From an uncultured Prevotellaceae bacterium (lineage in GTDB: Bacteria; Bacteroidota; Bacteroidia; Bacteroidales; Bacteroidaceae), in the NCBI GenBank assembly GCA_900315095.1, contig OMXS01000004.1:1-64000 (forward strand): 64,000 bases of DNA, written 5' to 3'. Positions 1 to 64,000 of the stretch are shown piece by piece. Under the pieces are notes generated by a model that was given only the letters and a program-made list of their open reading frames with translations, made no database searches and was not told the origin of the DNA. How positions within the stretch are numbered: position 1 is the first letter of the stretch; the number at the start of each line of letters is the position of its first letter. A program made the translations under genes and the position numbers.

Positions 1-8
1 AATAAGAA

Positions 9-833
9 ATGGCAGTACGTAAATTAAAACCCGTTACTCCGGGTCAAAGACACAAGGTTATTGGCACGTTCGAGGATATTACTGCATCCGTGCCAGAGAA
101 GTCTCTCGTATTCGGAAAACGCGCTACTGGTGGTCGAAACAACACCGGTAAGATGACAGTTCGCTATATCGGCGGCGGTCACAAGCGGAAGTATCGTCTC
201 ATCGACTTCAAGCGAGAGAAAGATGGTGTTCCAGCAACAGTAAAGACAATTGAGTACGACCCGAACCGTTCGGCTCGTATCGCTTTGCTTTTCTATGCTG
301 ATGGTGAAAAACGTTACATTATTGCTCCTAACGGACTTGAGGTAGGTGCAAAGTTGCTTTCAGGCGCAGACGCTGCTCCTGAAGTAGGCAACGCTCTTCC
401 TCTTGCTAACATTCCTGTAGGTACGGTGGTTCATAATATTGAGCTCCGTCCAGGTCAGGGTGCTAAACTCGTTCGTTCGGCTGGTAACTTTGCTCAGCTT
501 ACTTCTCGTGAAGGCAGTTATTGTGTGATTAAGCTCCCTTCAGGCGAGACTCGCAAGATTCTCTCTGCCTGCAAGGCAACTGTAGGTGTTGTAGGCAATG
601 CCGACCATGCACTCGAGCAGTCTGGTAAGGCTGGTCGTTCACGCTGGTTGGGTCGTCGTCCTCACAACCGCGGTGTTGTAATGAACCCACACGATCACCC
701 AATGGGTGGTGGTGAAGGCCGCCAGAGCGGTGGACATCCACGTTCACGCAAGGGCTTGTATGCTAAGGGTCTCAAGACACGTGCACCTAAGAAGCATTCT
801 AACAAGTACATTATTGCAAGAGCAAGTAAATAA
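9..833 (+). CDS. rplB: 50S ribosomal protein L2
   Basis: 274 residues, full family length. L2 supports subunit association and the peptidyl-transferase centre. The C-terminal part carries the conserved [13 protein letters not shown] segment (about residues 225-237) with the histidine used at the catalytic centre, then a Lys/Arg-rich tail. It is the first gene in the window; the upstream S10-cluster genes lie outside. Only 21 nt separate it from rpsS, so the two are surely co-transcribed. The leader is A-rich with no Shine-Dalgarno, as is normal for Bacteroidetes. Confidence 0.99.
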
Positions 834-854
834 CAAAGTAAACTGAAGTAAATT

Positions 855-1121
855 ATGAGTCGTTCATTAAAAAAAGGTCCATATATCAACGTGTCGCTCG
901 AGAAGAAAGTTCTCGCAATGAATGAGAGTGGCAAGAAGACTGTCGTTAAGACATGGGCCAGAGCTTCAATGATATCCCCAGATTTCGTGGGACATACTGT
1001 TGCAGTTCATAACGGAAACAAATTTATCCCTGTTTACATTACTGAAAACATGGTGGGTCACAAGCTCGGAGAGTTTGCACCGACTCGTCGCTTCGGCGGC
1101 CATGCAGGTAATAAGAAATAA
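855..1121 (+). CDS. rpsS: 30S ribosomal protein S19
   Basis: 88 residues, normal length. Begins [10 protein letters not shown] and contains the [20 protein letters not shown] region typical of S19, which binds the head of 16S rRNA next to S13. It lies between rplB and rplV in the conserved S10-cluster order. Confidence 0.99.
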
Positions 1122-1155
1122 TGCAGGGGCAAGAACCATTTAAAAAGGAACAATA

Positions 1156-1560
1156 ATGGGAAAAAGAAAAAGATTAGCGGCTGAACAAAGAAAAGAAGCC
1201 CTTAAGACATTGTCTTTTGCTAAGCTGAAGGGGGTTCCCTCTTCGCCACGCAAGATGCGCTATGTCGTAGATATGGTACGCGGCATGGAAGTGAACCGTG
1301 CTCTCGGCGTACTCCGATTCTCAAAGAAGAAGGCAGCCATCGACGTTGAGAAGTTGCTCCGCTCTGCCATCACCAACTGGGAGACAAAGAACGATCGCAA
1401 GGCCGAGGACGGCGAGCTGTTCGTATCAAGAATCTTCGTTGATGAAGGCGTCACAATGAAGCGCATGCGCCCAGCACCACAGGGTCGTGGTTACCGCATT
1501 CGCAAGCGCAGCAATCACGTGACAGTATTCGTAGACACTAAACCTAACGTTGAAAATTAA
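1156..1560 (+). CDS. rplV: 50S ribosomal protein L22
   Basis: 134 residues. Contains the L22 core with [15 protein letters not shown] near residues 36-50 and the hairpin tip [19 protein letters not shown] near residues 101-119, which lines the peptide exit tunnel. The roughly 25-residue basic N-terminal extension matches the longer L22 of Bacteroidetes. It is followed after 8 nt by rpsC. Confidence 0.98.
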
Positions 1561-1568
1561 TAAGCAGA

Positions 1569-2303
1569 ATGGGACAGAAAGTTAATCCAATAAGCAACCG
1601 CCTGGGCATTATCCGCGGTTGGGACTCGAACTGGTTCGGAGGCAAAAGCTTCGGTGAGAATCTGGTTGAAGACCAGCAAATCCGTAAGTATCTGAACAAG
1701 CGTCTGGAGAAGGCTATGGTTTCACGCATCGTTATCGAGCGTACTCTGAAGCTGGTGACTATCACCATCTGCACAGCCCGTCCGGGTATCGTAATAGGTA
1801 AAGGTGGTCAAGACGTTGACAAACTGAAGGAAGAGCTGAAGAAACTCTATGACAAGGAGATTCAGATCAATATCTATGAGGTGAAGAAACCTGAACTCGA
1901 CGCAACAATCGTTGCTAACAACATCGCTCGCCAGGTGGAGGGTAAGATTGCTTACCGTCGCGCTATCAAGCAGGCTATCGCCAACACGATGCGCGCAGGT
2001 GCCGAAGGTATCAAGGTTCAGATCACCGGTCGTCTCAATGGCGCTGAAATGGCACGTAAGGAAATGTACAAGGAGGGTCGTACCCCGCTGCATACTTTCC
2101 GTGCTGATATCGATTACTGCCAGGCAGAGGCCCTGACAAAGGTTGGCCTGCTGGGCATCAAAGTATGGATTTGCCGTGGCGAAGTTTACGAGAAACGTGA
2201 CCTCGCTCCTAACTTCTCTCAGGAGAAGAGCAACGGTGGTCGTGGTAACAATGGTGGCCGTCCCGGTGGTCGCGGTAATCGCAAGAGAAACAATAATCGT
2301 TAA
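1569..2303 (+). CDS. rpsC: 30S ribosomal protein S3
   Basis: 244 residues. It has an N-terminal KH domain (GXXG-type loop [12 protein letters not shown] near residues 76-87) and the S3 C-terminal domain ([12 protein letters not shown], about 153-164), which form part of the mRNA entry channel. The last 30 residues are a Gly/Asn/Arg-rich disordered tail, a plausible lineage-specific extension that contacts RNA. Confidence 0.98.
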
Positions 2304-2317
2304 ATTAAGAAATCATC

Positions 2318-2746
2318 ATGTTACAGCCAAAAAGAGTAAAATATAGAAGACCTCAAGATGGTCGTGGCAATAAAGGCAACGCCCACAGAGGTACACAGTT
2401 GGCTTTCGGCTCATTCGGCATCAAAACACTTGACGCTAAGTGGCTCGACAGTCGACAGTTAGAGGCTGCCCGCGTTGCCATCAACCGTTATATGCAGCGT
2501 GAAGGTCAGGTCTGGATCCGTATTTTCCCGGATAAACCAATCACCCGCAAGCCTGCTGATGTCCGCATGGGTAAAGGTAAGGGAGATCCCGCAGGATGGG
2601 TGGCACCGGTGACACCGGGTCGCATCCTCTTCGAAGTAGAAGGCGTTCCTTTTGAGATTGCCAAGGAGGCTCTCCGTCTCGGCGCTCAGAAACTGCCTGT
2701 TAAGACAAAGTTTGTTGTTAGACGTGATTACGATAAAAACGCTTAA
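2318..2746 (+). CDS. rplP: 50S ribosomal protein L16
   Basis: 142 residues, standard length. Starts [13 protein letters not shown] and contains the conserved [20 protein letters not shown] segment. L16 helps position A-site tRNA near the peptidyl-transferase centre. Gene order rpsC-rplP-rpmC is canonical, with only 5 nt before rpmC. Confidence 0.99.
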
Positions 2747-2751
2747 GAAAG

Positions 2752-2946
2752 ATGAAAAACAAGGAAATTAGAGAACTCGAGACCAAAGAGCTCCAAGAGC
2801 GTATCGACGCTGAGGTTGCAAAGCTCCACCAGATGAAGCTTAACCATGCCATCACTCCTTTGGAGAACCCATCTCAGATTAAGTTGGTTCGTCGTGATAT
2901 CGCACGCATGAAGACAGAACTTCGCCAAAGAGAACTTAATAAATAA
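2752..2946 (+). CDS. rpmC: 50S ribosomal protein L29
   Basis: 64 residues forming the two-helix L29 fold ([18 protein letters not shown], then [20 protein letters not shown]). L29 sits at the tunnel exit beside L23 and is part of the docking platform for SRP and trigger factor. It ends just upstream of rpsQ. Confidence 0.98.
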
Positions 2947-2957
2947 CAATGGTCCAG

Positions 2958-3215
2958 ATGGAAACAAGAAATTTAAGAAAAACAAGACAGGGTGTCGTTA
3001 TCAGCAACAAAATGGATAAAACCATTGTTATTGCATCCAAGTTCAAGGAGAAGCACCCGATCTACGGTAAGTTTGTGCAGAAGACTAAGAAGTATCATGC
3101 ACATGACGAGAATAATGAGGCAAATGTAGGCGATACAGTGCTTATCATGGAGACCCGTCCTCTGTCAAAGACAAAGAGATGGAGATTAGTTTCAATAATC
3201 GAAAAAGCTAAGTAA
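2958..3215 (+). CDS. rpsQ: 30S ribosomal protein S17
   Basis: 85 residues from the chosen ATG ([14 protein letters not shown]); an in-frame ATG nine bases earlier (2949) would add MVQ. The later start was chosen because Bacteroidetes S17 proteins begin [10 protein letters not shown]-fold protein that binds 16S rRNA early in assembly; the conserved [15 protein letters not shown] motif is near the C-terminus. Confidence 0.95.
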
Positions 3216-3217
3216 TT

Positions 3218-3583
3218 ATGATACAAGTTGAATCAAGACTTACAGTAGCTGACAACAGCGGCGCACGCGAGGCTCTCTGCATCCGCGTGTTGGGTGGAAC
3301 CCGCCGCCGTTATGCTAGCGTGGGCGACATCATAGTAGTTGCCATCAAGAACGCTATACCTACAAGTGACGTTAAAAAGGGTGCAGTATCAAAGGCTTTG
3401 GTTGTTCGCACTAAGAAGGAAATCCGCCGTGCTGATGGCTCTTACATCCGCTTCGACGACAATGCCTGCGTGCTTCTGAACAACGCCGGCGAGCTCCGCG
3501 GCAGCCGTATCTTCGGTCCTGTAGCACGTGAGCTCCGCGCCGTGAATATGAAAGTCGTGTCTCTTGCACCTGAGGTTCTTTAA
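3218..3583 (+). CDS. rplN: 50S ribosomal protein L14
   Basis: 121 residues, canonical length and start ([16 protein letters not shown]). Conserved [13 protein letters not shown] near the C-terminus. L14 lies at the subunit interface (bridge B5/B8) and binds the silencing factor RsfS. It begins 2 nt after the rpsQ stop codon. Confidence 0.99.
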
Positions 3584-3606
3584 TAATTTAAAAAGGTTAA
3601 ATAGTA

Positions 3607-3927
3607 ATGACTAAGTTACATATAAAGAAAGGTGATGAGGTGATCATCCTCGCTGGCAAGGACAAAGGCCAGAAGGGTAAGGTCCTCAAAGTCTTGGTTA
3701 AAGAGCAGAAGGCTATCGTGGAAGGTTGGAACATGGTTTCCAAGAGCACAAAGCCAAGCGCCAAGAACCCTCAGGGAGGCATCATCAAGATTGAGGCACC
3801 CATTCATATCTCAAATTTAAGTCTTATCGACCCTAAGAGTGGCAAGGCCACTCGCATTGCCATCAAAGTGAACGAGGATGGCAAGAAGGTTCGTATCGCT
3901 AAAAAGTCAGGGGAGGAAATCAAATAA
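3607..3927 (+). CDS. rplX: 50S ribosomal protein L24
   Basis: 106 residues with an N-terminal KOW motif ([20 protein letters not shown], residues 5-24). L24 is an assembly initiator of the large subunit. Its TAA stop overlaps the rplE ATG by one base, indicating translational coupling. Confidence 0.98.
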
Positions 3928-4481
3928 TGGATACAGCACAATTAAAGAAAGTGTATAACGAGCAGATTGCTCCGGCACTTGAGAAGCAGTTCAACTACAC
4001 TTCTAAGATGCAGGTTCCTGTACTTAAGAAGATTGTTGTTAACCAGGGTCTGGGTGACGCTACTCAGGACAAGAAGATTGTTGATGTGGCCATCAATGAG
4101 ATTTCTGCTATCACAGGTCAGAAGGCAGTGGCAACATATTCTAAGAAGGATATCGCCAACTTCAAGCTCCGTAAGAAGATGCCTATCGGCGTTATGGTTA
4201 CTCTGCGCCGCGAGCGCATGTACGAGTTCCTTGAGAAGCTCGTGCGCGTAGCTCTTCCTCGTATCCGCGACTTCAAGGGTATCGAGAGCAAGTTTGACGG
4301 ACGTGGTAACTACACACTCGGTATTCAGGAGCAGATTATCTTCCCTGAGATTAACATTGATACCATCGATCGCATACAGGGTATGAACATTACCTTCGTT
4401 ACATCGGCTAAGACTGACGAGGAAGGTTTTGCACTGCTCAAGGCTTTCGGTCTCCCATTCAAGAACGCTAATAAAGATTAA
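3927..4481 (+). CDS. rplE: 50S ribosomal protein L5
   Basis: 184 residues, normal length. L5 binds 5S rRNA and contacts P-site tRNA. Recognisable segments include [32 protein letters not shown] and the C-terminal [22 protein letters not shown]. Start overlaps the rplX stop; rpsN follows after 5 nt. Confidence 0.99.
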
Positions 4482-4486
4482 GAGAT

Positions 4487-4789
4487 ATGGCAAAAGAATC
4501 AATGAAGGCTCGCGAGGTGAAGCGTGCCAAGCTCGTGGCTCGCTATGCTGAGAAACGTGCCGCTCTGAAGAAGATAATCGCAACAAGCGAGGACCCTGCT
4601 GAAGCTTACGAGGCAGCTCGCAAGTTGCAGAGCATCCCAAAGAACGCTAATCCTATCCGTCTGCACAACCGTTGCAAGATAACAGGTCGTCCAAAGGGAT
4701 ATATCCGTCAGTTCGGTCTTTCTCGTATCCAGTTCCGTGAGATGGCTTCGGCAGGTCTCATCCCTGGAGTGAAGAAGGCAAGCTGGTAA
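4487..4789 (+). CDS. rpsN: 30S ribosomal protein S14, zinc-free type
   Basis: 100 residues, the longer S14 form. It ends with [20 protein letters not shown] and [10 protein letters not shown]. Only one cysteine remains where zinc-binding S14 proteins have two CXXC pairs, so this is the zinc-independent (C-minus) form. S14 helps assemble the head of the 30S subunit. Confidence 0.98.
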
Positions 4790-4814
4790 AATACAAGAGA
4801 AATTATTAATATTG

Positions 4815-4829
4815 TCGGGGCAGTCCCGA
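4815..4829 (+). promoter_or_regulatory. Short hairpin in the rpsN-rpsH spacer
   Basis: TCGGG and CCCGA arms separated by five bases, 22 nt before the rpsH start, in an otherwise AT-rich 61-nt gap (the longest gap inside this part of the cluster). S8 is known to autoregulate spc operons in other bacteria through an mRNA hairpin; whether this one does so is conjecture. Confidence 0.35.
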
Positions 4830-4850
4830 TTAATTAAACAATTTATTTTT

Positions 4851-5246
4851 ATGACAGATCCAATAGCAGATTATCTGACGAGGTTGAGAAACGCAATCAT
4901 GGCTAATCACCGTGTTGTTGAAGTACCAGCTTCAAACCTGAAGAAAGAGATCACTAAGATTCTCTTCGAGAAGGGTTACATCCTGAACTACAAGTTCGTG
5001 GATGATGGTCCTCAGGGTACTATCAAGGTGGCCCTGAAGTACAATCCCCAAACAAAGGAGAACGCTATACGCGTCCTCAAAAGAGTGTCAACACCAGGTC
5101 TTCGCAAGTACACTGGTTACAAGGACATGCCGAGAGTAATTAACGGACTGGGTATTGCAATCATATCTACGTCTAAAGGTGTAATGACTGACAAAGAGGC
5201 TGCTGCCCAGAAGATTGGCGGCGAGGTTCTTTGCTACGTTTATTAA
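4851..5246 (+). CDS. rpsH: 30S ribosomal protein S8
   Basis: 131 residues from the ATG at 4851 ([15 protein letters not shown]). An in-frame start 39 nt upstream is rejected because S8 proteins begin [11 protein letters not shown]. The C-terminal half carries [11 protein letters not shown]-like signatures (here [15 protein letters not shown]). S8 organises the 16S rRNA central domain and in other bacteria represses the spc operon. Confidence 0.98.
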
Positions 5247-5262
5247 TTAGGGAGGGCTTAAT

Positions 5263-5829
5263 ATGTCAAGAATAGGTAAATTGCCAATAGCTATCCCTGC
5301 AGGAGTTACCGTTACTCAGAATGACGGTGTTGTTACCGTTAAGGGTCCCAAGGGTGAACTTTCACAGAAGATAGATTCTTCTATCAACATGAAGATGGAA
5401 GATGGTCAGATAGTTTTCGAGGTTGATGAGAATAGCCCAGTAAACTACAAGCAGAAGAATGCGTTCCACGGTCTGTACCGCGCACTCGTTAACAACATGG
5501 TTGTTGGCGTTAGCGAAGGTTACAAGAAGGAACTCGAGCTCGTAGGTGTGGGTTACCGTGTTTCAAACCAGGGTAATCTCATTGAGTTCCAGCTCGGTTA
5601 CACTCACCCAATTTTCATCCAGCTTCCTAAGGAGGTTAAGGTTGAGACAAAGTCAGAGCGTAACCAGAACCCTCAGATTATTTTAGAGTCTTGCGATAAA
5701 GAGTTGCTCGGACTCATATGTGCTAAAATTCGTTCTTTCCGTATGCCTGAGCCATACAAGGGCAAGGGTATCCTGTTCAAAGGCGAGGTTATCCGCAGAA
5801 AGTCTGGTAAGTCAGCTTCTGCTAAGTAA
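5263..5829 (+). CDS. rplF: 50S ribosomal protein L6
   Basis: 188 residues with the duplicated L6 fold: the first repeat starts [17 protein letters not shown], the second around [20 protein letters not shown]. The signature [23 protein letters not shown] is at the C-terminus. L6 lies near the sarcin-ricin loop. Confidence 0.99.
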
Positions 5830-5849
5830 TTTTAATTGAGTTTACTATT

Positions 5850-6194
5850 ATGACAACAAAGAAAGTAGAAAGACGAATTAAGATAAAGTTCAGAATTCGC
5901 AAGAACGTGAACGGGACTGCTGAGCGTCCCCGCCTGAGCGTCTTCCGCAGCAACAAGCAGATTTACGCACAGGTAATCAACGATATTACAGGCAAGACTC
6001 TTTGCGCTGCATCTTCACTGGGTATGGAGAAACTCCCTAAGAAGGAGCAGGCTGCCAAGGTAGGCGAGCTTCTCGCCGAGAAGGCAAAGGAGGCTGGCGT
6101 CTCTCAGGTAGTGTTCGACCGTAATGGATATCTCTATCACGGACGTGTTAAGGAATTGGCAGACGGTGCACGTAAAGGTGGACTTAATTTCTAA
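5850..6194 (+). CDS. rplR: 50S ribosomal protein L18
   Basis: 114 residues. Basic N-terminus ([19 protein letters not shown]) followed by [20 protein letters not shown] and C-terminal [21 protein letters not shown]18 binds 5S rRNA with L5. Ten nt before rpsE. Confidence 0.98.
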
Positions 6195-6203
6195 AAGATT
6201 ATT

Positions 6204-6719
6204 ATGGCAATGAATAATAAAGTTAAGATAAATAGTGACGTTGAGTTGAAAGACCGTCTGGTTGCTATTAACCGTGTTACCAAGGTAACAAAGGGTGGTC
6301 GCACCTTCACATTTGCAGCTATCGTGGTTGTTGGCGACGGCAATGGCGTTATTGGCTGGGGACTTGGCAAGGCAGGTGAAGTTACTGCTGCTATCGCTAA
6401 GGGCACAGAGGCTGCTAAGAAGAACCTTGTAAAGGTACCAGTGCTGAAGGGTACAATTCCTCATGAGATGGAAGCTCGCTTCGGCGGAGCACAGGTGTTC
6501 CTGAAACCGGCAGCTGCCGGTACCGGACTTGTTGCCGGTGGTGCTATGCGTGCCGTTCTGGAGAGTGTAGGTGTTAAGGACGTGCTCGCTAAGAGCAAGG
6601 GTTCTTCTAACCCACACAACCTTGTGAAGGCTACAATCCTGGCTCTGAGCCAGATGCGTGATGCTTACACCATCGCTGGAATGCGTGGCGTTAGTATGAA
6701 CAAAGTGTTTAACGGATAA
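6204..6719 (+). CDS. rpsE: 30S ribosomal protein S5
   Basis: 171 residues. An N-terminal double-stranded-RNA-binding-like domain ([19 protein letters not shown]) and a C-terminal domain with [21 protein letters not shown]5 affects decoding fidelity and mRNA unwinding. Start at 6204 (MAMNNKVK) matches the family length; an ATG six bases later is also possible. Confidence 0.98.
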
Positions 6720-6738
6720 AACTTAGGAGGTTTTTTGT

Positions 6739-6915
6739 ATGGCTACATTGAAAATCAAGCAGATAAAGAGCAAGATCGGTGCTCCAATCGACCAAAAGCG
6801 TACTCTCGAGGCGCTCGGTTTGCACAGAATCTCTCAGGTGGTAGAGCGTGAGGACACTCCCTCTCTCCGTGGTATGATACGCAAGGTTCATCATCTGGTA
6901 ACCGTTGTAGAGTAA
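6739..6915 (+). CDS. rpmD: 50S ribosomal protein L30
   Basis: 58 residues: starts MATLKIKQIKSKIGAP, has QKRTLEALGLHRISQ and ends KVHHLVTVVE. Standard L30 length and position between rpsE and rplO. It is preceded by AGGAGG 13 nt before the ATG, an unusual Shine-Dalgarno-like string for this lineage, too far away to be a typical ribosome binding site. Confidence 0.97.
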   Translation: MATLKIKQIKSKIGAPIDQKRTLEALGLHRISQVVEREDTPSLRGMIRKVHHLVTVVE

Positions 6916-6948
6916 ACAAACAGTCAAACGTTTAAACAGTTAATTATT

Positions 6949-7395
6949 ATGAAATTAAATAGTTTAAAGCCAGCAGCAGGCTCAACACACTCTCGCCGTC
7001 GTATCGGTCGTGGTCCAGGCTCAGGCCTTGGTGGCACATCTACTCGCGGACACAAGGGTGCTAAGGCACGTTCTGGTTATAAGAGAAAGATTGGATTCGA
7101 AGGTGGTCAGATGCCTTTGCAGCGCCGTGTTCCAAAGGGTGGTTTCAAGAACATCAACCATAAGGAGTACTTCGCAGTGAACCTGTCTACTCTTCAGAAA
7201 CTTGCAGAAGAGAAGAATCTCACCAAGATTGGCATCCAGGAGCTTGTTGCTGCTGGTCTGACCAACGGCAAGGAACTGGTTAAGGTTCTTGGCAACGGCG
7301 AACTTAAGGCTAAGATCGACGTAGAAGCAAACGCTTTCTCTAAAACTGCTGAAGAGGCTATTAAGGCAGCAGGTGGTAACACAACTATAATCTAA
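6949..7395 (+). CDS. rplO: 50S ribosomal protein L15
   Basis: 148 residues. Glycine-rich basic N-terminal arm ([20 protein letters not shown]) that threads into 23S rRNA, then the globular part with [18 protein letters not shown]. Late-assembly protein, six nt upstream of secY. Confidence 0.98.
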
Positions 7396-7401
7396 TCTTA
7401 A

Positions 7402-8739
7402 ATGAAAAAGTTTATTGAGTACCTGAAGAATTGCTGGAAGGTTGAGGATCTGCGCGAGCGAATCCTCATCACCATCCTGTTCGTGGCAATCTATCGATTC
7501 GGTTCGTTTGTTGTGCTTCCCGGCATCAACCCTTCCGACCTCGAGAACTTACAGTCGCAGACAGCGGGTGGCCTGATGTCCCTCCTCGACGCATTCTCAG
7601 GTGGAGCATTCTCCCACGCTTCAATCTTCGCGTTGGGAATCATGCCGTATATCTCGGCTTCCATCGTTATGCAGTTGCTCGCTGTCGCTGTACCTTATTT
7701 CCAGAAGATGCAGCGCGAAGGTGAGAGCGGACGTAAGAAGATCATGTGGTACACCAGAATCCTCACCGTAGGTATTCTTCTGTTCCAGGCACCTTCTTAC
7801 CTCATCAACCTCCGTGTGCAGTCAGCAGGAGCACTCGCAACTGGTATCTCATGGAATTATTTCATCATCGTTGGTACGATAATCCTTGCTGCCGGCAGTA
7901 TGTTCATTCTCTGGCTTGGAGAGCGTATTACAGATAAGGGCATTGGAAATGGTGTTTCGATAATCATTATGATTGGTATCATCGCCCGCCTTCCACAGGC
8001 GTTCATACAGGAGGTGAGCTCACGATTCACAGCCATCACAGGTGGTGGATTGGTGATGTTCATCATCGAGATACTCATTCTTTATGTTGTTGTTTGTCTT
8101 GCCATCCTTCTCGTACAGGGTACACGCAAGGTGCCAGTGCAGTATGCAAAGAGACTCGTGGGTAACAAGCAGTATGGTGGTGCACGCCAGTATATCCCGC
8201 TGAAGTTGTTTGCAGCAAACGTGATGCCTATCATCTTCGCTCAGGCGTTGATGTTCATCCCGCTGACAATCATCAACTATATCAGCGAGCCAGGTTACAT
8301 TATGCGTAATCTCATGGATCACCGCAGCTTCCTGTATAACTTAGTGTTCGCAATCCTCATCATTGCATTCACCTATTTCTATACAGCAATCACCCTGAAC
8401 CCAACGCAGATGGCAGAAGACATGAAGCGCAACAATGGTTTCATCCCAGGCGTTAAGCCAGGTAAACCAACTGCAGAGTTCATTGACACCGTGATGTCAC
8501 GCATCACATTGCCAGGCTCTTTGTTCATTGCCTTCATCGCTATCATGCCGGCACTCGCAGGATTCTTGAACGTGCAGGACTCTTTCGCACAGTTCTTCGG
8601 AGGTACCTCACTGCTGATTCTTGTCGGTGTTGTTATCGACACCCTGCAGCAGATAGAGAGCCGCCTGCTCATGCGCCACTACGATGGTCTGCTCAATTCT
8701 GGCACCAAGCGCCAGCATGGCGGAGTATCAGCATACTAA
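7402..8739 (+). CDS. secY: Protein translocase subunit SecY
   Basis: 445 residues, the expected ten-transmembrane channel of the Sec translocon. The N-terminal KKFIEYLKNCWKVEDLRERI is followed by a first membrane helix, a plug region (GGLMSLLDAFSGGAFSHASIFALG) and the cytoplasmic loops KVPVQYAKRLVG and GFIPGVKPGKPTAEFID typical of SecY. Its place after rplO is universal in spc operons. It serves all exported proteins in the window. Confidence 0.99.
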   Translation: MKKFIEYLKNCWKVEDLRERILITILFVAIYRFGSFVVLPGINPSDLENLQSQTAGGLMSLLDAFSGGAFSHASIFALGIMPYISASIVMQLLAVAVPYFQKMQREGESGRKKIMWYTRILTVGILLFQAPSYLINLRVQSAGALATGISWNYFIIVGTIILAAGSMFILWLGERITDKGIGNGVSIIIMIGIIARLPQAFIQEVSSRFTAITGGGLVMFIIEILILYVVVCLAILLVQGTRKVPVQYAKRLVGNKQYGGARQYIPLKLFAANVMPIIFAQALMFIPLTIINYISEPGYIMRNLMDHRSFLYNLVFAILIIAFTYFYTAITLNPTQMAEDMKRNNGFIPGVKPGKPTAEFIDTVMSRITLPGSLFIAFIAIMPALAGFLNVQDSFAQFFGGTSLLILVGVVIDTLQQIESRLLMRHYDGLLNSGTKRQHGGVSAY

Positions 8740-8756
8740 GTCTTTTTCTGTTGTAA

Positions 8757-9542
8757 ATGAAGATATTTCTTAAGACAGAAGATGAAATCGAGCTAATGCG
8801 CCGGGCTAACCAACTTGTTGGCAAAACGCTCGGCGAATTAGCTAAACATATAAAACCAGGTGTCACCACGCTCCAGTTGGACAAGATTGCCGATGAGTTC
8901 ATCCGTGACCACGGCGCTATTCCGACATTCAAGGACTTTCCTAATCCCTATGGGGCGCCATTCCCTGCAAGCATCTGCACTTCGGTAAACGATGCAGTGG
9001 TGCATGGAGTGCCTAACAACGAGACGGTGCTAAAAGATGGAGACATAATTTCCATCGACTGTGGCACACTTCTCGACGGGTTCAACGGCGACTCTGCCTA
9101 TACATTCTGTGTCGGCGAGGTCTCTGAAGATGTGAAGAAACTTCTTCGTACCACCCGCGAGGCTCTTTATCTCGGTATTGAGAACGCAGTTGCAGGCAGA
9201 CATCTCGGTGATATAAGTAGTGCTGTGCAAGACCATTGTGAGAAAGAAGGCTACGGAGTAGTTCGTGAACTAACAGGTCATGGTATTGGTCGCGAGATGC
9301 ACGAAGACCCTCAGGTGCCTAACTATGGTCGCCGAGGCAATGGAGTGCTGCTGAAAGCTGGTATGTGCATAGCTATCGAGCCGATGATTACCATGGGCGA
9401 CAGAAGCATCTATATGATGCCTGACCGCTGGACAGTCCGCACACGCGACGGCAAGCCCGCAGCACATTTCGAGCACACCATAGCCATCAGGCAAGGCAAG
9501 GCAGAGATTTTATCATCGTTTGACGAAATAGAAAACATTTAA
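8757..9542 (+). CDS. map: Methionine aminopeptidase, type I
   Basis: 261 residues. Removes initiator methionine from nascent proteins. All five metal ligands can be placed: two Asp in IDCGTLLDGFNGDSAYTF, His in GHGIGREMHEDP, Glu in IEPM and Glu in FEHTIAI. Co-transcribed with secY and infA, a common arrangement in Bacteroidetes spc operons. Confidence 0.98.
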   Translation: MKIFLKTEDEIELMRRANQLVGKTLGELAKHIKPGVTTLQLDKIADEFIRDHGAIPTFKDFPNPYGAPFPASICTSVNDAVVHGVPNNETVLKDGDIISIDCGTLLDGFNGDSAYTFCVGEVSEDVKKLLRTTREALYLGIENAVAGRHLGDISSAVQDHCEKEGYGVVRELTGHGIGREMHEDPQVPNYGRRGNGVLLKAGMCIAIEPMITMGDRSIYMMPDRWTVRTRDGKPAAHFEHTIAIRQGKAEILSSFDEIENI

Positions 9543-9569
9543 TAAAAACAGAACAACAAAAGTACTTTT

Positions 9570-9788
9570 ATGGCAAAACAAGGTGCAATAGAGCAAGACG
9601 GAACAATCATCGAGGCCCTCTCGAATGCCATGTTCCGCGTGGAACTGGAGAATGGTGTGCCCATCATTGCGCACATCTCAGGCAAGATGAGAATGCACTA
9701 CATCAAGATATTGCCTGGCGACAAGGTAAAGGTGGAAATGAGCCCCTACGACCTTACCAAGGGCAGAATAGTATTTAGATACAAATAA
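9570..9788 (+). CDS. infA: Translation initiation factor IF-1
   Basis: 72 residues, single S1/OB-fold domain ([20 protein letters not shown] ... [14 protein letters not shown]). Binds the 30S A site during initiation. Lies 27 nt after map and 12 nt before rpmJ. Confidence 0.99.
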
Positions 9789-9800
9789 ACTTAGAGAGAT

Positions 9801-9917
9801 ATGAAGACAAGAGCATCATTAAAGAAGCGCACTCCCGACTGTAAGATTGTTCGTCGCAAAGGTCGTCTGTACGTTATCAACAAGAAGAACCCTAAATACA
9901 AACTTCGTCAGGGTTAA
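9801..9917 (+). CDS. rpmJ: 50S ribosomal protein L36, zinc-free type
   Basis: 38 residues, starting [17 protein letters not shown] and ending KYKLRQG. Of the four zinc ligands of classical L36 (three Cys, one His) only Cys14 remains; positions 11, 27 and 33 are Thr, Asn and Tyr. This is the C-minus form, which works without zinc. Confidence 0.97.
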
Positions 9918-9933
9918 AGTTAAATAAGCATAA

Positions 9934-9967
9934 AAAGGTAAGAAATTCAAATTTTATTCTTACCTTT
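9934..9967 (+). terminator. Hairpin between rpmJ and rpsM
   Basis: An 11-bp perfect stem (AAAGGTAAGAA at 9934-9944 with TTCTTACCTTT at 9957-9967) with a 12-nt loop, followed closely by GCATGCTTTTT. It could weaken read-through into the alpha operon. Its 3' arm overlaps the -7 promoter box TACCTTTG. Confidence 0.5.
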
Positions 9968-9968
9968 G
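9961..9968 (+). promoter_or_regulatory. -7 box of a promoter for the alpha operon
   Basis: TACCTTTG followed by C fits the Bacteroidetes TAnnTTTG element, 59 nt before rpsM. No clear TTTG is seen at -33. It suggests that rpsM-rpsK-rpsD-rpoA-rplQ can be transcribed apart from the upstream cluster. Confidence 0.5.
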
Positions 9969-10026
9969 CATGCTTTTTAGCAGAATTTCGAAATTTAACA
10001 CTTTATTTTTTACATTTTTCAAAACA

Positions 10027-10376
10027 ATGGCAATAAGAATTGTTGGAGTAGATTTGCCCCAGAATAAGCGTGGCGAAATCGCATTGACTTATATCTATGG
10101 TATAGGTCGAAGTAGTTCAGCAAACTCAAGGTCAACGAGTGGACGGACGATCAGGCAGCCAAAATCCGTGAAGTAATCGGCGCTGAATTCAAAGTTGAAG
10201 GTGATCTCCGTAGCGAGGTCCAGATGAATATCAAGCGACTGATGGATATTGGTTGCTATCGTGGAGTACGTCATCGTAATGGTCTTCCAGTACGCGGACA
10301 GAGCACAAAGAACAACGCTCGCACCCGTAAAGGTAAGAAGAAGACTGTTGCAAATAAGAAGAAGGCCACGAAGTAA
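10027..10376 (+). pseudogene. rpsM: 30S ribosomal protein S13, frameshifted by an internal deletion
   Basis: The first 32 codons ([20 protein letters not shown] to RSSSA) match S13. At about 10123-10125 the reading frame breaks: continuing in frame gives a stop at 10174-10176, while the rest of S13 ([19 protein letters not shown] to NKKKATK, stop 10374-10376) reads in another frame from 10125. Between the two parts roughly ten residues of the expected 126 are missing, which fits loss of about 31 nt. S13 contacts S19 and the tRNAs and is normally essential, so an assembly or sequencing error is the first explanation; a real mutation needs an intact copy elsewhere. Position before rpsK is canonical. 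Confidence 0.9.
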
Positions 10377-10415
10377 TTTTTTAGTTTACAGTTAACAAGT
10401 TAAAAGTTTACAGTT

Positions 10416-10802
10416 ATGGCAAAGAAAACAGTCGCTAAGAAAAGAAATGTGAAGGTTGACGCTCTTGGTCAGCTTCACGTGCACAGCTCTTTCAATAATA
10501 TCATCGTATCATTGGCTAACGGCGAGGGACAGGTAATCTCTTGGTCTTCTGCCGGTAAGATGGGCTTCCGTGGTTCTAAGAAGAACACTCCTTATGCAGC
10601 ACAGATGGCAGCAGAGGATTGCGCTAAGGTTGCTTACGACCTTGGTCTTCGCAAAGTAAAGGCATACGTTAAGGGTCCGGGTAACGGTCGTGAGAGCGCT
10701 ATCCGTGCTATCCACACTGCTGGAATCGAGGTAATCGAGATTGTTGACGTTACTCCACTTCCACACAACGGATGCCGTCCTCCAAAGCGTCGTAGAGTTT
10801 AA
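10416..10802 (+). CDS. rpsK: 30S ribosomal protein S11
   Basis: 128 residues with a Lys-rich N-terminus, [36 protein letters not shown] and the C-terminal [18 protein letters not shown] signature. Forms part of the 30S platform near the E site. The 39-nt spacer from rpsM is made of short near-repeats of AGTTTACAGTTAACA. Confidence 0.99.
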
Positions 10803-10879
10803 TTTTTTTAGAACAGAAATTCTAGTCTATCTAGTCTGTCTAGAGAATCTAGAAAAAACAAGAATTATTTTTTAGTATT

Positions 10880-11488
10880 ATGGCAAGATATATTGGACCG
10901 AAATCAAAAATTGCACGTCGATTTGGCGAAGCCATCTTCGGCGCAGACAAAGTTTTGTCCAGGAGAAACTTCCCTCCTGGACAGCATGGTCAGAACCGCC
11001 GTCGCAAGATGTCGGAGTATGGGGTCATGTTGGCAGAGAAGCAAAAGGCTAAATACACTTACGGTGTGCTGGAGCGTCAGTTCCGCAACATGTTCGAGCA
11101 CGCTGCAAAGGCCGACGGCATCACCGGTGAGGTGCTCCTGCAGAACCTCGAGTGCCGCCTCGACAATGTAGTGTTCCGTCTCGGCATCGCACCTACACGC
11201 GCTGCTGCACGTCAACTCGTTGGCCACAAGCACATCGTTGTTGACGGTCAGGTAGTTAACATCCCTTCTTACTCAGTGAAGCCAGGTCAGATTGTAGGCG
11301 TTCGCGAGAAGTCAAAGTCTCTCGAGGTTATCGAGGCAGCACTTGCAGGATTCAACCACAGCAAGTATCCTTGGATCGAGTGGGACGACGCTTCTAAGAG
11401 TGGCAAGTTCCTGCACAAGCCAGACCGTGCAGACATTCCTGAGAACATCAAGGAGCAGTTAATCGTAGAATTGTATTCTAAGAACTAA
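10880..11488 (+). CDS. rpsD: 30S ribosomal protein S4
   Basis: 202 residues with an S4 RNA-binding domain near residues 93-150 ([39 protein letters not shown]). The N-terminal region lacks the zinc cysteines of some S4 proteins. Primary assembly protein of the 30S body. The 77-nt spacer before it holds CTAG-containing near-repeats. Confidence 0.99.
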
Positions 11489-11504
11489 TCAAATCATTAA
11501 ATTA

Positions 11505-12497
11505 ATGGCGATATTAGCATTTCAAAAACCTGATAAAGTAGTGATGCTGGAGGCCAATGACAAGTTCGGCAAGTTCGAATTTCGTCCTCTTGAGCCAGGC
11601 TTCGGTGTGACAATAGGAAACGCACTGCGCCGCATACTCCTTTCATCGCTCGAGGGCTATGCCATCAACACCATCAAGATCGCTGGCGTTGAGCATGAGT
11701 TCTCATCCGTTCCCGGTGTAAAAGAAGATGTCACCAACATCATCTTGAATCTGAAGCAAGTACGCTTCAAGCAAGTAGTAGAAGAATTCGAGAACGAGAA
11801 AGTTAGTATCACCGTAGAGAATTCCACCGAATTCACAGCAGGTGATATTGGCAAGTATCTGACTGGATTTGAAGTGTTAAACCCAGATTTGGTGATTTGT
11901 CATTTAGACTCAAAGGCATCAATGCAGATAGATCTCACGATAAACAAAGGACGCGGATATGTTCCCTCTGACGAGAACCGTGAGTTCTGCACCGATGTCA
12001 ATGTAATTCCAATCGATTCTATTTACACACCTATCCGCAACGTCAAGTTCGCAGTAGAACCGTACCGCGTCGAGCAAAAGACCGACTACGACAAACTCGT
12101 GCTTGAAGTAACTACGGACGGTTCCATACACCCGAAGGACGCGCTCAAGGAGGCAGCAAAGATCCTCATCTATCACTTCATGCTCTTCTCTGACGAGAAG
12201 ATCACCCTCGAGAACAATGACGTTGAGGGCAACCAGGAGTTCGATGAGGAAGTGCTCCACATGCGTCAGCTCCTCAAGACACGTCTTGTAGACATGAACC
12301 TTTCGGTTCGTGCCCTAAACTGCCTCAAGGCAGCCGATGTAGATACACTCGGCGACCTCGTTCAGTACAACAAGACCGACCTCTTGAAGTTCCGCAACTT
12401 CGGTAAGAAATCGCTTTCTGAGCTTGATGATTTGCTCGAGAGTCTGAATCTGCAGTTTGGAACCGACATTTCAAAGTATAAACTGGATAAGGACTAA
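11505..12497 (+). CDS. rpoA: RNA polymerase subunit alpha
   Basis: 330 residues. N-terminal dimerisation domain ([20 protein letters not shown] at about 25-44, [17 protein letters not shown]) and C-terminal DNA-binding domain with helix-hairpin-helix features ([39 protein letters not shown]). Core polymerase subunit; placed between rpsD and rplQ as usual. Confidence 0.99.
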
Positions 12498-12543
12498 GCC
12501 GCACCGTAAAGGCTGTACCTAATCCTAAAGAACAAACAAAACA

Positions 12544-13026
12544 ATGAGACACGGTAAGAAATTTAACCACCTCGGCCGTACTGCTGATCACCGCAAGGCA
12601 ATGCTTGCCAACTTGTCTATCTCGCTGATCGAGCACAAAAGAATCACTACGACCGTAGCCAAGGCAAAGGCACTTAAGAAATATGTTGAACCACTCATCA
12701 CCCGTTGCAAGGATGACTCTACCAATTCGCGCCGCGTAGTGTTCCGCTATCTGCAGAACAAAGAGGCTGTGAAGACTCTCTTCGCTGAGATAGCAGAGAA
12801 AGTAGGCGACCGTCCAGGAGGATACACCCGCATTATCAAGGTTGGTCCACGTCAGGGCGATGGTGCAGAGATGGCTTTCATCGAGCTTGTTGACTTTGAC
12901 GAGAACATGGCAAAGGCTCCTAAGGCTGCTGCTAAGCGTACACGTCGCGCCGGCAAGAAGGCCGCTCCAAAGGCTGAAGCACCTAAGGCAGAGGAAGCAC
13001 CTGCAGAAGAGGCAAAAGCAGAATAA
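12544..13026 (+). CDS. rplQ: 50S ribosomal protein L17
   Basis: 160 residues. The L17 core is residues 1-120 ([38 protein letters not shown]). The last 40 residues are an Ala/Lys/Glu-rich low-complexity tail ([20 protein letters not shown] and on) typical of Bacteroidetes L17. Last gene of the ribosomal cluster. Confidence 0.98.
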
Positions 13027-13058
13027 TCGTCAGCAGGACGTATTAATTCCATACATTA

Positions 13059-13095
13059 ACATCCGTTCCACAGCATGTGGGACGGATGTATTTTG
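13059..13095 (+). terminator. Intrinsic terminator of the ribosomal cluster
   Basis: 14-bp stem (left arm 13059-13072, ACATCCGTTCCACA; right arm 13076-13089) with a 3-nt loop and one G-T pair, followed by ATTTTGTG. It lies 32 nt after the rplQ stop. Confidence 0.85.
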
Positions 13096-13379
13096 TGTTA
13101 CTACTATTGTTTGCGGACACAGGGTTAACATATTTTTATATACAGGGGGGTAACTGTTAAATAAGCCAAACCGCATGATTTAATTGCACAAATGATTACT
13201 ATGTTTTTGTTAAATGTTGTAATTTTGCATGTCTATAAAAGTATGTGTGTTGTTATCATGTTGGTCGAAAGACGAAACATGATGAAAAATTAATACAATC
13301 TAGACGAGGTAACTAATAATTTGTACATTTGGATACTTTTAAAAGAACAATTATAAATAAAAAACAATTATATAACACT
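13096..13379 (+). other. Intergenic region with promoter box and leader hairpin
   Basis: No gene seen. It holds a -7-type box TAATTTTG followed by CATG at 13220-13227, and further on a hairpin with arms ATCATGTT (13255-13262) and AACATGAT (13276-13283) around an inner GTC-GAAA-GAC. If transcription starts near 13235 the hairpin lies in the leader of the beta-helix protein gene. Confidence 0.5.
13220..13227 (+). promoter_or_regulatory. -7 box upstream of the beta-helix protein gene
   Basis: TAATTTTG followed by C, matching TAnnTTTG, about 150 nt upstream of the likely start at 13380. No good -33 TTTG at the right distance. Confidence 0.45.
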
Positions 13380-14394
13380 ATGTCTATGAAAATAAAACTT
13401 AACTATGCAAGACAATTATGGCTGTCGCTCCTGCTATTGGTTGGAGTCGCTGCCATTGCTGTTCCTGGACTAAATGGAACAAATTCAGGTGGTGTTGCCA
13501 AAATTGACGGCACAGAGTATGGAACGCTGCAAGATGCTCTCGATGCAGCCCACGGGATGGTAGGCAATGTGACCATCACATTGACTAATGACATCACTGG
13601 CTATGGCATTGTGCATCAAAAAGAAGGTCTCAACCTGACCATTGATGGTGCTGATAAGAAGATAACCGGCAACATTGTTATAGACGGTAATAATAATGCC
13701 TCAGGTACAGAAACGCTTACCATCCAGAACATCAAGTTTTTTGATGACGGGTCAAATTTCTGCGGTCCTACTAGTGCATTTGTTGAAGTTCCGGGTTTGA
13801 AGACAACCGGAACACCATATTATAATAATAAAAACAACTATGCTCATAACATCACAATCTCAAATTGTACTTTCACTAACACAGGGTCTAATGACATAGT
13901 TGGTTTTAAATCAAATAATGGTGGTGGCAACTGTTATAACCTCGTTATGAATAATGTTTCGGGTGCTAACCTGCATAGCTTTGCACAATTAAATTCATCT
14001 GTAAACGCCACATTCGATAATTGTGAAGCTACTAGCACAGGCAATTTCATCAGTATAACAGGTGGGGATGGTGACCTTGTAATATCAAACTGTTCCTTCC
14101 CTTCCTCTAAAATAGGAGGTTATGGAATACGCATAAAAAGTGGATCAAATAATAAACCACGTACACTTACTCTAAAGGGTAACAACAATATCAATGCTGA
14201 TGATGCTATCATTGTTAATAGTGATCAATATACTACTGTAAGTGTAGAAAATGGTACATATAAGGGTAATATTTCCAACACTGGCACTGCTAAACTAACT
14301 ATTTCTGGAGGCACATTCTCAGAAGCTGTTCCTGCATCTACACTCGCCGAGGGTTACGGTAGCTTTGGCAATGCTGACGGAACTTTCACTGTCA

Positions 14395-15050
14395 AGGTAG
14401 GAACTGCCGTAGCCAAAATAGGCGACAACAAGATGTATGAGTCTCTCGAAACAGCCTTCGCAGCCGCTCAGGACGGTGAGACTATCACCCTGCTGAAGGA
14501 CTGCACGGGCAACGGCATCTTCGTCGGCACTGGCAAGTACGCTACAGGCGTGACCGTCGACTTCGGAGGATTCACCTATACCGTTGACGGCACAACGGTA
14601 GGCTCTACAGGCACCCAGACACAGGCGTTCCATCTTGAGAAGGACAACAAGTTCACGTTCAAGAACGGAACAATCACCTCTGAGAACGCCAAGATGCTGG
14701 TTCAGAACTACAGCGACCTGACCCTTGAGGGAATGACGCTGACGATGAACAACGCAAACTATGCTTCCGCATACACCCTGTCCAACAACTGCGGAAATGT
14801 CGTCATCAACAACACTACCATCAAAGCAAACCCGGCCGGAGGATTCGCCTTCGATGTATGCCGCTACAGCAGCTATCCTTCTGTAAGCGTTACCGTAAAG
14901 GGCACAAGCGAAATCAACGGTGATGTTGAGGTAAGCGCATCTGGAAGCGATGCCAAGGACGGATTCAGCCTGATGCTCGAGGCCGGAACAATGACCGGCA
15001 ATATTGTGCTTGATGCAAGTGCCAAGACGGCCATGGCCAATACTCCCCCT
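14395..15050 (+). repeat. First copy of a tandem 717-nt module
   Basis: The segment beginning VAKIGDNKMYESLETAFAAA and running to DASAKTAMAN recurs 716 nt downstream (717 if the missing C is restored, i.e. 239 codons). Long stretches are nearly identical at the DNA level. The modules are GC-rich while the flanking parts of the same gene are AT-rich. Confidence 0.9.
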
Positions 15051-15110
15051 TCGAGAAGGACGCACCCGCTGACTACAAGTGGGTTGCGGCCGGTGAAGGT
15101 GTCAGCAAGC

Positions 15111-15735
15111 TCGCTCCCTGCGACTACGTCGCCCAGATCGGTGATGCTAAGTTCGAGACACTCGAGGCTGCATTCGCCGCTGTCCAGGACGGACAGACCA
15201 TCACCCTGCTGAAGGACTGCACGGGCAACGGCATCTTCGTCGGTTCAGGCAAGTACGCTACAGGCGTGACCGTCGACTTCGGTGGATTCACCTATACCGT
15301 TGACGGCACAACGGTAGGCTCTACAGGCACCCAGACACAGGCGTTCCATCTTGAGAAGGACAACAAGTTCACATTCAAGAACGGAACGATCACCTCTGAG
15401 AACGCCAAGATGCTGGTTCAGAACTACAGCGACCTGACCCTTGAGGGAATGACGCTGACGCTGAACAACGCAAACTATGCATCCGCATACACATTATCTA
15501 ATAATAATGGTAACGTAGTGATTGACGGCACAACCATCAACGCCAACCCGGCCGGCGGCTTTGCCTTCGACGTATGCCGCTACAGCAGCTATCCTTCGGT
15601 GAGCGTGACCGTGACAGGCAACAGCAAGATCAACGGTGATGTTGAGGTGAGCGCATCTGGAAGTGATGCCAAGGACGGCTGAACGGCAAGATTGTGCTTG
15701 ACGCAAGTGCAAAGACTGCCATGGCCAACACGCAT
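15111..15735 (+). repeat. Second copy of the 717-nt module, with a 28-nt deletion
   Basis: Starts at the reading YVAQIGDAKFETLEAAFAAV and follows the first copy closely to DASAKTAMAN, but lacks 28 nt at about 15679 corresponding to FSLMLEAGT plus one base. Distances confirm it: ATTGTGCTT is at 15003 and 15691, 688 nt apart instead of 716. Confidence 0.9.
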
Positions 15736-16610
15736 GAAAAGGCTGAGGTAAGCAAGAGCAATACGCTGACCGACATTGCCGCTCCTGATGGCTATAACTG
15801 GAAGGACAATGGCGACGAAACAAGTTCACTTGCACTTACTGAAGAAATGGAAATGGTCCTCATCCATGATGTACCTTATCCTGTCACAAAGACGGCAACC
15901 TATAAGAAGGTAACTTATAAGCGCACATTTGAGGAGAGACGTCTTGGAAAATATCAGTGCTGGTACGTTCCATTCGATTACACTATTACAGGTGAAGAGA
16001 ATGCTGAGTTCTATAAAGTACACATGATTTCAGCTTCCGCAGACGAGCATGGAGTAGTGACAGACAATACGACTGTTAACATCTACATTGAAAAGATGAA
16101 TGTTGGTGACAAACTTACCGCTAACAAACCATACATCATCGTAGCAAAGCAGTTGGAATATGAATTCGTAGTTGAACCAGAATCTGGCATTACGCTTTAC
16201 GCTCCAAAGACGGATAGATGCTTACATGTGAGTACCGCAGAGTTCGATTATGATTTCTATGGAACTTATAATGATACTAAAGCTACAAAGAACCGTGATT
16301 GGATGTCATTGCTTGCTAGTGGTTCAATAGCATGGAATGCTACTGCTAAAGCTACGCTAAAATCTTATGTTTGGTATATTAAGATTACTGCAAACAGTGA
16401 CAATGCTGATTATTCTAAGATTACCTTCTCTATTACAGAAGAAAATTCAGAGAATGCTACAAGCATAAATGGTATAGAATCTGATATGGATGAAATAGAG
16501 GGTATTTACACAACCAATGGATTGAAGGTTGATGAACCTGTAAGAGGTATCAATATAATCAGGTATAAGAATGGTAAAACAAAAAAAGTTATTATTAAAT
16601 AGTTAGAAAG

Positions 16611-16820
16611 ATGAAAAGAAGTTACAAGTCTCCTGTTCTGGAGATTGTTGAGGTGAAGTCTGATGGAGTTTGTCAAGGTGCAGTGATAACACAGAGTCCA
16701 GATTCTGATGACTTCGCAAAACCGAATGAAAATGAGGTTGAACAGGATGACGAAGCCGAACTCGCTGTTCCCATTAAGGACAAGTGGGACGATTTGAGCG
16801 AGAAGAAAAATGGTAAGTAA
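16611..16820 (+). CDS. Small acidic protein, function unknown
   Basis: 69 residues, no signal peptide or membrane helix. Starts MKRSYKSPVLEIVEVKSDG; the rest is rich in Asp and Glu. I recognise the K(R/K)-x-Y-x-(S/A)-P-x-L-E-(I/V)-V opening from small Prevotella proteins encoded next to large secreted proteins, but know no function. It begins 8 nt after the beta-helix gene and ends before a strong terminator, so the two form one transcription unit. Confidence 0.75.
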   Translation: MKRSYKSPVLEIVEVKSDGVCQGAVITQSPDSDDFAKPNENEVEQDDEAELAVPIKDKWDDLSEKKNGK

Positions 16821-16860
16821 TCATCAGTGCCGCATAAATGCGGATTAGAGAATGAAAATT

Positions 16861-16896
16861 GCCCCTGGCACAACGATTGTGTCAGGGGCTTTTTTA
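16861..16896 (+). terminator. Intrinsic terminator after the beta-helix gene pair
   Basis: 13-bp stem from GCCCCTGGCACAA (16861-16873) to TTGTGTCAGGGGC with a 3-nt loop and one G-T pair, then a T-run. A textbook Rho-independent terminator. Confidence 0.93.
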
Positions 16897-16956
16897 TTTA
16901 TCCCCCTACTTTTCGAGTTTGTCAAAGATGCTTAGTGGCGTTCTCACTTGTGCTTC

Positions 16957-16991
16957 CTGAGGTGGCGATTAGGCATTAATCGCTACCTCAG
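16957..16991. repeat. 15-bp inverted repeat in a gene-free stretch
   Basis: Arms CTGAGGTGGCGATTA (16957-16971) and TAATCGCTACCTCAG (16977-16991) with a 5-nt loop and one G-T pair. No T-run follows in either direction. It lies in a 429-nt stretch (16821-17249) that otherwise holds only the terminator above and the promoter of the next gene. Confidence 0.6.
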
Positions 16992-17183
16992 AAGTGCCTT
17001 TTGATGTGGTCAGAGATATACTTTTGAAAGGACAATTGTATGTGATTGAACGTTAAGCACAAAAGTCCGTAGGGATGTTTTTAAGAAGAAATAGAATAGG
17101 GATACTCTGTTTGTTGCCTAACTAATAGATGTTAAATGTGTTGTTTGTAGGGATTTCCCTATGTTAAAATAGGGGAAATAACA

Positions 17184-17214
17184 TTTGGATTTCGCTGAAA
17201 ATGAATACCTTTGC
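17184..17214 (+). promoter_or_regulatory. Promoter of the glycine-zipper lipoprotein gene
   Basis: TTTG at 17184-17187 and TACCTTTGC at 17206-17214, separated by 18 nt: a full Bacteroidetes housekeeping promoter. Transcription would start about 25 nt before the ATG at 17250. Confidence 0.8.
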
Positions 17215-17249
17215 CACGAAAACTTATAACTGATAAATACTATACAGAT

Positions 17250-18080
17250 ATGAAGAAGGTGATAATGACTGTTGCGTGTGCTTCGCTGTTGCTCAGCGGT
17301 TGCACCACATATACGGGTGTCGGGGCATATCAGGGCTCGGGCATCGGAGCTATTCTTGGTTCTGCTATTGGTGGAATCACTGGTGGCCCTCGTGGCAGTG
17401 ACATCGGAACGATTATAGGTATGGCAGGCGGTGCTGTGGTGGGTGCTGCTGTGGGCAGCGCTGCCGACCAGGCTCAGCAGCAGCGACGTGAGGAGGCTCG
17501 CGAGCGCCGTCAGCGCGACTATGATTACGACCGCCGTGGTGCTTACGAGAACCGTGGTTATGAGCAGCGCCGCTCGGAGGAGAACAGCGGTTTTGACCCT
17601 ACCAACAGCGGTGACGACCGTATCTACGACTACAACGACCAGGACTATAACGGACACTACAGCGCTGTTGCTCCGCGTTCTTACGACCCGATGTATAACA
17701 ACGGCAACGGCTCGAGTGTGACATTCAACCCTGAACTGGAGATTCGCAACGCGCGTTTCGTGGATGATGACATGGATAATGTGCTGCGTGCCAGCGAGAC
17801 ATGTAAGGTGATATTCGAGGTGTTTAATAACTCTGAACGCGTTCTGTATGACGTGCAGCCGATAGTGGAGGAGACAACAGGTGCAAAGCAGATTTACATC
17901 TCGCCGTCTATCCATGTAGAGAAGATTCCGCCACATCGTGGTATCCGCTACACCGCTACGGTGCAGGCAGGTAATCGCCTGAAGGACGGTAAAGCCACGT
18001 TCCGCGTGCGTGCTATTCAGGGCAATGAGCAGGTGACATCGCGTATCACGGAGTTTGACATCCAGACACGTCGCCGTTAG
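17250..18080 (+). CDS. Glycine-zipper lipoprotein
   Basis: 276 residues from ATG 17250 (MKKVIMTVACASLLLSGCTT), chosen because it gives a lipoprotein signal with lipobox LLSGC and follows the promoter. Residues about 22-75 are a glycine-zipper region (GSGIGAILGSAIGGITGG, GTIIGMAGGAVVGAAVGSAA), which in this class packs into membranes. Next comes a charged Arg/Glu/Gln/Tyr-rich linker, then a C-terminal domain (about 165-276) with NPELEIRNARF and VIFEVFNNSERVLYDVQPIV, probably a beta-sandwich. Likely an outer-membrane-attached envelope protein; exact role unknown. Followed by a terminator, so it is a single-gene unit. Confidence 0.85.
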   Translation: MKKVIMTVACASLLLSGCTTYTGVGAYQGSGIGAILGSAIGGITGGPRGSDIGTIIGMAGGAVVGAAVGSAADQAQQQRREEARERRQRDYDYDRRGAYENRGYEQRRSEENSGFDPTNSGDDRIYDYNDQDYNGHYSAVAPRSYDPMYNNGNGSSVTFNPELEIRNARFVDDDMDNVLRASETCKVIFEVFNNSERVLYDVQPIVEETTGAKQIYISPSIHVEKIPPHRGIRYTATVQAGNRLKDGKATFRVRAIQGNEQVTSRITEFDIQTRRR

Positions 18081-18103
18081 TTTTAGACAAAAAGACATAA
18101 GAG

Positions 18104-18130
18104 GGAAGGCAGGTTCTGCCTTCCTTTTTT
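18104..18130 (+). terminator. Intrinsic terminator of the lipoprotein gene
   Basis: 9-bp stem GGAAGGCAG / CTGCCTTCC with a 3-nt loop, followed by six T. Confidence 0.93.
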
Positions 18131-18142
18131 GTTTGATATGTC

Positions 18143-18164
18143 GGGCGTACACGGAGGTACGCCC
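18143..18164. repeat. REP-like palindrome
   Basis: Perfect 8-bp stem GGGCGTAC / GTACGCCC with a 6-nt loop, flanked by CCTAC. It resembles the terminator hairpin at 19923-19949 (GGGGCATAC type), suggesting a dispersed palindromic family. The 314-nt stretch 18081-18394 has no gene: it holds a terminator, this palindrome, the gdhA terminator and a gdhA end copy. Confidence 0.6.
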
Positions 18165-18246
18165 CTACAAAGTGTTTGACATGCAATTAAGTGCAAATGT
18201 CTTTATCTTTCTTATTTTCTTTTCTGGGTTCCCTTCTTTTTGTCTA

Positions 18247-18281
18247 TAAAAAACCTGGGCGAATCTCACGACTTGCCCAGG
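18247..18281 (-). terminator. Intrinsic terminator for gdhA
   Basis: Read on the minus strand: CCTGGGC, 14-nt loop, GCCCAGG, then a run of T (A tract 18248-18253 on the plus strand). It lies about 115 nt beyond the gdhA stop. Confidence 0.75.
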
Positions 18282-18325
18282 CAAACATTAAAAACATTTA
18301 GAATATAGAGTGTAATTTGTCTTGT

Positions 18326-18357
18326 CTTACACAATTCCTTGTGCCATCATTGCATTT
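18326..18357 (-). pseudogene. Remnant copy of a gdhA 3' end
   Basis: On the minus strand this reads NAMMAQGIV followed by TAA, exactly the last residues of gdhA. The 32-nt match differs from the gdhA end at 18394-18425 in three bases, all synonymous third positions. Homology stops abruptly upstream. It looks like the tail of a diverged gdh paralogue left by deletion or recombination. Confidence 0.75.
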
Positions 18358-18394
18358 TTTATATCTTGGCTTCGCCGAGCTTGCAATGCAATGC

Positions 18395-19732
18395 TTACAC
18401 GATTCCCTGCGCCATCATTGCATTTGCAACCTTCATAAAGCCGGCGATGTTAGCACCTTTGACATAGTTGATGTAGCCGTTGTCTTCGCCGTACTTCATG
18501 CACTGCTCGTGTATTCCCTTCATTATGGTGTGCAGTTTCTCGTCAACTTCCTCGGCACTCCATGACATGCGCATAGAGTTTTGAGTCATCTCGAGGCCTG
18601 ATGTGGCAACGCCACCGGCATTTACTGCCTTGCCAGGAGCGAAGAGTTGCTTTGCAGCAATGAACTTGTCCACAGCCTCTGCGGTGCATCCCATGTTGGA
18701 AACCTCTGCCACGCAGCATGGCTTGTTGGCCAGGATCTGGTCGGCGTCGGCACCATTGAGCTCGTTCTGTGTAGCACATGGCAAGTAGATGTCTGCCTTC
18801 TGCTCCCATGGTTTCTTGCCCTCGAAGAATGTTGCTTCTGGGAATTCCTCTGCGTAAGGTTCGCAAATGTCGTTGCCGCTGGCGCGGAGCTCGAGCATAT
18901 ACTCAATCTTCTCGCCGCTGATGCCCTCTGGGTCGTAGATATATCCGTCAGGACCAGAGATGGTGATAACCTTGGCGCCCAGTTCTGTTGCCTTGGTAGC
19001 AGCGCCCCATGCCACGTTGCCGAAACCAGAGAGGGCCACAGTCTTTCCCTTGATGTCGATGCCGGCGTTGTCGAGCATGTGGTGAACGAAATAAAGTGCG
19101 CCGAAGCCTGTTGCCTCAGGACGCAGTATAGAGCCTCCCCATTCCAGGCCTTTTCCGGTGAGTGTGGCACCGTGGAACTGGCTTGTCAGTTTCTTGTACA
19201 TTCCGAAGAGGTAGCCAATCTCGCGTCCGCCCACGCCGATGTCTCCGGCAGGAACGTCCATGTCAGGACCGATTACCTTGTATAGTTCGCACATGAATGC
19301 CTGGCAGAAACGCATAATCTCGGCATCGCTCTTGCCGCGCGGTGCGAAGTCGGAACCTCCCTTGCCGCCGCCCATAGGCAGCGTGGTGAGTGCGTTCTTG
19401 AATGTCTGCTCGAAACCGAGGAATTTAAGGATTGAAAGGTTAACAGAAGGATGGAATCTCAGTCCGCCTTTATACGGGCCGATGGCGCTGTTGAACTGCA
19501 CGCGGTAGCCGATGTTCACCTGTACTTCTCCCTTGTCGTCCACCCATGGCACGCGGAAAGTGGTGATACGCTCTGGCTCTACGAGACGCTCTATGAGTTT
19601 CGCCTTCTCAAACTCGGGGTGCTTGTTATAGACATCAACGATAGATGTAAGCACCTCTCTTACAGCCTGCAGATACTCTGCTTCACCTGGATGCTTGCGC
19701 TCCAGACCTTGCATTATTTTCTCAACTTCCAT
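18395..19732 (-). CDS. gdhA: NADP-type glutamate dehydrogenase
   Basis: 445 residues, the length of hexameric GDH. Converts 2-oxoglutarate and ammonia to glutamate. The N-terminal substrate domain contains GPYKGGLRFHPSVNLSILKF and PMGGGKGGSDFAPRGKSDAE with the catalytic lysines; the nucleotide domain has VALSGFGNVAWGAATKATEL. Family knowledge assigns this subgroup mostly to NADP-dependent ammonia assimilation. It is a single-gene unit with its own terminator and promoter. Confidence 0.97.
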   Translation of the reverse strand: MEVEKIMQGLERKHPGEAEYLQAVREVLTSIVDVYNKHPEFEKAKLIERLVEPERITTFRVPWVDDKGEVQVNIGYRVQFNSAIGPYKGGLRFHPSVNLSILKFLGFEQTFKNALTTLPMGGGKGGSDFAPRGKSDAEIMRFCQAFMCELYKVIGPDMDVPAGDIGVGGREIGYLFGMYKKLTSQFHGATLTGKGLEWGGSILRPEATGFGALYFVHHMLDNAGIDIKGKTVALSGFGNVAWGAATKATELGAKVITISGPDGYIYDPEGISGEKIEYMLELRASGNDICEPYAEEFPEATFFEGKKPWEQKADIYLPCATQNELNGADADQILANKPCCVAEVSNMGCTAEAVDKFIAAKQLFAPGKAVNAGGVATSGLEMTQNSMRMSWSAEEVDEKLHTIMKGIHEQCMKYGEDNGYINYVKGANIAGFMKVANAMMAQGIV

Positions 19733-19788
19733 AGTATTGTGTTTTTATTTAAAGGTTAAGATGTTGACAATGTGTCAAGTATGTACGG

Positions 19789-19820
19789 CAAAAGTAATGG
19801 TTTTATTTGAAACTTCCAAG
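19789..19820 (-). promoter_or_regulatory. Promoter of gdhA
   Basis: On the minus strand a -7 box TACTTTTG (19789-19796) followed by C, with a TTG at 19818-19820, spacer 21 nt. It lies 57 nt upstream of the gdhA start. Confidence 0.6.
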
Positions 19821-19916
19821 TAAAAGAGGGAAAATTTTCGGTTTTTATGTAACTTTCTGCATAGTGGTTCTTGTGATGTAATGGTAAATGATATGTAGAC
19901 GTTTATTTCATCCTCA

Positions 19917-19949
19917 ACAAAAAGAGAGGCACACCTAAGTATGCCCCTC
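19917..19949 (-). terminator. Terminator of the RlpA-like gene
   Basis: Read on the minus strand: GAGGGGCATAC, short loop, GTGTGCCTCTC, then TTTTTG. The stem contains two imperfect pairs. It lies about 33 nt after the stop codon. Confidence 0.7.
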
Positions 19950-19981
19950 GTATTCTAGAAATAGTGAAAAATCGTATGTTG

Positions 19982-20362
19982 TCACTCCTCCTTTTTCTCT
20001 TCCTTTGCATCACCCTTCACGACCTCCACCACTACAGGTGCGATGCCTTGTGAGAGGATGCCCAGTTGTTTCGCGGCAGCCCATGAGAGGTCTACAATCC
20101 ATCCCTTGTGGAAAGGTCCGCGGTCGTTCACCTTCACCACCACGCTCTTTCCGTTCTGCTGGTTGGTGACGCGCAGCTTGGTGCCCATCGGATGCTTCTT
20201 GTGAGCACACACATAACCATAGGCGTCGTGTCTCTCTCCGCTGTAGGTCTTGCGCCCGTGCGCTTTCAGGCCATAATAACTTGCAATGCCCTTTTCTTGT
20301 GCGTCAGCAGTGACGACACATAATGTGAGCATTAGGATAATGATGCTAAAAAACTTCTTCAT
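19982..20362 (-). CDS. RlpA-like septal ring/peptidoglycan protein
   Basis: 126 residues with a signal peptide (MKKFFSIIILMLTLCVVTADA). The rest is one double-psi beta-barrel of the RlpA type: GIASYYGLKAHGRKTYSGE, then GTKLRVTNQQNGKSVVVKVN and DRGPFHKGWIVDLSWAAAKQ with the conserved DRGPF and aspartate. RlpA of other bacteria cleaves peptidoglycan strands without stem peptides. There is no SPOR domain and no lipobox, so this is a minimal secreted form. A charged Lys/Glu tail ends it. Confidence 0.9.
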   Translation of the reverse strand: MKKFFSIIILMLTLCVVTADAQEKGIASYYGLKAHGRKTYSGERHDAYGYVCAHKKHPMGTKLRVTNQQNGKSVVVKVNDRGPFHKGWIVDLSWAAAKQLGILSQGIAPVVVEVVKGDAKEEKKEE

Positions 20363-20470
20363 AACAAAAACGTTTTATCCAGCAATGTCACGCCTTCCTA
20401 TATATAAGTAATGTGGAAGTCGCAATGCCGAGTTAGTAGTTAAACACTTGATATAATATTATTACGCGCT

Positions 20471-20479
20471 GCAAAGGTA
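20471..20479 (-). promoter_or_regulatory. -7 box for the RlpA-like gene
   Basis: TACCTTTGC on the minus strand, 109 nt upstream of the start. It is back-to-back with the plus-strand box at 20522-20529; no clear -33 element. Confidence 0.55.
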
Positions 20480-20521
20480 CGAAAAAAACAATGAAAACAG
20501 AGATTTTTCATATTTAATTTG

Positions 20522-20529
20522 TACCTTTG
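20522..20529 (+). promoter_or_regulatory. -7 box for the receiver/PPDK-type gene
   Basis: TACCTTTG followed by C, 47 nt upstream of the start at 20576, divergent from the RlpA promoter. No clear -33 TTTG. Confidence 0.6.
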
Positions 20530-20575
20530 CCATGTTTGTAAAAGAGAATCGATAAACTATCATTGAAAAAGAGGT

Positions 20576-23563
20576 ATGGAAAACGATATCCCGCAGCAGT
20601 GGAACAAGTTTATTTTAAAGGATGTCTCGTTCGTCAACCTGATGACACGACGCATTTTCAACGTCCTTATCGTTGCCAATCCCTACGATGCCTTCATTTT
20701 GGAGGACGACGGACGTGTGGATGAGAAAATCTTCAACGAATATACCGAACTGGGCATCCGTTACCCGCCAACGTTTACGCAGGTGTCAACGACAGAAGAG
20801 GCAGAGCAGGTGATGAAGTCGACGAGCATCGACCTCGTAATATGCATGCCTGGTAATGCAGACAACGACGCCTTCTCTGTGGCACGCGATGTGAAGGCGA
20901 AGTTCCCTGAGGTGCCGTGTGTGGTGCTCACCCCGTTCAGTCACGGTATTACGCGCCGCATCGAGAACGAGGACATGAGTGTGTTCGACTATATCTTCTG
21001 CTGGCTGGGAAACACCAACCTCATCCTCTCCATCATAAAACTGATAGAGGACAAGATGAACATCGAGCACGACATAAAGGAAGCGGGAGTGCAGATGATC
21101 ATGCTCGTAGAGGACAACATCAGGTTCTACAGCAGTGTGCTGCCCAACCTTTATAATTATATTCTTGCGCAGAGTCAGCGTTTCGCCACCGAGGCACTTA
21201 ACCCCCACAGCGCCACGATGCGCATGCGCGGGCGTCCAAAGGTGGTGCTTGCCCGTAACTACGAGGAGGCGATGCAACTTTACGAGAAGTATCATGACAA
21301 CACGCTAGGCGTCATCTCCGACTGCCGTTTCCCGATGAAGGGCGGCGACCGCGATGCCCATGTGCTGGAGAAAGACCCCGAGGCGGGATTCAAGTTGCTG
21401 GAGGAGATACGCCGCCGCGATGAGTACCTGCCGTTGATAATGGAGAGTTCGGAGACCGAGAACCGTGAGCGAGCGCTTGCCGAGGGCTTTAAGTTCGTTG
21501 ACAAGAACTCTAAGAAGATGAACATCGACCTTCGTCACATCCTTGAAGAGCATTTCGGCTTTGGCGACTTCATCTTCCGCGACCCTGTGACACGCGAGGA
21601 GATACGGCGTATAAGCAACCTCAAGGAACTGCAGGACAACATCTTCACCATACCTAACGACTCGATGCTGTTTCACATCTCGCGCAACCACGTCAGCCGC
21701 TGGCTTTCGGCGCGTGCCATCTTCCCCGTTTCGGCGTTCCTGAAGACGGTGACTTGGCATAAACTGCAGGATGTGGATGCCCACCGCAAGATTATCTTCG
21801 ATGCCATCGTGCAGTATCGTCACATGAAGAACCAGGGAGTGGTGGCTCTGTTCCGTCGCGACCGTTTCGACTCATACAGCCACTTTGCCCGCATTGGCGA
21901 CGGCTCGCTTGGAGGCAAGGGCCGTGGTCTGGCATTCCTTGACAATATCGTGAAGAGGCATCCAGAGTTCAACCAGTTTGAAAATGCCAAGGTGATGATA
22001 CCTAAGACGGTAGTGCTATGTACCGATGTCTTCGACGAGTTTATGGAGTCTAACAACCTCTACCATATAGCATTGAGCGATGCCCCCGACGAGGAGATAC
22101 TGAGACATTTCCTCCGTGCGCAGTTGCCCGACGCCTATATCGCAGACTTCTTCACTTTCTTCGAGGCCACGAAGAGTCCTATCGCCATTCGTTCGTCAAG
22201 TCTTCTCGAGGACAGTCATTATCAGCCGTTCGCCGGTATCTACAGCACCTACATGATACCTTATCTTGAGGACAAGTATCAGATGCTGCAGATGCTCGCC
22301 GCAGCCATAAAGAGCGTTTACGCTTCGGTGTATTACCGCGACTCTAAGTCGTATATGACAGCCACATCCAACGTTATCGACCAGGAAAAGATGGCTGTAA
22401 TCTTGCAGGAGGTGGTGGGCAAGCAGTATGGTTCCCACTTCTATCCTAACATCAGCGGTGTGCTGCGCTCGCTCAACTATTATCCCGTTGGCGACGAGAC
22501 ATCAGAGGAAGGTATTGCCTCGCTTGCCCTCGGACTCGGAAAATATATTGTTGACGGCGGCTTGACGCTGCGTGTCAGTCCATATCATCCCACTCAGATA
22601 ATGCAGATGAGCGACATGGAAATCGCTCTTAAGGAGACCCAGACTAAGTTCTATGCCCTCGACATGGATAACGTGAGTCATGAGTTTAAGGTCGATGACG
22701 GCTTCAATATCTTGAAACTGAAGGTTAAGGAGGCCGACAAAGATGGTTCGTTGAGATACATCGCTTCCACTTACGACCCCTACGACCAGATGATTCGCGA
22801 CGGATACTATGAAGGAGGCCGCAAGATAATAAGCATGAACGGAGTCTTGCAGCACGGCATCTTCCCGCTTCCCGAGATACTGCAGATGTCAATGAAGTAT
22901 GGTGCCGAGAGCATGCGACGCCCCGTAGAGATAGAGTTTGCTTGCAACGTCAACGACGACCGCACCGGGGAGTTCTATCTCCTGCAGATACGACCGATAG
23001 TCGATTCCAAGCAGGTGCTTGACGAGGACCTCGGCTCTATCCCTGATGACAAGTGTCTGTTGCGTTCGCACAACTCGCTGGGACATGGCATCTCAGAGGA
23101 TGTTGTCGATGTGGTGTATGTCAAGGCCGACGAGGATTTCTCGGCCATTAACAATCCTGCTATTGCCGACGACATAGAGCGCATCAACCGCAAGTTCCTC
23201 GACGAAGGCAAGAACTATGTCCTTATCGGTCCCGGGCGATGGGGCTCAAGCGACTATTGGCTCGGCATTCCTGTCAAGTGGCCGCATATCTCGGCTGCAA
23301 GAGTTATCGTTGAGGCTGCGCTTAAGAACTATCACGTTGACCCTTCGCAGGGAACCCATTTCTTCCAGAACCTCACCAGTTTCGGCGTGGGCTACTTCAC
23401 GGTGAACGCTTACTCAGGTGATGGTGTGTACCAGCAGTCGTTGCTCGACTCCATGCCTGCCGTTGAAGAGACACAGTACGTGCGGCATGTGCGCTTTGAC
23501 CGTCCGTTGAAGATTATGATGGATGGTATGAGCCAGGAGGGAGTGGTGCTTTTGCCCAGTTAA
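20576..23563 (+). CDS. Receiver-domain / PEP-pyruvate-binding (PPDK N-type) fusion protein
   Basis: 995 residues. Residues about 22-150 form a degenerate receiver-like domain (Met where the phospho-Asp should be, VICMPGN). Residues about 174-325 form a second receiver with every key residue: acidic pair E179-D180 (LVEDN), D249 (VISDCRFP), a Ser in IMESSE, and K310 (KFVDKNSKK), plus a long insert after the first helix. From about 436 to 815 there is an ATP-grasp domain as in pyruvate phosphate dikinase and PEP synthase (GDGSLGGKGRGLAFLDN, SPIAIRSSSLLEDSHYQPFA, GEFYLLQIRPIVDSKQ). The swivelling phospho-histidine domain and PEP-binding barrel are absent; instead about 180 residues of unknown fold follow (NYVLIGPGRWGSSDYWLG). 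Homologues are often annotated as PEP synthase, but without the histidine domain that reaction is unlikely. I infer a signalling or regulatory phosphotransfer role. Confidence 0.85.
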   Translation: MENDIPQQWNKFILKDVSFVNLMTRRIFNVLIVANPYDAFILEDDGRVDEKIFNEYTELGIRYPPTFTQVSTTEEAEQVMKSTSIDLVICMPGNADNDAFSVARDVKAKFPEVPCVVLTPFSHGITRRIENEDMSVFDYIFCWLGNTNLILSIIKLIEDKMNIEHDIKEAGVQMIMLVEDNIRFYSSVLPNLYNYILAQSQRFATEALNPHSATMRMRGRPKVVLARNYEEAMQLYEKYHDNTLGVISDCRFPMKGGDRDAHVLEKDPEAGFKLLEEIRRRDEYLPLIMESSETENRERALAEGFKFVDKNSKKMNIDLRHILEEHFGFGDFIFRDPVTREEIRRISNLKELQDNIFTIPNDSMLFHISRNHVSRWLSARAIFPVSAFLKTVTWHKLQDVDAHRKIIFDAIVQYRHMKNQGVVALFRRDRFDSYSHFARIGDGSLGGKGRGLAFLDNIVKRHPEFNQFENAKVMIPKTVVLCTDVFDEFMESNNLYHIALSDAPDEEILRHFLRAQLPDAYIADFFTFFEATKSPIAIRSSSLLEDSHYQPFAGIYSTYMIPYLEDKYQMLQMLAAAIKSVYASVYYRDSKSYMTATSNVIDQEKMAVILQEVVGKQYGSHFYPNISGVLRSLNYYPVGDETSEEGIASLALGLGKYIVDGGLTLRVSPYHPTQIMQMSDMEIALKETQTKFYALDMDNVSHEFKVDDGFNILKLKVKEADKDGSLRYIASTYDPYDQMIRDGYYEGGRKIISMNGVLQHGIFPLPEILQMSMKYGAESMRRPVEIEFACNVNDDRTGEFYLLQIRPIVDSKQVLDEDLGSIPDDKCLLRSHNSLGHGISEDVVDVVYVKADEDFSAINNPAIADDIERINRKFLDEGKNYVLIGPGRWGSSDYWLGIPVKWPHISAARVIVEAALKNYHVDPSQGTHFFQNLTSFGVGYFTVNAYSGDGVYQQSLLDSMPAVEETQYVRHVRFDRPLKIMMDGMSQEGVVLLPS

Positions 23564-23614
23564 AAACTTGCTTGCACCTCAAACTTATAATTCTTTTGAA
23601 ATTGCAAAGAAATA

Positions 23615-23655
23615 GTGATGATTTTGACTTTTTTAGTGTCAAAATCGTCACTTTT
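23615..23655 (+). terminator. Terminator after the receiver/PPDK-type gene
   Basis: 14-bp stem GTGATGATTTTGAC (23615-23628) with GTCAAAATCGTCAC (23638-23651), 9-nt loop, one G-T pair, followed by TTTT. It lies 52 nt after the stop. Confidence 0.75.
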
Positions 23656-23657
23656 AG

Positions 23658-23671
23658 TTGATTTATATCAA
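23658..23671. promoter_or_regulatory. FNR/CRP-type palindrome upstream of small RNA copy 1
   Basis: TTGATTTATATCAA, a perfect match to TTGATnnnnATCAA, the classical FNR-family site. It is centred about 80 nt before the conserved RNA start. The same element is at the same distance upstream of copy 2 (25699-25712). Confidence 0.65.
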
Positions 23672-23708
23672 GAAATGCATTAAATCATATATTATTTTAT
23701 AAAAATAC

Positions 23709-23739
23709 TTGCAGCTGTGTGCGAAAACAATTACCTTTG
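23709..23739 (+). promoter_or_regulatory. Promoter of small RNA copy 1
   Basis: TTG at 23709-23711 (in ACTTGCAG) and TACCTTTG at 23732-23739, spacer 20 nt. Copy 2 has the same elements with the same spacer. Confidence 0.75.
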
Positions 23740-23743
23740 CAAC

Positions 23744-23811
23744 GTGTTTTTCATAGTATTAGATTTAAGGTTAACAAAAAGGTTGGACTACGGCGGTAGT
23801 CCTTTTTTTTT
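23744..23811 (+). ncRNA. Small RNA gene, copy 1 of a near-identical pair
   Basis: A complete short transcription unit: promoter, a conserved 34-nt block starting GTGTTTTTCATAGTATTAG and ending GGTTAACAA, then the terminator hairpin GGACTAC-GGCG-GTAGTCC (23785-23802) and nine T. The predicted RNA is about 66 nt. It contains no convincing reading frame. Copy 2 at 25786-25850 is identical except for three extra A here before GGTTGG. I have the impression that similar sequences recur in Bacteroidales genomes but cannot name a family. Read-through would run into the MutS-like gene, whose start is 32 nt beyond the T-run. Confidence 0.75.
23785..23811 (+). terminator. Terminator of small RNA copy 1
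   Basis: 7-bp stem GGACTAC / GTAGTCC with loop GGCG, then T9. Confidence 0.92.
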
Positions 23812-23842
23812 GCCCTTACCCCAAGAATGAAGAAAACCAGAT

Positions 23843-25651
23843 ATGCGAATGTTTAAGGAAAAGAGTGAGATAAGAGACTTTTATAACGGCAACGTGTCAC
23901 GTCTTGCAGGCGAGATAGCGTCAAGGAAGATGCGCAACCGACTTTTTGTTGCGGGCGAACTGGCGTCTTTCGTTGCTGCTGTGATTGCCTTTGTCGCGTG
24001 GGCGTCGGGCGGACTCCGTGCTCCGTTGCTCATTCTGGCGCTTCTCTTGCTCGTGGTTTATGCCGTAGTTCGTCATTTCGACATTTCCAACATGCGCAAG
24101 ACAGAACATCTGGAATCCTTGCGCGCATATTATATAAAGGAGACGGAGGCGCTTGACGGCAACTACTCCTCATTCGACGATGGCAACCGCTATGCCGACT
24201 CGGCACATCCGTTCTCTTTCGATCTCGACCTTTTCGGCATCGGGTCGTTGTTCCAGCGCGTCTGCCGTTGTGTCACGCCGGGCGGAAAGACGGCTCTTGC
24301 AAACGCTCTCTCGGTGCTTCCCCACGACAAAAACATAATACTGCAGAGGCAAGACGCCGTTTCCGAACTGACGGAAATGGAGGAGTGGCGTGCCGAATGG
24401 AACAGCAACGTCGCCTCTGATGTGCTCTCTGTAGACCTGAGCGAGTGGGAAACACCGTCGTCAGAATCACTAGACTCATCCTCTGGCAGGCAGCGTCCGC
24501 CCGTTATTGCTTACCTTGCCATCGTTGGCTTCATTACCTCGGTGGTGCTTGCCGTCATCGGCATCGTTCCGTCGTCTGTCCCCACGATGTGGGCCGTCGC
24601 ACAACTTGGAGCGGTGGTAGCCATTACTAACCGTCCGCTTCGTCGCATCAGCCAGGGCGGGGAGAACCTTCTTCGCGCCCTCAGAGGATACATCCCGCTG
24701 GTGGAACTTGTCGATAACGCCTCGTTCAAGAGTCCCCTCATGCTCTCGCTTAGCAGCCAGTTGCAGGGTGACGACGATGCTATGGAGGCCTTCCGCGAGC
24801 TCCGTCGCATCCTCGACGGCTACGACCGCCGCGGCAACCTGCTGGGGATGGTGCTCTTCAACATTCTCTTCTTGAGCGACTATTTCCTTGTGCGCCGTTA
24901 CCACAGATGGCGTGCCAGATATGGCGCGAGGGTGGGGCAGTGGCTAGACGCCATCTCCGAGATTGACTCTTTAGTGTCGATGTCAACCTTCCGTTTCGGT
25001 CATCCAGAGACCGTGATGCCTGTCATTGCCGACGGCGACACGGTGGTTTATGATGCGCGGGCGCTGTGGCACCCCTTCCTTGGGGCAGAAGCCGTGAGCA
25101 ACGACTTCACCATCGGTCACCTCAACTACTACATCATTACCGGTGCCAACATGGCTGGCAAGAGCACCTTCCTGCGCGCCATAGGCATAAACTATATCCT
25201 CGCCATGTCGGGAATGCCCGTCTTTGCCAGCGAGATGACCGTCAGCGTGTTCAACCTTTTCACCTCGATGCGCACCACCGACGACCTGCAGCATGGCATA
25301 AGTTACTTCAATGCCGAACTGCTGCGACTGAAACAACTGCTGCAAAGCATCAGCGACAACCCTCCATGCACCCTCATCATTCTCGACGAGATACTCAAAG
25401 GCACCAACTCCCTCGACAAGCTGAACGGCTCGCGCATGTTCCTTGAAGCGGTGAGCACGATGCCGGTGAGCGGCGTGATAGCCACCCACGACCTCGAGCT
25501 GTCCCACATGGCCGACGGCAACAGCCGCTTTCATAACTACTGCTTCGAGATAGAACTCGGCGAGAGCGTCACCTACAACTATAAGATAACCCCCGGCGTG
25601 GCGAAAAACCAGAATGCCACATACCTGCTGAAGCGCATATTAAGGTCATAA
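23843..25651 (+). CDS. Membrane-anchored MutS-family ATPase
   Basis: 602 residues (start at 23843, or ATG 23849). Two hydrophobic segments at about 33-76 (LFVAGELASFVAAVIAF, LLILALLLLVVYAVV) and two more near 220-262 suggest membrane anchoring. The C-terminal third is the MutS ATPase: Walker A ITGANMAGKSTFLRAIG (about 431-447), the GMPVFASE stretch, TSMRTTDDLQHGISYFNAEL, Walker B TLIILDE (about 510), KGTNSLDK and the ATHDLEL switch histidine. The mismatch-reading N-terminal domain of true MutS is missing. Such proteins are usually annotated as MutS-related, with unknown function; a role in post-replicative mismatch repair is doubtful. It stands alone between two small RNA genes. Confidence 0.9.
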   Translation: MRMFKEKSEIRDFYNGNVSRLAGEIASRKMRNRLFVAGELASFVAAVIAFVAWASGGLRAPLLILALLLLVVYAVVRHFDISNMRKTEHLESLRAYYIKETEALDGNYSSFDDGNRYADSAHPFSFDLDLFGIGSLFQRVCRCVTPGGKTALANALSVLPHDKNIILQRQDAVSELTEMEEWRAEWNSNVASDVLSVDLSEWETPSSESLDSSSGRQRPPVIAYLAIVGFITSVVLAVIGIVPSSVPTMWAVAQLGAVVAITNRPLRRISQGGENLLRALRGYIPLVELVDNASFKSPLMLSLSSQLQGDDDAMEAFRELRRILDGYDRRGNLLGMVLFNILFLSDYFLVRRYHRWRARYGARVGQWLDAISEIDSLVSMSTFRFGHPETVMPVIADGDTVVYDARALWHPFLGAEAVSNDFTIGHLNYYIITGANMAGKSTFLRAIGINYILAMSGMPVFASEMTVSVFNLFTSMRTTDDLQHGISYFNAELLRLKQLLQSISDNPPCTLIILDEILKGTNSLDKLNGSRMFLEAVSTMPVSGVIATHDLELSHMADGNSRFHNYCFEIELGESVTYNYKITPGVAKNQNATYLLKRILRS

Positions 25652-25698
25652 TAGTGGCACTAAAACCTACTATTCACAACAATTATGCCCTAAAATGC

Positions 25699-25712
25699 TT
25701 GATTTAAATCAA
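25699..25712. promoter_or_regulatory. FNR/CRP-type palindrome upstream of small RNA copy 2
   Basis: TTGATTTAAATCAA, perfect TTGATnnnnATCAA. Its centre lies about 80 nt before the conserved RNA start, matching copy 1 within one base. Confidence 0.65.
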
Positions 25713-25750
25713 TAAATGATGATTTTGCTTATAATTTAATACCAAAACTC

Positions 25751-25781
25751 TTGCACAGATTATAAATTGTTATTATCTTTG
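25751..25781 (+). promoter_or_regulatory. Promoter of small RNA copy 2
   Basis: TTG at 25751-25753 (in TCTTGCACAG) and TATCTTTG at 25774-25781, spacer 20 nt, as in copy 1. Confidence 0.75.
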
Positions 25782-25785
25782 CACT

Positions 25786-25850
25786 GTGTTTTTCATAGTA
25801 TTAGATTTAAGGTTAACAAGGTTGGACTACGGCGGTAGTCCTTTTTTTTT
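25786..25850 (+). ncRNA. Small RNA gene, copy 2 of a near-identical pair
   Basis: Same 34-nt 5' block, GGTTGG, and the same terminator hairpin as copy 1, predicted RNA about 65 nt. Only the flanking promoter sequence has diverged, so the RNA itself is under selection or recently duplicated. It ends 45 nt before the promoter box of the GH43 gene. Confidence 0.75.
25824..25850 (+). terminator. Terminator of small RNA copy 2
   Basis: 7-bp stem GGACTAC / GTAGTCC, loop GGCG, T9; identical to copy 1. Confidence 0.92.
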
Positions 25851-25871
25851 GTTATTTAATTTCCATTAGTC

Positions 25872-25902
25872 TTTGAAAAACACCCGAAAAGTTGTATCTT
25901 TG
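25872..25902 (+). promoter_or_regulatory. Promoter of the GH43 gene
   Basis: TTTG 25872-25875 and TATCTTTG 25895-25902 followed by C, spacer 19 nt, 28 nt before the start codon. Confidence 0.8.
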
Positions 25903-25930
25903 CAGAAACATAATCATTATTTACCGACTT

Positions 25931-27487
25931 ATGAAAAAACTGTTTCTTGCGATAATCTCGATATTTATTGCCGTGCCAATGTCGGCGCAGCGTGCTACGA
26001 GTTATGCCAACCCCGTGATTCCTGGCTATCATCCCGACCCCTCGGTGTGCCGTGTGGGCGACGACTTCTACCTCGTGAACTCTTCGTTTATGTGCTTCCC
26101 CGGCGTGCCTATCTATCACTCGCGCGACCTTGTCAACTGGGAACTCATAGGCAATGTGCTCACCCGTGAGAGTCAGTTGCCGCTGAAGGATGCCACGTCA
26201 TGGCTCGGCATCTACGCCCCCACATTGCGTTACCACGACGGACTGTGGTATATGATTACCACCAACGTGGGCAACGGCGGAAACTTCATGGTGACGGCAA
26301 AGAAGCCCGAAGGGCCGTGGAGCGAGCCGATATGGCTGAAGCAGGACGGCATCGACCCGTCGCTGTTCTGGGAGAACGGCAAGTGCTACATGATGAGCAA
26401 CCCTGGCGACTGCATCTGGCTGTGCGAGATAAATCCCAAGACAGGAAAACAACTCACAGAGAGTCGTCCGCTATGGCAGGGCACTGGCGGCCGTTATCCC
26501 GAAGGACCCCATATATATAAGAAGGACGGATGGTATTACCTGCTCATCTCGGAGGGCGGCACCGAACTGGCGCACCGGCTCACCATAGCGCGCAGCCGCA
26601 ACATATACGGACCGTACGAGCCTAATCCCGACAACCCCATATTGACCAACTGCAACAGGAAAGGACAGACGAAGCAAGTGCAGGGCACCGGTCACGGCGA
26701 CTTTGTTCAAGCCCCCGACGGCTCATGGTGGCTCGTGTTCCTTGCCTATCGCAACATGGGCGGTTCCTATCATCATCTCGGGCGTGAGACATACCTCGCA
26801 CCCGTGGAATGGAAAGAGGGCGAGTGGCCTGTGGTCAACGGCGGTGAATCTATCGACACCCTGATGAAGGCCACCACGCTGCCGCTGAAACCTTTCGCGC
26901 CCAAGAAACGACAGCAGCACGACAAGATAGACCTGACGTCACCCGAGTGGGTGCATCTGCAAAACCCCGTTGTCACCAACTACGAACAGCAAAACGGCAA
27001 ACTGAGACTCTTCGGAGCAGGCTCGCTTACCGAGAACAACCGTCCCACCTTCGTGGGAAGACGTCAGGAACATGCCCGCATGACCGTTGAGACGGAGGTC
27101 GAGATGGCCGACTACAAGCCCGGGCAGACTGCAGGCCTGTCGGTATATCAGATAAACGACGGACACATGGACTTCTATCTTACACGTCGCGGCGACTATT
27201 ACATCGTTCACCTGCATGCTAAGCTGAAGTCGATGGAAGACGACCAGATGTACGTCATCGGCAACCATAACAAGGTGAAGCTGCGCATCGTGGCAGACGA
27301 GCAGCACTATCGTTTCGAGTATTCTTTCGACGGACTTCTCTGGCAGACACTCACCGTTCACGACGCCGCGCTCATGAGCACCGAGGTAGCCGGCGGCTTC
27401 ACTGGTGTCATTATAGGAATGTTCGCCACCCAGGGACATGTCCGCGGTTCCTATGCCGACTTCAGTTATTTTGATTATAGAGAGTAG
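25931..27487 (+). CDS. Secreted glycoside hydrolase family 43 enzyme
   Basis: 518 residues from ATG 25931; the in-frame upstream extension is rejected because this start gives a signal peptide (MKKLFLAIISIFIAVPMSAQ) and follows the promoter. The GH43 five-bladed propeller spans about 21-320. The three catalytic acids are visible: Asp in YHPDPSV, Asp in GIDPSLFWE and Glu in RYPEGPHIYKK. The C-terminal 190 residues are a beta-sandwich of the kind fused to xylosidases/arabinofuranosidases (GRRQEHARMTVETEVEMADY, GQTAGLSVYQ). Likely a beta-xylosidase or alpha-L-arabinofuranosidase acting on xylan side chains; the exact specificity cannot be read. It is not inside a visible SusCD locus. Confidence 0.92.
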   Translation: MKKLFLAIISIFIAVPMSAQRATSYANPVIPGYHPDPSVCRVGDDFYLVNSSFMCFPGVPIYHSRDLVNWELIGNVLTRESQLPLKDATSWLGIYAPTLRYHDGLWYMITTNVGNGGNFMVTAKKPEGPWSEPIWLKQDGIDPSLFWENGKCYMMSNPGDCIWLCEINPKTGKQLTESRPLWQGTGGRYPEGPHIYKKDGWYYLLISEGGTELAHRLTIARSRNIYGPYEPNPDNPILTNCNRKGQTKQVQGTGHGDFVQAPDGSWWLVFLAYRNMGGSYHHLGRETYLAPVEWKEGEWPVVNGGESIDTLMKATTLPLKPFAPKKRQQHDKIDLTSPEWVHLQNPVVTNYEQQNGKLRLFGAGSLTENNRPTFVGRRQEHARMTVETEVEMADYKPGQTAGLSVYQINDGHMDFYLTRRGDYYIVHLHAKLKSMEDDQMYVIGNHNKVKLRIVADEQHYRFEYSFDGLLWQTLTVHDAALMSTEVAGGFTGVIIGMFATQGHVRGSYADFSYFDYRE

Positions 27488-27490
27488 GCG

Positions 27491-27632
27491 GCTGTTGGCT
27501 GTTAGCTGTTGGCTGTTAGCTATTAGCTGTTGGCTGTTAGCTCTTCTTTGCTTGCAAAGAACTCCTCGCTCGACCCATAGGGGCGCTTTGCTTGCAAAGA
27601 ACTCCTAACTCCTAACTTCTAACTCCTAACTC
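27491..27632. repeat. Microrepeat-rich spacer with a 21-bp direct repeat
   Basis: Starts with iterations of GCTGTTGGCTGTTAGCT, then a 21-bp direct repeat (27546-27566 and 27586-27606, containing CTTTGCTTGCAAAG) and then AACTCCTAACTCC iterations. Between the direct repeats lies GACCCATAGGGGCGC, which recurs near 46466. No gene. Confidence 0.85.
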
Positions 27633-27687
27633 CCCCGACCCATTTATGACTTTTTTATAGAAAATTTGTATTTTTTTTAGATTTTTG

Positions 27688-27718
27688 TTGGAAGTTTGTA
27701 ATAAAAGTATTAAATTTG
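27688..27718 (+). promoter_or_regulatory. Promoter of the aquaporin gene
   Basis: TAAATTTG at 27711-27718 followed by CG, with TTG at 27688-27690, spacer 20 nt; 45 nt before the ATG. Confidence 0.6.
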
Positions 27719-27763
27719 CGTTGTATTTTTAGAAAATAGTTTTAACTCTTAAAATAATAACGA

Positions 27764-28447
27764 ATGAAAAAGTATTTAGCAGAAGCTATCGGCACGATGG
27801 TGCTGGTACTTATGGGCTGCGGTGCAGCAGTATCTCTGGGTTGCAATAACGGTGACCCCGAAACAGTAGTTGGAACAGCCATCGCTTTCGGTCTTGCTGT
27901 TGTGGCAATGGCCTACACTATCGGTGGTATCTCAGGTTGCCACATCAACCCGGCAATCACTCTTGGTGTCTTCCTCAGCGGCCGCATGAGCGGCAAGGAC
28001 GCTGGAATGTATATCGTTTTCCAGGTTATCGGAGCCATCGTGGGTTCTGCTATCCTCTATGCTCTCACCACTTCTGCTGGTCTTGAGGGAACAGGTGCTA
28101 ACGACCTGCAGGCAAATGGTGCCGGCACAATCCCAGCACTGGGCGGTCTGCTCGCCGAGATCTTCTTCACCTGCGTCTTCGTTCTCGTTGTTCTCGGTGC
28201 TACTGCTAAGACAAACGGCGCAACAAACAACTTCGCAGGTCTGGCCATCGGTCTCAGCCTTATCCTCGTTCACCTCTGCTGCATCCGTTACACCGGCACA
28301 TCAGTTAACCCCGCACGTTCTATCGGTCCTGCACTCTTCCAGGGTGGCACAGCGCTGACAAACCTCTGGATCTTCATCGTTGGTCCGCTGGTAGGTGGTG
28401 CTATCGCAGCAATACTTTGGAAGGCTATCGACACAGAAGAGAAATAG
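27764..28447 (+). CDS. aqpZ: Aquaporin Z-type water channel
   Basis: 227 residues, six-helix MIP fold with both pore loops: GCHINPAIT (about 62-70) and GTSVNPARS (about 177-185). The His in helix five (LILVHLCC) and the short length match the narrow water-selective filter of AqpZ rather than glycerol facilitators. Starts MKKYLAEAIGTMVLVLMGCG. Single-gene unit with promoter and terminator; likely a role in osmotic adjustment. Confidence 0.95.
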   Translation: MKKYLAEAIGTMVLVLMGCGAAVSLGCNNGDPETVVGTAIAFGLAVVAMAYTIGGISGCHINPAITLGVFLSGRMSGKDAGMYIVFQVIGAIVGSAILYALTTSAGLEGTGANDLQANGAGTIPALGGLLAEIFFTCVFVLVVLGATAKTNGATNNFAGLAIGLSLILVHLCCIRYTGTSVNPARSIGPALFQGGTALTNLWIFIVGPLVGGAIAAILWKAIDTEEK

Positions 28448-28468
28448 TTTTTCATTACACACATATCA

Positions 28469-28502
28469 GTCCCGACAGGCCCCGTGCTTGCCGGGATTTT
28501 TT
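28469..28502 (+). terminator. Terminator of the aquaporin gene
   Basis: Stem with GTCCCG on the left and CGGGAT on the right, inner GCTTG pairing, followed by TTTTTT; one mismatch and wobble pairs inside. Confidence 0.8.
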
Positions 28503-28516
28503 ATATCCCGTCCACT
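28503..28516 (+). repeat. Upstream element of a duplicated promoter module, copy 1
   Basis: ATATCCCGTCCACT followed by a T-tract. The same 14-mer with one change (ATATTCCGTCCACT) is at 28936-28949. Each lies the same distance (130 nt from its first base) upstream of a TAACTTTGCAG promoter box. Confidence 0.7.
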
Positions 28517-28632
28517 TTTTTCCGACCGCACATTTCTCTGAACCCCCTTTGTTCAGGGCGTTTGCTGCGATTCCGTGTGTCGTGACATCTATATTTTCGT
28601 TGCCCTTCGTTTTTTTTCCTTTCCTTTTTCAT

Positions 28633-28640
28633 TAACTTTG
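28633..28640 (+). promoter_or_regulatory. -7 box of the distal promoter upstream of susC
   Basis: TAACTTTG followed by CAGG, preceded by CTTTTTCAT; matches the susC-proximal box at 29066-29073 exactly in TTAACTTTGCAG. Predicted start near 28647, so the first transcript would be untranslated. Confidence 0.6.
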
Positions 28641-28646
28641 CAGGTG

Positions 28647-28770
28647 AAATCGTATGGCATACGATAGAAGTAACTCATGTTGATAGTTTTGTTTTTATAA
28701 AGGTTTTGTTATTTTTGTTGGTTATCTATGTCCCCGCTTCGGCACTGTGCTGTGCCAGGCGGGGTGTTTC
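28647..28770 (+). ncRNA. Candidate short leader RNA upstream of susC
   Basis: Between the distal promoter box and a strong hairpin (28732-28764, arms CCCCGC and GCGGGG with inner GGCAC / GTGCC) lies about 120 nt with no reading frame, starting with a perfect 7-bp palindrome TCGTATG-G-CATACGA (28650-28664). The hairpin is followed only by TGTTTCG, so termination may be partial. The whole stretch 28448-29181 (734 nt) contains no gene; this is the most structured part. Confidence 0.4.
28732..28764 (+). terminator. Two-part hairpin in the susC upstream region
   Basis: Outer stem CCCCGC / GCGGGG and inner stem GGCAC / GTGCC with a 6-nt loop; weak T-run after it (TGTTTC). Confidence 0.5.
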
Positions 28771-28935
28771 GTTATAAGCACATTGTGTTTTATTTTCCAC
28801 CTCAAAAAACATTTCTTGACGGGAAGGGTCATGACAGGTGCTGAAGTGGTGTGTCGGGGGTGACTGTAGTGCGAAAAATCAAAAAATATTACGAAAAATG
28901 GTCGGTACCGATGGCTTTTTGACGTCCTCATATCT

Positions 28936-28949
28936 ATATTCCGTCCACT
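28936..28949 (+). repeat. Upstream element of a duplicated promoter module, copy 2
   Basis: ATATTCCGTCCACT followed by CTTTTTT, 433 nt downstream of copy 1; the promoter boxes are also exactly 433 nt apart. A likely regulator binding site. Confidence 0.7.
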
Positions 28950-29065
28950 CTTTTTTGCTTGCTCAAATTTTGTAAAGTGCTGATAGTGAAGAAGATAACG
29001 TTTTTGGCAGGCTTTAAATATCCACTTTTTATTTTATCCTCAGTTTTACGATACCTCTTTTTACT

Positions 29066-29073
29066 TAACTTTG
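29066..29073 (+). promoter_or_regulatory. -7 box of the proximal susC promoter
   Basis: TAACTTTG followed by CAG, 109 nt upstream of the susC ATG; the T-rich GTTTTA near 29043 could serve as the -33 element. Gives a leader of about 100 nt. Confidence 0.65.
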
Positions 29074-29181
29074 CAGCGGATTTCGATGAGCAAGAGAAAA
29101 ATGCTATGTCACGGAACAGAATCGCTAACCAAATAAATAAAAATATTATAATTCACTAACTAAACAATAATTAATTAAAGT

Positions 29182-32100
29182 ATGAAAAAAACAAGGTTAC
29201 TTATGCTACTGGCAGCACTTTGTGTGACAGTGGTCTCTCATGCCCAGGTCGCAGGACTCTTGGGTACTGTGACTGACGAGAGCGGCGAGCCGATCATCGG
29301 CGCCTCTATCGTGGAGAAGGGGAACCCGCAGAACGGTACCATCACTAACATTGACGGTCAGTTCTCGTTGAAGGTGGAGGCCGGGACTACCCTTACTATT
29401 TCTTCTGTAGGCTATATCACGCAGGACGTGGCGGCCGCAAACCACATGACTGTTGTGCTGCAAGAGGACAACAAGGCGCTCGACGAGGTGGTGGTCATCG
29501 GCTACGGCGTGCAGAAGAAGAGCGTCGTTACCGCAGCCATCAGTAAGGTGGATGGCGACGACCTGAACCTCACCCGTCCGTCGCGCATCGAGGACGCCCT
29601 GAAGGGAAAGGTGAGCGGCGTGCAGATAACACAGGCCTCAGGACAGCCGGGCGCCGCCTCGAAGTTCACTATCCGCGGTTCTGGCTCGGTGAACAATTCC
29701 GACCCTCTCTATATCGTGGACGGTATGGCTGTGGAGGGTGGCATCAGCTATCTCAACCCTGTTGACATCGCTTCTGTTGAGATTCTGAAGGATGCCGCCT
29801 CGGCTGCTATCTACGGCGCGCGTGCTGCCAACGGTGTTGTTCTCGTAACCACGAAGAGCGGCACGGCAGGCAGGACAACGATTAACTATGACTTCAGTTA
29901 CGGTTGGCAGAACCCGTGGAAGAAGAAGTCGGTGCTTAACGCTCAGGAGTATATGATTATAATGAACGAGGCACAGGTGAACGACGGCAACGCCCCTCGT
30001 TACTCTGCTGAGGACATCGCTATGTTCAAGGGCAAGGGCACCGACTGGCAGGACGAGGTGTTCAACTATAACGCCCCTGTTCAGCAGCATCAGGTGAGCA
30101 TCAGCGGCGGCAATGACCGTCTGAACTATTTCCTCTCTCTGGGATATTTCGACCAGGAAGGTATCGTGGGCGGCGACTATGGCAAGTCGAACTACAACCG
30201 CTGGAGTTTCCGCACGAACAGCAACTATACTGTTTTCGAGGCTAACGACCGTAACTTCCTCAATAAGTTGAAGGTGGGTGTGAACATCGGTTACTCGCGC
30301 ACTAAGAGTTCTTCGATAACTACCAACACCGAGTACGGCTCGGTGCTGGGCTCGGCATTGACATTCTCGCCGCTGCAGCCGGTGTATCTCTCTGACGAGG
30401 AAGGCAAGGCGCTGCTGGCAGAGCATCCTACAGCCATCACAAGGAACGGGCGCGTGTTCTCGCTTCCACCAACGGGCTTCCAGGAACTGACAAACCCTGT
30501 AGCTACCCTCAACCAGCCGACAGCAGGACGCAATAACGAAGACAAGTTTGTGGCTTCTTTCTATGCAGAGCTCGACGTGCTGCCGGGTCTGAAATTCAAG
30601 ACCAGCTATGGTGCCGACCTTGCGTTCTGGGGCTATGACGGCTACGGATATCCCGAGTATCGCGGCACTATGGCACACACCGACCAGAGCTGGGTTAGCA
30701 GTTCGATGAACCGCGGTTACCGCTGGCAGGTGGAGAACGTGCTTACCTATCAGCAGACATTCGCAGAGAAGCATAACCTGACGGTGGTTCTTGGCCAGTC
30801 GGCTAACCGCTACCGCTACCGTTACCTCTCAGGCACCGACTACCAATTGCTGGACACCGACCCTGTGAAGGCGAACATCGACTATGCTGTGGCAGACCGT
30901 GACGAAGAGCGCGTGAGCGGCGGCACCGGCGGCTATGACAAGGTCTCGCTTGCATCATATTTCGGACGTATCGACTATAACTTCGACGAGCGTTACATGG
31001 CACAGTTCACTCTTCGCCGTGACGGTTCTTCAGTATTCGGACCAAAGAACAAGTGGGGTACCTTCCCTGCCTTCTCTTTCGGATGGAACGTGTTGAACGA
31101 GCCATACATGCAGAGTGCCGAGCCAAGCTGGTTCAACACCATGAAGGTGCGCTTCTCGTGGGGCCAGAACGGTAATGCCTCTATCGGCAACTTCCTCTAC
31201 ACCTCGCTGATGGACGGCGGTGAGAACTATTACTTCGGCGGCAGCTATGTTCCCGATATGACAGGAAAGGCAGGTACCAATGCCGGCTCTATGGTTTACG
31301 GTTCTTCTCCTGGCCGCGTTGCCAATCCCGACGTGAAATGGGAGACCTCGGAGCAGATAGACTTCGGTGTTGACCTCCGTTTCCTCGACAGTCGTCTGAG
31401 CTTCAGCTTCGACTACTTCAACAAGAAGACCAAGGACATGCTCGCTTACATGCCAGTGCCTACCTATATCGGCCAGAGCTCGCCAATGGGCAATCTCGGA
31501 AGGATGAAGAACTGGGGATATGAGTTTGAGATAGGATGGAAAGACCGCATCAAGGACTTCACATACTATGTGAACGGCAACCTCTCTATACTGAAGAACA
31601 AGATGATAGACCTCGGCAACGAGTCGGGCGAGACTGACTACGAGGGTGCAGGTGCTGGTGGCGTAGGTACTTATGTACATGCCAAGAACGGTGAGGTATG
31701 GCCATATTTCTATGGCTTGAAGACCAACGGCATCTTCCAGAACTGGGACGAGGTGAACAGCTACGTAGGCGCATCGGGCAATCTTATACAGCCGAACGCA
31801 CATCCCGGTGATGTACGCTTCGTAGACCTCGACGGCAATGGCTCTATCGGCTCTGAGGACCGCACAAAGATTGGAAAGGGCGCTCCTGACGTGACCTTCG
31901 GTTTCACTATCGGTGCTGAGTGGAAGGGCTTCGACTTCAACGCCGCATTCCAGGGAACTCTTGGCAACGATGTGTTCGACTTTGCCCAGCGCGGTGATAT
32001 CCCGGCAATGAACCGTCCGACATGGATTCTTGAAAGATGGATAGGCGAGGGCACTTCTAATAAGATTCCACGCATGACCGCAGCCAACCCTAACGGCAAC

Positions 32101-32382
32101 TGGCAGTCGTCAGACCTCTACATCAAGAACGGCTCGTACATGCGTCTTAAGACCATTCAGTTGGGATACACCCTGCCGCAGAGCATCACCCGCGTGGCGT
32201 CTATACAGCGTCTGCGCTTCTATCTCGCAGCAGAGAACCTGCTCACGTTCACTGGATATAAGGACGGTTTCGACCCCGAGCTGGGTGGCGGCGACGGTGC
32301 TTCTGCTACAGCAATGGGTGTTGACAAGGGCATCTATCCTCAGTCACGTACCGTTTACATCGGTGCTAACATTACATTCTAA
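29182..32382 (+). CDS. SusC-family TonB-dependent outer membrane glycan transporter
   Basis: 1,066 residues. Signal peptide MKKTRLLMLLAALCVTVVSHA; carboxypeptidase-like regulatory domain at about 25-95 (GLLGTVTDESGEPIIGASIV); TonB box ALDEVVVIGYG (about 101-111); plug domain with SGVQITQASGQPGAASKFTI, IRGSGSVNNSDPLYIVDGMA and AAIYGARAANGVVLVTTKSG; then a 22-strand barrel ending in YIGANITF. Paired with susD 26 nt downstream, it imports oligosaccharides in a pedal-bin complex. The neighbouring enzymes suggest beta-glucan oligosaccharides. Regulated from the duplicated promoter module upstream. Confidence 0.98.
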   Translation: MKKTRLLMLLAALCVTVVSHAQVAGLLGTVTDESGEPIIGASIVEKGNPQNGTITNIDGQFSLKVEAGTTLTISSVGYITQDVAAANHMTVVLQEDNKALDEVVVIGYGVQKKSVVTAAISKVDGDDLNLTRPSRIEDALKGKVSGVQITQASGQPGAASKFTIRGSGSVNNSDPLYIVDGMAVEGGISYLNPVDIASVEILKDAASAAIYGARAANGVVLVTTKSGTAGRTTINYDFSYGWQNPWKKKSVLNAQEYMIIMNEAQVNDGNAPRYSAEDIAMFKGKGTDWQDEVFNYNAPVQQHQVSISGGNDRLNYFLSLGYFDQEGIVGGDYGKSNYNRWSFRTNSNYTVFEANDRNFLNKLKVGVNIGYSRTKSSSITTNTEYGSVLGSALTFSPLQPVYLSDEEGKALLAEHPTAITRNGRVFSLPPTGFQELTNPVATLNQPTAGRNNEDKFVASFYAELDVLPGLKFKTSYGADLAFWGYDGYGYPEYRGTMAHTDQSWVSSSMNRGYRWQVENVLTYQQTFAEKHNLTVVLGQSANRYRYRYLSGTDYQLLDTDPVKANIDYAVADRDEERVSGGTGGYDKVSLASYFGRIDYNFDERYMAQFTLRRDGSSVFGPKNKWGTFPAFSFGWNVLNEPYMQSAEPSWFNTMKVRFSWGQNGNASIGNFLYTSLMDGGENYYFGGSYVPDMTGKAGTNAGSMVYGSSPGRVANPDVKWETSEQIDFGVDLRFLDSRLSFSFDYFNKKTKDMLAYMPVPTYIGQSSPMGNLGRMKNWGYEFEIGWKDRIKDFTYYVNGNLSILKNKMIDLGNESGETDYEGAGAGGVGTYVHAKNGEVWPYFYGLKTNGIFQNWDEVNSYVGASGNLIQPNAHPGDVRFVDLDGNGSIGSEDRTKIGKGAPDVTFGFTIGAEWKGFDFNAAFQGTLGNDVFDFAQRGDIPAMNRPTWILERWIGEGTSNKIPRMTAANPNGNWQSSDLYIKNGSYMRLKTIQLGYTLPQSITRVASIQRLRFYLAAENLLTFTGYKDGFDPELGGGDGASATAMGVDKGIYPQSRTVYIGANITF

Positions 32383-32408
32383 TTCACAATATAAAGACAA
32401 TAGAAATC

Positions 32409-33965
32409 ATGAAAATATATAAATCATTAGCAATGGCAGCCGTGTTGGCATCGGGTTTGACGCTGACATCTTGTGGTGAGGACTTTCTGGAGTCGCTGCC
32501 CACTGACCACCTGGCTGACGGTGGCACTGCCACTGAGTCTTCGATAAACTCAGGTCTGGCTGCAACTTACCAGATACTCTTGTTCGACTCTTACGCTAAC
32601 AACAATTACGAGGCCATTCCCGTGATTGCGGACGTACAGTCTGACGACTGCTACAAGGGAGGCGGTGATGCCGGTGACCAGTTGCAGATATACAACATCT
32701 CGCTCTTCCAGGCAGACGGTCTGCATACGCTTCCTGGCTCATGGAACATCTACACCTCTGGCTTCGCACGCGCCAATGCGGTTATTAACGCATGCAAAGG
32801 CATTGAGAACCCCAGTGCCACAGTGAAGCAATACAATGCAGAGGCTCACTTCCTTCGTGCATATTATGTATATATGCTTTGGAAATACTTTGGAAACATC
32901 GTGTTCTTCACAGAGCCGCTGACACCTGCCACTAATTATATGACTCCGCAGATTACAGCCGATGAGGCATACGCCCAGATTATCGCTGACGTGGAGGTGG
33001 CAGCAGAGGAAGGCGTGCTGGCTATGAGCACTAACGGCACTGACGAAAAGGGTCCGGACAAGGGACGCGTGAGCCGTGCTGCCGCCCTGATGCTGAAGGC
33101 TCGTGCCGTGATGTATCAGAATGACAAGAGCAGGTATCAGGAAGTTGCCAACGACCTTGCTACCATTATCAAGAGCGGTGCGTTCGAGCTGGAGCCCGAT
33201 TTCGATGCCCTTTGGGACAACGACCATGAGTTCTGCAACGAGTCAATCTTTGAAAGCAACCAGATGGGCGAGGGCAAGACATGGTCAAGTGGCTGGGGCG
33301 GCTATGGAACGAACCTCCCTGCATTCATTTCTCCTAACGGTCTGGAAGATCCTGCTGGCATTTATTCTGATGGCTGGGGCTTTTGTCCTGTACGCCTCTC
33401 TACATACGAGATGTTCGCTGAGGGTGACACCCGTCGCGATGCCTCTATCAATGACTGGAGAGAAGCCAAGTATGGTCCTCGTTTCCAGGACACAGGCCTC
33501 TTCTTCAAGAAGTATGCAGCACGTAAGAACTACAGGAAGCCCACAGGAGACGTTGACCTGAACTACTGTAACAACCTCCGCATATTCCGTTATGCTGAGA
33601 CCCTGCTCAACTATGCCGAGCTGGTTATCATGAATGGCATTGCAGAGCAACAGGGCGTTTCTGCAAAGGAATGTTTCAACCAGGTGCGCCGCCGTGCTTT
33701 TGGCGACAACAGCCATGACATTGCAAATCCTACTGCACAGGATATAAAGAACGAGTATCATTATGAGTTCGTGGGTGAAGGCCACCGCTATTATGACCTC
33801 GTGCGCTGGGGTGACGCAGCAACTGTTCTTACGGAGAGCGTTCCCGAGTATAGTTCTGTACGTACATGGTCAGAGTACAACAAGTATCTGCCTATTCCGC
33901 AGTCTGAGATTGACAAGACCACCGGAACGGAGTATGCTTTGAAACAGAATCCTGGATACAATTAA
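32409..33965 (+). CDS. SusD-family surface glycan-binding lipoprotein
   Basis: 518 residues. Lipoprotein signal ending LTLTSCGEDFLE. SusD fold with N-terminal TPR-like helices (EAHFLRAYYVYMLWKYFGNI at about 139-158) and a C-terminal part with RYAETLLNYAELVIMNG and YEFVGEGHRYYDLVRWGDA, both classic SusD/RagB segments. Acts as the lid of the SusC transporter. Immediately follows susC. Confidence 0.98.
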   Translation: MKIYKSLAMAAVLASGLTLTSCGEDFLESLPTDHLADGGTATESSINSGLAATYQILLFDSYANNNYEAIPVIADVQSDDCYKGGGDAGDQLQIYNISLFQADGLHTLPGSWNIYTSGFARANAVINACKGIENPSATVKQYNAEAHFLRAYYVYMLWKYFGNIVFFTEPLTPATNYMTPQITADEAYAQIIADVEVAAEEGVLAMSTNGTDEKGPDKGRVSRAAALMLKARAVMYQNDKSRYQEVANDLATIIKSGAFELEPDFDALWDNDHEFCNESIFESNQMGEGKTWSSGWGGYGTNLPAFISPNGLEDPAGIYSDGWGFCPVRLSTYEMFAEGDTRRDASINDWREAKYGPRFQDTGLFFKKYAARKNYRKPTGDVDLNYCNNLRIFRYAETLLNYAELVIMNGIAEQQGVSAKECFNQVRRRAFGDNSHDIANPTAQDIKNEYHYEFVGEGHRYYDLVRWGDAATVLTESVPEYSSVRTWSEYNKYLPIPQSEIDKTTGTEYALKQNPGYN

Positions 33966-33971
33966 TTTACC

Positions 33972-34008
33972 AGATAATTGATAACGGATAATTGACAATT
34001 GATAGAAA
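33972..34008. repeat. Microrepeat spacer between susD and the next gene
   Basis: Iterations of GATAATTGATAA and GACAATTGATAG fill most of the 52-nt gap. Confidence 0.7.
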
Positions 34009-34017
34009 TATAGAAAT

Positions 34018-35472
34018 ATGAAAAAGTTATTATATAGCACAATTATAGCATGCTTGGCGCTTGCAGGACTCACTTCCTGTGACCCGCAAGAAAGCGACGA
34101 CTACTCTTTGGGCGCGCAACCTCAGGTTAGCCAGCTGGCGTTCACTGCCACCCCGACTTCTGCCAAGCCTAATGTGATTGATTTCGCAAACACCTCTTCC
34201 GTGCCAGGCGTCGCTCTTTGGGACCTTGGTAACGGCAGCACTGCCGAGGGAACCACTGTTCAGGGAAAGTATCCTTATGCTGGAACATATACTGTCACTA
34301 TGACACTGTACACCTCTGGCGGCTCAGCAACTATTTCGCAAGAGATTACTGTTGCCAATGACGATGCGACGCTGCTTGACACACCTTGGTTTAACGCTCT
34401 TACTGGCGGTGCCTCTGCAGTAAATGGCAAGACATGGGTGTTCGACCAGTATCATTCAGGCCACTTCGGAGTGGATGACGTGAATGCTTATCCTCGTTCA
34501 AGCGGATGGTGGTGGAGTTGTCCAGAGGAAGGTAAGGCAGGCTCTTCACTTTACGAGCAGGAGTTCACATTTATTCTTGACGGCACTAGACTTGAATGGA
34601 AGAACAACGGCAATATCTATACCAATGAAAACGGTATGAATGCCTTAGGTCATGGTGGCACGCTGAATCCTACTGTAGGCGATTACGACTGCCCATACAC
34701 CCCTGCAAGCGGCTTGACTTTCAGTCTTAACGAAGCAGCAGGCACCCTCACCCTGAGCGGTGGCGCGTTCCTCGGTCACTATGCCGGCACTTCCACATAC
34801 TATATCGAGAAGTTGACGGAAGACGAGCTTTGGGTATACTGCAAGAGTACCGTCGAACCAGGCAATGCGTGGTGGTATCATTTTGTTCCGAAAGAGAAGA
34901 ACGTGAAGCCAGAAGTGGTGATAACACTGAAGGCTCCTAAGTATACGGAGGATTTCGAGGGCGCAGAATTTAAAGTGCCATTCGAATATGAAGCCCTTTC
35001 AGACAAGTCTGGTTTATGGGCCAACCCTGCTCCTGTCCCCATCAATGAGTCTGACAAGGTTCTCCTTTACCAGAAGAAGGATGGCGAGAAATATTCTAAC
35101 ATGTTCTTCATCGAGCCTTCGGCCAACACCAAGTTTGACCTCACAAAGGGCAGCAAGATACGTCTGAAGGTTTACATTCCTTCTTATAATGATTATACTA
35201 CTGTGGTAAATCACGAGAGTTGGGCAGTGTCAACACTTCAAAAGCAAGTGTCCGTAAAACTGCAGAACAACGATCTGGGAGGCAATGCTTATACTACACA
35301 GGCGGAGATTGTGAAATCTGGTTTGGTGACAGACAAGTGGATAGAACTTGAATTTGACTTCAGCGCCTGGGCAGACCGCCAGGACTTCGACAAGGTAGTA
35401 ATCCAATTTGGCGGAGAGGGGCACGACGCTCCTGGAACATTCTTCCTCGATGATTTCTATTTTGGAGAATAA
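34018..35472 (+). CDS. PKD-containing surface glycan-binding lipoprotein
   Basis: 484 residues. Lipobox LAGLTSC. Residues about 38-125 form a PKD domain (ALWDLGNGSTAEGTT, GKYPYAGTYTVTMTLYTSGG). The middle part is rich in aromatic residues (SGWWWSCPEE, GNAWWYHFVP) and the C-terminal part (about 300-484) looks like a jelly-roll carbohydrate-binding module ending in TFFLDDFYFGE. Position three after susC and susD is that of surface glycan-binding proteins (SusE/F-like) in beta-glucan loci. No enzyme motif seen. Confidence 0.85.
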   Translation: MKKLLYSTIIACLALAGLTSCDPQESDDYSLGAQPQVSQLAFTATPTSAKPNVIDFANTSSVPGVALWDLGNGSTAEGTTVQGKYPYAGTYTVTMTLYTSGGSATISQEITVANDDATLLDTPWFNALTGGASAVNGKTWVFDQYHSGHFGVDDVNAYPRSSGWWWSCPEEGKAGSSLYEQEFTFILDGTRLEWKNNGNIYTNENGMNALGHGGTLNPTVGDYDCPYTPASGLTFSLNEAAGTLTLSGGAFLGHYAGTSTYYIEKLTEDELWVYCKSTVEPGNAWWYHFVPKEKNVKPEVVITLKAPKYTEDFEGAEFKVPFEYEALSDKSGLWANPAPVPINESDKVLLYQKKDGEKYSNMFFIEPSANTKFDLTKGSKIRLKVYIPSYNDYTTVVNHESWAVSTLQKQVSVKLQNNDLGGNAYTTQAEIVKSGLVTDKWIELEFDFSAWADRQDFDKVVIQFGGEGHDAPGTFFLDDFYFGE

Positions 35473-35517
35473 AGACAGCACCATATCTCAAATATAGTAT
35501 TATCACCCTTAGTGGAA

Positions 35518-35545
35518 GGCCACTCTCGAAAGGGAGTGGCCCTCT
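35518..35545 (+). terminator. Intercistronic hairpin before the GH16 gene
   Basis: 8-bp perfect stem GGCCACTC / GAGTGGCC with an 8-nt loop, followed by CTCTT. Likely a partial terminator or RNA-stabilising element between transporter and enzyme genes of the locus. Confidence 0.6.
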
Positions 35546-35577
35546 TAAAACAATTTGTAATAACACCAGAATCGAAT

Positions 35578-37248
35578 ATGACAATTAAAACAATTACACT
35601 CGCATGGCTGTGCCTGCTTCTTGCCACTCCGCTCTGCGCTCAACAAGACTCCCCCTATGTGCCGGAAGGATATCATCTGGACTGGAATGATGAGTTCGAC
35701 AGCGGTTCAGAACTGAACAGCATAGAGTGGACTCACGAAGTGAAGAATTCTGGCTGGGTGAACCATGAACTTCAAAACTACGTCAATCATAATACTCCAC
35801 AAGGAGCGCTTGTGACGGAGGTAAAAGACGGCCATCTCATTATCAGATGCCTGAAAGAGAACGGAAAGATATACTCTGGACGCGTATATGCGCATGTAAA
35901 CCAGGGATGGACTTATGGCTACATAGAGGCACGCATTAAGTTGCCAAAGGGAAAAGGCACATGGCCTGCATTCTGGATGATGCCTGTGCATTTCACTAGT
36001 TGGCCGGCTGATGGCGAAATAGACATAATGGAGGAAGTGGGCTACCACCCCAACTATGTCTCGTCAAGTCTTCACGCTAATGCCCACGTTCACAGCAACG
36101 GCACGCAGGTGACCCACGAGATGTACTGTGCCGGGGCAGAAGACGACTATCACATATACTCCATAAAGTGGACAGGTCAGAAGATTACCACCTATGTCGA
36201 CGGCAGGAAGCAGTTGGAGTATGCCAACCGTGGATTAGGTCGTGACGACTGGCCATACGATGACCCTTTCTATGTCATTCTCAACCTCGCATGGGGCGGA
36301 GACTGGGGTGGTGCACAGGGTGTTGACGAGAGTGCGCTGCCAGCCGAAATGCTCGTGGATTATGTGAGAGTATACCAGAACGGAGCCGTTAACCCTGAGC
36401 CTTCCGACAACCTTAAGATTGGCGACGTGTCGTTTACAAAGGCCGCATCGCGCATCTATACCGCCACAGCCGACTTCGTGCAGGGCAGGGACTATGTCAT
36501 TACGGGCGACGACCGTCCTTCTTCACCCAGTTGGTACAGCGACCCCGATTTCTTCAAACGCAACGCAGACGGCTCTTTAAAGTTCATTGCTGTCAGCGGA
36601 ACGTATGAGGTGACTGCCAATTTCTATTCCAATTTCTTAAAAATAATCCCGCTTGACTCTAATGGCGAGTGGCTCACTTACAACAAGGACACAGGCAAGG
36701 GCGCTATATGGATGATGGGAAATGACAAGGTGGGCAAGCCCTCAATAACCTTTGCAGGCAACTGGGGAGCAAGCAAGGGGTGGAATCCCACACCCGATAT
36801 GTTCTTCCCGGTCCCGCAGGTTAGCGACAAGGTCTATCAGCTGACATTAACCGTAGGTGAACAACTGGCACCTACGGATGTCAACTTTAAGTTCTTTCAT
36901 CAGGCGGGATATGGCAACGACGACTCTGACGAGTTTAATCTGAAAAGCACCTCGCCGTGCCACATCTCTACTACAAGTGATGTGTTCCGCATCGATACCA
37001 GCGAGAGCGGCAACATAAAACTTAAGGACGGAGCCAGCCTGACAGAAGGCATCACCTATGTGTTCACCATCGACTGCTCCGACCCTCGTAATGCGGTTCT
37101 TAACGTCGACGAGGCAACCACCAGCATCCGTGACATCACTTATATGCCCCACAGCGATGACTTCATCTATGACCTTTCGGGTCGTCGCGTGAACAATCCC
37201 GCTAGGGGTATATATATAAGGAATGGACATAAGTTCTTGGTAAGATAA
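35578..37248 (+). CDS. Secreted GH16 beta-glucanase
   Basis: 556 residues from ATG 35578, chosen because it opens a signal peptide (MTIKTITLAWLCLLLATPLC) after the intercistronic hairpin. GH16 domain at about 30-275: WNDEFD, SGRVYAHVNQGWTYGYIEAR, and the catalytic EIDIMEEVGYHP with E147 and E152 as nucleophile and acid/base. This signature fits laminarinase/lichenase-type endo-glucanases. A C-terminal region (about 280-520) resembles glycan-binding SusE/F-like domains. The last residues (FIYDLSGRRVNNPARGIYI) form the secretion-type tail seen also in the beta-helix protein. Expected to cut beta-1,3 or mixed-linkage glucan outside the cell. Confidence 0.95.
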   Translation: MTIKTITLAWLCLLLATPLCAQQDSPYVPEGYHLDWNDEFDSGSELNSIEWTHEVKNSGWVNHELQNYVNHNTPQGALVTEVKDGHLIIRCLKENGKIYSGRVYAHVNQGWTYGYIEARIKLPKGKGTWPAFWMMPVHFTSWPADGEIDIMEEVGYHPNYVSSSLHANAHVHSNGTQVTHEMYCAGAEDDYHIYSIKWTGQKITTYVDGRKQLEYANRGLGRDDWPYDDPFYVILNLAWGGDWGGAQGVDESALPAEMLVDYVRVYQNGAVNPEPSDNLKIGDVSFTKAASRIYTATADFVQGRDYVITGDDRPSSPSWYSDPDFFKRNADGSLKFIAVSGTYEVTANFYSNFLKIIPLDSNGEWLTYNKDTGKGAIWMMGNDKVGKPSITFAGNWGASKGWNPTPDMFFPVPQVSDKVYQLTLTVGEQLAPTDVNFKFFHQAGYGNDDSDEFNLKSTSPCHISTTSDVFRIDTSESGNIKLKDGASLTEGITYVFTIDCSDPRNAVLNVDEATTSIRDITYMPHSDDFIYDLSGRRVNNPARGIYIRNGHKFLVR

Positions 37249-37261
37249 AACTTATTCTGCA

Positions 37262-38485
37262 GTGAAGAAAATATTATTAGTCATGTTTGCCACGGCACTT
37301 GTAGCATGTGCCGCCGCAGGCAATCGCGGAAAGTTCGTGCATGTCGAAGGGCATAATCTCATAAAACCTGACGGCACTCAGCTATACATACAAGGAACAA
37401 ACCTTGGAAACTGGCTCAACCCCGAAGGATATTTGTTCGGACTGAACCGCACCAACTCGGCATGGATGATAGACCTCATGATAAAGGAGGCTGTAGGTCC
37501 TGACTTTGCTGCCGACTTCTGGAGATTGTTCAAAGATAATTACATAACAAGGGAGGACATAGCGTTCATCAAGCAGCAGGGTGCAAACACCATACGGCTG
37601 CCGTTTAACTATAAACTATTCACCGATGAGGACTACATGGGGTTGACGCATGGTCAGGACGGCTTTGCTCGCATCGACTCTGTTGTGACATGGTGCCGTG
37701 ACAACGGACTTTACCTCATTCTCGACATGCACGACTGTCCTGGCGGGCAGACGGGTGACAATATCGACGACGGTCATGGCTATCCCTGGCTTTTTGAAAG
37801 CGAAACGTCGCAGAAGTTGTTCTGTGACATATGGCAGAAGATAGCGGCGCGCTATAAAGAAGAACCAGTAATTCTGGGTTATGAACTAGCCAACGAACCG
37901 ATAGCACACTATTTTGAGAACAAGGAGGAACTGAACAAGAAACTGGAACCACTCTACATGCGTGCCGTGAAGGCAATACGCGAAAAAGATGCCAACCACA
38001 CAATATTATTGGGAGGCGCCCGTTGGAATTCTGACTTCTATATGTTTTCTAACTGGACATTTGACAATAATATAATGTACACATGCCATCGCTATGGTGG
38101 CGAGGCTACCGCTGAAGCCATAAAAGACTACATTGACTTTCGTGACAAAACAGGATTGCCGATGTACATGGGAGAAATAGGCCACAACACCAATGAGTGG
38201 CAGGCGGATTTCGTGCGTGTGATGAAGGACAATAACATCGGGTACACCTTCTGGCCTTATAAGAAGATAGACGGCTCGTGTATGATGGGTATCCAGCGCC
38301 CTGCCGACTGGGACAGCGTTGTAGTGAAGTTTTCCGAGACCAGTCGCGGAACGTATAAAGAATGGCGCGAGGCACGCCCTGACCAGGCTAAGATGCGCCA
38401 TCTGCTGATGCAATATGTGGAGAACAGTCGTTTCGAGCGATGCATACCGCAGACGGACTATATAAAGACTATGGGACTGAGGTGA
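37262..38485 (+). CDS. GH5 glycoside hydrolase lipoprotein
   Basis: 407 residues from a GTG start, 13 nt after the GH16 stop; no better ATG exists upstream of the signal. LFATALVAC-like lipobox (VMFATALVACAAAG). GH5 barrel: GTNLGNWLNPEGYLFG, NTIRLPFNYK, LILDMHDCPGGQ, acid/base E212 in ELANEPIAHYF, YTCHRYGGE, and nucleophile E305 in YMGEIGHNT. The N-terminal LGNWL pattern resembles exo-beta-1,3-glucanase-type GH5 enzymes, fitting the locus; the subfamily cannot be fixed by eye. Confidence 0.92.
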   Translation: MKKILLVMFATALVACAAAGNRGKFVHVEGHNLIKPDGTQLYIQGTNLGNWLNPEGYLFGLNRTNSAWMIDLMIKEAVGPDFAADFWRLFKDNYITREDIAFIKQQGANTIRLPFNYKLFTDEDYMGLTHGQDGFARIDSVVTWCRDNGLYLILDMHDCPGGQTGDNIDDGHGYPWLFESETSQKLFCDIWQKIAARYKEEPVILGYELANEPIAHYFENKEELNKKLEPLYMRAVKAIREKDANHTILLGGARWNSDFYMFSNWTFDNNIMYTCHRYGGEATAEAIKDYIDFRDKTGLPMYMGEIGHNTNEWQADFVRVMKDNNIGYTFWPYKKIDGSCMMGIQRPADWDSVVVKFSETSRGTYKEWREARPDQAKMRHLLMQYVENSRFERCIPQTDYIKTMGLR

Positions 38486-38534
38486 AAAAGTAAAGTGATG
38501 AGAAATTAAACTTTAGATTATCAAAATATAAAGT

Positions 38535-40781
38535 ATGAAGACAAAAACTATAATTACATCTGTAATGTTGCTCCTGTCTTGGACGGGTGAGACATGTGCG
38601 CAGACAAAGCCAGTATATCTTGACGAGTCAAAGCCTATAGAACAAAGGGTGGAAGATGCGTTGAGCCGCATGACTCTCGACGAGAAGATAGCGGTTATCC
38701 ATGCACAGTCAAAATTCTCTTCTGCAGGTGTCAAGCGTCTCGGCTTTCCCGACTTGTGGACCGATGACGGACCACATGGAGTGCGCCCCGATGTGCTGTG
38801 GGATGAATGGGAACAGGCAGGACAGACTAACGACTCATGTGTTGCTTTCCCTGCGCTGACATGCCTTGCTGCAACATGGAACCCGCAGCTCGCCCGCCGC
38901 TATGGCGAGAGTCTGGGCGAGGAGGCGTTATACCGCAATAAAAATGTGATGCTGGGACCTGGTGTCAATATCTACCGCACCCCGTTGAACGGCCGCAACT
39001 TCGAGTATATGGGCGAAGACCCTTGGCTCGCTTCCCGTATGGTGGTTCCTTACGTTCAGGGTCTTCAGGGCAAGGGCGTTGCTGCTTGTGTGAAGCACTA
39101 TGCTCTGAACAATGACGAGGAGCATCGCCATCAGGTGAACGTTATAGTGAGCGACCGCGCCCTTCGCGAAATCTATCTCCCTGCCTTCGAGGCTGCCGTG
39201 AAGGAGGGCAAGGCATGGGCTATAATGGGTGCCTATAATCTCTATAAGAACCAGCATAACTGTCACAACGACATACTGCTGAACAAGATATTGAAGCAGG
39301 AGTGGGGCTTCGACGGTGTGGTGATTAGCGACTGGGGCGGTGCACATGACACCGAGGAGGCTATCACCAACGGTCTTGACCTTGAGTTCGGAACATGGAC
39401 AGACGGTCTTACGATGGGCGCCACCAATGCTTACGATAATTATTACCTTGCTGCGCCATACAGGAAACTGCTGGCCGAGGGCAAGTACACCACTAAGGAA
39501 CTTGACGAGAAGGTGCGCCGTGTGCTGCGCTTGATGTTCCGCACCAACATGAACCGCCAGCGTCCTTATGGTTCGATGTGCTCTGAGGCGCACTACGAGA
39601 CCGCACGCAACGTGGCGCAGGAGGGTATCGTTCTGTTGAAGAACAATACCGCCAAAGAAGGTGGCAGGGTGCTGCCCATTCCTGCCGATGCCCGAATCTT
39701 GGTCGTTGGCGAGAATGCCATCAAGATGATGACTGTGGGCGGCGGTTCCTCGTCGCTTAAGGTGCAGCATGAGATTTCTCCGTTGCAGGGAATGCAGGAG
39801 CGCTTCAGCAATGTGACATACGCAAGAGGATATGTCGGCGATGTTACAGGTAATTATAACGGTGTTTCCACAGGTCAGGACCTTAACGACAACCGCACAC
39901 CGAGTGAGTTGATTGCCGAGGCTGTGGAGAAAGCGAAGGCGGCCGACTATGTTGTCATCTTCGGAGGTCTTAACAAAGCCGACTTCCAGGACTGTGAGGG
40001 CCACGACCGCAAGGAATACGGTCTGCCTTATGGTCAGGATGCCTTGATAGACGCGCTTGTGAAGGTAAACAGCCATGTGGTGTATGTCAACATCTCAGGC
40101 AATGCTGTTGCAATGCCTTGGGCAGAGCGTGTGCCAGCCATCGTGCAAGGATGGTTCATTGGCTCTGAGACAGGCCATGCCCTTGCCGATGTTCTCAGCG
40201 GAGATGTCAATCCCAGCGGCAAGCTGCCTTTCACATGGTACAAGCGGCTGGAAGACACTGGCGCGCATGCATTGGGTGCTTATCCTGGAGTGTGGCGCGA
40301 GGGATACAAGATTATAGACGAGGAATATAAAGAGGACATCTTCGTGGGCTATCGCTGGGCCGACCAGAAGCGCATAAAGCCGTTGTTCTCGTTCGGACAC
40401 GGACTGTCTTATACGACGTTTGCCGTGCAGAGCGTCACCGCCGACAAGAAGACGATGCACGACGGCGAAAACATATCGTTCACCGTAAACGTTAAGAACA
40501 CGGGCAACAAGGCAGGGGCGGAGACCGTGCAGTTGTATGTGACAGACAAGAAATGCTCATTGCCGCGTCCTGTGAAAGAACTGAAGGCTTTCCAGAAAGT
40601 CTATCTGCAGCCTGGCGAGAGCAAGGACGTGGTGCTGACTTTGGACAAGTCATCTCTTAGTTTTTATGACGACCGCATCCAGGCGTGGAATGCTGAGACG
40701 GGAGAGTTTGAAGCAAAAATAGGTTTTTCATCAGACAATATTGTTCAGAAGTTATCGTTCATATTTGTAGGTGATAAGTAG
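38535..40781 (+). CDS. GH3 beta-glucosidase (first of two)
   Basis: 748 residues with signal peptide (MKTKTIITSVMLLLSWTGETC). N-terminal barrel with LPALTCLAATWNPQLARRYG-like substrate region, GRNFEYMGEDPWLASRM, CVKHYALNNDEEHRH and nucleophile D266 in VVISDWGGAHD. Alpha/beta sandwich (about 370-590) and C-terminal fibronectin-III-like domain (GAETVQLYVTDKKCSLPRPV). Removes terminal glucose from oligosaccharides. 50 nt after GH5. Less than half identical to the second GH3 by eye, so likely different linkage preference. Confidence 0.96.
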   Translation: MKTKTIITSVMLLLSWTGETCAQTKPVYLDESKPIEQRVEDALSRMTLDEKIAVIHAQSKFSSAGVKRLGFPDLWTDDGPHGVRPDVLWDEWEQAGQTNDSCVAFPALTCLAATWNPQLARRYGESLGEEALYRNKNVMLGPGVNIYRTPLNGRNFEYMGEDPWLASRMVVPYVQGLQGKGVAACVKHYALNNDEEHRHQVNVIVSDRALREIYLPAFEAAVKEGKAWAIMGAYNLYKNQHNCHNDILLNKILKQEWGFDGVVISDWGGAHDTEEAITNGLDLEFGTWTDGLTMGATNAYDNYYLAAPYRKLLAEGKYTTKELDEKVRRVLRLMFRTNMNRQRPYGSMCSEAHYETARNVAQEGIVLLKNNTAKEGGRVLPIPADARILVVGENAIKMMTVGGGSSSLKVQHEISPLQGMQERFSNVTYARGYVGDVTGNYNGVSTGQDLNDNRTPSELIAEAVEKAKAADYVVIFGGLNKADFQDCEGHDRKEYGLPYGQDALIDALVKVNSHVVYVNISGNAVAMPWAERVPAIVQGWFIGSETGHALADVLSGDVNPSGKLPFTWYKRLEDTGAHALGAYPGVWREGYKIIDEEYKEDIFVGYRWADQKRIKPLFSFGHGLSYTTFAVQSVTADKKTMHDGENISFTVNVKNTGNKAGAETVQLYVTDKKCSLPRPVKELKAFQKVYLQPGESKDVVLTLDKSSLSFYDDRIQAWNAETGEFEAKIGFSSDNIVQKLSFIFVGDK

Positions 40782-40874
40782 TAACGTTATACTTTAGAAT
40801 ATGCTATACTGGGGACGTGTGCGTGAGCATGCGTCCTCATTCCCGTCGAAATAACAACTAACCAGATAATCATT

Positions 40875-43115
40875 ATGAAAAGAACATCTTTGTTATTGGC
40901 AGCGGCGTGTGCTGTGCTGATGGTGCAGGCACAAAGTGTGAAACCAATGAAACAGTTCATCGACGAACTGATGGCGCGCATGACGCTGCAAGAGAAAATA
41001 GGGCAGCTGAACCTGCAAGTGGCTGGCGACATCACTACAGGACAGGCTCAGGACACTCAGGTGGCGGGGCGCATCGCAGCAGGTGAGCTCGGCGGTGTGT
41101 TCAATCTGAAGGGTGCCGACAAGATACGCGCCTTGCAGGAGGTGGCGGTGAAGAAGTCGCGTCTTGGCATCCCGCTCATCGTGGGTATGGATGTCATTCA
41201 CGGATACGAGACAATCTTCCCCATCCCGCTGGGCCTCTCGTGCTCGTGGGACCTTGAGGCGATAGAGCAGAGCGCACGCATAGCAGCCAGGGAAGCCTCT
41301 GCCGACGGCATCTGCTGGACATACTCGCCGATGGTTGACATCGCCTTGGATGCCCGCTGGGGCAGAATGAGCGAGGGCAGTGGCGAAGACCCCTATCTGG
41401 GTTCGTTGATAGCAGCCGCTATGGTGCGCGGTTATCAGGGCGACTATTCCCGGAAAGACAATATCATGGCATGTGTCAAGCACTTCGCGCTCTACGGTGC
41501 AGCGGAGGCAGGAAAAGACTATAACACCGTGGACATGAGCCGCCAGCGCATGTACAACCAGTATCTGCCGCCATATAAGGCAGCCGCTGAGGCAGGGGCA
41601 GGCTCGTTCATGTCGTCTTTCAATATTGTTGACGGCGTTCCGGCAACGGCAAACCGCTGGCTGCTCAACGACCTGCTGCGCGAGGAGTGGGGATATGACG
41701 GCTTCGTGGTGACCGACTATGGCTCGATAGGGGAGATGCGCCAGCACGGAGTGGGCGAACTGCCCGAGGCTTCTGCTCAGGCACTTCATGCCGGCACCGA
41801 TATGGACATGTGCAGCGAGGGATTCCTGAAAACCCTCGAACAGAGCGTTAAGGAGGGCAAGGTGTCTATGGCCGACATCGACAATGCTTGTCGCCGGGTG
41901 CTTGAGGCGAAGTATAAACTGGGACTCTTTGCCGACCCTTATAAGTATTGCGACGCCAAGCGCCGTGCAAAGGACATCTTCACCGACGAGAACCGTGCCG
42001 CCGCCCGCAACCTCGCCGCAGAGACATTCGTGCTGCTGAAGAACGAGAACAACCTGCTGCCGCTGAAGAAACAGGGCAAGATAGCGCTCATCGGACCGCT
42101 TGCCAACGACCGTGCCAACCTTGCAGGAACATGGTGCGTGGCAATGACCCCCGAGCGATACTCCACCTTGAAGGAAGGACTGGAGCGTGCCGTCGGCGGA
42201 AAGGCGGAGATACTCTATGCACAAGGCTCCAACCTCGTGCGCGACGCGCAGATGCAGCGCGATGCAGAGTTTGGCAAGACGATACCTCGTGGCGACGACG
42301 AGCAGTTGAAGGCTGAGGCTCTCGCCGTAGCGCGTCAGTCGGATGTGATAGTATGCGCTATGGGCGAGTGTGCCGACTTCTCCGGCGAGAGTGCCAGTCG
42401 CGCAAACCTTGAACTGCCCGACGTGCAGAAGGAGCTGCTCGTGGAACTTAGCAAACTGGGCAAGCCCATCGTGCTGCTCAACTTTGCTGGTCGCTCCACG
42501 GTGCTCACCTGGGAGCAGCAGCACATCACGGCCATACTTAACGTGTGGTTCGGAGGTTCTGAGACTGCCGATGCCATCGCCGACGTGCTGTTTGGCGACA
42601 AGGTGCCTTGCGGACGTCTCACGGTGTCCATGCCGCAGACCACAGGTCAGGAGCCTCTCTATTATAACCACCTCCCCACAGGACGTCCTGTGGCCGAGGG
42701 CTCCACACGTTTCAACAAGTATTCCACCAACTATCTTGACGTGCGCAACGACCCGCTTTATCCCTTCGGCTACGGACTCAGTTACACCACTTTCGCCTAT
42801 AGCGAGCCGTCGTTGCAGGGCCGTCAGGTGAGTGTCATGGTGACAAACACAGGCAGCCGCGATGCCGACGAGGTGGTTCAGCTGTACATCCACGATGTCA
42901 TCGCCTCCCTCTCCCGTCCTGTGAAAGAACTGAAGGGCTTCCGCCGCATACATCTCAAGGCAGGGGAGTCGCAGCGGGTGACATTCGACATCACCGACGA
43001 CATGCTGAAGTTCTATAACTACGACCTGAAGCATGTGCTCGAGCCGGGCGACTTCGAGGTGATGATAGGCCCCAACAGCCGCGACCTGAAGAAGACCACT
43101 CTGAACGTGAAATAA
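40875..43115 (+). CDS. GH3 beta-glucosidase (second, BglX-like)
   Basis: 746 residues with signal peptide (MKRTSLLLAAACAVLMVQAQ). BglX-type features: RMTLQEKIGQLNLQVAGDIT, VGMDVIHGYETIFPIPLG, DARWGRMSEGSGEDPYLGS, MACVKHFALYGAAEAGKDYN, nucleophile D281 in VVTDYGSIG. C-terminal fibronectin-III domain (YPFGYGLSYTTFAYSEP). Probably periplasmic. It closes the enzyme set of the locus. Confidence 0.96.
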   Translation: MKRTSLLLAAACAVLMVQAQSVKPMKQFIDELMARMTLQEKIGQLNLQVAGDITTGQAQDTQVAGRIAAGELGGVFNLKGADKIRALQEVAVKKSRLGIPLIVGMDVIHGYETIFPIPLGLSCSWDLEAIEQSARIAAREASADGICWTYSPMVDIALDARWGRMSEGSGEDPYLGSLIAAAMVRGYQGDYSRKDNIMACVKHFALYGAAEAGKDYNTVDMSRQRMYNQYLPPYKAAAEAGAGSFMSSFNIVDGVPATANRWLLNDLLREEWGYDGFVVTDYGSIGEMRQHGVGELPEASAQALHAGTDMDMCSEGFLKTLEQSVKEGKVSMADIDNACRRVLEAKYKLGLFADPYKYCDAKRRAKDIFTDENRAAARNLAAETFVLLKNENNLLPLKKQGKIALIGPLANDRANLAGTWCVAMTPERYSTLKEGLERAVGGKAEILYAQGSNLVRDAQMQRDAEFGKTIPRGDDEQLKAEALAVARQSDVIVCAMGECADFSGESASRANLELPDVQKELLVELSKLGKPIVLLNFAGRSTVLTWEQQHITAILNVWFGGSETADAIADVLFGDKVPCGRLTVSMPQTTGQEPLYYNHLPTGRPVAEGSTRFNKYSTNYLDVRNDPLYPFGYGLSYTTFAYSEPSLQGRQVSVMVTNTGSRDADEVVQLYIHDVIASLSRPVKELKGFRRIHLKAGESQRVTFDITDDMLKFYNYDLKHVLEPGDFEVMIGPNSRDLKKTTLNVK

Positions 43116-43214
43116 TCTCACGTCCTCACGTTCCGCATGCCTGGCATAATGAAGGAGTGTTTCTTTCAGAATGCTAAACATGCGGAGCGTTAATAAAATA
43201 ATCGTACAAAAATG

Positions 43215-43244
43215 TTGTTTTGTTGTTTTGTTTTACTATCTTTG
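43215..43244 (+). promoter_or_regulatory. Promoter of the SusR-like regulator
   Basis: TATCTTTG at 43237-43244 with TTG at 43215-43217, spacer 19 nt; 35 nt upstream of the ATG at 43280. The regulator thus has its own promoter separate from the enzymes. Confidence 0.65.
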
Positions 43245-43279
43245 TAGCCAGAATATTACTCAATGGAAAACATATAGAA

Positions 43280-44947
43280 ATGCGTAACGGTTTAATAACA
43301 CTCTTGCTGGCAGCATTCCTACCGGCACTTGCGCAGGAACGGAACCTTGAAGAGTTGTATCGGCAGATAGATGAGGCAATCGACCACTCGCCAGAATATG
43401 TGGCGGCATACGAGACACGCATCAACGAGGTGAAAGAGTCCTATGCCCGTGAATGGTCGAACGAGGAAAAGCTGAAGCGACTTCTCCAGATATACGATTT
43501 GTACAAGGCATACAACAACGACTCTGCCTTGTACTATGTGCAGCAGTACATCGACCTGGCAGAGGAGATGGGGCTTGGCGATGCGGCATGCAGCGGAAAG
43601 GTGAAGATGGCGTACCAATGCTCCACGGTGGGGCTATACACCGAGGCACTAGGCATTCTGCGCTCCCTCGACCGCTCCAAGATGGACAAGGCGACACTCA
43701 CCAATTACTACGTCACATGCATGCACGTATATGGCGAACTGGGCTATTACACCCGCATGCCGTCGATGGGCGAGGAATACCAGAAACTCAATAATGTATA
43801 TCGCGACTCGGTCTTCGCCACCGCCAACCCTAAGAGCGAGGACTATCTGCTGCGCTATGAGACGAAACTGTTCAACGAGCAGAAATACGAGGAAGCACTG
43901 AAGGTGAACGACCAGCGCATGCGCCTCGTCAAGGAGAACACCCGCGAATATGCCATAGTGGCTTACTACCGCCACCTCATCTACAGGAACAAGGGCAACA
44001 TCGAGGAGGCGAAGTACTGGCTCGGGCAGTCGGGCCTTTGCGACGTCAAGCAAGCGGTGATGGACCAGGCGTCGTTGCTCTCGCTGGCTGAAATGCTCAA
44101 CAACGAGGGCGACTTCTCGCGCAGTTACAAGTACATAAGGTTCACATGGGACTGCAACAACCGCTTCAACACCCGCATGCGGTCGTGGCAGATATCGCCG
44201 ATACTCACGGTGATAGAGAACAACTACCAGAACGAGATGGACCGCAACGCCAAGGTGCTCACCGGAAGCATCATCGTTGTCAGCATCCTGGCACTGCTGC
44301 TCGTGGGCGCGCTCCTCTTCCTCAGAAGGCGTAACTCACAGCTCGCAACGGCGCGGAACGCACTCCACGACACCAACACAAGGCTTGCCACACTCAACGA
44401 CGAACTGCAACAGGCAAACGACCAACTCTCGGCGGCCAACGGACAGTTCGTAACCCTCAACTCAAGACTCAAGGACGCTAACGCCGTGAAAGAAGAGTAC
44501 ATCGGACGCTTCCTATCCCTCTGCGCACAGTATGTTGACAAACTGGACAACTACCGCAAGATGGTGAACAAGAAAATGAAAAACAAGGAACTGGACGAGC
44601 TGTACCGCATCACCAAGTCAACGGAACTGAAAGAGCAAGAGATAGAGGAACTCAACCAGAACTTCGACTCGGTGTTCCTGCACCTGTTCCCAAACTTCAT
44701 CGACGACTTCAACGCCCTCCTGGAGCCGGAGCTGCAGATACACCCCCGTGAGGCAAACCACCTGACCACCGACCTGCGCATCTTCGCCCTCATACGTCTG
44801 GGCATCGACGACTCGTCGAAGATTGCCGAGTTCCTGCATTACAGCGTGAACACCATCTACAACTACAGGGCGCGCATCAAGAACGGCGCCGTTGTCGACC
44901 GCGAGGACTTTGAGCGCATGGTCAAGGAACTAGGCATGCCCCGATGA
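43280..44947 (+). CDS. SusR-like membrane-bound regulator of the glucan locus
   Basis: 555 residues from ATG 43280 (MRNGLITLLLAAFLPALAQE), a start giving a signal peptide. Residues about 25-320 are helical repeats of TPR type (YYVQQYIDLAEEMGLGDAAC, EALGILRSLDRSKMDKATL, DYLLRYETKLFNEQKYEEAL). One transmembrane helix at about 327-346 (SIIVVSILALLLVGALLFL) is followed by a coiled coil (about 350-412) and a cytoplasmic C-terminal domain with a helix-turn-helix-like end (DDSSKIAEFLHYSVNTIYNY, about 512-531). This layout is that of SusR of the starch locus and related DUF6377 proteins: periplasmic sugar sensing, cytoplasmic DNA binding. Most likely controls the upstream susC-GH3 operon. There is no hybrid two-component sensor nearby. 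Confidence 0.88.
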   Translation: MRNGLITLLLAAFLPALAQERNLEELYRQIDEAIDHSPEYVAAYETRINEVKESYAREWSNEEKLKRLLQIYDLYKAYNNDSALYYVQQYIDLAEEMGLGDAACSGKVKMAYQCSTVGLYTEALGILRSLDRSKMDKATLTNYYVTCMHVYGELGYYTRMPSMGEEYQKLNNVYRDSVFATANPKSEDYLLRYETKLFNEQKYEEALKVNDQRMRLVKENTREYAIVAYYRHLIYRNKGNIEEAKYWLGQSGLCDVKQAVMDQASLLSLAEMLNNEGDFSRSYKYIRFTWDCNNRFNTRMRSWQISPILTVIENNYQNEMDRNAKVLTGSIIVVSILALLLVGALLFLRRRNSQLATARNALHDTNTRLATLNDELQQANDQLSAANGQFVTLNSRLKDANAVKEEYIGRFLSLCAQYVDKLDNYRKMVNKKMKNKELDELYRITKSTELKEQEIEELNQNFDSVFLHLFPNFIDDFNALLEPELQIHPREANHLTTDLRIFALIRLGIDDSSKIAEFLHYSVNTIYNYRARIKNGAVVDREDFERMVKELGMPR

Positions 44948-45050
44948 TAGTTATTCTCTTTTTTGTCAGATGTGTCAAGTGGAGTTTTGAATAGGTACTA
45001 ATGACGATGCCATTAAGTACTTATCGCCTTCTCATTTATGCCTTTTAACG

Positions 45051-45117
45051 AGACAATGTTATTAACTTTGTTCAACAAAGTTATTAAGATTGTTGGACAA
45101 AGTTAATAACATTGTCT
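45051..45117. repeat. Perfect 21-nt inverted repeat with an alternative inner palindrome
   Basis: Arms 45051-45071 and 45097-45117 are perfectly complementary (AGACAATGTTATTAACTTTG is the start of the left arm), 25-nt loop. The left arm end also belongs to a second perfect palindrome, AACTTTGTT-C-AACAAAGTT, so two hairpins compete. The stretch 44948-45270 (323 nt) holds no gene; this repeat and the next promoter are all I see. Confidence 0.85.
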
Positions 45118-45235
45118 CCTGTTTTGTAATATCTTGAGAATTAAAGATATACAAAAGGCAAAAAGGAAGTGTGCTTTTTCCTCTGCCAACAATAGAAAAA
45201 TAGGGGGCGAGAATGATGGAATCAGAAAAAAGTGT

Positions 45236-45243
45236 TATCTTTG
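45236..45243 (+). promoter_or_regulatory. -7 box upstream of the unknown secreted protein gene
   Basis: TATCTTTG followed by CAGC, 27 nt before the ATG at 45271. No clear -33 TTTG. Confidence 0.65.
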
Positions 45244-45270
45244 CAGCAGAATAACAATAGACTTAAACTT

Positions 45271-46386
45271 ATGAAACGTACCCTTCTAACATTGTCGTTG
45301 CTCGCAGTGGCAGCATTGACACAGGTGCTCAAAGCACAGAACCAACAGTATGTGTCGTTCCAGGAAATCAACCAGAAATGGAAAACGCAGGAGATAAAAC
45401 TGCCAAGGAACGTCAGCTCGCCATCGGTGACACAGCTCGTGAGGGCTTTCAACGAGGTGTGGCGCACGGAACCGGGCGACATGGTGGTGCTGAAGACTGA
45501 CAACCCGAAGAAGTTCAAGAAGATGAACAGCGGCATAGATGCTGTTTACTCGGTGGAACAGAGTGCTTCGGGCAACTTCCTGTGGTCTATCGGCGTGGGC
45601 GACGCTCCGTGGATGGAGGCGCGTACATGGATACGCAGTAACGGTCACCGCTTCTTCGCCCTGAACATCAGCGCGCCCGACGCAAGTGAGTCGGTGATGG
45701 CGTTCTATGACTTCAACCCCGACAACAGCATGATGGTGCCCGACACGGGTATCGCTGACGGTCTGGTGCCTGAGACTGAGGTGGGACGGATGTCGATGAA
45801 ACTGAACGAGGAGAGTGACGAGGTTATCGTTAACGAGCATATACCGGGATGGAACAGCGTGCTGGGCACCGTTTATACATGGGACGGCATGAACCTGAAA
45901 CGCGGCGGCACAACGTTCACGGGATTTGCGGATATGATAGCGCAGTATAAAGAGGATGCGGGCGAGTTGCCTAACGACTTCACGAAGTTCGCGCTGGTGG
46001 ACATCGACAGCGACGGCATCCCGGAGCTGTGGCTGCGCACAGAGGACGAGGACGGCGCGTTCTTCTGCATGGGCGGCGATGCTCCGCAGCTCATAGCGAC
46101 AGAGAACTGGAAGATAAAGGGCAATATCTGCCAGCATGGTGTACTGGTGGCGGGCAGCGCCGGCACGGGTGCTTTCTATGCCCACTATGTGCTGCTGGAG
46201 AACAGTAGGGTGGTGGACAACATCCACTATAACGCTACGCTCGACATAAACACCGACGAAATGAGAGTGGAGTACTCGCGCGGCGACAAGGAGATAAGCG
46301 TCGAGGAGGGCGAGAAGGTGACGGCAAAGCTCGGCGAGGCAAGAGAAGTGGAGCCGGTGTGGCATCAGCTTAACATAGAGTATTGA
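45271..46386 (+). CDS. Secreted protein of unknown function
   Basis: 371 residues from ATG 45271, which gives a signal peptide (MKRTLLTLSLLAVAALTQVL) right after the promoter. I recognise no family. Visible features: a charged N-terminal part with PGDMVVLKTDNPKKF, a middle DTGIADGLVPETEVGRM segment and a DIDSDGIPELWLR stretch near 241-253 that resembles an Asp-rich calcium-binding or FG-GAP-like loop. No lipobox or further membrane helix. It stands alone between the glucan locus and the purine gene; a link to the locus is not shown. Confidence 0.75.
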   Translation: MKRTLLTLSLLAVAALTQVLKAQNQQYVSFQEINQKWKTQEIKLPRNVSSPSVTQLVRAFNEVWRTEPGDMVVLKTDNPKKFKKMNSGIDAVYSVEQSASGNFLWSIGVGDAPWMEARTWIRSNGHRFFALNISAPDASESVMAFYDFNPDNSMMVPDTGIADGLVPETEVGRMSMKLNEESDEVIVNEHIPGWNSVLGTVYTWDGMNLKRGGTTFTGFADMIAQYKEDAGELPNDFTKFALVDIDSDGIPELWLRTEDEDGAFFCMGGDAPQLIATENWKIKGNICQHGVLVAGSAGTGAFYAHYVLLENSRVVDNIHYNATLDINTDEMRVEYSRGDKEISVEEGEKVTAKLGEAREVEPVWHQLNIEY

Positions 46387-46387
46387 G

Positions 46388-46496
46388 ATTAATGCATAAT
46401 GCTTAATGCATAATGCATAATGCGTAATGCGTAATGCGTGATGCATAATGCATAATGCTTCGCTCGACCCGTAGGGGCGCTTTTATAGAGCGAAGC
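46388..46496. repeat. TAATGC microrepeats followed by an inverted repeat
   Basis: About eight units of ATAATGC / GTAATGC / TTAATGC, then GCTTCGCTC (46457-46465) and GAGCGAAGC (46488-46496) flanking GACCCGTAGGGGCGC, which recurs with one change near 27572. Confidence 0.85.
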
Positions 46497-46526
46497 GACT
46501 AAAAGAATGCATAGGGCACAGAACAA

Positions 46527-46560
46527 AAAATCCACGAAACATCGTGGATTTTCCTTTTTT
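46527..46560 (+). terminator. Intrinsic terminator after the unknown secreted protein
   Basis: 11-bp perfect stem AAAATCCACGA / TCGTGGATTTT, loop AACA, then CCTTTTTT. Confidence 0.9.
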
Positions 46561-46565
46561 ATTTG

Positions 46566-46573
46566 TAACTTCG
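46566..46573 (+). promoter_or_regulatory. -7 box for the AICAR transformylase gene
   Basis: TAACTTCG followed by C, a one-base variant of TAnnTTTG, 32 nt before the ATG at 46606. It starts 13 nt after the terminator stem. Confidence 0.5.
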
Positions 46574-46605
46574 CACCCTAAAAGAAGAAATCAGACTTTT
46601 TGAGC

Positions 46606-47787
46606 ATGAAAGAATTAGCATTAAAGTACGGTTGCAACCCCAACCAGAAGCCTTCAAGAATATATATGCAGGAAGGCGAGTTACCCATCGAAGTTCTTAA
46701 CGGCCGTCCTGGCTACATCAATTTCCTTGACGCGCTGAACTCTTGGCAGTTGGTGAAGGAACTGAAGGCTGCCACAGGCCTGCCCGCTGCAGCATCGTTC
46801 AAGCATGTGTCGCCTGCAGGCGCTGCAGTAGGTCTGCCCCTGAGCGACACGCTGAAGAAGATTTACTTCGTGGACGACGTGAAGGTGGAACTCTCGCCGA
46901 TAGCATGTGCCTATGCCCGTGCCCGCGGTGCCGACCGCATGAGTTCTTATGGCGACTTCGTTGCGCTGAGCGACACCTGTGACGCTGCTGTGGCTACGCT
47001 GCTGAAACGTGAGGTGAGCGACGGCGTGATTGCTCCCGACTTTACCGAGGAGGCGTTGCAGATACTGCGTGAGAAGCGCAAGGGCACTTATAACGTGATA
47101 AAGATAGACCCCGACTATGTTCCGGCACCGGTGGAGACGAAGCAATGCTTCGGCATCACCTTTGAACAGGGACGCAACGAGATACGTCTGGACGACCCCG
47201 CTCTCTTCGAGAACATCCCCACAAAGAACAAGACATTCAGCGAGGAGGCGCGTCGCGACCTCATCATAGCGCTGATAACATTGAAATATACGCAGAGCAA
47301 CTCGGTATGCTACGTGAAGGACGGACAGGCGATAGGCATCGGCGCTGGTCAGCAGAGCCGCATCCATTGCACTCGTCTCGCGGGCAACAAGGCTGACATC
47401 TGGTGGCTGCGCCAGCATCCGAAGGTGATGTCGCTGCCGTTTGTTGACAACATACGCCGTGCTGACCGCGACAACACTATTGATGTTTACATCAGCGACG
47501 ACTATGACGACGTGCTTCGCGAGGGCACCTGGCAGATGTTCTTCAAGGAGAAGCCGGAACCGCTGACACGCGAGGAGAAGAAGGAGTGGATAGCAAAGAA
47601 CAGCGGCGTGGCGCTGGGCAGCGATGCTTTCTTCCCCTTCGGCGACAACATAGAGCGCGCTCATAAGAGTGGCGTGCAGTATATCGCTCAGGCGGGCGGC
47701 TCGGTGCGCGACGACAATGTTATAGAGACCTGCGACAAGTATGACATCGCTTGCGCTTTCACCGGCGTAAGACTGTTCCACCATTGA
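46606..47787 (+). CDS. Stand-alone AICAR transformylase (PurH C-terminal type)
   Basis: 393 residues from ATG 46606; a TTG two codons earlier is less likely. Catalyses formylation of AICAR in purine synthesis. Motifs: KYGCNPNQKPSRIY, AAASFKHVSPAGAAVGLPLS (with catalytic Lys-His), ACAYARARGADRMSSYGDFV, QSNSVCYVKDGQAIGIGAGQ and SDAFFPFGDNIERAHKSGV. The IMP cyclohydrolase (MGS-like) domain of bifunctional PurH is absent, so IMP closure must be done by another protein. Such short forms are known from Bacteroidetes alongside full-length PurH. Confidence 0.93.
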   Translation: MKELALKYGCNPNQKPSRIYMQEGELPIEVLNGRPGYINFLDALNSWQLVKELKAATGLPAAASFKHVSPAGAAVGLPLSDTLKKIYFVDDVKVELSPIACAYARARGADRMSSYGDFVALSDTCDAAVATLLKREVSDGVIAPDFTEEALQILREKRKGTYNVIKIDPDYVPAPVETKQCFGITFEQGRNEIRLDDPALFENIPTKNKTFSEEARRDLIIALITLKYTQSNSVCYVKDGQAIGIGAGQQSRIHCTRLAGNKADIWWLRQHPKVMSLPFVDNIRRADRDNTIDVYISDDYDDVLREGTWQMFFKEKPEPLTREEKKEWIAKNSGVALGSDAFFPFGDNIERAHKSGVQYIAQAGGSVRDDNVIETCDKYDIACAFTGVRLFHH

Positions 47788-47872
47788 TAATGCATAATGC
47801 TTAATGCATAATGCATAATTTGCAATGCATAATGCGTAATGCGTAATGTGTAATTCGTAATTCGTAATGCTT
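47786..47872. repeat. TAATGC microrepeats upstream of the IVS-type gene
   Basis: Iterations of ATAATGC, TTAATGC, GTAATGC and GTAATTC begin at the purH-type stop codon. The reverse complement of the same unit lies on the other side of the next gene (48244-48278). Confidence 0.9.
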
Positions 47873-47887
47873 GATTAATACGATATA

Positions 47888-48256
47888 ATGAAAAGTAAAG
47901 AAGAGAATATTATAGCGGTCAAAAGTTATGATTTTGCTGTTCGATGCGTAAAACTATATCGATATTTGTGCGCGGAGAAGCATGACAATACTATAGGCAA
48001 GCAACTATTACGCAGCGGAACAAGCATTGGATCTAATGTCAAAGAAGCTTTGCGTGGTTACACGAAAGCAGACTTTGTCGCAAAAATGAGTATCTCGCTT
48101 AAAGAAGCCAGTGAAACAGAATTTTGGTTAGAACTATTACGTGATACAGAATATATTACTGAAAGTCAGGCTCAAAGCATGTTAACTGATTGCGTCGAGA
48201 TCATTAAACTTCTTATGGCAATTACCAAAACTGCACAAGAATCAATTAAGCATTAA
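47888..48256 (+). CDS. Four-helix-bundle protein (23S rRNA IVS type)
   Basis: 122 residues. Matches the small four-helix proteins first seen in intervening sequences of 23S rRNA genes: AVRCVKLYRYLCAEKHDN, KQLLRSGTSIGSNVKEALRG (family signature, residues 38-57), FVAKMSISLKEASETEFWLE and a last helix LTDCVEIIKLLMAI. Molecular role unknown. The gene is clearly more AT-rich than its neighbours and its last codons (IKH, stop) are made of the downstream microrepeat. This and the inverted repeats on both sides suggest acquisition as a unit. Confidence 0.9.
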   Translation: MKSKEENIIAVKSYDFAVRCVKLYRYLCAEKHDNTIGKQLLRSGTSIGSNVKEALRGYTKADFVAKMSISLKEASETEFWLELLRDTEYITESQAQSMLTDCVEIIKLLMAITKTAQESIKH

Positions 48257-48278
48257 GCATTACGCATTAAGCATTAAG
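48244..48278. repeat. Inverted TAATGC microrepeats downstream of the IVS-type gene
   Basis: Reads as four GCATTAA/GCATTACG-type units, i.e. the reverse complement of the upstream array; overlaps the 3' end of the gene. Confidence 0.9.
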
Positions 48279-48282
48279 AAAT

Positions 48283-48477
48283 ATGGAAGACGATTTTCAG
48301 AGTATCCTCGAGCGAGGCATAAACTTTGGCAAGGGCGGGCAGAAGAAGTCCGACTCTGACAAGGTGAAGACCAAAGCGAAGAAAAAGAAGTATATCACCG
48401 GTGCTCACGGTAGCGGCTCGGCCATGCAAAAGGCGAAGTATCGTGAGCAGAGGGCGAATAGGCATAAGGGCAAGTGA
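48283..48477 (+). CDS. Small basic protein, function unknown
   Basis: 64 residues, start MEDDFQSILERGINFGKGG. After an acidic N-terminus it is strongly basic (DKVKTKAKKKKYITGAHGSG, KAKYREQRANRHKGK), likely disordered and perhaps nucleic-acid or ribosome binding. No signal peptide. Begins 4 nt after the microrepeats and ends before a terminator. Confidence 0.7.
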   Translation: MEDDFQSILERGINFGKGGQKKSDSDKVKTKAKKKKYITGAHGSGSAMQKAKYREQRANRHKGK

Positions 48478-48502
48478 GGATAGACATAAAGACAGATATA
48501 AT

Positions 48503-48544
48503 AAAGAGATAAGAACATAAAGTTTTTTATGTCCTTATCTCTTT
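48503..48544. terminator. Bidirectional terminator between convergent genes
   Basis: Stem AAAGAGATAAG plus ACATAA against TTATGT plus CTTATCTCTTT, with one bulged base on each side. Nested AGACATAAAGACA / TTTATGTCT repeats flank it. It separates the small basic gene (plus) from the esterase gene (minus). Confidence 0.8.
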
Positions 48545-48582
48545 ATGTTCCCAAAATTACTTTATGTCTTTTTGTCTAATAA

Positions 48583-49812
48583 CTAGAAAATCATCTGTGC
48601 AAACTCCGTGAGATAGATGCGCCAGTTGCGCCAGATATGTCCGCCTTCGGTCTCGCGGTATTTGTAAGCATATCCTTTCTCGTCGAGATAACGGCGGAGG
48701 TCAGAGTTTTGCTGATAAAGGAAATCTGTCTTTCCGATGGCAATCCAGTAGAGAGCGGGCTTGCCTTGGAATAGTTTTTGAAGCTCTCCCTGCACCTGTT
48801 GGTTTTTCTTCAGCATGTCATAGAAAGGAGTGTTGCGGTCTCCCGATGTCCCTATGTGGAGTCCGGCAGAGAACAGTCCAATGTAATTGAATGTGTCAGG
48901 ATAGCGTTTCGACACAGCGAAGGAGTGTCCGCCACCCATAGACAGACCGCAGATGGCGCGGTGCTGCTTGTCTGCCTTCACCTTGTAGTGACTCTCTACG
49001 TATTTCACGATGTCCATGAAACTCTCGTCCATGCTTGCCTTTGCTTTCTCTCGTGGTGAAGTGCTCATTGCCATCGACGGCTGGAACATGCCTGCTGACG
49101 AAGCCCCTGGCGATGCCTGTTGAGTCATGTTGCCGTTAGGCATCACCACAACCATTGGCTTTGCCTTGCCTGATGCAATGAGGTTGTCCATGATCTGTGC
49201 CGTGCGTCCCAGCGTTGTCCATGCGTCTTCATCACCGCCGGCACCGTGCAGGAGATACAGCACGGGATAGTCCTTGCCCTTGTCATAGCCTGCCGGAGTG
49301 TATATCGTCATGCGGCGCTGCATTCCTAGCGTCGGGCTGTCGTACCACACCTTTGCCACATCGCCGTGAGGCACTTCGCGCACGCTGTACAGGTCGCCCT
49401 TGTCGCCCGCCTTTTCAGATATGATGAAGATGTTTGTCAGCGATGCCACGTCGCGGTTCACATAGACGTTGGCGAGGTCGAGTGCCTGCTGACCGTCGAT
49501 GTTCAGCGAGTAGGAGTAGAGTTCCGGAAGAAGTTTCTCGGTGGTGTACGACCACACGCCCTTGTCGTTCTTCGTCAGTTGTGCCACTCCTGGCGCGTCC
49601 ATCTCGCCCATAGGTGTGTTTACTTTGCGCTGTGGCAGGAAGTCGCCAGTCACTGTTACCGCCTTAGCCTGCGGTGCGAGGATGTTGAATGTCACGGTGT
49701 TGTCGGCATTCACTACGGGTGATTTCACGTCGGTGCCGCTCCACAGGGCCTCCTGTGCGCTTGCAGCCATCGCACTTGCTGCGATTAATGAAATAAGAAC
49801 AAGTTTTCTCAT
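48583..49812 (-). CDS. Secreted CE1-type esterase with N-terminal sandwich domain
   Basis: 409 residues from the ATG whose complement is at 49810-49812; a longer in-frame opening is rejected because MRKLVLISLIAASAMAASAQ is a signal peptide downstream of the promoter. Residues about 25-125 are an early-set (CBM48-like) domain (TVTFNILAPQAKAVTVTGDF). The alpha/beta hydrolase follows: DYPVLYLLHGAGGDEDAWTT, MVVVMPNGN, nucleophile elbow GLSMGGG and His in EGGHIWRNWR. This layout is that of feruloyl or acetyl-xylan esterases. It would complement the GH43 enzyme, but the substrate is inference. Confidence 0.9.
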   Translation of the reverse strand: MRKLVLISLIAASAMAASAQEALWSGTDVKSPVVNADNTVTFNILAPQAKAVTVTGDFLPQRKVNTPMGEMDAPGVAQLTKNDKGVWSYTTEKLLPELYSYSLNIDGQQALDLANVYVNRDVASLTNIFIISEKAGDKGDLYSVREVPHGDVAKVWYDSPTLGMQRRMTIYTPAGYDKGKDYPVLYLLHGAGGDEDAWTTLGRTAQIMDNLIASGKAKPMVVVMPNGNMTQQASPGASSAGMFQPSMAMSTSPREKAKASMDESFMDIVKYVESHYKVKADKQHRAICGLSMGGGHSFAVSKRYPDTFNYIGLFSAGLHIGTSGDRNTPFYDMLKKNQQVQGELQKLFQGKPALYWIAIGKTDFLYQQNSDLRRYLDEKGYAYKYRETEGGHIWRNWRIYLTEFAQMIF

Positions 49813-49840
49813 AAGAAATGATGTTATGTTAGTAGTTTCT

Positions 49841-49872
49841 GCAAAAGTACTAAATAAAATGGTTATTTGCAA
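49841..49872 (-). promoter_or_regulatory. Promoter of the esterase gene
   Basis: On the minus strand TACTTTTGC (49841-49849) and TTG (49870-49872), spacer 20 nt; 28 nt before the start. Confidence 0.7.
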
Positions 49873-49964
49873 GATGAATGTTACAAAATGCAGAAATACT
49901 TTTTCAGAGCAAATGATAAACGCTCTGTTTTGTCCTTTTCTAACATTAAAAAATGTTGCAACTC

Positions 49965-49995
49965 TTTGATAAGAGAAAATAAAATAGTAATTTTG
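49965..49995 (+). promoter_or_regulatory. Promoter of the aldolase gene
   Basis: TTTG 49965-49968 and TAATTTTG 49988-49995 followed by C, spacer 19 nt; 58 nt before the ATG. Divergent from the esterase promoter. Confidence 0.8.
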
Positions 49996-50053
49996 CAAAC
50001 ACTAAAAGGGAAATGTCGAAAGAGATTCAACTTTTTAAATAAATAGTTTTATT

Positions 50054-51058
50054 ATGGTAAATTACAAAGATCTTGGTCTTGTGAACACCCGCGAGATGTT
50101 CAAGAAGGCCGTTGCAGGTGGTTATGCTATCCCCGCATTCAACTTCAACACAATGGAGCAGATGCAGGCTATCGTACAGGCTGCCGTAGAGACAAAGTCT
50201 CCTGTTATCATGCAGGTTTCTAAGGGTGCCCGCAACTATGCTAACGCTACTATCCTCCGCTACATGGCAGAGGGTGCTGTGGCTTATGCTAAGGAACTGG
50301 GTTGCGAGAAGCCTGAAATCGTTCTTCACCTCGACCACGGTGACAGTTTTGAGATTTGCAAGGACTGCATCGACAGCGGTTTCTCAAGCGTGATGTTCGA
50401 CGGTTCTGCTCTTCCTTACGAGGAGAACATCAAGATTACACGCCAGGTTGTAGAGTATGCTCACAAGTACGATGTGACAGTTGAGGCAGAGCTCGGCGTG
50501 CTCGCTGGTGTTGAGGACGACGTTGTTGCTGAGGAGTCTCACTACACAAAGCCAGAGGAAGTTATTGACTTTGCTACACGCACAGGTTGCGACTCGCTGG
50601 CTATCTCTATCGGTACCAGCCACGGTGCATATAAGTTCAAGCCAGAGCAGTGCACACGCGACCCGAAGACTGGAAAACTCGTTCCTCCTCCATTGGCATT
50701 CGACGTGCTGCATGAGATTGAGGAGAAGCTGCCAGGATTCCCCATCGTGCTTCACGGCTCTTCTTCTGTACCACAGGACGAGGTTGACACCATCAACAAG
50801 TACGGCGGCAACCTGCCCGACGCAGTAGGTATTCCTGAAGAGCAGCTGCGTGAGGCTTCTAAGAGCGCTGTATGCAAGATCAACATCGACTCTGACAGCC
50901 GTCTTGCAATGACTGCTGCTGTTCGCAAGTATCTGGCTGAGCACCCAGACCACTTCGACCCACGTCAGTATCTGAAGCCAGCTCGTGAGAACATGAAGAA
51001 GATGTACATCCACAAGATTGTTGATGTGCTCGGTTCTGACGGCAAGCTCGCTTGCTAA
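50054..51058 (+). CDS. fbaA: Class II fructose-bisphosphate aldolase
   Basis: 334 residues. Zinc-dependent cleavage of fructose-1,6-bisphosphate in glycolysis and the reverse in gluconeogenesis. Motifs: NTREMFKKAVAGGYAIPAFN, HLDHGDSFEICKDCIDSGF (zinc His and catalytic Asp), VEAELGVLAGVEDDV, SIGTSHGAYKF and VLHGSSSVPQ. Well-used codons, own promoter and strong terminator fit a highly expressed gene. Confidence 0.97.
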   Translation: MVNYKDLGLVNTREMFKKAVAGGYAIPAFNFNTMEQMQAIVQAAVETKSPVIMQVSKGARNYANATILRYMAEGAVAYAKELGCEKPEIVLHLDHGDSFEICKDCIDSGFSSVMFDGSALPYEENIKITRQVVEYAHKYDVTVEAELGVLAGVEDDVVAEESHYTKPEEVIDFATRTGCDSLAISIGTSHGAYKFKPEQCTRDPKTGKLVPPPLAFDVLHEIEEKLPGFPIVLHGSSSVPQDEVDTINKYGGNLPDAVGIPEEQLREASKSAVCKINIDSDSRLAMTAAVRKYLAEHPDHFDPRQYLKPARENMKKMYIHKIVDVLGSDGKLAC

Positions 51059-51098
51059 TAAAGTGTGAAATACATCGGCCTAAGCGGCTGAAACGACT

Positions 51099-51129
51099 AA
51101 TCCCTGTGCCTTATGGCGCAGGGATTTTT
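51099..51129 (+). terminator. Intrinsic terminator of the aldolase gene
   Basis: 12-bp stem AATCCCTGTGCC / GGCGCAGGGATT (one G-T pair), loop TTAT, followed by TTTT. Confidence 0.92.
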
Positions 51130-51210
51130 GATGTATAGCAGGGATAATGATGTGCTTTATTTATATCCTGATATGACCTTCTAGGAAACATTCTTGTCGC
51201 AGATAACAAT

Positions 51211-51243
51211 ATGGGGCCCCCTGCATCACGCAGCAAGCCCCAT
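51211..51243 (-). terminator. Terminator of the minus-strand DUF4831-type operon
   Basis: ATGGGGC / GCCCCAT stem with an inner CTGC / GCAG pair, 55 nt beyond the last stop. Only a weak T-run, so call is tentative. Confidence 0.55.
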
Positions 51244-51297
51244 CGTGTTTTCGTAATACTTCGATAAAAGGTAGGTTGTTAGTTAGTATATTAGCGA

Positions 51298-52389
51298 TTA
51301 TTTCTTGATTAGTTCTGTTTCAATCTTCTCCACAGCACCTGTGGTGGGCTCTAATGTCAGTTCTGTGCGCATCTTCTTGCTGAAGAGGTCGCCGCTGAGG
51401 TTTAGCAGCGTGCCGAACTGTGCTGCCCAGAACTCGTATGGAGATGCTGTTTGTCCGCTGAGTGCAGCCTCAGATATAGGAAGAGTGGTTATTGTGGCAC
51501 GTGCCTTGCCCGGCAACACCACGCGCAGCCCGATGTCGTCCTTGCTCGGCTTTGTGTTGTCGAGCGGTGTCTCGGGTGCCGGCATCTGGTCTTGAAGGTT
51601 CTCTATATTAATATAATAAGGTGTACCTGCAAGGTCATCGGCATCGAGCATACCCAGTTTTTCCGAGAAACGGAAAAGAACACGGTCGCTGACATCGCCC
51701 GTTGGCACAAAGCGTATCACGCTCTGGAGGGTGTCACACACCTTCGTTCCGCAGAACATCTGCAGCAATGCCTCCTCCTGTGTGTCAAGTTGCTTCAGCA
51801 TCAAGCGCATCTGCTCACCGTCCTTGGGCATGAAATCGGCTTGTCCGCGAGTCAGTTCGTTGCGGCTGTCACGGATATCATATATCTCATGTGCCGTTAG
51901 TTCGGCCATCTTCGCCTTGCTTCCCGCAGCCAGAATCTCCTGATTCATGAACTGTCTCGGGTCTTTGGGTGCAGGCTTCTTCCATGGGGTGAACGGCACG
52001 AACTCCTTCTCTGCCCTGCCTGTGGTGTTTATTGCAGAGAGTACACCATTGCGGTTTATCTCTGCGTGGTTGATGCTGTGTTTCGCATCTGCCTGCAGCA
52101 CGAAATGCCGAGCAGTGTCTCGAGTCGCTTCGGTAGCAATGGAGATGCTCACAATTTTGTAACTCACGCTCTTCTCTTGTGCGGCATCGCTTTTCTTTAG
52201 GTATCTGTCGGCGTAGATGCACAGTTCGCCTGGTGTCACCGTGGTCTTCTCCATGAGGACACTAAGTCTTAGTGCTGTCTTCGGCAGGAAGTAAGAGTAA
52301 CCCTCTTGTGTCTGTTCTGTTTGCTGTGCTTTTGCCGTAGATGAAAACAACACCGCGGCAAAAGTGATGGCAGCAAAGGTTTTGTTCAT
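51298..52389 (-). CDS. DUF4831-type secreted protein, long form
   Basis: 363 residues with signal peptide (MNKTFAAITFAAVLFSSTAKAQ). Family features: SYFLPKTALRLSVLMEKTTV near residues 32-51, a central TAHEIYDIRDSRNELTRG segment with EEALLQMFCGTK, then VIRFVPTGDVSDRVLFRFSE and a C-terminal YEFWAAQFGTLLNLSGDLF. I match it to DUF4831 of Bacteroidetes; function unknown. Last gene of a three-gene minus-strand operon (nnr, short paralogue, this gene). Confidence 0.8.
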   Translation of the reverse strand: MNKTFAAITFAAVLFSSTAKAQQTEQTQEGYSYFLPKTALRLSVLMEKTTVTPGELCIYADRYLKKSDAAQEKSVSYKIVSISIATEATRDTARHFVLQADAKHSINHAEINRNGVLSAINTTGRAEKEFVPFTPWKKPAPKDPRQFMNQEILAAGSKAKMAELTAHEIYDIRDSRNELTRGQADFMPKDGEQMRLMLKQLDTQEEALLQMFCGTKVCDTLQSVIRFVPTGDVSDRVLFRFSEKLGMLDADDLAGTPYYINIENLQDQMPAPETPLDNTKPSKDDIGLRVVLPGKARATITTLPISEAALSGQTASPYEFWAAQFGTLLNLSGDLFSKKMRTELTLEPTTGAVEKIETELIKK

Positions 52390-52406
52390 TATTCTTTTTG
52401 TTTATG

Positions 52407-53153
52407 CTATTTCAGTAACCTGATTTCTCCAGTCTTTGGGTTCATCTCCAGAGAATACTTAGGAGACTTTTTCTTTCCTTTAAGGAAATACTGCTTGTCG
52501 AGAGCCTCCACGCGGCCATACTGTCCTGCATAGAACTCGTGGCTTGCTACGAGGCGCTTGCCCTTCTCGATGGTCAGCGTAATCTTGCCTGGCAGGTTCA
52601 CCAGAATGTTAGCATTGTCCTTGCCTGCCTTGTTAAGAGGCACTGTTGCCTGCGGGTCGTATACTTCCTTCTCATCCTTTATCGTGATGTAGTATGTGCT
52701 GTCGGCAACGCCTTCACCGCTCAACACGCCCTGTTTCTCGGAGAGGTGGCAAATAGGATATCTCTTAACGTCGCCATTTGGCACATATCTGTACTCCACC
52801 TCTATAGTGTCTTTTCCTGCTTTAGGCAATGCCTTTGCTGGTTTTGGCGCTGCAATCTTGTCTTCGCTGCCTTTGGTGTTTACTCCGAGCAATATGCCGT
52901 CGGCAGTCTTTGAAATGTAATTAATGGTGTGCTTCTTGTCAACTACTGCCTCGTAGTGCTTTGTCTCGTCAGGAATTCCGTAAGACTGGCTTCTAACACT
53001 GATGAAACTATAGTCAACATTACCATCTTTAACGTCCCTTTGAACTTCAAAAATAAAGCTGATACCAGTCTTTGGGAGGTAATAATCATTGCTTTGTGCC
53101 ATTGCACCTGTGGTGAAAAGCACGGCGATTGCTGATAAGATTAATTTTTTCAT
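52407..53153 (-). CDS. DUF4831-like secreted protein, short paralogue
   Basis: 248 residues from the ATG at 53151-53153 (complement), a signal-peptide start (MKKLILSAIAVLFTTGAMAQ). Shares with the long form the opening YYLPKTGISFIFEVQR, the VDKKHTINYISKTADGILLGV strand, RYVPNGDVKRYPICHLSEKQ and the end ASHEFYAGQYGRVEALDKQY, but lacks about 90 central residues including the IYDIRDSRNELTRG segment. A diverged tandem duplicate 17 nt upstream of the long form. Confidence 0.8.
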   Translation of the reverse strand: MKKLILSAIAVLFTTGAMAQSNDYYLPKTGISFIFEVQRDVKDGNVDYSFISVRSQSYGIPDETKHYEAVVDKKHTINYISKTADGILLGVNTKGSEDKIAAPKPAKALPKAGKDTIEVEYRYVPNGDVKRYPICHLSEKQGVLSGEGVADSTYYITIKDEKEVYDPQATVPLNKAGKDNANILVNLPGKITLTIEKGKRLVASHEFYAGQYGRVEALDKQYFLKGKKKSPKYSLEMNPKTGEIRLLK

Positions 53154-53179
53154 GTCGTTTATTGTTTGGTTGTTTAATG

Positions 53180-54697
53180 TCAATCTTTTAATCTCTCGAA
53201 AGCCTTGGGAAGATACTTTATAAGGTCGGAAGCCATCATGCTTTCCTCACCGAGTTCCTTTGCTGCGATGTCTCCTGCAAGTCCGTGCAGGTACATACCC
53301 AGTTTGCAGGCGTCGCCTTGGCTGTATCCTCTTGCCAACAGACCTGTTATAATGCCTGTGAGCACGTCGCCGCTTCCTGCCGTTGCCATACCTGCATTAC
53401 CTGTCTGGTTGAAGAAGACACTGCCGTTGGGCATGCATAATGCGGAGAAATGACCTTTCAGAATGATGTATGCCTCAAGGTGCTCGGCCATAGTGCGCGC
53501 CTTAGAAAGACGTTCATAACTGTCGGCGCATGGCGAGCCGTTCATTCTGTCGAACTCCTTTGGATGCGGTGTTAATATTATGCCTTTTGGCAGTTGCTGC
53601 ATCCATGCGCGGTGATTAGATATTATGTTCAGCGCGTCGGCATCTGCCACAACAGGACATGTGGCGCGCCTTACCTGTGAAATCATTGCTATGGCTGTGG
53701 TCTCCACCTGGCCTATTCCTGGTCCTATAGCCATTGCGTCAAAGTCTTCGGTGTCTATGGCTGTACCAATGTAAGTCTCCTCGTGGTCGAGGTTGACTAT
53801 TGCCTCGGGAACGGAGATTTGCACTATCTCGTTGTTCTTTCTTGGTGTATGCACCGTCACCTTGCCTGCTCCGGCCCTATAGCATGCTTTTGCTGCCATA
53901 ACAGCAGCGCCCGCCATGCCGAAACTTCCTGCCACAACGAGAGCGCTGCCCATAGTTCCTTTGTGGGCAAACGGGTCGCGCGTCATCAGCAGTGGCCGGA
54001 TGTCGTTCTCTTCGATGATGCTGTATTGCGCCTTTATCTTTTCCGTTCCTTCTGCGCTGAGACGAATGTCGAGCACTTTAAGTTTGCCGATGAACTGTTG
54101 GTTCTCGGGGAAAAGGAACGACAGTTTCTTCTGTTGCAGAGTCAGTGTGGTGTGCGCCTTGATGATGTTTGCACGTATGTTGTATGTGTTGTCCTCGGTC
54201 ATCAGTCCCGAGGGCATGTCTATGCTCACCACCTTTGCTGCCGACTGATTGATATATTTCACCAGAGATGCAAAACCGCCAGACAGAGGTTTGTTGAGTC
54301 CTGACCCGAAAAGTCCGTCGATGACAACGGTGTTGCTGTCAAGTTTCGGAGGGTCGAACTCCTGAGTCACTTCTGTGAACTGCTTCACACGTTTCGACTC
54401 GATGATTCTCTGCTTGTTGGTTGCACAGTCATCACTAAGTTTCTGATATATATTGAAGAGATAGACCGTTATCTGGTAGCCTTGTTCGGCAAGCAGGCGC
54501 GACACGGCGAGCGCATCGCCGCCGTTGTTTCCTGGTCCGGCAAATGTCACCATAGGCGTCTCTACCGTCCACATGTCGCTTATTGCACGCGCCAATGTCT
54601 TAGCAGCACGTTCCATGAGGTCGATGCTTCTTATTGGTTCGTGCTCTATAGTATATTGGTCGAGCTCGTGTATCTGATTGCTTGTGAAAATCTTCAT
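53180..54697 (-). CDS. nnr: Bifunctional NAD(P)H-hydrate repair enzyme
   Basis: 505 residues from the ATG at 54695-54697 (complement; MKIFTSNQIHELDQYTIEHE). N-terminal YjeF epimerase domain (1 to about 215) with TFAGPGNNGGDALAVSRLL and IDMPSGLMTED. C-terminal ribokinase-like dehydratase (about 230-505) with HKGTMGSALVVAGSFGMAGA, LTPHPKEFDRM and NAGMATAGSGDVLTGIITGL. Repairs damaged NADH and NADPH hydrates in the cytoplasm. Its stop lies 27 nt before the next gene's start, so it probably heads the operon. Confidence 0.96.
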   Translation of the reverse strand: MKIFTSNQIHELDQYTIEHEPIRSIDLMERAAKTLARAISDMWTVETPMVTFAGPGNNGGDALAVSRLLAEQGYQITVYLFNIYQKLSDDCATNKQRIIESKRVKQFTEVTQEFDPPKLDSNTVVIDGLFGSGLNKPLSGGFASLVKYINQSAAKVVSIDMPSGLMTEDNTYNIRANIIKAHTTLTLQQKKLSFLFPENQQFIGKLKVLDIRLSAEGTEKIKAQYSIIEENDIRPLLMTRDPFAHKGTMGSALVVAGSFGMAGAAVMAAKACYRAGAGKVTVHTPRKNNEIVQISVPEAIVNLDHEETYIGTAIDTEDFDAMAIGPGIGQVETTAIAMISQVRRATCPVVADADALNIISNHRAWMQQLPKGIILTPHPKEFDRMNGSPCADSYERLSKARTMAEHLEAYIILKGHFSALCMPNGSVFFNQTGNAGMATAGSGDVLTGIITGLLARGYSQGDACKLGMYLHGLAGDIAAKELGEESMMASDLIKYLPKAFERLKD

Positions 54698-54797
54698 GAC
54701 GATGCAAAAATACAAAAAAATGATTATAGATAATAAAAGTTTTGAGATAATTTTATGTTTTTCTTCTTCAAACCTCTATTTTTATCGATTATTTTAG

Positions 54798-54805
54798 TAA
54801 TTTTG
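54798..54805 (+). promoter_or_regulatory. -7 box of the hpt gene
   Basis: TAATTTTG followed by TACC, 22 nt before the ATG. No clear -33 element. It probably drives hpt and adk. Confidence 0.55.
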
Positions 54806-54827
54806 TACCAAAATAAAGAGAAAAGCT

Positions 54828-55364
54828 ATGGCAGTGGTTAAAATTTTAGACAAAACATTCAAGACTTCAATTCCTGAAGCAGAGATTAAGAAACACGTTA
54901 AGGAAGTTGCCGACCGCATCAATCACGATATGGAAGGCAAGAATCCGCTCTTGCTTGCTGTGCTCAACGGCTCGTTTATCTTCGCTGCCGACCTGATGCG
55001 CATGATTACCATCCCCTGCGAGATTTCATTCGTGAAACTGGCTTCTTACGAAGGAACCACTTCAACGGGAAAAATCACAGAGGTAATAGGCATCAACGAA
55101 GACCTTACCGACAGGACGGTAATCATCGTTGAGGACATTGTTGACACAGGACTCACAATGAAGCGAATGGTGGAAACGCTCGGAACGCGCAACCCTGCGT
55201 CGATACACATCTGCACATTGCTCGTGAAACCAGATAAGCTGAAGGTAGATCTCAACATCGAGTATGCTGCAATGAGCATACCGAACGACTTTATTGTAGG
55301 TTATGGTCTTGACTACGACCAGCAAGGTCGCAACCTCCCCGACATCTATACCGTGGTGGATTAG
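54828..55364 (+). CDS. hpt: Hypoxanthine phosphoribosyltransferase
   Basis: 178 residues. Purine salvage: joins hypoxanthine or guanine to PRPP. PRPP-binding motif VIIVEDIVDTGLT (about 98-110), flexible loop SYEGTTSTGK, and C-terminal FIVGYGLDYDQQGRNLPDIY. Sits in the usual Bacteroidales order hpt-adk-obgE-pgeF, a purine-nucleotide cluster. Confidence 0.97.
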   Translation: MAVVKILDKTFKTSIPEAEIKKHVKEVADRINHDMEGKNPLLLAVLNGSFIFAADLMRMITIPCEISFVKLASYEGTTSTGKITEVIGINEDLTDRTVIIVEDIVDTGLTMKRMVETLGTRNPASIHICTLLVKPDKLKVDLNIEYAAMSIPNDFIVGYGLDYDQQGRNLPDIYTVVD

Positions 55365-55399
55365 ACATCAAAAGAAAACACATTAAAATATTAAGAACG

Positions 55400-55972
55400 A
55401 TGAAGAATATAGTTATTTTCGGTGCGCCAGGTTCAGGAAAGGGCACACAGAGTGAGTTGATTATAGAGAAGTACGGGCTGGGACATATCTCCACCGGCGA
55501 CGTTCTCCGTGCTGAAATCAAGAACGAGACCGAACTGGGAAAGACGGCGAAAGCTTACATCGACAAGGGACAGCTAATCCCCGACGACCTCATGGTAAGC
55601 ATCCTCGCAAGTGTCTATGACAGTTTTGGCAAAGAGCACAAGGGAGTGATTTTCGATGGCTTCCCACGTACTATACCGCAGGCAGAGGCGCTGAAGGCGA
55701 TGCTTGCTGAGCGCGGTCATAGTGTGGCTGCGATGATAGAACTCGATGTTCCCGAGGACGAGTTGATGACACGTCTCATCAAGCGTGGTAAGGAGAGCGG
55801 ACGCTCTGACGACAATGCGGAGACTATCAAGAAACGCCTCGACGTTTACCACAACCAGACGAGCCCGCTGATAGAGTGGTACAAGAAAGAGGGTATCCAC
55901 AACCATATCGATGGTTTGGGCTCTCTCGACCGCATCTTTGGCGACATTGCGAAGGTAATTGATAATATTTGA
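55400..55972 (+). CDS. adk: Adenylate kinase
   Basis: 190 residues, the short form without the zinc-binding LID insert. P-loop FGAPGSGKGTQSELI, NMP-binding GHISTGDVLRAEI, and FDGFPRTIPQAEAL. Interconverts ATP, AMP and ADP. 35 nt after hpt. Confidence 0.98.
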   Translation: MKNIVIFGAPGSGKGTQSELIIEKYGLGHISTGDVLRAEIKNETELGKTAKAYIDKGQLIPDDLMVSILASVYDSFGKEHKGVIFDGFPRTIPQAEALKAMLAERGHSVAAMIELDVPEDELMTRLIKRGKESGRSDDNAETIKKRLDVYHNQTSPLIEWYKKEGIHNHIDGLGSLDRIFGDIAKVIDNI

Positions 55973-55987
55973 CTTTGACTTTCCAGA

Positions 55988-56105
55988 GGAGTTAGAAGGA
56001 AATAAAAGAAGATGGCTGCCTTTGAGCGGCAAGAGATAAAAGACAACAGCAACCCGTGTGATGTCCTCTGTCTCCTTATTTCTTCCTCTATCTCCTTTTA
56101 ACTCC
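55988..56105 (+). repeat. Long imperfect inverted repeat between adk and obgE
   Basis: 25-nt arms (55988-56012, starting GGAGTTAGAAGGAAATAAAA, and 56081-56105) pair with four weak or mismatched positions; the loop of 68 nt contains a small GC-rich hairpin. It nearly fills the 150-nt gap and is followed by only a short T-poor stretch, so it is more likely an RNA processing or attenuation element than a simple terminator. Confidence 0.65.
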
Positions 56106-56122
56106 ATTATTTAAAATGTAAA

Positions 56123-57283
56123 ATGGCAGAATCTAACTTCGTTGACTATGTGAAGATATATTGCCGCTCAGGAAAGGGCGGCAAGGGAAGCATGCACCTG
56201 AAGCATGTGAAATACAACTATAACGGCGGTCCTGACGGCGGCGACGGCGGCAATGGCGGCAGCGTGATACTGCGCGGCAACCATAACTACTGGACGTTGC
56301 TGCACCTGAAGTTCCAGCGCCACGTCTATGCAGAGCATGGAGGCAACGGCGGAAAGGACAAGTGCCACGGCACCAACGGCAAGGACGAGTATATCGACGT
56401 GCCGTGCGGAACAGTTGTATATGATGCTGAAACGGGTAAATATGTGTGCGACATCACATATGACGGACAAGAGATTGTGCTGCTGAAAGGCGGTCGTGGT
56501 GGACTCGGAAATTTCCAGTTCCGCACCGCAACAAACCAGGCGCCGCGCTTCGCTCAGCCAGGTGAGCCGATGCAGGAGATGACCGTGATTCTCGAACTCA
56601 AGTTGCTGGCCGACGTAGGTCTCGTGGGATTCCCCAATGCAGGCAAATCAACGCTGCTCTCGTCATTGTCCTCAGCGCGCCCTAAGATTGCTAATTATCC
56701 TTTCACAACGCTCGAGCCGTCGCTCGGCATTGTGGCCTATCGCGACCAGAAGTCGTTCGTCATGGCCGACATCCCGGGAATCATCGAGGGAGCAAGCGAG
56801 GGTAAAGGCCTTGGCCTTCGCTTCCTGCGCCACATTGAGCGCAACTCGTTGCTCTTGTTTATGGTGCCTTGCGACTCCGATGATATCGTGAAGGACTATG
56901 GAGTGCTGCTCAACGAACTGCGAAAGTTCAATCCTGACATGCTCGACAAGCATCGTGTGCTTGCCATCACCAAGTGTGACATGATTGACGAGGAACTCTC
57001 GGAGATGCTGCGCGAAGAGATTTCGCGTCGTATAGACGAGCCTCTGCCTGTGGTGTTCATCTCTGCTGTGGCTCAGCAAGGACTTGATGAACTGAAAGAC
57101 ATCTTGTGGAACGAGCTGAACAGCGAGAGCAATAAACTGCAGAGCATCACCTCTGAGGACGTAATTGTCCATCGTGACAAAGACATGTCGCATTTCTCTC
57201 AGGAACTGCTTGCCGAGGGTGAGGACGAGGAAATAGAGTTCATCGACGAAGACGAGATTGAGGATGTTGACGAAGAACTATGA
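56123..57283 (+). CDS. obgE: GTPase ObgE
   Basis: 386 residues. Glycine-rich OBG domain ([20 protein letters not shown], about 32-51, and [20 protein letters not shown]), then the GTPase domain with G1 [14 protein letters not shown] (about 168-181), G2 [12 protein letters not shown]3 DIPGIIEGA and G4 TKCD. A 55-residue acidic tail ends in [19 protein letters not shown]. Involved in 50S maturation and stringent response. Its end overlaps pgeF. Confidence 0.97.
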
Positions 57284-58076
57284 CCTGGGCAACCGTGTCA
57301 CCGCCTTCTCCACCACGCGAGAGGGCGGAGTGAGCACAGGCAACTATGCCTCGTTCAACATAAATCATTATTGTGGCGACTCGGAGGAGCATATCACGCG
57401 CAACCTTGAAATACTTTCCGAGCGCCTGGACATACCGACAGAAAACTTCATCTATCCTCACCAGACACACAGCAAGGTGGTGAGGGGCATCACGCAAGAG
57501 TTCTTTTCGCTTTCCAAAGCAGAGCAAAAGGAATATATCGAGGGCGTTGATGCCTTGACTACTGACATTACCGGCATTTGCATCGGCGTTTCCACAGCCG
57601 ACTGCATACCCGTTCTTGTTTACGACCCCGAACACCATTGTGCCGCCGCAATACATGCAGGATGGCGCGGAACGGTGCAACGCATAGTGGAAGAGGCGGT
57701 GAAGGCGATGGCCGAGAGTTACTGCTCGCGCCCCGAGTCGCTGCGTGCTGCTATCGGGCCAGGCATCTCTTTGCAGTCTTTCGAGGTAGGTGATGAGGTG
57801 TACACGGCATTCCTTGATGCGCAGTTCCCGATGGATAAGATAGCCCGTCGTTTCCCTTTGATGAACGGTTCGGCATCAAATGGTGACTCTCAACAAGAGA
57901 AATGGCATATTGACCTGCCCGAGTGCAACCGTCTGCAACTGCTTTCCTGTGGTGTCCCTGCCGCAAATATCCAGCTCTCAGGCATCTGTACGTACACCGA
58001 CTCCGTACATTTCTTTTCCGCAAGAAAACTCGGCGTGGCGTCAGGGCGCATCTTCACAGCCATCGTTTTACGGTAA
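57264..58076 (+). CDS. pgeF: Peptidoglycan editing factor PgeF (laccase-domain protein)
   Basis: 270 residues from ATG 57264, overlapping the obgE end by 20 nt in another frame (a TTG six bases earlier is possible). Conserved metal/active-site pieces: [59 protein letters not shown]. Family members correct wrongly built UDP-MurNAc-peptides or act as multicopper-like purine enzymes. Translational coupling to obgE is likely. Confidence 0.94.
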
Positions 58077-58108
58077 ACGGCGTTGCGATTAGCGCTCAAT
58101 CGCATTGT

Positions 58109-58217
58109 CATTGATGCCCTTTCGCACCCTCGTTGATATATCTTTCGCATCCTCATTGATATACCTTTCGCCCCTTCATTAAGCACCTTTCGCAACGCCA
58201 TTGATGCCTTATGGCAC
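58109..58217. repeat. Degenerate 22-23-bp tandem array
   Basis: Five units starting at 58109, 58131, 58154, 58177 and 58199, of the form CATTGATATACCTTTCGC plus a few bases. The last unit is diverged. It begins 32 nt after the pgeF stop codon and lies in a 288-nt gap without genes. Confidence 0.85.
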
Positions 58218-58295
58218 AGTCACTCATAATGAATGGCATTTTACCTCTTGTTCACCCATCCCATAAATTGTATGTCAAAAATATTGAAATAGTTG

Positions 58296-58326
58296 TTGGT
58301 GGTATGCTTATTTTTTCCTATCTTTG
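58296..58326 (+). promoter_or_regulatory. Promoter of the unknown membrane protein gene
   Basis: TTG 58296-58298 (in GTTGTTGG) and TATCTTTG 58319-58326 followed by C, spacer 20 nt; 38 nt before the start codon. Confidence 0.7.
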
Positions 58327-58364
58327 CAATAAATATATTGTCCACCTTATTAATAACTACGGAA

Positions 58365-59465
58365 ATGAAGAATTTAAAGGGACATCATCGCTTGGCATTT
58401 GCCGTTTTAATGTTGGCTATTATGCTGTTTTTGCCGCAATACGCTGTTGCGGAGCGTAGCGCGGTTAGTAACGCCTTGCCTGAGAATGACAGCGAACTGC
58501 TGGCACAGGTGTTTGATGACGACAATTCATCGACATCAGAAACCACATCGTTTAACGACGAGAAGACTGATTATGACTGGGATTCCGACGAACAATCCTC
58601 GTCACCTCTCAAGACAATAATGTCGGTAGTGTGTGGCATCTTGGCATTTCTGGCGATAGTCGTCGGTATAATTCTTATTATAGTACTGATTGCAAGAAAG
58701 AGTGGAAGCGGCTCTTCTGCGCCCCTGTTCTTGGGTTGCGGATGCTGCACCATTGTCTTCTTCGCGGCTGTGGTGGCATTGCTCTTCCTCTTGTTGTTTA
58801 ACAATAGCGGCTCTGGCGATGATGAAGAGTGGTACAAGCCTACAGATGAATGGGTGGAGAGTGGAAATCGTGACAACTCAAAGACTTCAGTTGACGGGGA
58901 AGTTGCCACCGATGAATACCGCGACCCTAATGATCCAGATTATACTCCTGCCCGCTATGCCATCAACGCAGCCGAGGAAGGCGGCAAGTGGAACACGTTG
59001 GAGTCGGGAGAGACTGTATATGAGTATACTGTGAGTGGCGAGTATGCGCGCAGCGTGTGGGTAAACGACGGCGGAACATTATACTATGTTGATGCCAGCG
59101 GTTGCAGAATGCGCAACAACTACGCCCACGACGGCTTCTATGCAGGCAATGACGGACAATGGGACAAGAGCAAGAAACCAATCGTCGATAATGCTATGTT
59201 CTCAGAAAGACCATATGGTGACGGTTCTGTGACTTGGGTTTTCAATATGGATGTGGCACAGAATGGCACCATTAGTGGTACAGCAACACAGAAATATAGC
59301 TTCGGCACAGTCAATACTTACCGGGTGACAAGCTTCGGACATAGCGCATATCGTCTCATTTACACCAAGGACGAGTCGATGCAGGCACATGTGGTGGTGC
59401 TTAACGGCGGCAGTCGTATTGCTATCTCTTGTGCAGGGTCCACCGACACCTATGATTTGCAATAG
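58365..59465 (+). CDS. Membrane protein with signal peptide, function unknown
   Basis: 366 residues from ATG 58365 (MKNLKGHHRLAFAVLMLAIM). The first hydrophobic segment ends AVAERS, a likely signal peptide. Residues about 35-80 are Ser/Asp/Glu-rich, then two hydrophobic helices at about 86-110 (VVCGILAFLAIVVGIILIIV) and 120-143 (CCTIVFFAAVVALLFLLLF) with Gly/Cys between them. The C-terminal 200 residues are hydrophilic with many aromatic strands (YEYTVSGEYARSVWVNDGGT, DGSVTWVFNMDVAQNGTISG) and look like an extracytoplasmic beta domain. No family recognised. Confidence 0.75.
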   Translation: MKNLKGHHRLAFAVLMLAIMLFLPQYAVAERSAVSNALPENDSELLAQVFDDDNSSTSETTSFNDEKTDYDWDSDEQSSSPLKTIMSVVCGILAFLAIVVGIILIIVLIARKSGSGSSAPLFLGCGCCTIVFFAAVVALLFLLLFNNSGSGDDEEWYKPTDEWVESGNRDNSKTSVDGEVATDEYRDPNDPDYTPARYAINAAEEGGKWNTLESGETVYEYTVSGEYARSVWVNDGGTLYYVDASGCRMRNNYAHDGFYAGNDGQWDKSKKPIVDNAMFSERPYGDGSVTWVFNMDVAQNGTISGTATQKYSFGTVNTYRVTSFGHSAYRLIYTKDESMQAHVVVLNGGSRIAISCAGSTDTYDLQ

Positions 59466-59773
59466 CAAGTAATGAAAATTCTGCCTCTTTTCTGCTAAAA
59501 TTGGCAGCCGAAATATATGAAACTATAGGCGAAAATTTCAATTTTTATTAGCGTGTTATGCAGTGTTTGCGTGCACAGAGTGCTAAATTATTTTGGAAAT
59601 TCGATAAATATTATCTTAAAAGATGTAAACACTTTGGCTTAAACCTTTGTCGGAGTGACATTGCGTAAAGTGCTGTTATATTGCACGAAAGACAAAAAAC
59701 GGAACCCTGAAAGCTGCTTTTTCACTATATCGAAAAAGATGTAAACATGCTTTGAGGGCTCCTTTTTTTTTTG
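59466..59773. other. AT-rich intergenic region, no gene
   Basis: Contains a direct repeat AAAAGATGTAAACA (near 59620 and 59735), a small hairpin CTTTTTC / GAAAAAG near 59717-59738, and a GGGCTCC followed by T10 just before the next promoter. No coding sequence seen. Confidence 0.5.
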
Positions 59774-59781
59774 TACCTTCG
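59751..59781 (+). promoter_or_regulatory. Promoter of the NlpC/P60 gene
   Basis: TTTG 59751-59754 and TACCTTCG 59774-59781 followed by C, spacer 19 nt, 41 nt before the ATG. The -7 box has C instead of T, as upstream of the AICAR transformylase gene. Confidence 0.65.
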
Positions 59782-59822
59782 CACTCGTAATTTTTTGAGA
59801 AAGTATAAAATACCTAATCTGT

Positions 59823-60398
59823 ATGAAGAAATTAGTTGCACTGACCGCTTTGTTTATTTTGTTCTCGTCGCTCACTCCAGCATTGGCAGGAAAGAAGAAG
59901 CACAGAACAAGAGCAAAGGCTCAGCCTAGACAGGAACAACGCGTAGATGAAATTGACAATTACGACTTCCTCTATCTTGATGAGGGAGTTGACTATGGTT
60001 ATAACAACAACTCAATGGTGAACAATATCCTTGACGAGGCTTTCGCCCACATGGGTGCCCGCTACAGTCACGGAAGTGCCGGACCGTATGTGTTCGACTG
60101 CTCAGGTTTCACCAGTTATGTATTCGGCAAGATGGGCATTTCGCTCAGCCGTTCTTCTCGCCAGCAGTCAACTCAGGGCTATCGCATTAGCAATAGCGAC
60201 CTGCAGAGTGGCGACCTCGTGTTCTTCACCAGCCCACGCAGCGGTGGTAACGTAGGACATGTAGGTATCGTCGTTGACGTTGACCCTGCTACAGGAAGTT
60301 TCAACTTCATCCACGCATCTCTGCGTGGCGTGAAGGTAAGCAACTCCCGCGAGAGTTATTACGCACGTCGTTATCTCTTTGCTAAGAGAGTGATGTAA
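59823..60398 (+). CDS. Secreted NlpC/P60 cell-wall endopeptidase
   Basis: 191 residues with signal peptide (MKKLVALTALFILFSSLTPA). A basic linker (KKKHRTRAKAQPRQEQR) leads to the NlpC/P60 domain at about 70-191: nucleophile Cys in VFDCSGFTSYVFGKMG, His in GGNVGHVGIVVDV and third residue His in FNFIHASLRG. Such enzymes cut stem peptides of peptidoglycan. Followed by a strong terminator. Confidence 0.95.
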   Translation: MKKLVALTALFILFSSLTPALAGKKKHRTRAKAQPRQEQRVDEIDNYDFLYLDEGVDYGYNNNSMVNNILDEAFAHMGARYSHGSAGPYVFDCSGFTSYVFGKMGISLSRSSRQQSTQGYRISNSDLQSGDLVFFTSPRSGGNVGHVGIVVDVDPATGSFNFIHASLRGVKVSNSRESYYARRYLFAKRVM

Positions 60399-60421
60399 TA
60401 TCAACTTTAAACGTTGAATGT

Positions 60422-60484
60422 TGAGCGTTGAGCGAAATTAGTTATTGCTTCGGCATTACTGTTCGCTCAACGCTCATTTTTTAT
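60422..60484 (+). terminator. Intrinsic terminator of the NlpC/P60 gene
   Basis: 15-bp perfect stem TGAGCGTTGAGCGAA (60422-60436) / TTCGCTCAACGCTCA (60462-60476) with a 25-nt loop and six T. The left arm is made of the same GTTGAGC microrepeat as the spacer before it. Confidence 0.9.
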
Positions 60485-60522
60485 TTTACTACTGAACTTC
60501 TTACTTCAAATCATATCCAAAA

Positions 60523-61626
60523 ATGAAATCCATATTTGTTACAATTCTGCTTGCAGGCATGTGCATGGCATGCAACTCAAAGAACAACGGCAATCAGGTG
60601 ACAGAACCTGTTGACCAGCAAGAGACAAATACTCGTGACAATGCGTCAGCAAGAAAACCCGACACGCTGACCATAGCTATGACAGGCGACATAATGATGG
60701 GCACCACGTTCCCTTCGCGTCAGCTGCCACCCAACAATGGTGCCAACCTTTTCGATGACACGAAGTCGATACTGAAACGTGCAGACCTCGCTGTGGGCAA
60801 CCTTGAAGGTACTCTCTGCGATGGTGGGACAAGCACCAAGGGCACAGGCCCGCATAGTTTTGCATTCCGCACACCCACAAGTTATGCGCCGCTGCTTACA
60901 GATGCTGGTTACGACTTCTTGAGTATGGCTAACAACCATGCAAATGACTTTGGTCAGACAGGCATCGAGTCGACAGAGCGTTGTCTTAACGAGCAGGGCA
61001 TCAAGTTCTCTGGCATTGCTGGCAGAACTCAATATGCTGTGGTTGAGCGCAATGGTGTGAAGTACGGCATCTGTGCTTTTGGACATAACCGTTACACCAT
61101 GAAGCATGCCGACCTCGGTCTTGTGAAGAGCATCATCGAACAGTTGAAGCAGAAATCGGATATAGTCATCGTCTCGTTCCACGGCGGAGCAGAGGGCAGG
61201 GACAAAAGACATCTGCCACAAGGCACCGAGACTTTCCTCGGCGAGAACCGCGGAGCGCTTCGCGACTTCGCTCATTTCTGCATCGACAACGGCGTTGATG
61301 TTGTCTATGGTCACGGTCCTCATGTTACCCGTTGCGTAGAGGTTTACAAGGGAAGGTTTATTGCTTACAGCCTCGGAAACTTCTGCACTCCTTACGGCAT
61401 GAGTCTCGGTGGAGTGCTCGGTCATGCCCCTGTGGTGGAGATAAAGATAGCGTCTGACGGCAAGTTCCTGTCAGGCAAGATTCATTCTTTCACTCAGCAG
61501 CGTGGTGTAGGTCCGCGCCGCGATGCCTCCAACAGCGTGGCACGCAATATGGCAGACCTCTCTCGTGCCGATGTGCCGCAGAGTCAAGCTACTGTTGATG
61601 GTGAAGGTAATATCAAGTTGAAGTAG
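60523..61626 (+). CDS. CapA-family (poly-gamma-glutamate capsule type) lipoprotein
   Basis: 367 residues, lipobox AGMCMAC. Calcineurin-like fold of CapA proteins: LTIAMTGDIMMGTTFPSRQL (about 49-68), ADLAVGNLEGTLCDGG, AGYDFLSMANNHANDFGQTG, VIVSFHGGAEGRDK, VDVVYGHGPHVTRCVEVYKG and IAYSLGNFC. In other bacteria CapA takes part in surface poly-gamma-glutamate synthesis or anchoring, but no capB/capC neighbours are present, so a general envelope phosphoesterase-like role is as likely. Confidence 0.9.
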   Translation: MKSIFVTILLAGMCMACNSKNNGNQVTEPVDQQETNTRDNASARKPDTLTIAMTGDIMMGTTFPSRQLPPNNGANLFDDTKSILKRADLAVGNLEGTLCDGGTSTKGTGPHSFAFRTPTSYAPLLTDAGYDFLSMANNHANDFGQTGIESTERCLNEQGIKFSGIAGRTQYAVVERNGVKYGICAFGHNRYTMKHADLGLVKSIIEQLKQKSDIVIVSFHGGAEGRDKRHLPQGTETFLGENRGALRDFAHFCIDNGVDVVYGHGPHVTRCVEVYKGRFIAYSLGNFCTPYGMSLGGVLGHAPVVEIKIASDGKFLSGKIHSFTQQRGVGPRRDASNSVARNMADLSRADVPQSQATVDGEGNIKLK

Positions 61627-61664
61627 AACATCACCGGACACCCATCACCCAACACCATATAAAA

Positions 61665-61695
61665 AAAGGCTTGCTCCTATGAGGAACAAGCCTTT
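61665..61695. terminator. Bidirectional terminator between capA-type gene and rplS
   Basis: 14-nt arms AAAGGCTTGCTCCT / AGGAACAAGCCTTT with one mismatch and a 3-nt loop; A-run upstream and T-rich downstream serve both strands. Confidence 0.85.
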
Positions 61696-61724
61696 CTTAT
61701 TTCTTCGAGTGCAGGGAGAAGCGA

Positions 61725-62093
61725 TTATTTCTCTGCAGCAACAACTGCTGAACGCTTCTCGGCAATACGTGCCTTCTTACCAGTGAGCTTGCGCAGGTAG
61801 TACAGCTTAGCGCGACGTACCTTACCAACCTTGTTCACCTCAATGCTCTCGATGTTAGGGCTCTCGATAGGGAAGATACGCTCAACACCTACAGTACCAG
61901 ACATCTTGCGAACGGTGAAACGCTTTTTCTCGCCGTGACCGCAAATCTTGATTACTACACCGCGATAAAGCTGGATACGCTCCTTTGAACCCTCGATGAT
62001 TTTGTAAGCAACGGTAACAGTATCTCCACTCTTAAATGAAGGGAAATTCTTGCCAGTTGCAAATGCTTCTTCAGCAACTTTTATTAAATCCAT
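61725..62093 (-). CDS. rplS: 50S ribosomal protein L19
   Basis: 122 residues from the ATG at 62091-62093 (complement; [20 protein letters not shown]), chosen over a longer in-frame opening because L19 starts this way. Contains [40 protein letters not shown] and [17 protein letters not shown]. Interface protein of the 50S subunit, here as a single-gene unit away from the main cluster. Confidence 0.98.
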
Positions 62094-62183
62094 TGTTTCT
62101 TTTATGATTAGAATTTGTAATAGTTTCGCGCAACATAGCGAGGCAACTCTTCTTCCTGCCATAGGTTACGTCGAAAAAGCGGT

Positions 62184-62192
62184 GCAAAGGTA
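62184..62192 (-). promoter_or_regulatory. -7 box of rplS
   Basis: TACCTTTGC on the minus strand, 91 nt upstream of the rplS start. No clear -33 element. Confidence 0.6.
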
Positions 62193-62297
62193 ATACATTT
62201 TTCTGAATTACAGCACATTGGCACCCTCTTTTTTTCTATTAATTGCCTTTTTTTATACTTTTATTATTAAAAAGTCGTCACTTTCAAAGAAAAAAAC

Positions 62298-62305
62298 TAT
62301 CTTTG
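62298..62305 (+). promoter_or_regulatory. -7 box of the split 5'-nucleotidase operon
   Basis: TATCTTTG followed by CATTC, 21 nt before the ATG at 62327; back-to-back with the rplS promoter. Confidence 0.65.
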
Positions 62306-62326
62306 CATTCAGTTATTTTTACCATT

Positions 62327-63091
62327 ATGAGAAACAAATCATTATTTTTCGTTTTAGTGGCAGCACTTATGCTGTCGGCTTGCCGCTCACATTATAAGTT
62401 GAGTTCGGTAAACAGAACACGCATACTAATCGACAGCCGTTACGATTCTAACCCTGACGAGAAGGTGGCCGCTTTCATGGCACCGTATAAGAAGTCGGTA
62501 GACTCTATTATGAGTCCGGTATTGGGAACCACAGAGCGCTATCTTGAACGCGGAAGACCAGAGGGTTTGCTCTCAAACCTCATGCCTGACATTTTCATGG
62601 AGATGGCAGATGAGTATGGCGAGAAACCTGATTTCGCTTGTTATAACTATGGAGGAATACGTGCAGCATTGCCTGCAGGTACTGTGACGAAGGGCGATGT
62701 AAACGATGTGGCGCCTTTCGAGAACAAGATTGTCTTCGTCACTCTGAAGGGCGACAAAGTGCTTGAACTGTTCCAGCAGATGCTGAATAGGGAAGGGGAG
62801 TGCCTCAGTCATGAGGTGCATATCGAGGCAGACAAGGACTTTAAGTTGCTTTCGGCAACGATAAACGGCGAGCCCGTTGACCCCAACCGCGAGTATCGCA
62901 TCACCACAATCGACTATGTGCAGCAGGGCAACGACGGAATGACTGCTTTCAAGAGCGGCACCAACCTCAATGCACCAGGCAACGACGATGCCAACTCTCG
63001 CTATGTGATGGAGAGATATTTCAAGAGAATGACAGCACAGGGAAAGAAGATTGACTCTAAGCTGGAAGGACGTATAACCATTAAACAATGA
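62327..63091 (+). CDS. 5'-nucleotidase C-terminal-domain lipoprotein
   Basis: 254 residues from ATG 62327 with lipobox LMLSACRSH. The whole mature protein is the substrate-binding C-terminal domain of UshA-type 5'-nucleotidases: FACYNYGGIRAALPAGTVTK, DVAPFENKIVFVTLKGDKVL and YVQQGNDGMTAFKSG. It lacks the metallophosphoesterase half, which is encoded by the next gene 7 nt downstream. The two products probably work together at the envelope. Confidence 0.92.
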   Translation: MRNKSLFFVLVAALMLSACRSHYKLSSVNRTRILIDSRYDSNPDEKVAAFMAPYKKSVDSIMSPVLGTTERYLERGRPEGLLSNLMPDIFMEMADEYGEKPDFACYNYGGIRAALPAGTVTKGDVNDVAPFENKIVFVTLKGDKVLELFQQMLNREGECLSHEVHIEADKDFKLLSATINGEPVDPNREYRITTIDYVQQGNDGMTAFKSGTNLNAPGNDDANSRYVMERYFKRMTAQGKKIDSKLEGRITIKQ

Positions 63092-63098
63092 AAACGCC

Positions 63099-63953
63099 AT
63101 GATGAAAAAGACTATAATTACCGCCCTGCTGTGCGTAGCATGCACCACGGTGGCACTGGCACAGGACAAACAGCTTGTGATACTGCACACCAACGACACA
63201 CATAGCACCATTTATCCGCTAAATTCAACACTCGCCGACACGCTTGTGGCGGGTCGCGGAGGCTACCTGCGTCGTATGAAGATGATTGAGGAGGAACGCG
63301 CAAAGGCACCACGGTTGCTGCTCATTGACAGCGGCGACTTCTCGCAAGGTTCACCTTATTATAATATATACCAAGGCGAGGTAGAGGTGAAACTCATGAA
63401 CATGATGAAGTATGACGTTGCAACAATAGGCAACCATGAGTTCGACTTCGGAATGGAGAACATGGCAAAGATATTCAAGATGGCCGATTTCCCTATCGTA
63501 TGCTCTAACTACGACTTCACCGGTACAGTACTCGAAGGTATCGTGAAACCATACACCATTATCAAACGCGACGGAGTGAAGATAGGACTCTTCGGACTTT
63601 GTCCGCCACTTAAAGGACTTGTCTTCGACCATAACTGTGAGGGCGTGAAATATCTCGATCCTGCTGTGGAGGGACAGCGCTGGGCTGACTATCTGAAGAA
63701 CGTGAAGAAGTGTGACATCGTGATATGCGTCTCGCACCTTGGTTGGAAGATGGGTAAGAAGGTTGATGACGATGACAATCGCGTGATACCAAAGATGCGT
63801 GGCGTTGACCTTGTGCTGGGTGGTCATTCACACACATACCTGCCAACCCTTGAGTATGTCACAGATCTCGACGGCAAGCAAGTGCCAGTAGATCAGAACG
63901 GCAAGCACGCCATATATGTAGGTAAGCTGATTCTGAATCTTGATAAGAAATAA
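63099..63953 (+). CDS. 5'-nucleotidase catalytic (metallophosphoesterase) domain protein
   Basis: 284 residues with signal peptide (MMKKTIITALLCVACTTVALA). Two-metal phosphoesterase motifs: ILHTNDTHSTIYPL, IDSGDFSQGSPYYN, ATIGNHEFDFGMEN, VSHLGWK and VLGGHSHTYLP. Ends after the catalytic domain, with no C-terminal substrate domain; that part is the preceding gene. Likely hydrolyses nucleotides in the periplasm for purine salvage. Its stop is followed by TAGAATGTAGAG-type microrepeats to the end of the window. Confidence 0.94.
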   Translation: MMKKTIITALLCVACTTVALAQDKQLVILHTNDTHSTIYPLNSTLADTLVAGRGGYLRRMKMIEEERAKAPRLLLIDSGDFSQGSPYYNIYQGEVEVKLMNMMKYDVATIGNHEFDFGMENMAKIFKMADFPIVCSNYDFTGTVLEGIVKPYTIIKRDGVKIGLFGLCPPLKGLVFDHNCEGVKYLDPAVEGQRWADYLKNVKKCDIVICVSHLGWKMGKKVDDDDNRVIPKMRGVDLVLGGHSHTYLPTLEYVTDLDGKQVPVDQNGKHAIYVGKLILNLDKK

Positions 63954-63958
63954 AGCTA

Positions 63959-64000
63959 ATGTATATTGTAGAATGGAGATTGTAGAATGTAGAGTGTAGA
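63959..64000. repeat. Microrepeat spacer at the window end
   Basis: Iterations of TTGTAGAATG and GTAGAGTG run off the end of the window. Confidence 0.7.

Follow-up and report, generated by a model that had tools for sequence, protein, structure and literature searches.

FopS (BTncRNA_FopS) is a family of small RNAs (sRNAs) described in Bacteroides thetaiotaomicron in 2025 (PMC11697453). According to the sections of that report drawn on here, Bacteroides lacks the classical sRNA chaperones of Pseudomonadota, the FopS promoter is a canonical sigma-ABfr promoter, and FopS-10 binds the susC start region and blocks translation in vitro, a block that is relieved by RbpB. The same sections call the sRNA-RbpB circuit likely prevalent in the gut microbiota, based on the conservation of both parts across Bacteroidaceae, and note one phage copy of FopS (PMC11697453). 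In Segatella copri, deletion of the RNA colonization factor SrcF, an sRNA attributed to El Mouali et al. (2024, Cell Host Microbe), is reported in a review to affect colonization and PUL gene expression (PMC11814227).

We analyzed a 64,000-nucleotide stretch of DNA (the window) from an uncultured Prevotellaceae bacterium, which carries two short units on one strand, 2042 bases apart from start to start. Judged by family model and structure, these units are FopS small RNA genes of class A: copy 1 (23744..23812, +) and copy 2 (25786..25853, +) both match RF04319 over the whole model (positions 1-71 of 71), with 79.4 and 78.4 bits against a gathering cut-off of 56 and E-values of 5e-10 and 8.2e-10. 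The original prediction had described a duplicated, conserved regulatory RNA of about 65 nt, consisting of a promoter, an identical block and an identical terminator, with only three A differing between the copies. All of these elements were found where they had been placed. Both units begin with the 34-nt block GTGTTTTTCATAGTATTAGATTTAAGGTTAACAA, without any difference between 23744..23777 and 25786..25819 (+), and both end in an intrinsic terminator (23785..23811 and 25824..25850, +) with a 7-bp stem, a GGCG loop and T9 (GGACTAC-GGCG-GTAGTCC), supported by sequence, fold and compensatory changes in relatives. Three additional A in copy 1 are the sole difference between 23744..23811 and 25786..25850. 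Upstream, promoter-like elements occupy 23709..23739 and 25751..25781 (+). In each, a TAnnTTTG box (TACCTTTG at 23732-23739 and TATCTTTG at 25774-25781) ends 4 nt 5' of the first G of the block, and a TTG (at 23709 and 25751) stands 20 nt 5' of the box. We take this promoter-like box to be a putative Bacteroides sigma promoter element. Read off the DNA in this way, the RNAs would be about 65-70 nt long, and we infer that both units are transcribed. A conserved regulatory RNA thus fits everything that could be tested, down to the promoter-like box and the terminator of each unit. The RNA belongs to an already named family.

To assess the RNA structure, we aligned 22 class A copies, two of them from the window, picked from loci with a recognisable block. 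In the terminator stem, 98.7% of the alignment cells were standard pairs, compared with 45-58% for slid structures, and five of the seven pairs changed on both sides (45 cells). None of 500 shuffles reached the stem percentage, the number of both-sided cells or the covariation score. The pair counts were weaker, with 16 of 500 shuffles reaching five both-sided pairs and 326 of 500 reaching the number of pair types. The RF04319 E-values and the 45 cells changed on both sides together argue that the units are not products of chance. Block columns 1-32 varied at one A/G position only, while stem and flanks varied, and the 30 FopS copies that were found with the Rfam model and read also kept the block, some with an ATT insertion; this invariance is partly selected, because the aligned copies were chosen by a recognisable block and the viral FopS loci were gathered by an exact 27-base match. 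As predicted, the 5' block was single-stranded in the folds of both copies (unpaired at nt 1-31 in copy 1 and nt 1-29 in copy 2). The class A terminator loop, RGCG, was kept while the stem changed freely, and other FopS classes had GNRA-like loops; the RGCG loop is a possible protein contact.

We then examined how widely FopS occurs. A third copy lies on another contig of this genome (G000:C57:31468-31539, 75.2 bits) and belongs to a divergent class, whose block carries an ATT insertion and whose stem reads TTGTC-GTGA-GACAA. The genome is therefore multi-copy for FopS, with three copies, below the published 12-15 in Bacteroides. The predicted duplication holds for the pair in the window, but the pair is part of a multi-copy family. 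By the MutS-like protein encoded between the two units, the closest named relative is Prevotella sp. UBA4330 (82%), followed by other Prevotella, Hoylesella and Segatella. The suspicion that similar sequences occur in other Bacteroidales proved correct. In the genus, FopS was present in 112 of 121 sampled genomes at E ≤ 0.001, of which 110 scored above the cut-off, with one to six copies per positive genome, and in all 58 good genomes (≥90% complete, ≤5% contaminated; our own counted). In the order, 69 of 295 genomes carried it, 58 of them above the cut-off, and one relative had as many as 14 copies, in a survey whose searches over 40 genomes pass filters that lose weak matches. The seed was also found at at least 9 of 80 named loci, whose flanks were partly covered. 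In two genomes (L372 in G080 and L373 in G079), the sole FopS copy found has an intact class B block, a degenerate terminator and a score below the cut-off; it is perhaps a decaying or differently ended RNA.

FopS blocks were also present in viral contigs, namely L171, L172, 12 other IMG/VR contigs and PQ571285.1 (44817-44851). Most of them are accompanied by a promoter-like box and a hairpin, and the one in L172 lies near a terminase and a ParB-like nuclease. As a speculation, phage FopS could repress host outer-membrane proteins that serve as receptors.

Association with RbpB, and antagonism by it, is a published property of FopS that the Rfam model does not include. We searched for RRM proteins. 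A PF00076 (RRM_1) search of our 99.98% complete genome gave no match, and the control, Bacteroides ihuae, was positive. Only 4 of the 121 genus genomes had matches, all four among the 58 good ones, leaving 54 good genomes without a match. Across the order, PF00076 matched in 198 of 295 genomes, and 27 of the 69 FopS-bearing genomes had no RRM_1. We found no association between the two: RRM_1 was present in 42 of 69 FopS-positive and 156 of 226 FopS-negative order genomes (p = 0.24). For a stronger FopS set of 59 genomes defined by E-value, the relation was if anything negative (34 of 59 vs. 164 of 236 others, p = 0.09). The lack of PF00076 matches in this genome, in 54 of 58 good genus genomes and in 27 of 69 FopS-bearing order genomes indicates that the published RbpB switch cannot be general. 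Because FopS was retained in all 58 good genomes, 54 of them without an RRM match, the RNA persists, and presumably functions, in genomes that lack such a partner by this search. These genus counts speak against the likely prevalence of the sRNA-RbpB circuit, unless a diverged or unrelated RNA-binding protein substitutes for RbpB, as it may do here.

We propose that each unit has a promoter of its own, from which an RNA of about 65-69 nt would be made, and that transcription would stop at the terminator hairpin of that unit. The near-invariant 5' block would pair around the start codon of target mRNAs, with its 3' half (GATTTAAGGTTAA) pairing with a TTAACC-type word 15-28 nt upstream. By analogy with repression in B. 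thetaiotaomicron, the duplex would cover the ribosome-binding region and block translation, and repression here would probably run without the RbpB antagonist, because no RRM protein was found. We consider it likely, with good but not full confidence, that these FopS genes encode RNAs whose block pairs at mRNA starts and represses, probably without RbpB, with gdhA as a probable and ald as a possible target.

For pairing, we used 339 start regions from 464 kb of our own genome, with automatically assigned start codons. The seed paired with the 339 start windows at a mean energy of -7.90, which none of 60 dinucleotide-shuffled seeds reached (-7.03, sd 0.37); upstream and downstream windows gave -6.94 and -7.58. 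At ≤ -12 kcal/mol, 21 start windows were observed, a number reached by one of 60 shuffled seeds. Other tests gave little: a 17-nt target pattern was not enriched genome-wide (21 matches, three of them FopS genes, vs. 21 for a backward control; follow-up covered the nine that lie on the + strand of the locus), and matching the block complement to start regions at an anchored position without gaps gave a weak result, which 42 of 500 permutations reached.

The best comparative target candidate was gdhA, encoding glutamate dehydrogenase (18395..19732, −; PF00208 and PF02812), about 4 kb from FopS in the window. Target prediction for the 5' block, envisaged in the original prediction, put gdhA first of 339 by full-block duplex energy, with a predicted two-part site from -28 to +7 (19725..19760, −; -18.5 kcal/mol), but the energy alone is not distinctive, since 215 of 26506 tiled windows and 15 of 1695 control windows pair at least as strongly. 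More telling were two short words, each complementary to one half of the block, which share this one duplex in our own gdhA. ACT at -3..-1 before the ATG occurred in 23 of 30 genus leaders, 4 of 23 leaders from other FopS-positive genomes and 1 of 20 from FopS-negative genomes, compared with 11 of 339 own starts and none of 76 leaders of five neighbouring control genes. AACCT, which can pair with AGGTT in the block's 3' half and was chosen after the gdhA duplex had been seen, occurred upstream in 15 of 30, 6 of 23 and 1 of 20 leaders, respectively (controls: 13 of 339 own starts and 5 of 76 control-gene leaders). The block energy followed the same order, at -15.8 in the genus, -14.2 in other FopS-positive and -11.4 in FopS-negative genomes (p = 1.2e-4 and p = 0.024 against the last).

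These counts depend on how the leaders were sampled, and shared ancestry of the leaders weakens all of them. The genus set is the best 30 loci from 61 genomes and not a random draw. The 23 other FopS-positive leaders came from 26 genomes searched, leaving out L347-L353, which comprise G146, G191 and G200 (best match to another gdh subfamily) and four second copies. The FopS-negative set is the first 20 genomes of the order listing, again not random, with more distant proteins (54-72% identity) and 6 of 20 starts shifted by 2-6 codons. A shuffled-seed test did not single out gdhA: out of 200 shuffles, the genus gdhA leaders gave 1 and the FopS-negative ones 5, and control genes gave 0 (GH43), 0 (rlpA), 4 (aquaporin), 8 (PPDK-like) and 70 (mutS-like). 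As control genes do as well, much of the signal appears to be generic complementarity to start regions. In the one leader folded, moreover, upstream TCTTAAC and TTTA pair with the gdhA start codon region, so that the site may be partly hidden. The fold and the control genes both weaken the case for gdhA.

Seven of the 30 genus gdhA leaders lack ACT, and the block is intact in six of these genomes (the seventh, G035, was left out), being read in G080 and G415 only as the CATGG variant. A seed co-varying with weak gdhA sites was not seen; G020, G088, G006 and G094 each have a FopS copy that carries the usual class A block. FopS lay within 12 kb of gdhA in at least 13 of 61 genus genomes, with positions compared by hand in related genomes, against a rough random-placement expectation of about one. 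In G139, which belongs to another family, FopS lies 2.7 kb from gdhA, and the gdhA leader pairs at -18.5. Taken on these comparisons of sequence, gdhA is probably one selected FopS target in the genus.

We examined ald, the alanine dehydrogenase gene, because it adjoins the third FopS copy, which lies about 110 nt upstream of it in the same direction. The ald leader of this genome pairs with FopS at a predicted -22.2 kcal/mol; 16 of 26506 tiled windows and none of 1695 control windows pair as strongly. Elsewhere, ald leaders gave -14.3 (Segatella copri), -17.0 (Phocaeicola massiliensis) and -13.2 (Parabacteroides distasonis). Class B copies elsewhere had no ald beside them: in the loci examined, ald turned up at our own third copy and otherwise as one remote homologue at 30% identity. 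On these predicted energies, ald is possibly a FopS target in this genome. In Segatella copri DSM 18205, ald is located on a 59-kb plasmid record (NZ_CP085934.1, L384) beside ParA and RepB genes.

A different reading is that FopS here represses SusC-type glycan transporters as in B. thetaiotaomicron, with the gdhA signal reflecting shared ancestry and generic complementarity. The published targets, in the sections of the report used here, are mostly SusC homologs (PMC11697453), and the general complementarity of the seed to start regions fits this reading as well. Our genome has 12 susC genes over the cut-off, of which eight were scored with the full block and four gave no start. None of the eight scored leaders ranked in the best 5% of the 339 regions: the best stood at 6%, or 27% with its alternative start, and the window's own susC leader at 68%. 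A ninth SusC-family gene (C49 100920-103838), scored by seed energy, ranked about 10th of 339 and speaks for the transporters, whereas the rarity of the gdhA words in FopS-negative genomes speaks against a gdhA signal of this origin. Predicted pairing is ordinary for most of the eight scored susC leaders. We regard SusC transporters as the main targets here as a possible but rather doubtful explanation.

It is also conceivable, though unlikely in our judgment, that the block is conserved mainly through recognition by a non-RRM RNA-binding protein, with base-pairing secondary. Near-invariance over about 30 nt exceeds the usual needs of a seed, the RGCG loop persists on a varying stem, and in B. 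thetaiotaomicron these sRNAs contain the top RbpB CLIP motif, which spans 41 nt (PMC11697453). However, the block persists whether or not a genome has PF00076 proteins. Moreover, both halves of the block take part in the predicted gdhA and ald duplexes, a possible reason for its length.

The arrangement of the twin units bears on two further explanations. The gene between them (23843..25651, +) had been called MutS-like, and a MutS domain V was confirmed (PF00488, 90.6 bits); hydrophobic N-terminal segments, read from the sequence, set the protein apart from mismatch-repair MutS. On the other side of copy 1, 20576-23563 encodes a protein of 995 aa that contains a PPDK nucleotide-binding domain; its response-regulator match stayed below the cut-off. 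This PPDK-like protein has 98% identity in the nearest relative, and its gene often adjoins FopS. FopS flanks the mutS-like gene on both sides here, in UBA4330 (L033) and in G061 (G028 was not counted beside L033), and likewise in L039, where the left copy is 2.7 kb away. In G044, two FopS copies start 287 nt apart, and the mutS-like gene was not found in the 10-kb stretch around the pair; its loss by recombination between the two copies is unlikely, because both copies remain. The spacer of the first copy is 3 nt longer than that of the second in the window, L033, G061 and G044, a difference common to four loci that makes the pair look old. Both stems are GGACTAC here and GGAGTAC in G061, and L033 and G044 carry one of each, a pattern that we interpret as probable gene conversion between the twins.

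In G009, G070 and G086 (L250-L254), one FopS copy comes after the PPDK-like gene and a second, 7-23 kb away, stands before the aquaporin gene, so that the two copies bound a stretch of variable length like the edges of an insertion hotspot. Such bounding of variable gene content, together with the copies on phage contigs, would suit an origin of the units as mobile-element remnants or boundary repeats, but the stems covary as RNA and the aligned copies have promoter-like boxes, which makes this reading very improbable. Least credible of all is that the units are leader attenuators of the downstream mutS-like and GH43 genes: the mutS-like start codon lies 30 nt beyond the end of copy 1, but the downstream genes vary between copies and genomes, the closely spaced G044 copies have no mutS-like gene in the stretch searched, and the folds show no evident competing structure.

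The reading we prefer, in which the FopS block pairs at mRNA starts, adds to the already known FopS family its independence from RRM proteins and the target candidates gdhA and ald. In the open-licence PMC literature, we found FopS reported neither from Prevotella nor with gdhA among its targets. If gdhA and ald are targets, the RNA would be linked to the nitrogen metabolism of amino acids in addition to any glycan transporter, and the conserved candidate gdhA site offers a directly testable role in ammonium assimilation. We put forward more tentatively, at chances somewhat short of even, that FopS of the Prevotella lineage is a nitrogen-metabolism regulator without RbpB, acting as a two-part anti-initiation guide (AACCT plus ACT-ATG in gdhA; ald in this genome), and that the RbpB switch is a lineage-limited addition to an older RNA.

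Compared with described systems, these RNAs resemble several sRNAs in part. OmrA/B, Qrr and LhrC are likewise paralogous sRNAs with shared sequence, as the cited sections describe them (PMC11697453), and we claim no sequence relation. GibS of B. thetaiotaomicron has the R1 part of its seed in common with FopS but is reported to carry an additional seed, R2, and to have a promoter of a different type, motif-2 (PMC11697453); FopS was the sole Rfam family over threshold in the window. SrcF, an sRNA of the close relative Segatella copri, is likened by its description in a review (PMC11814227). SrcF is possibly a member of FopS, in which case something of FopS in this lineage would be known already. 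The closest counterpart is FopS of B. thetaiotaomicron (RF04319), with which the units share the whole-model match, the 5' seed block, the terminator, the promoter-like box, a length of 65-70 nt and the presence of paralogs. Unlike that system, with its 14 copies, this genome has three, no PF00076 protein was found in it, the window units carry the class A stem with its RGCG loop, and the predicted targets are led by gdhA and ald.
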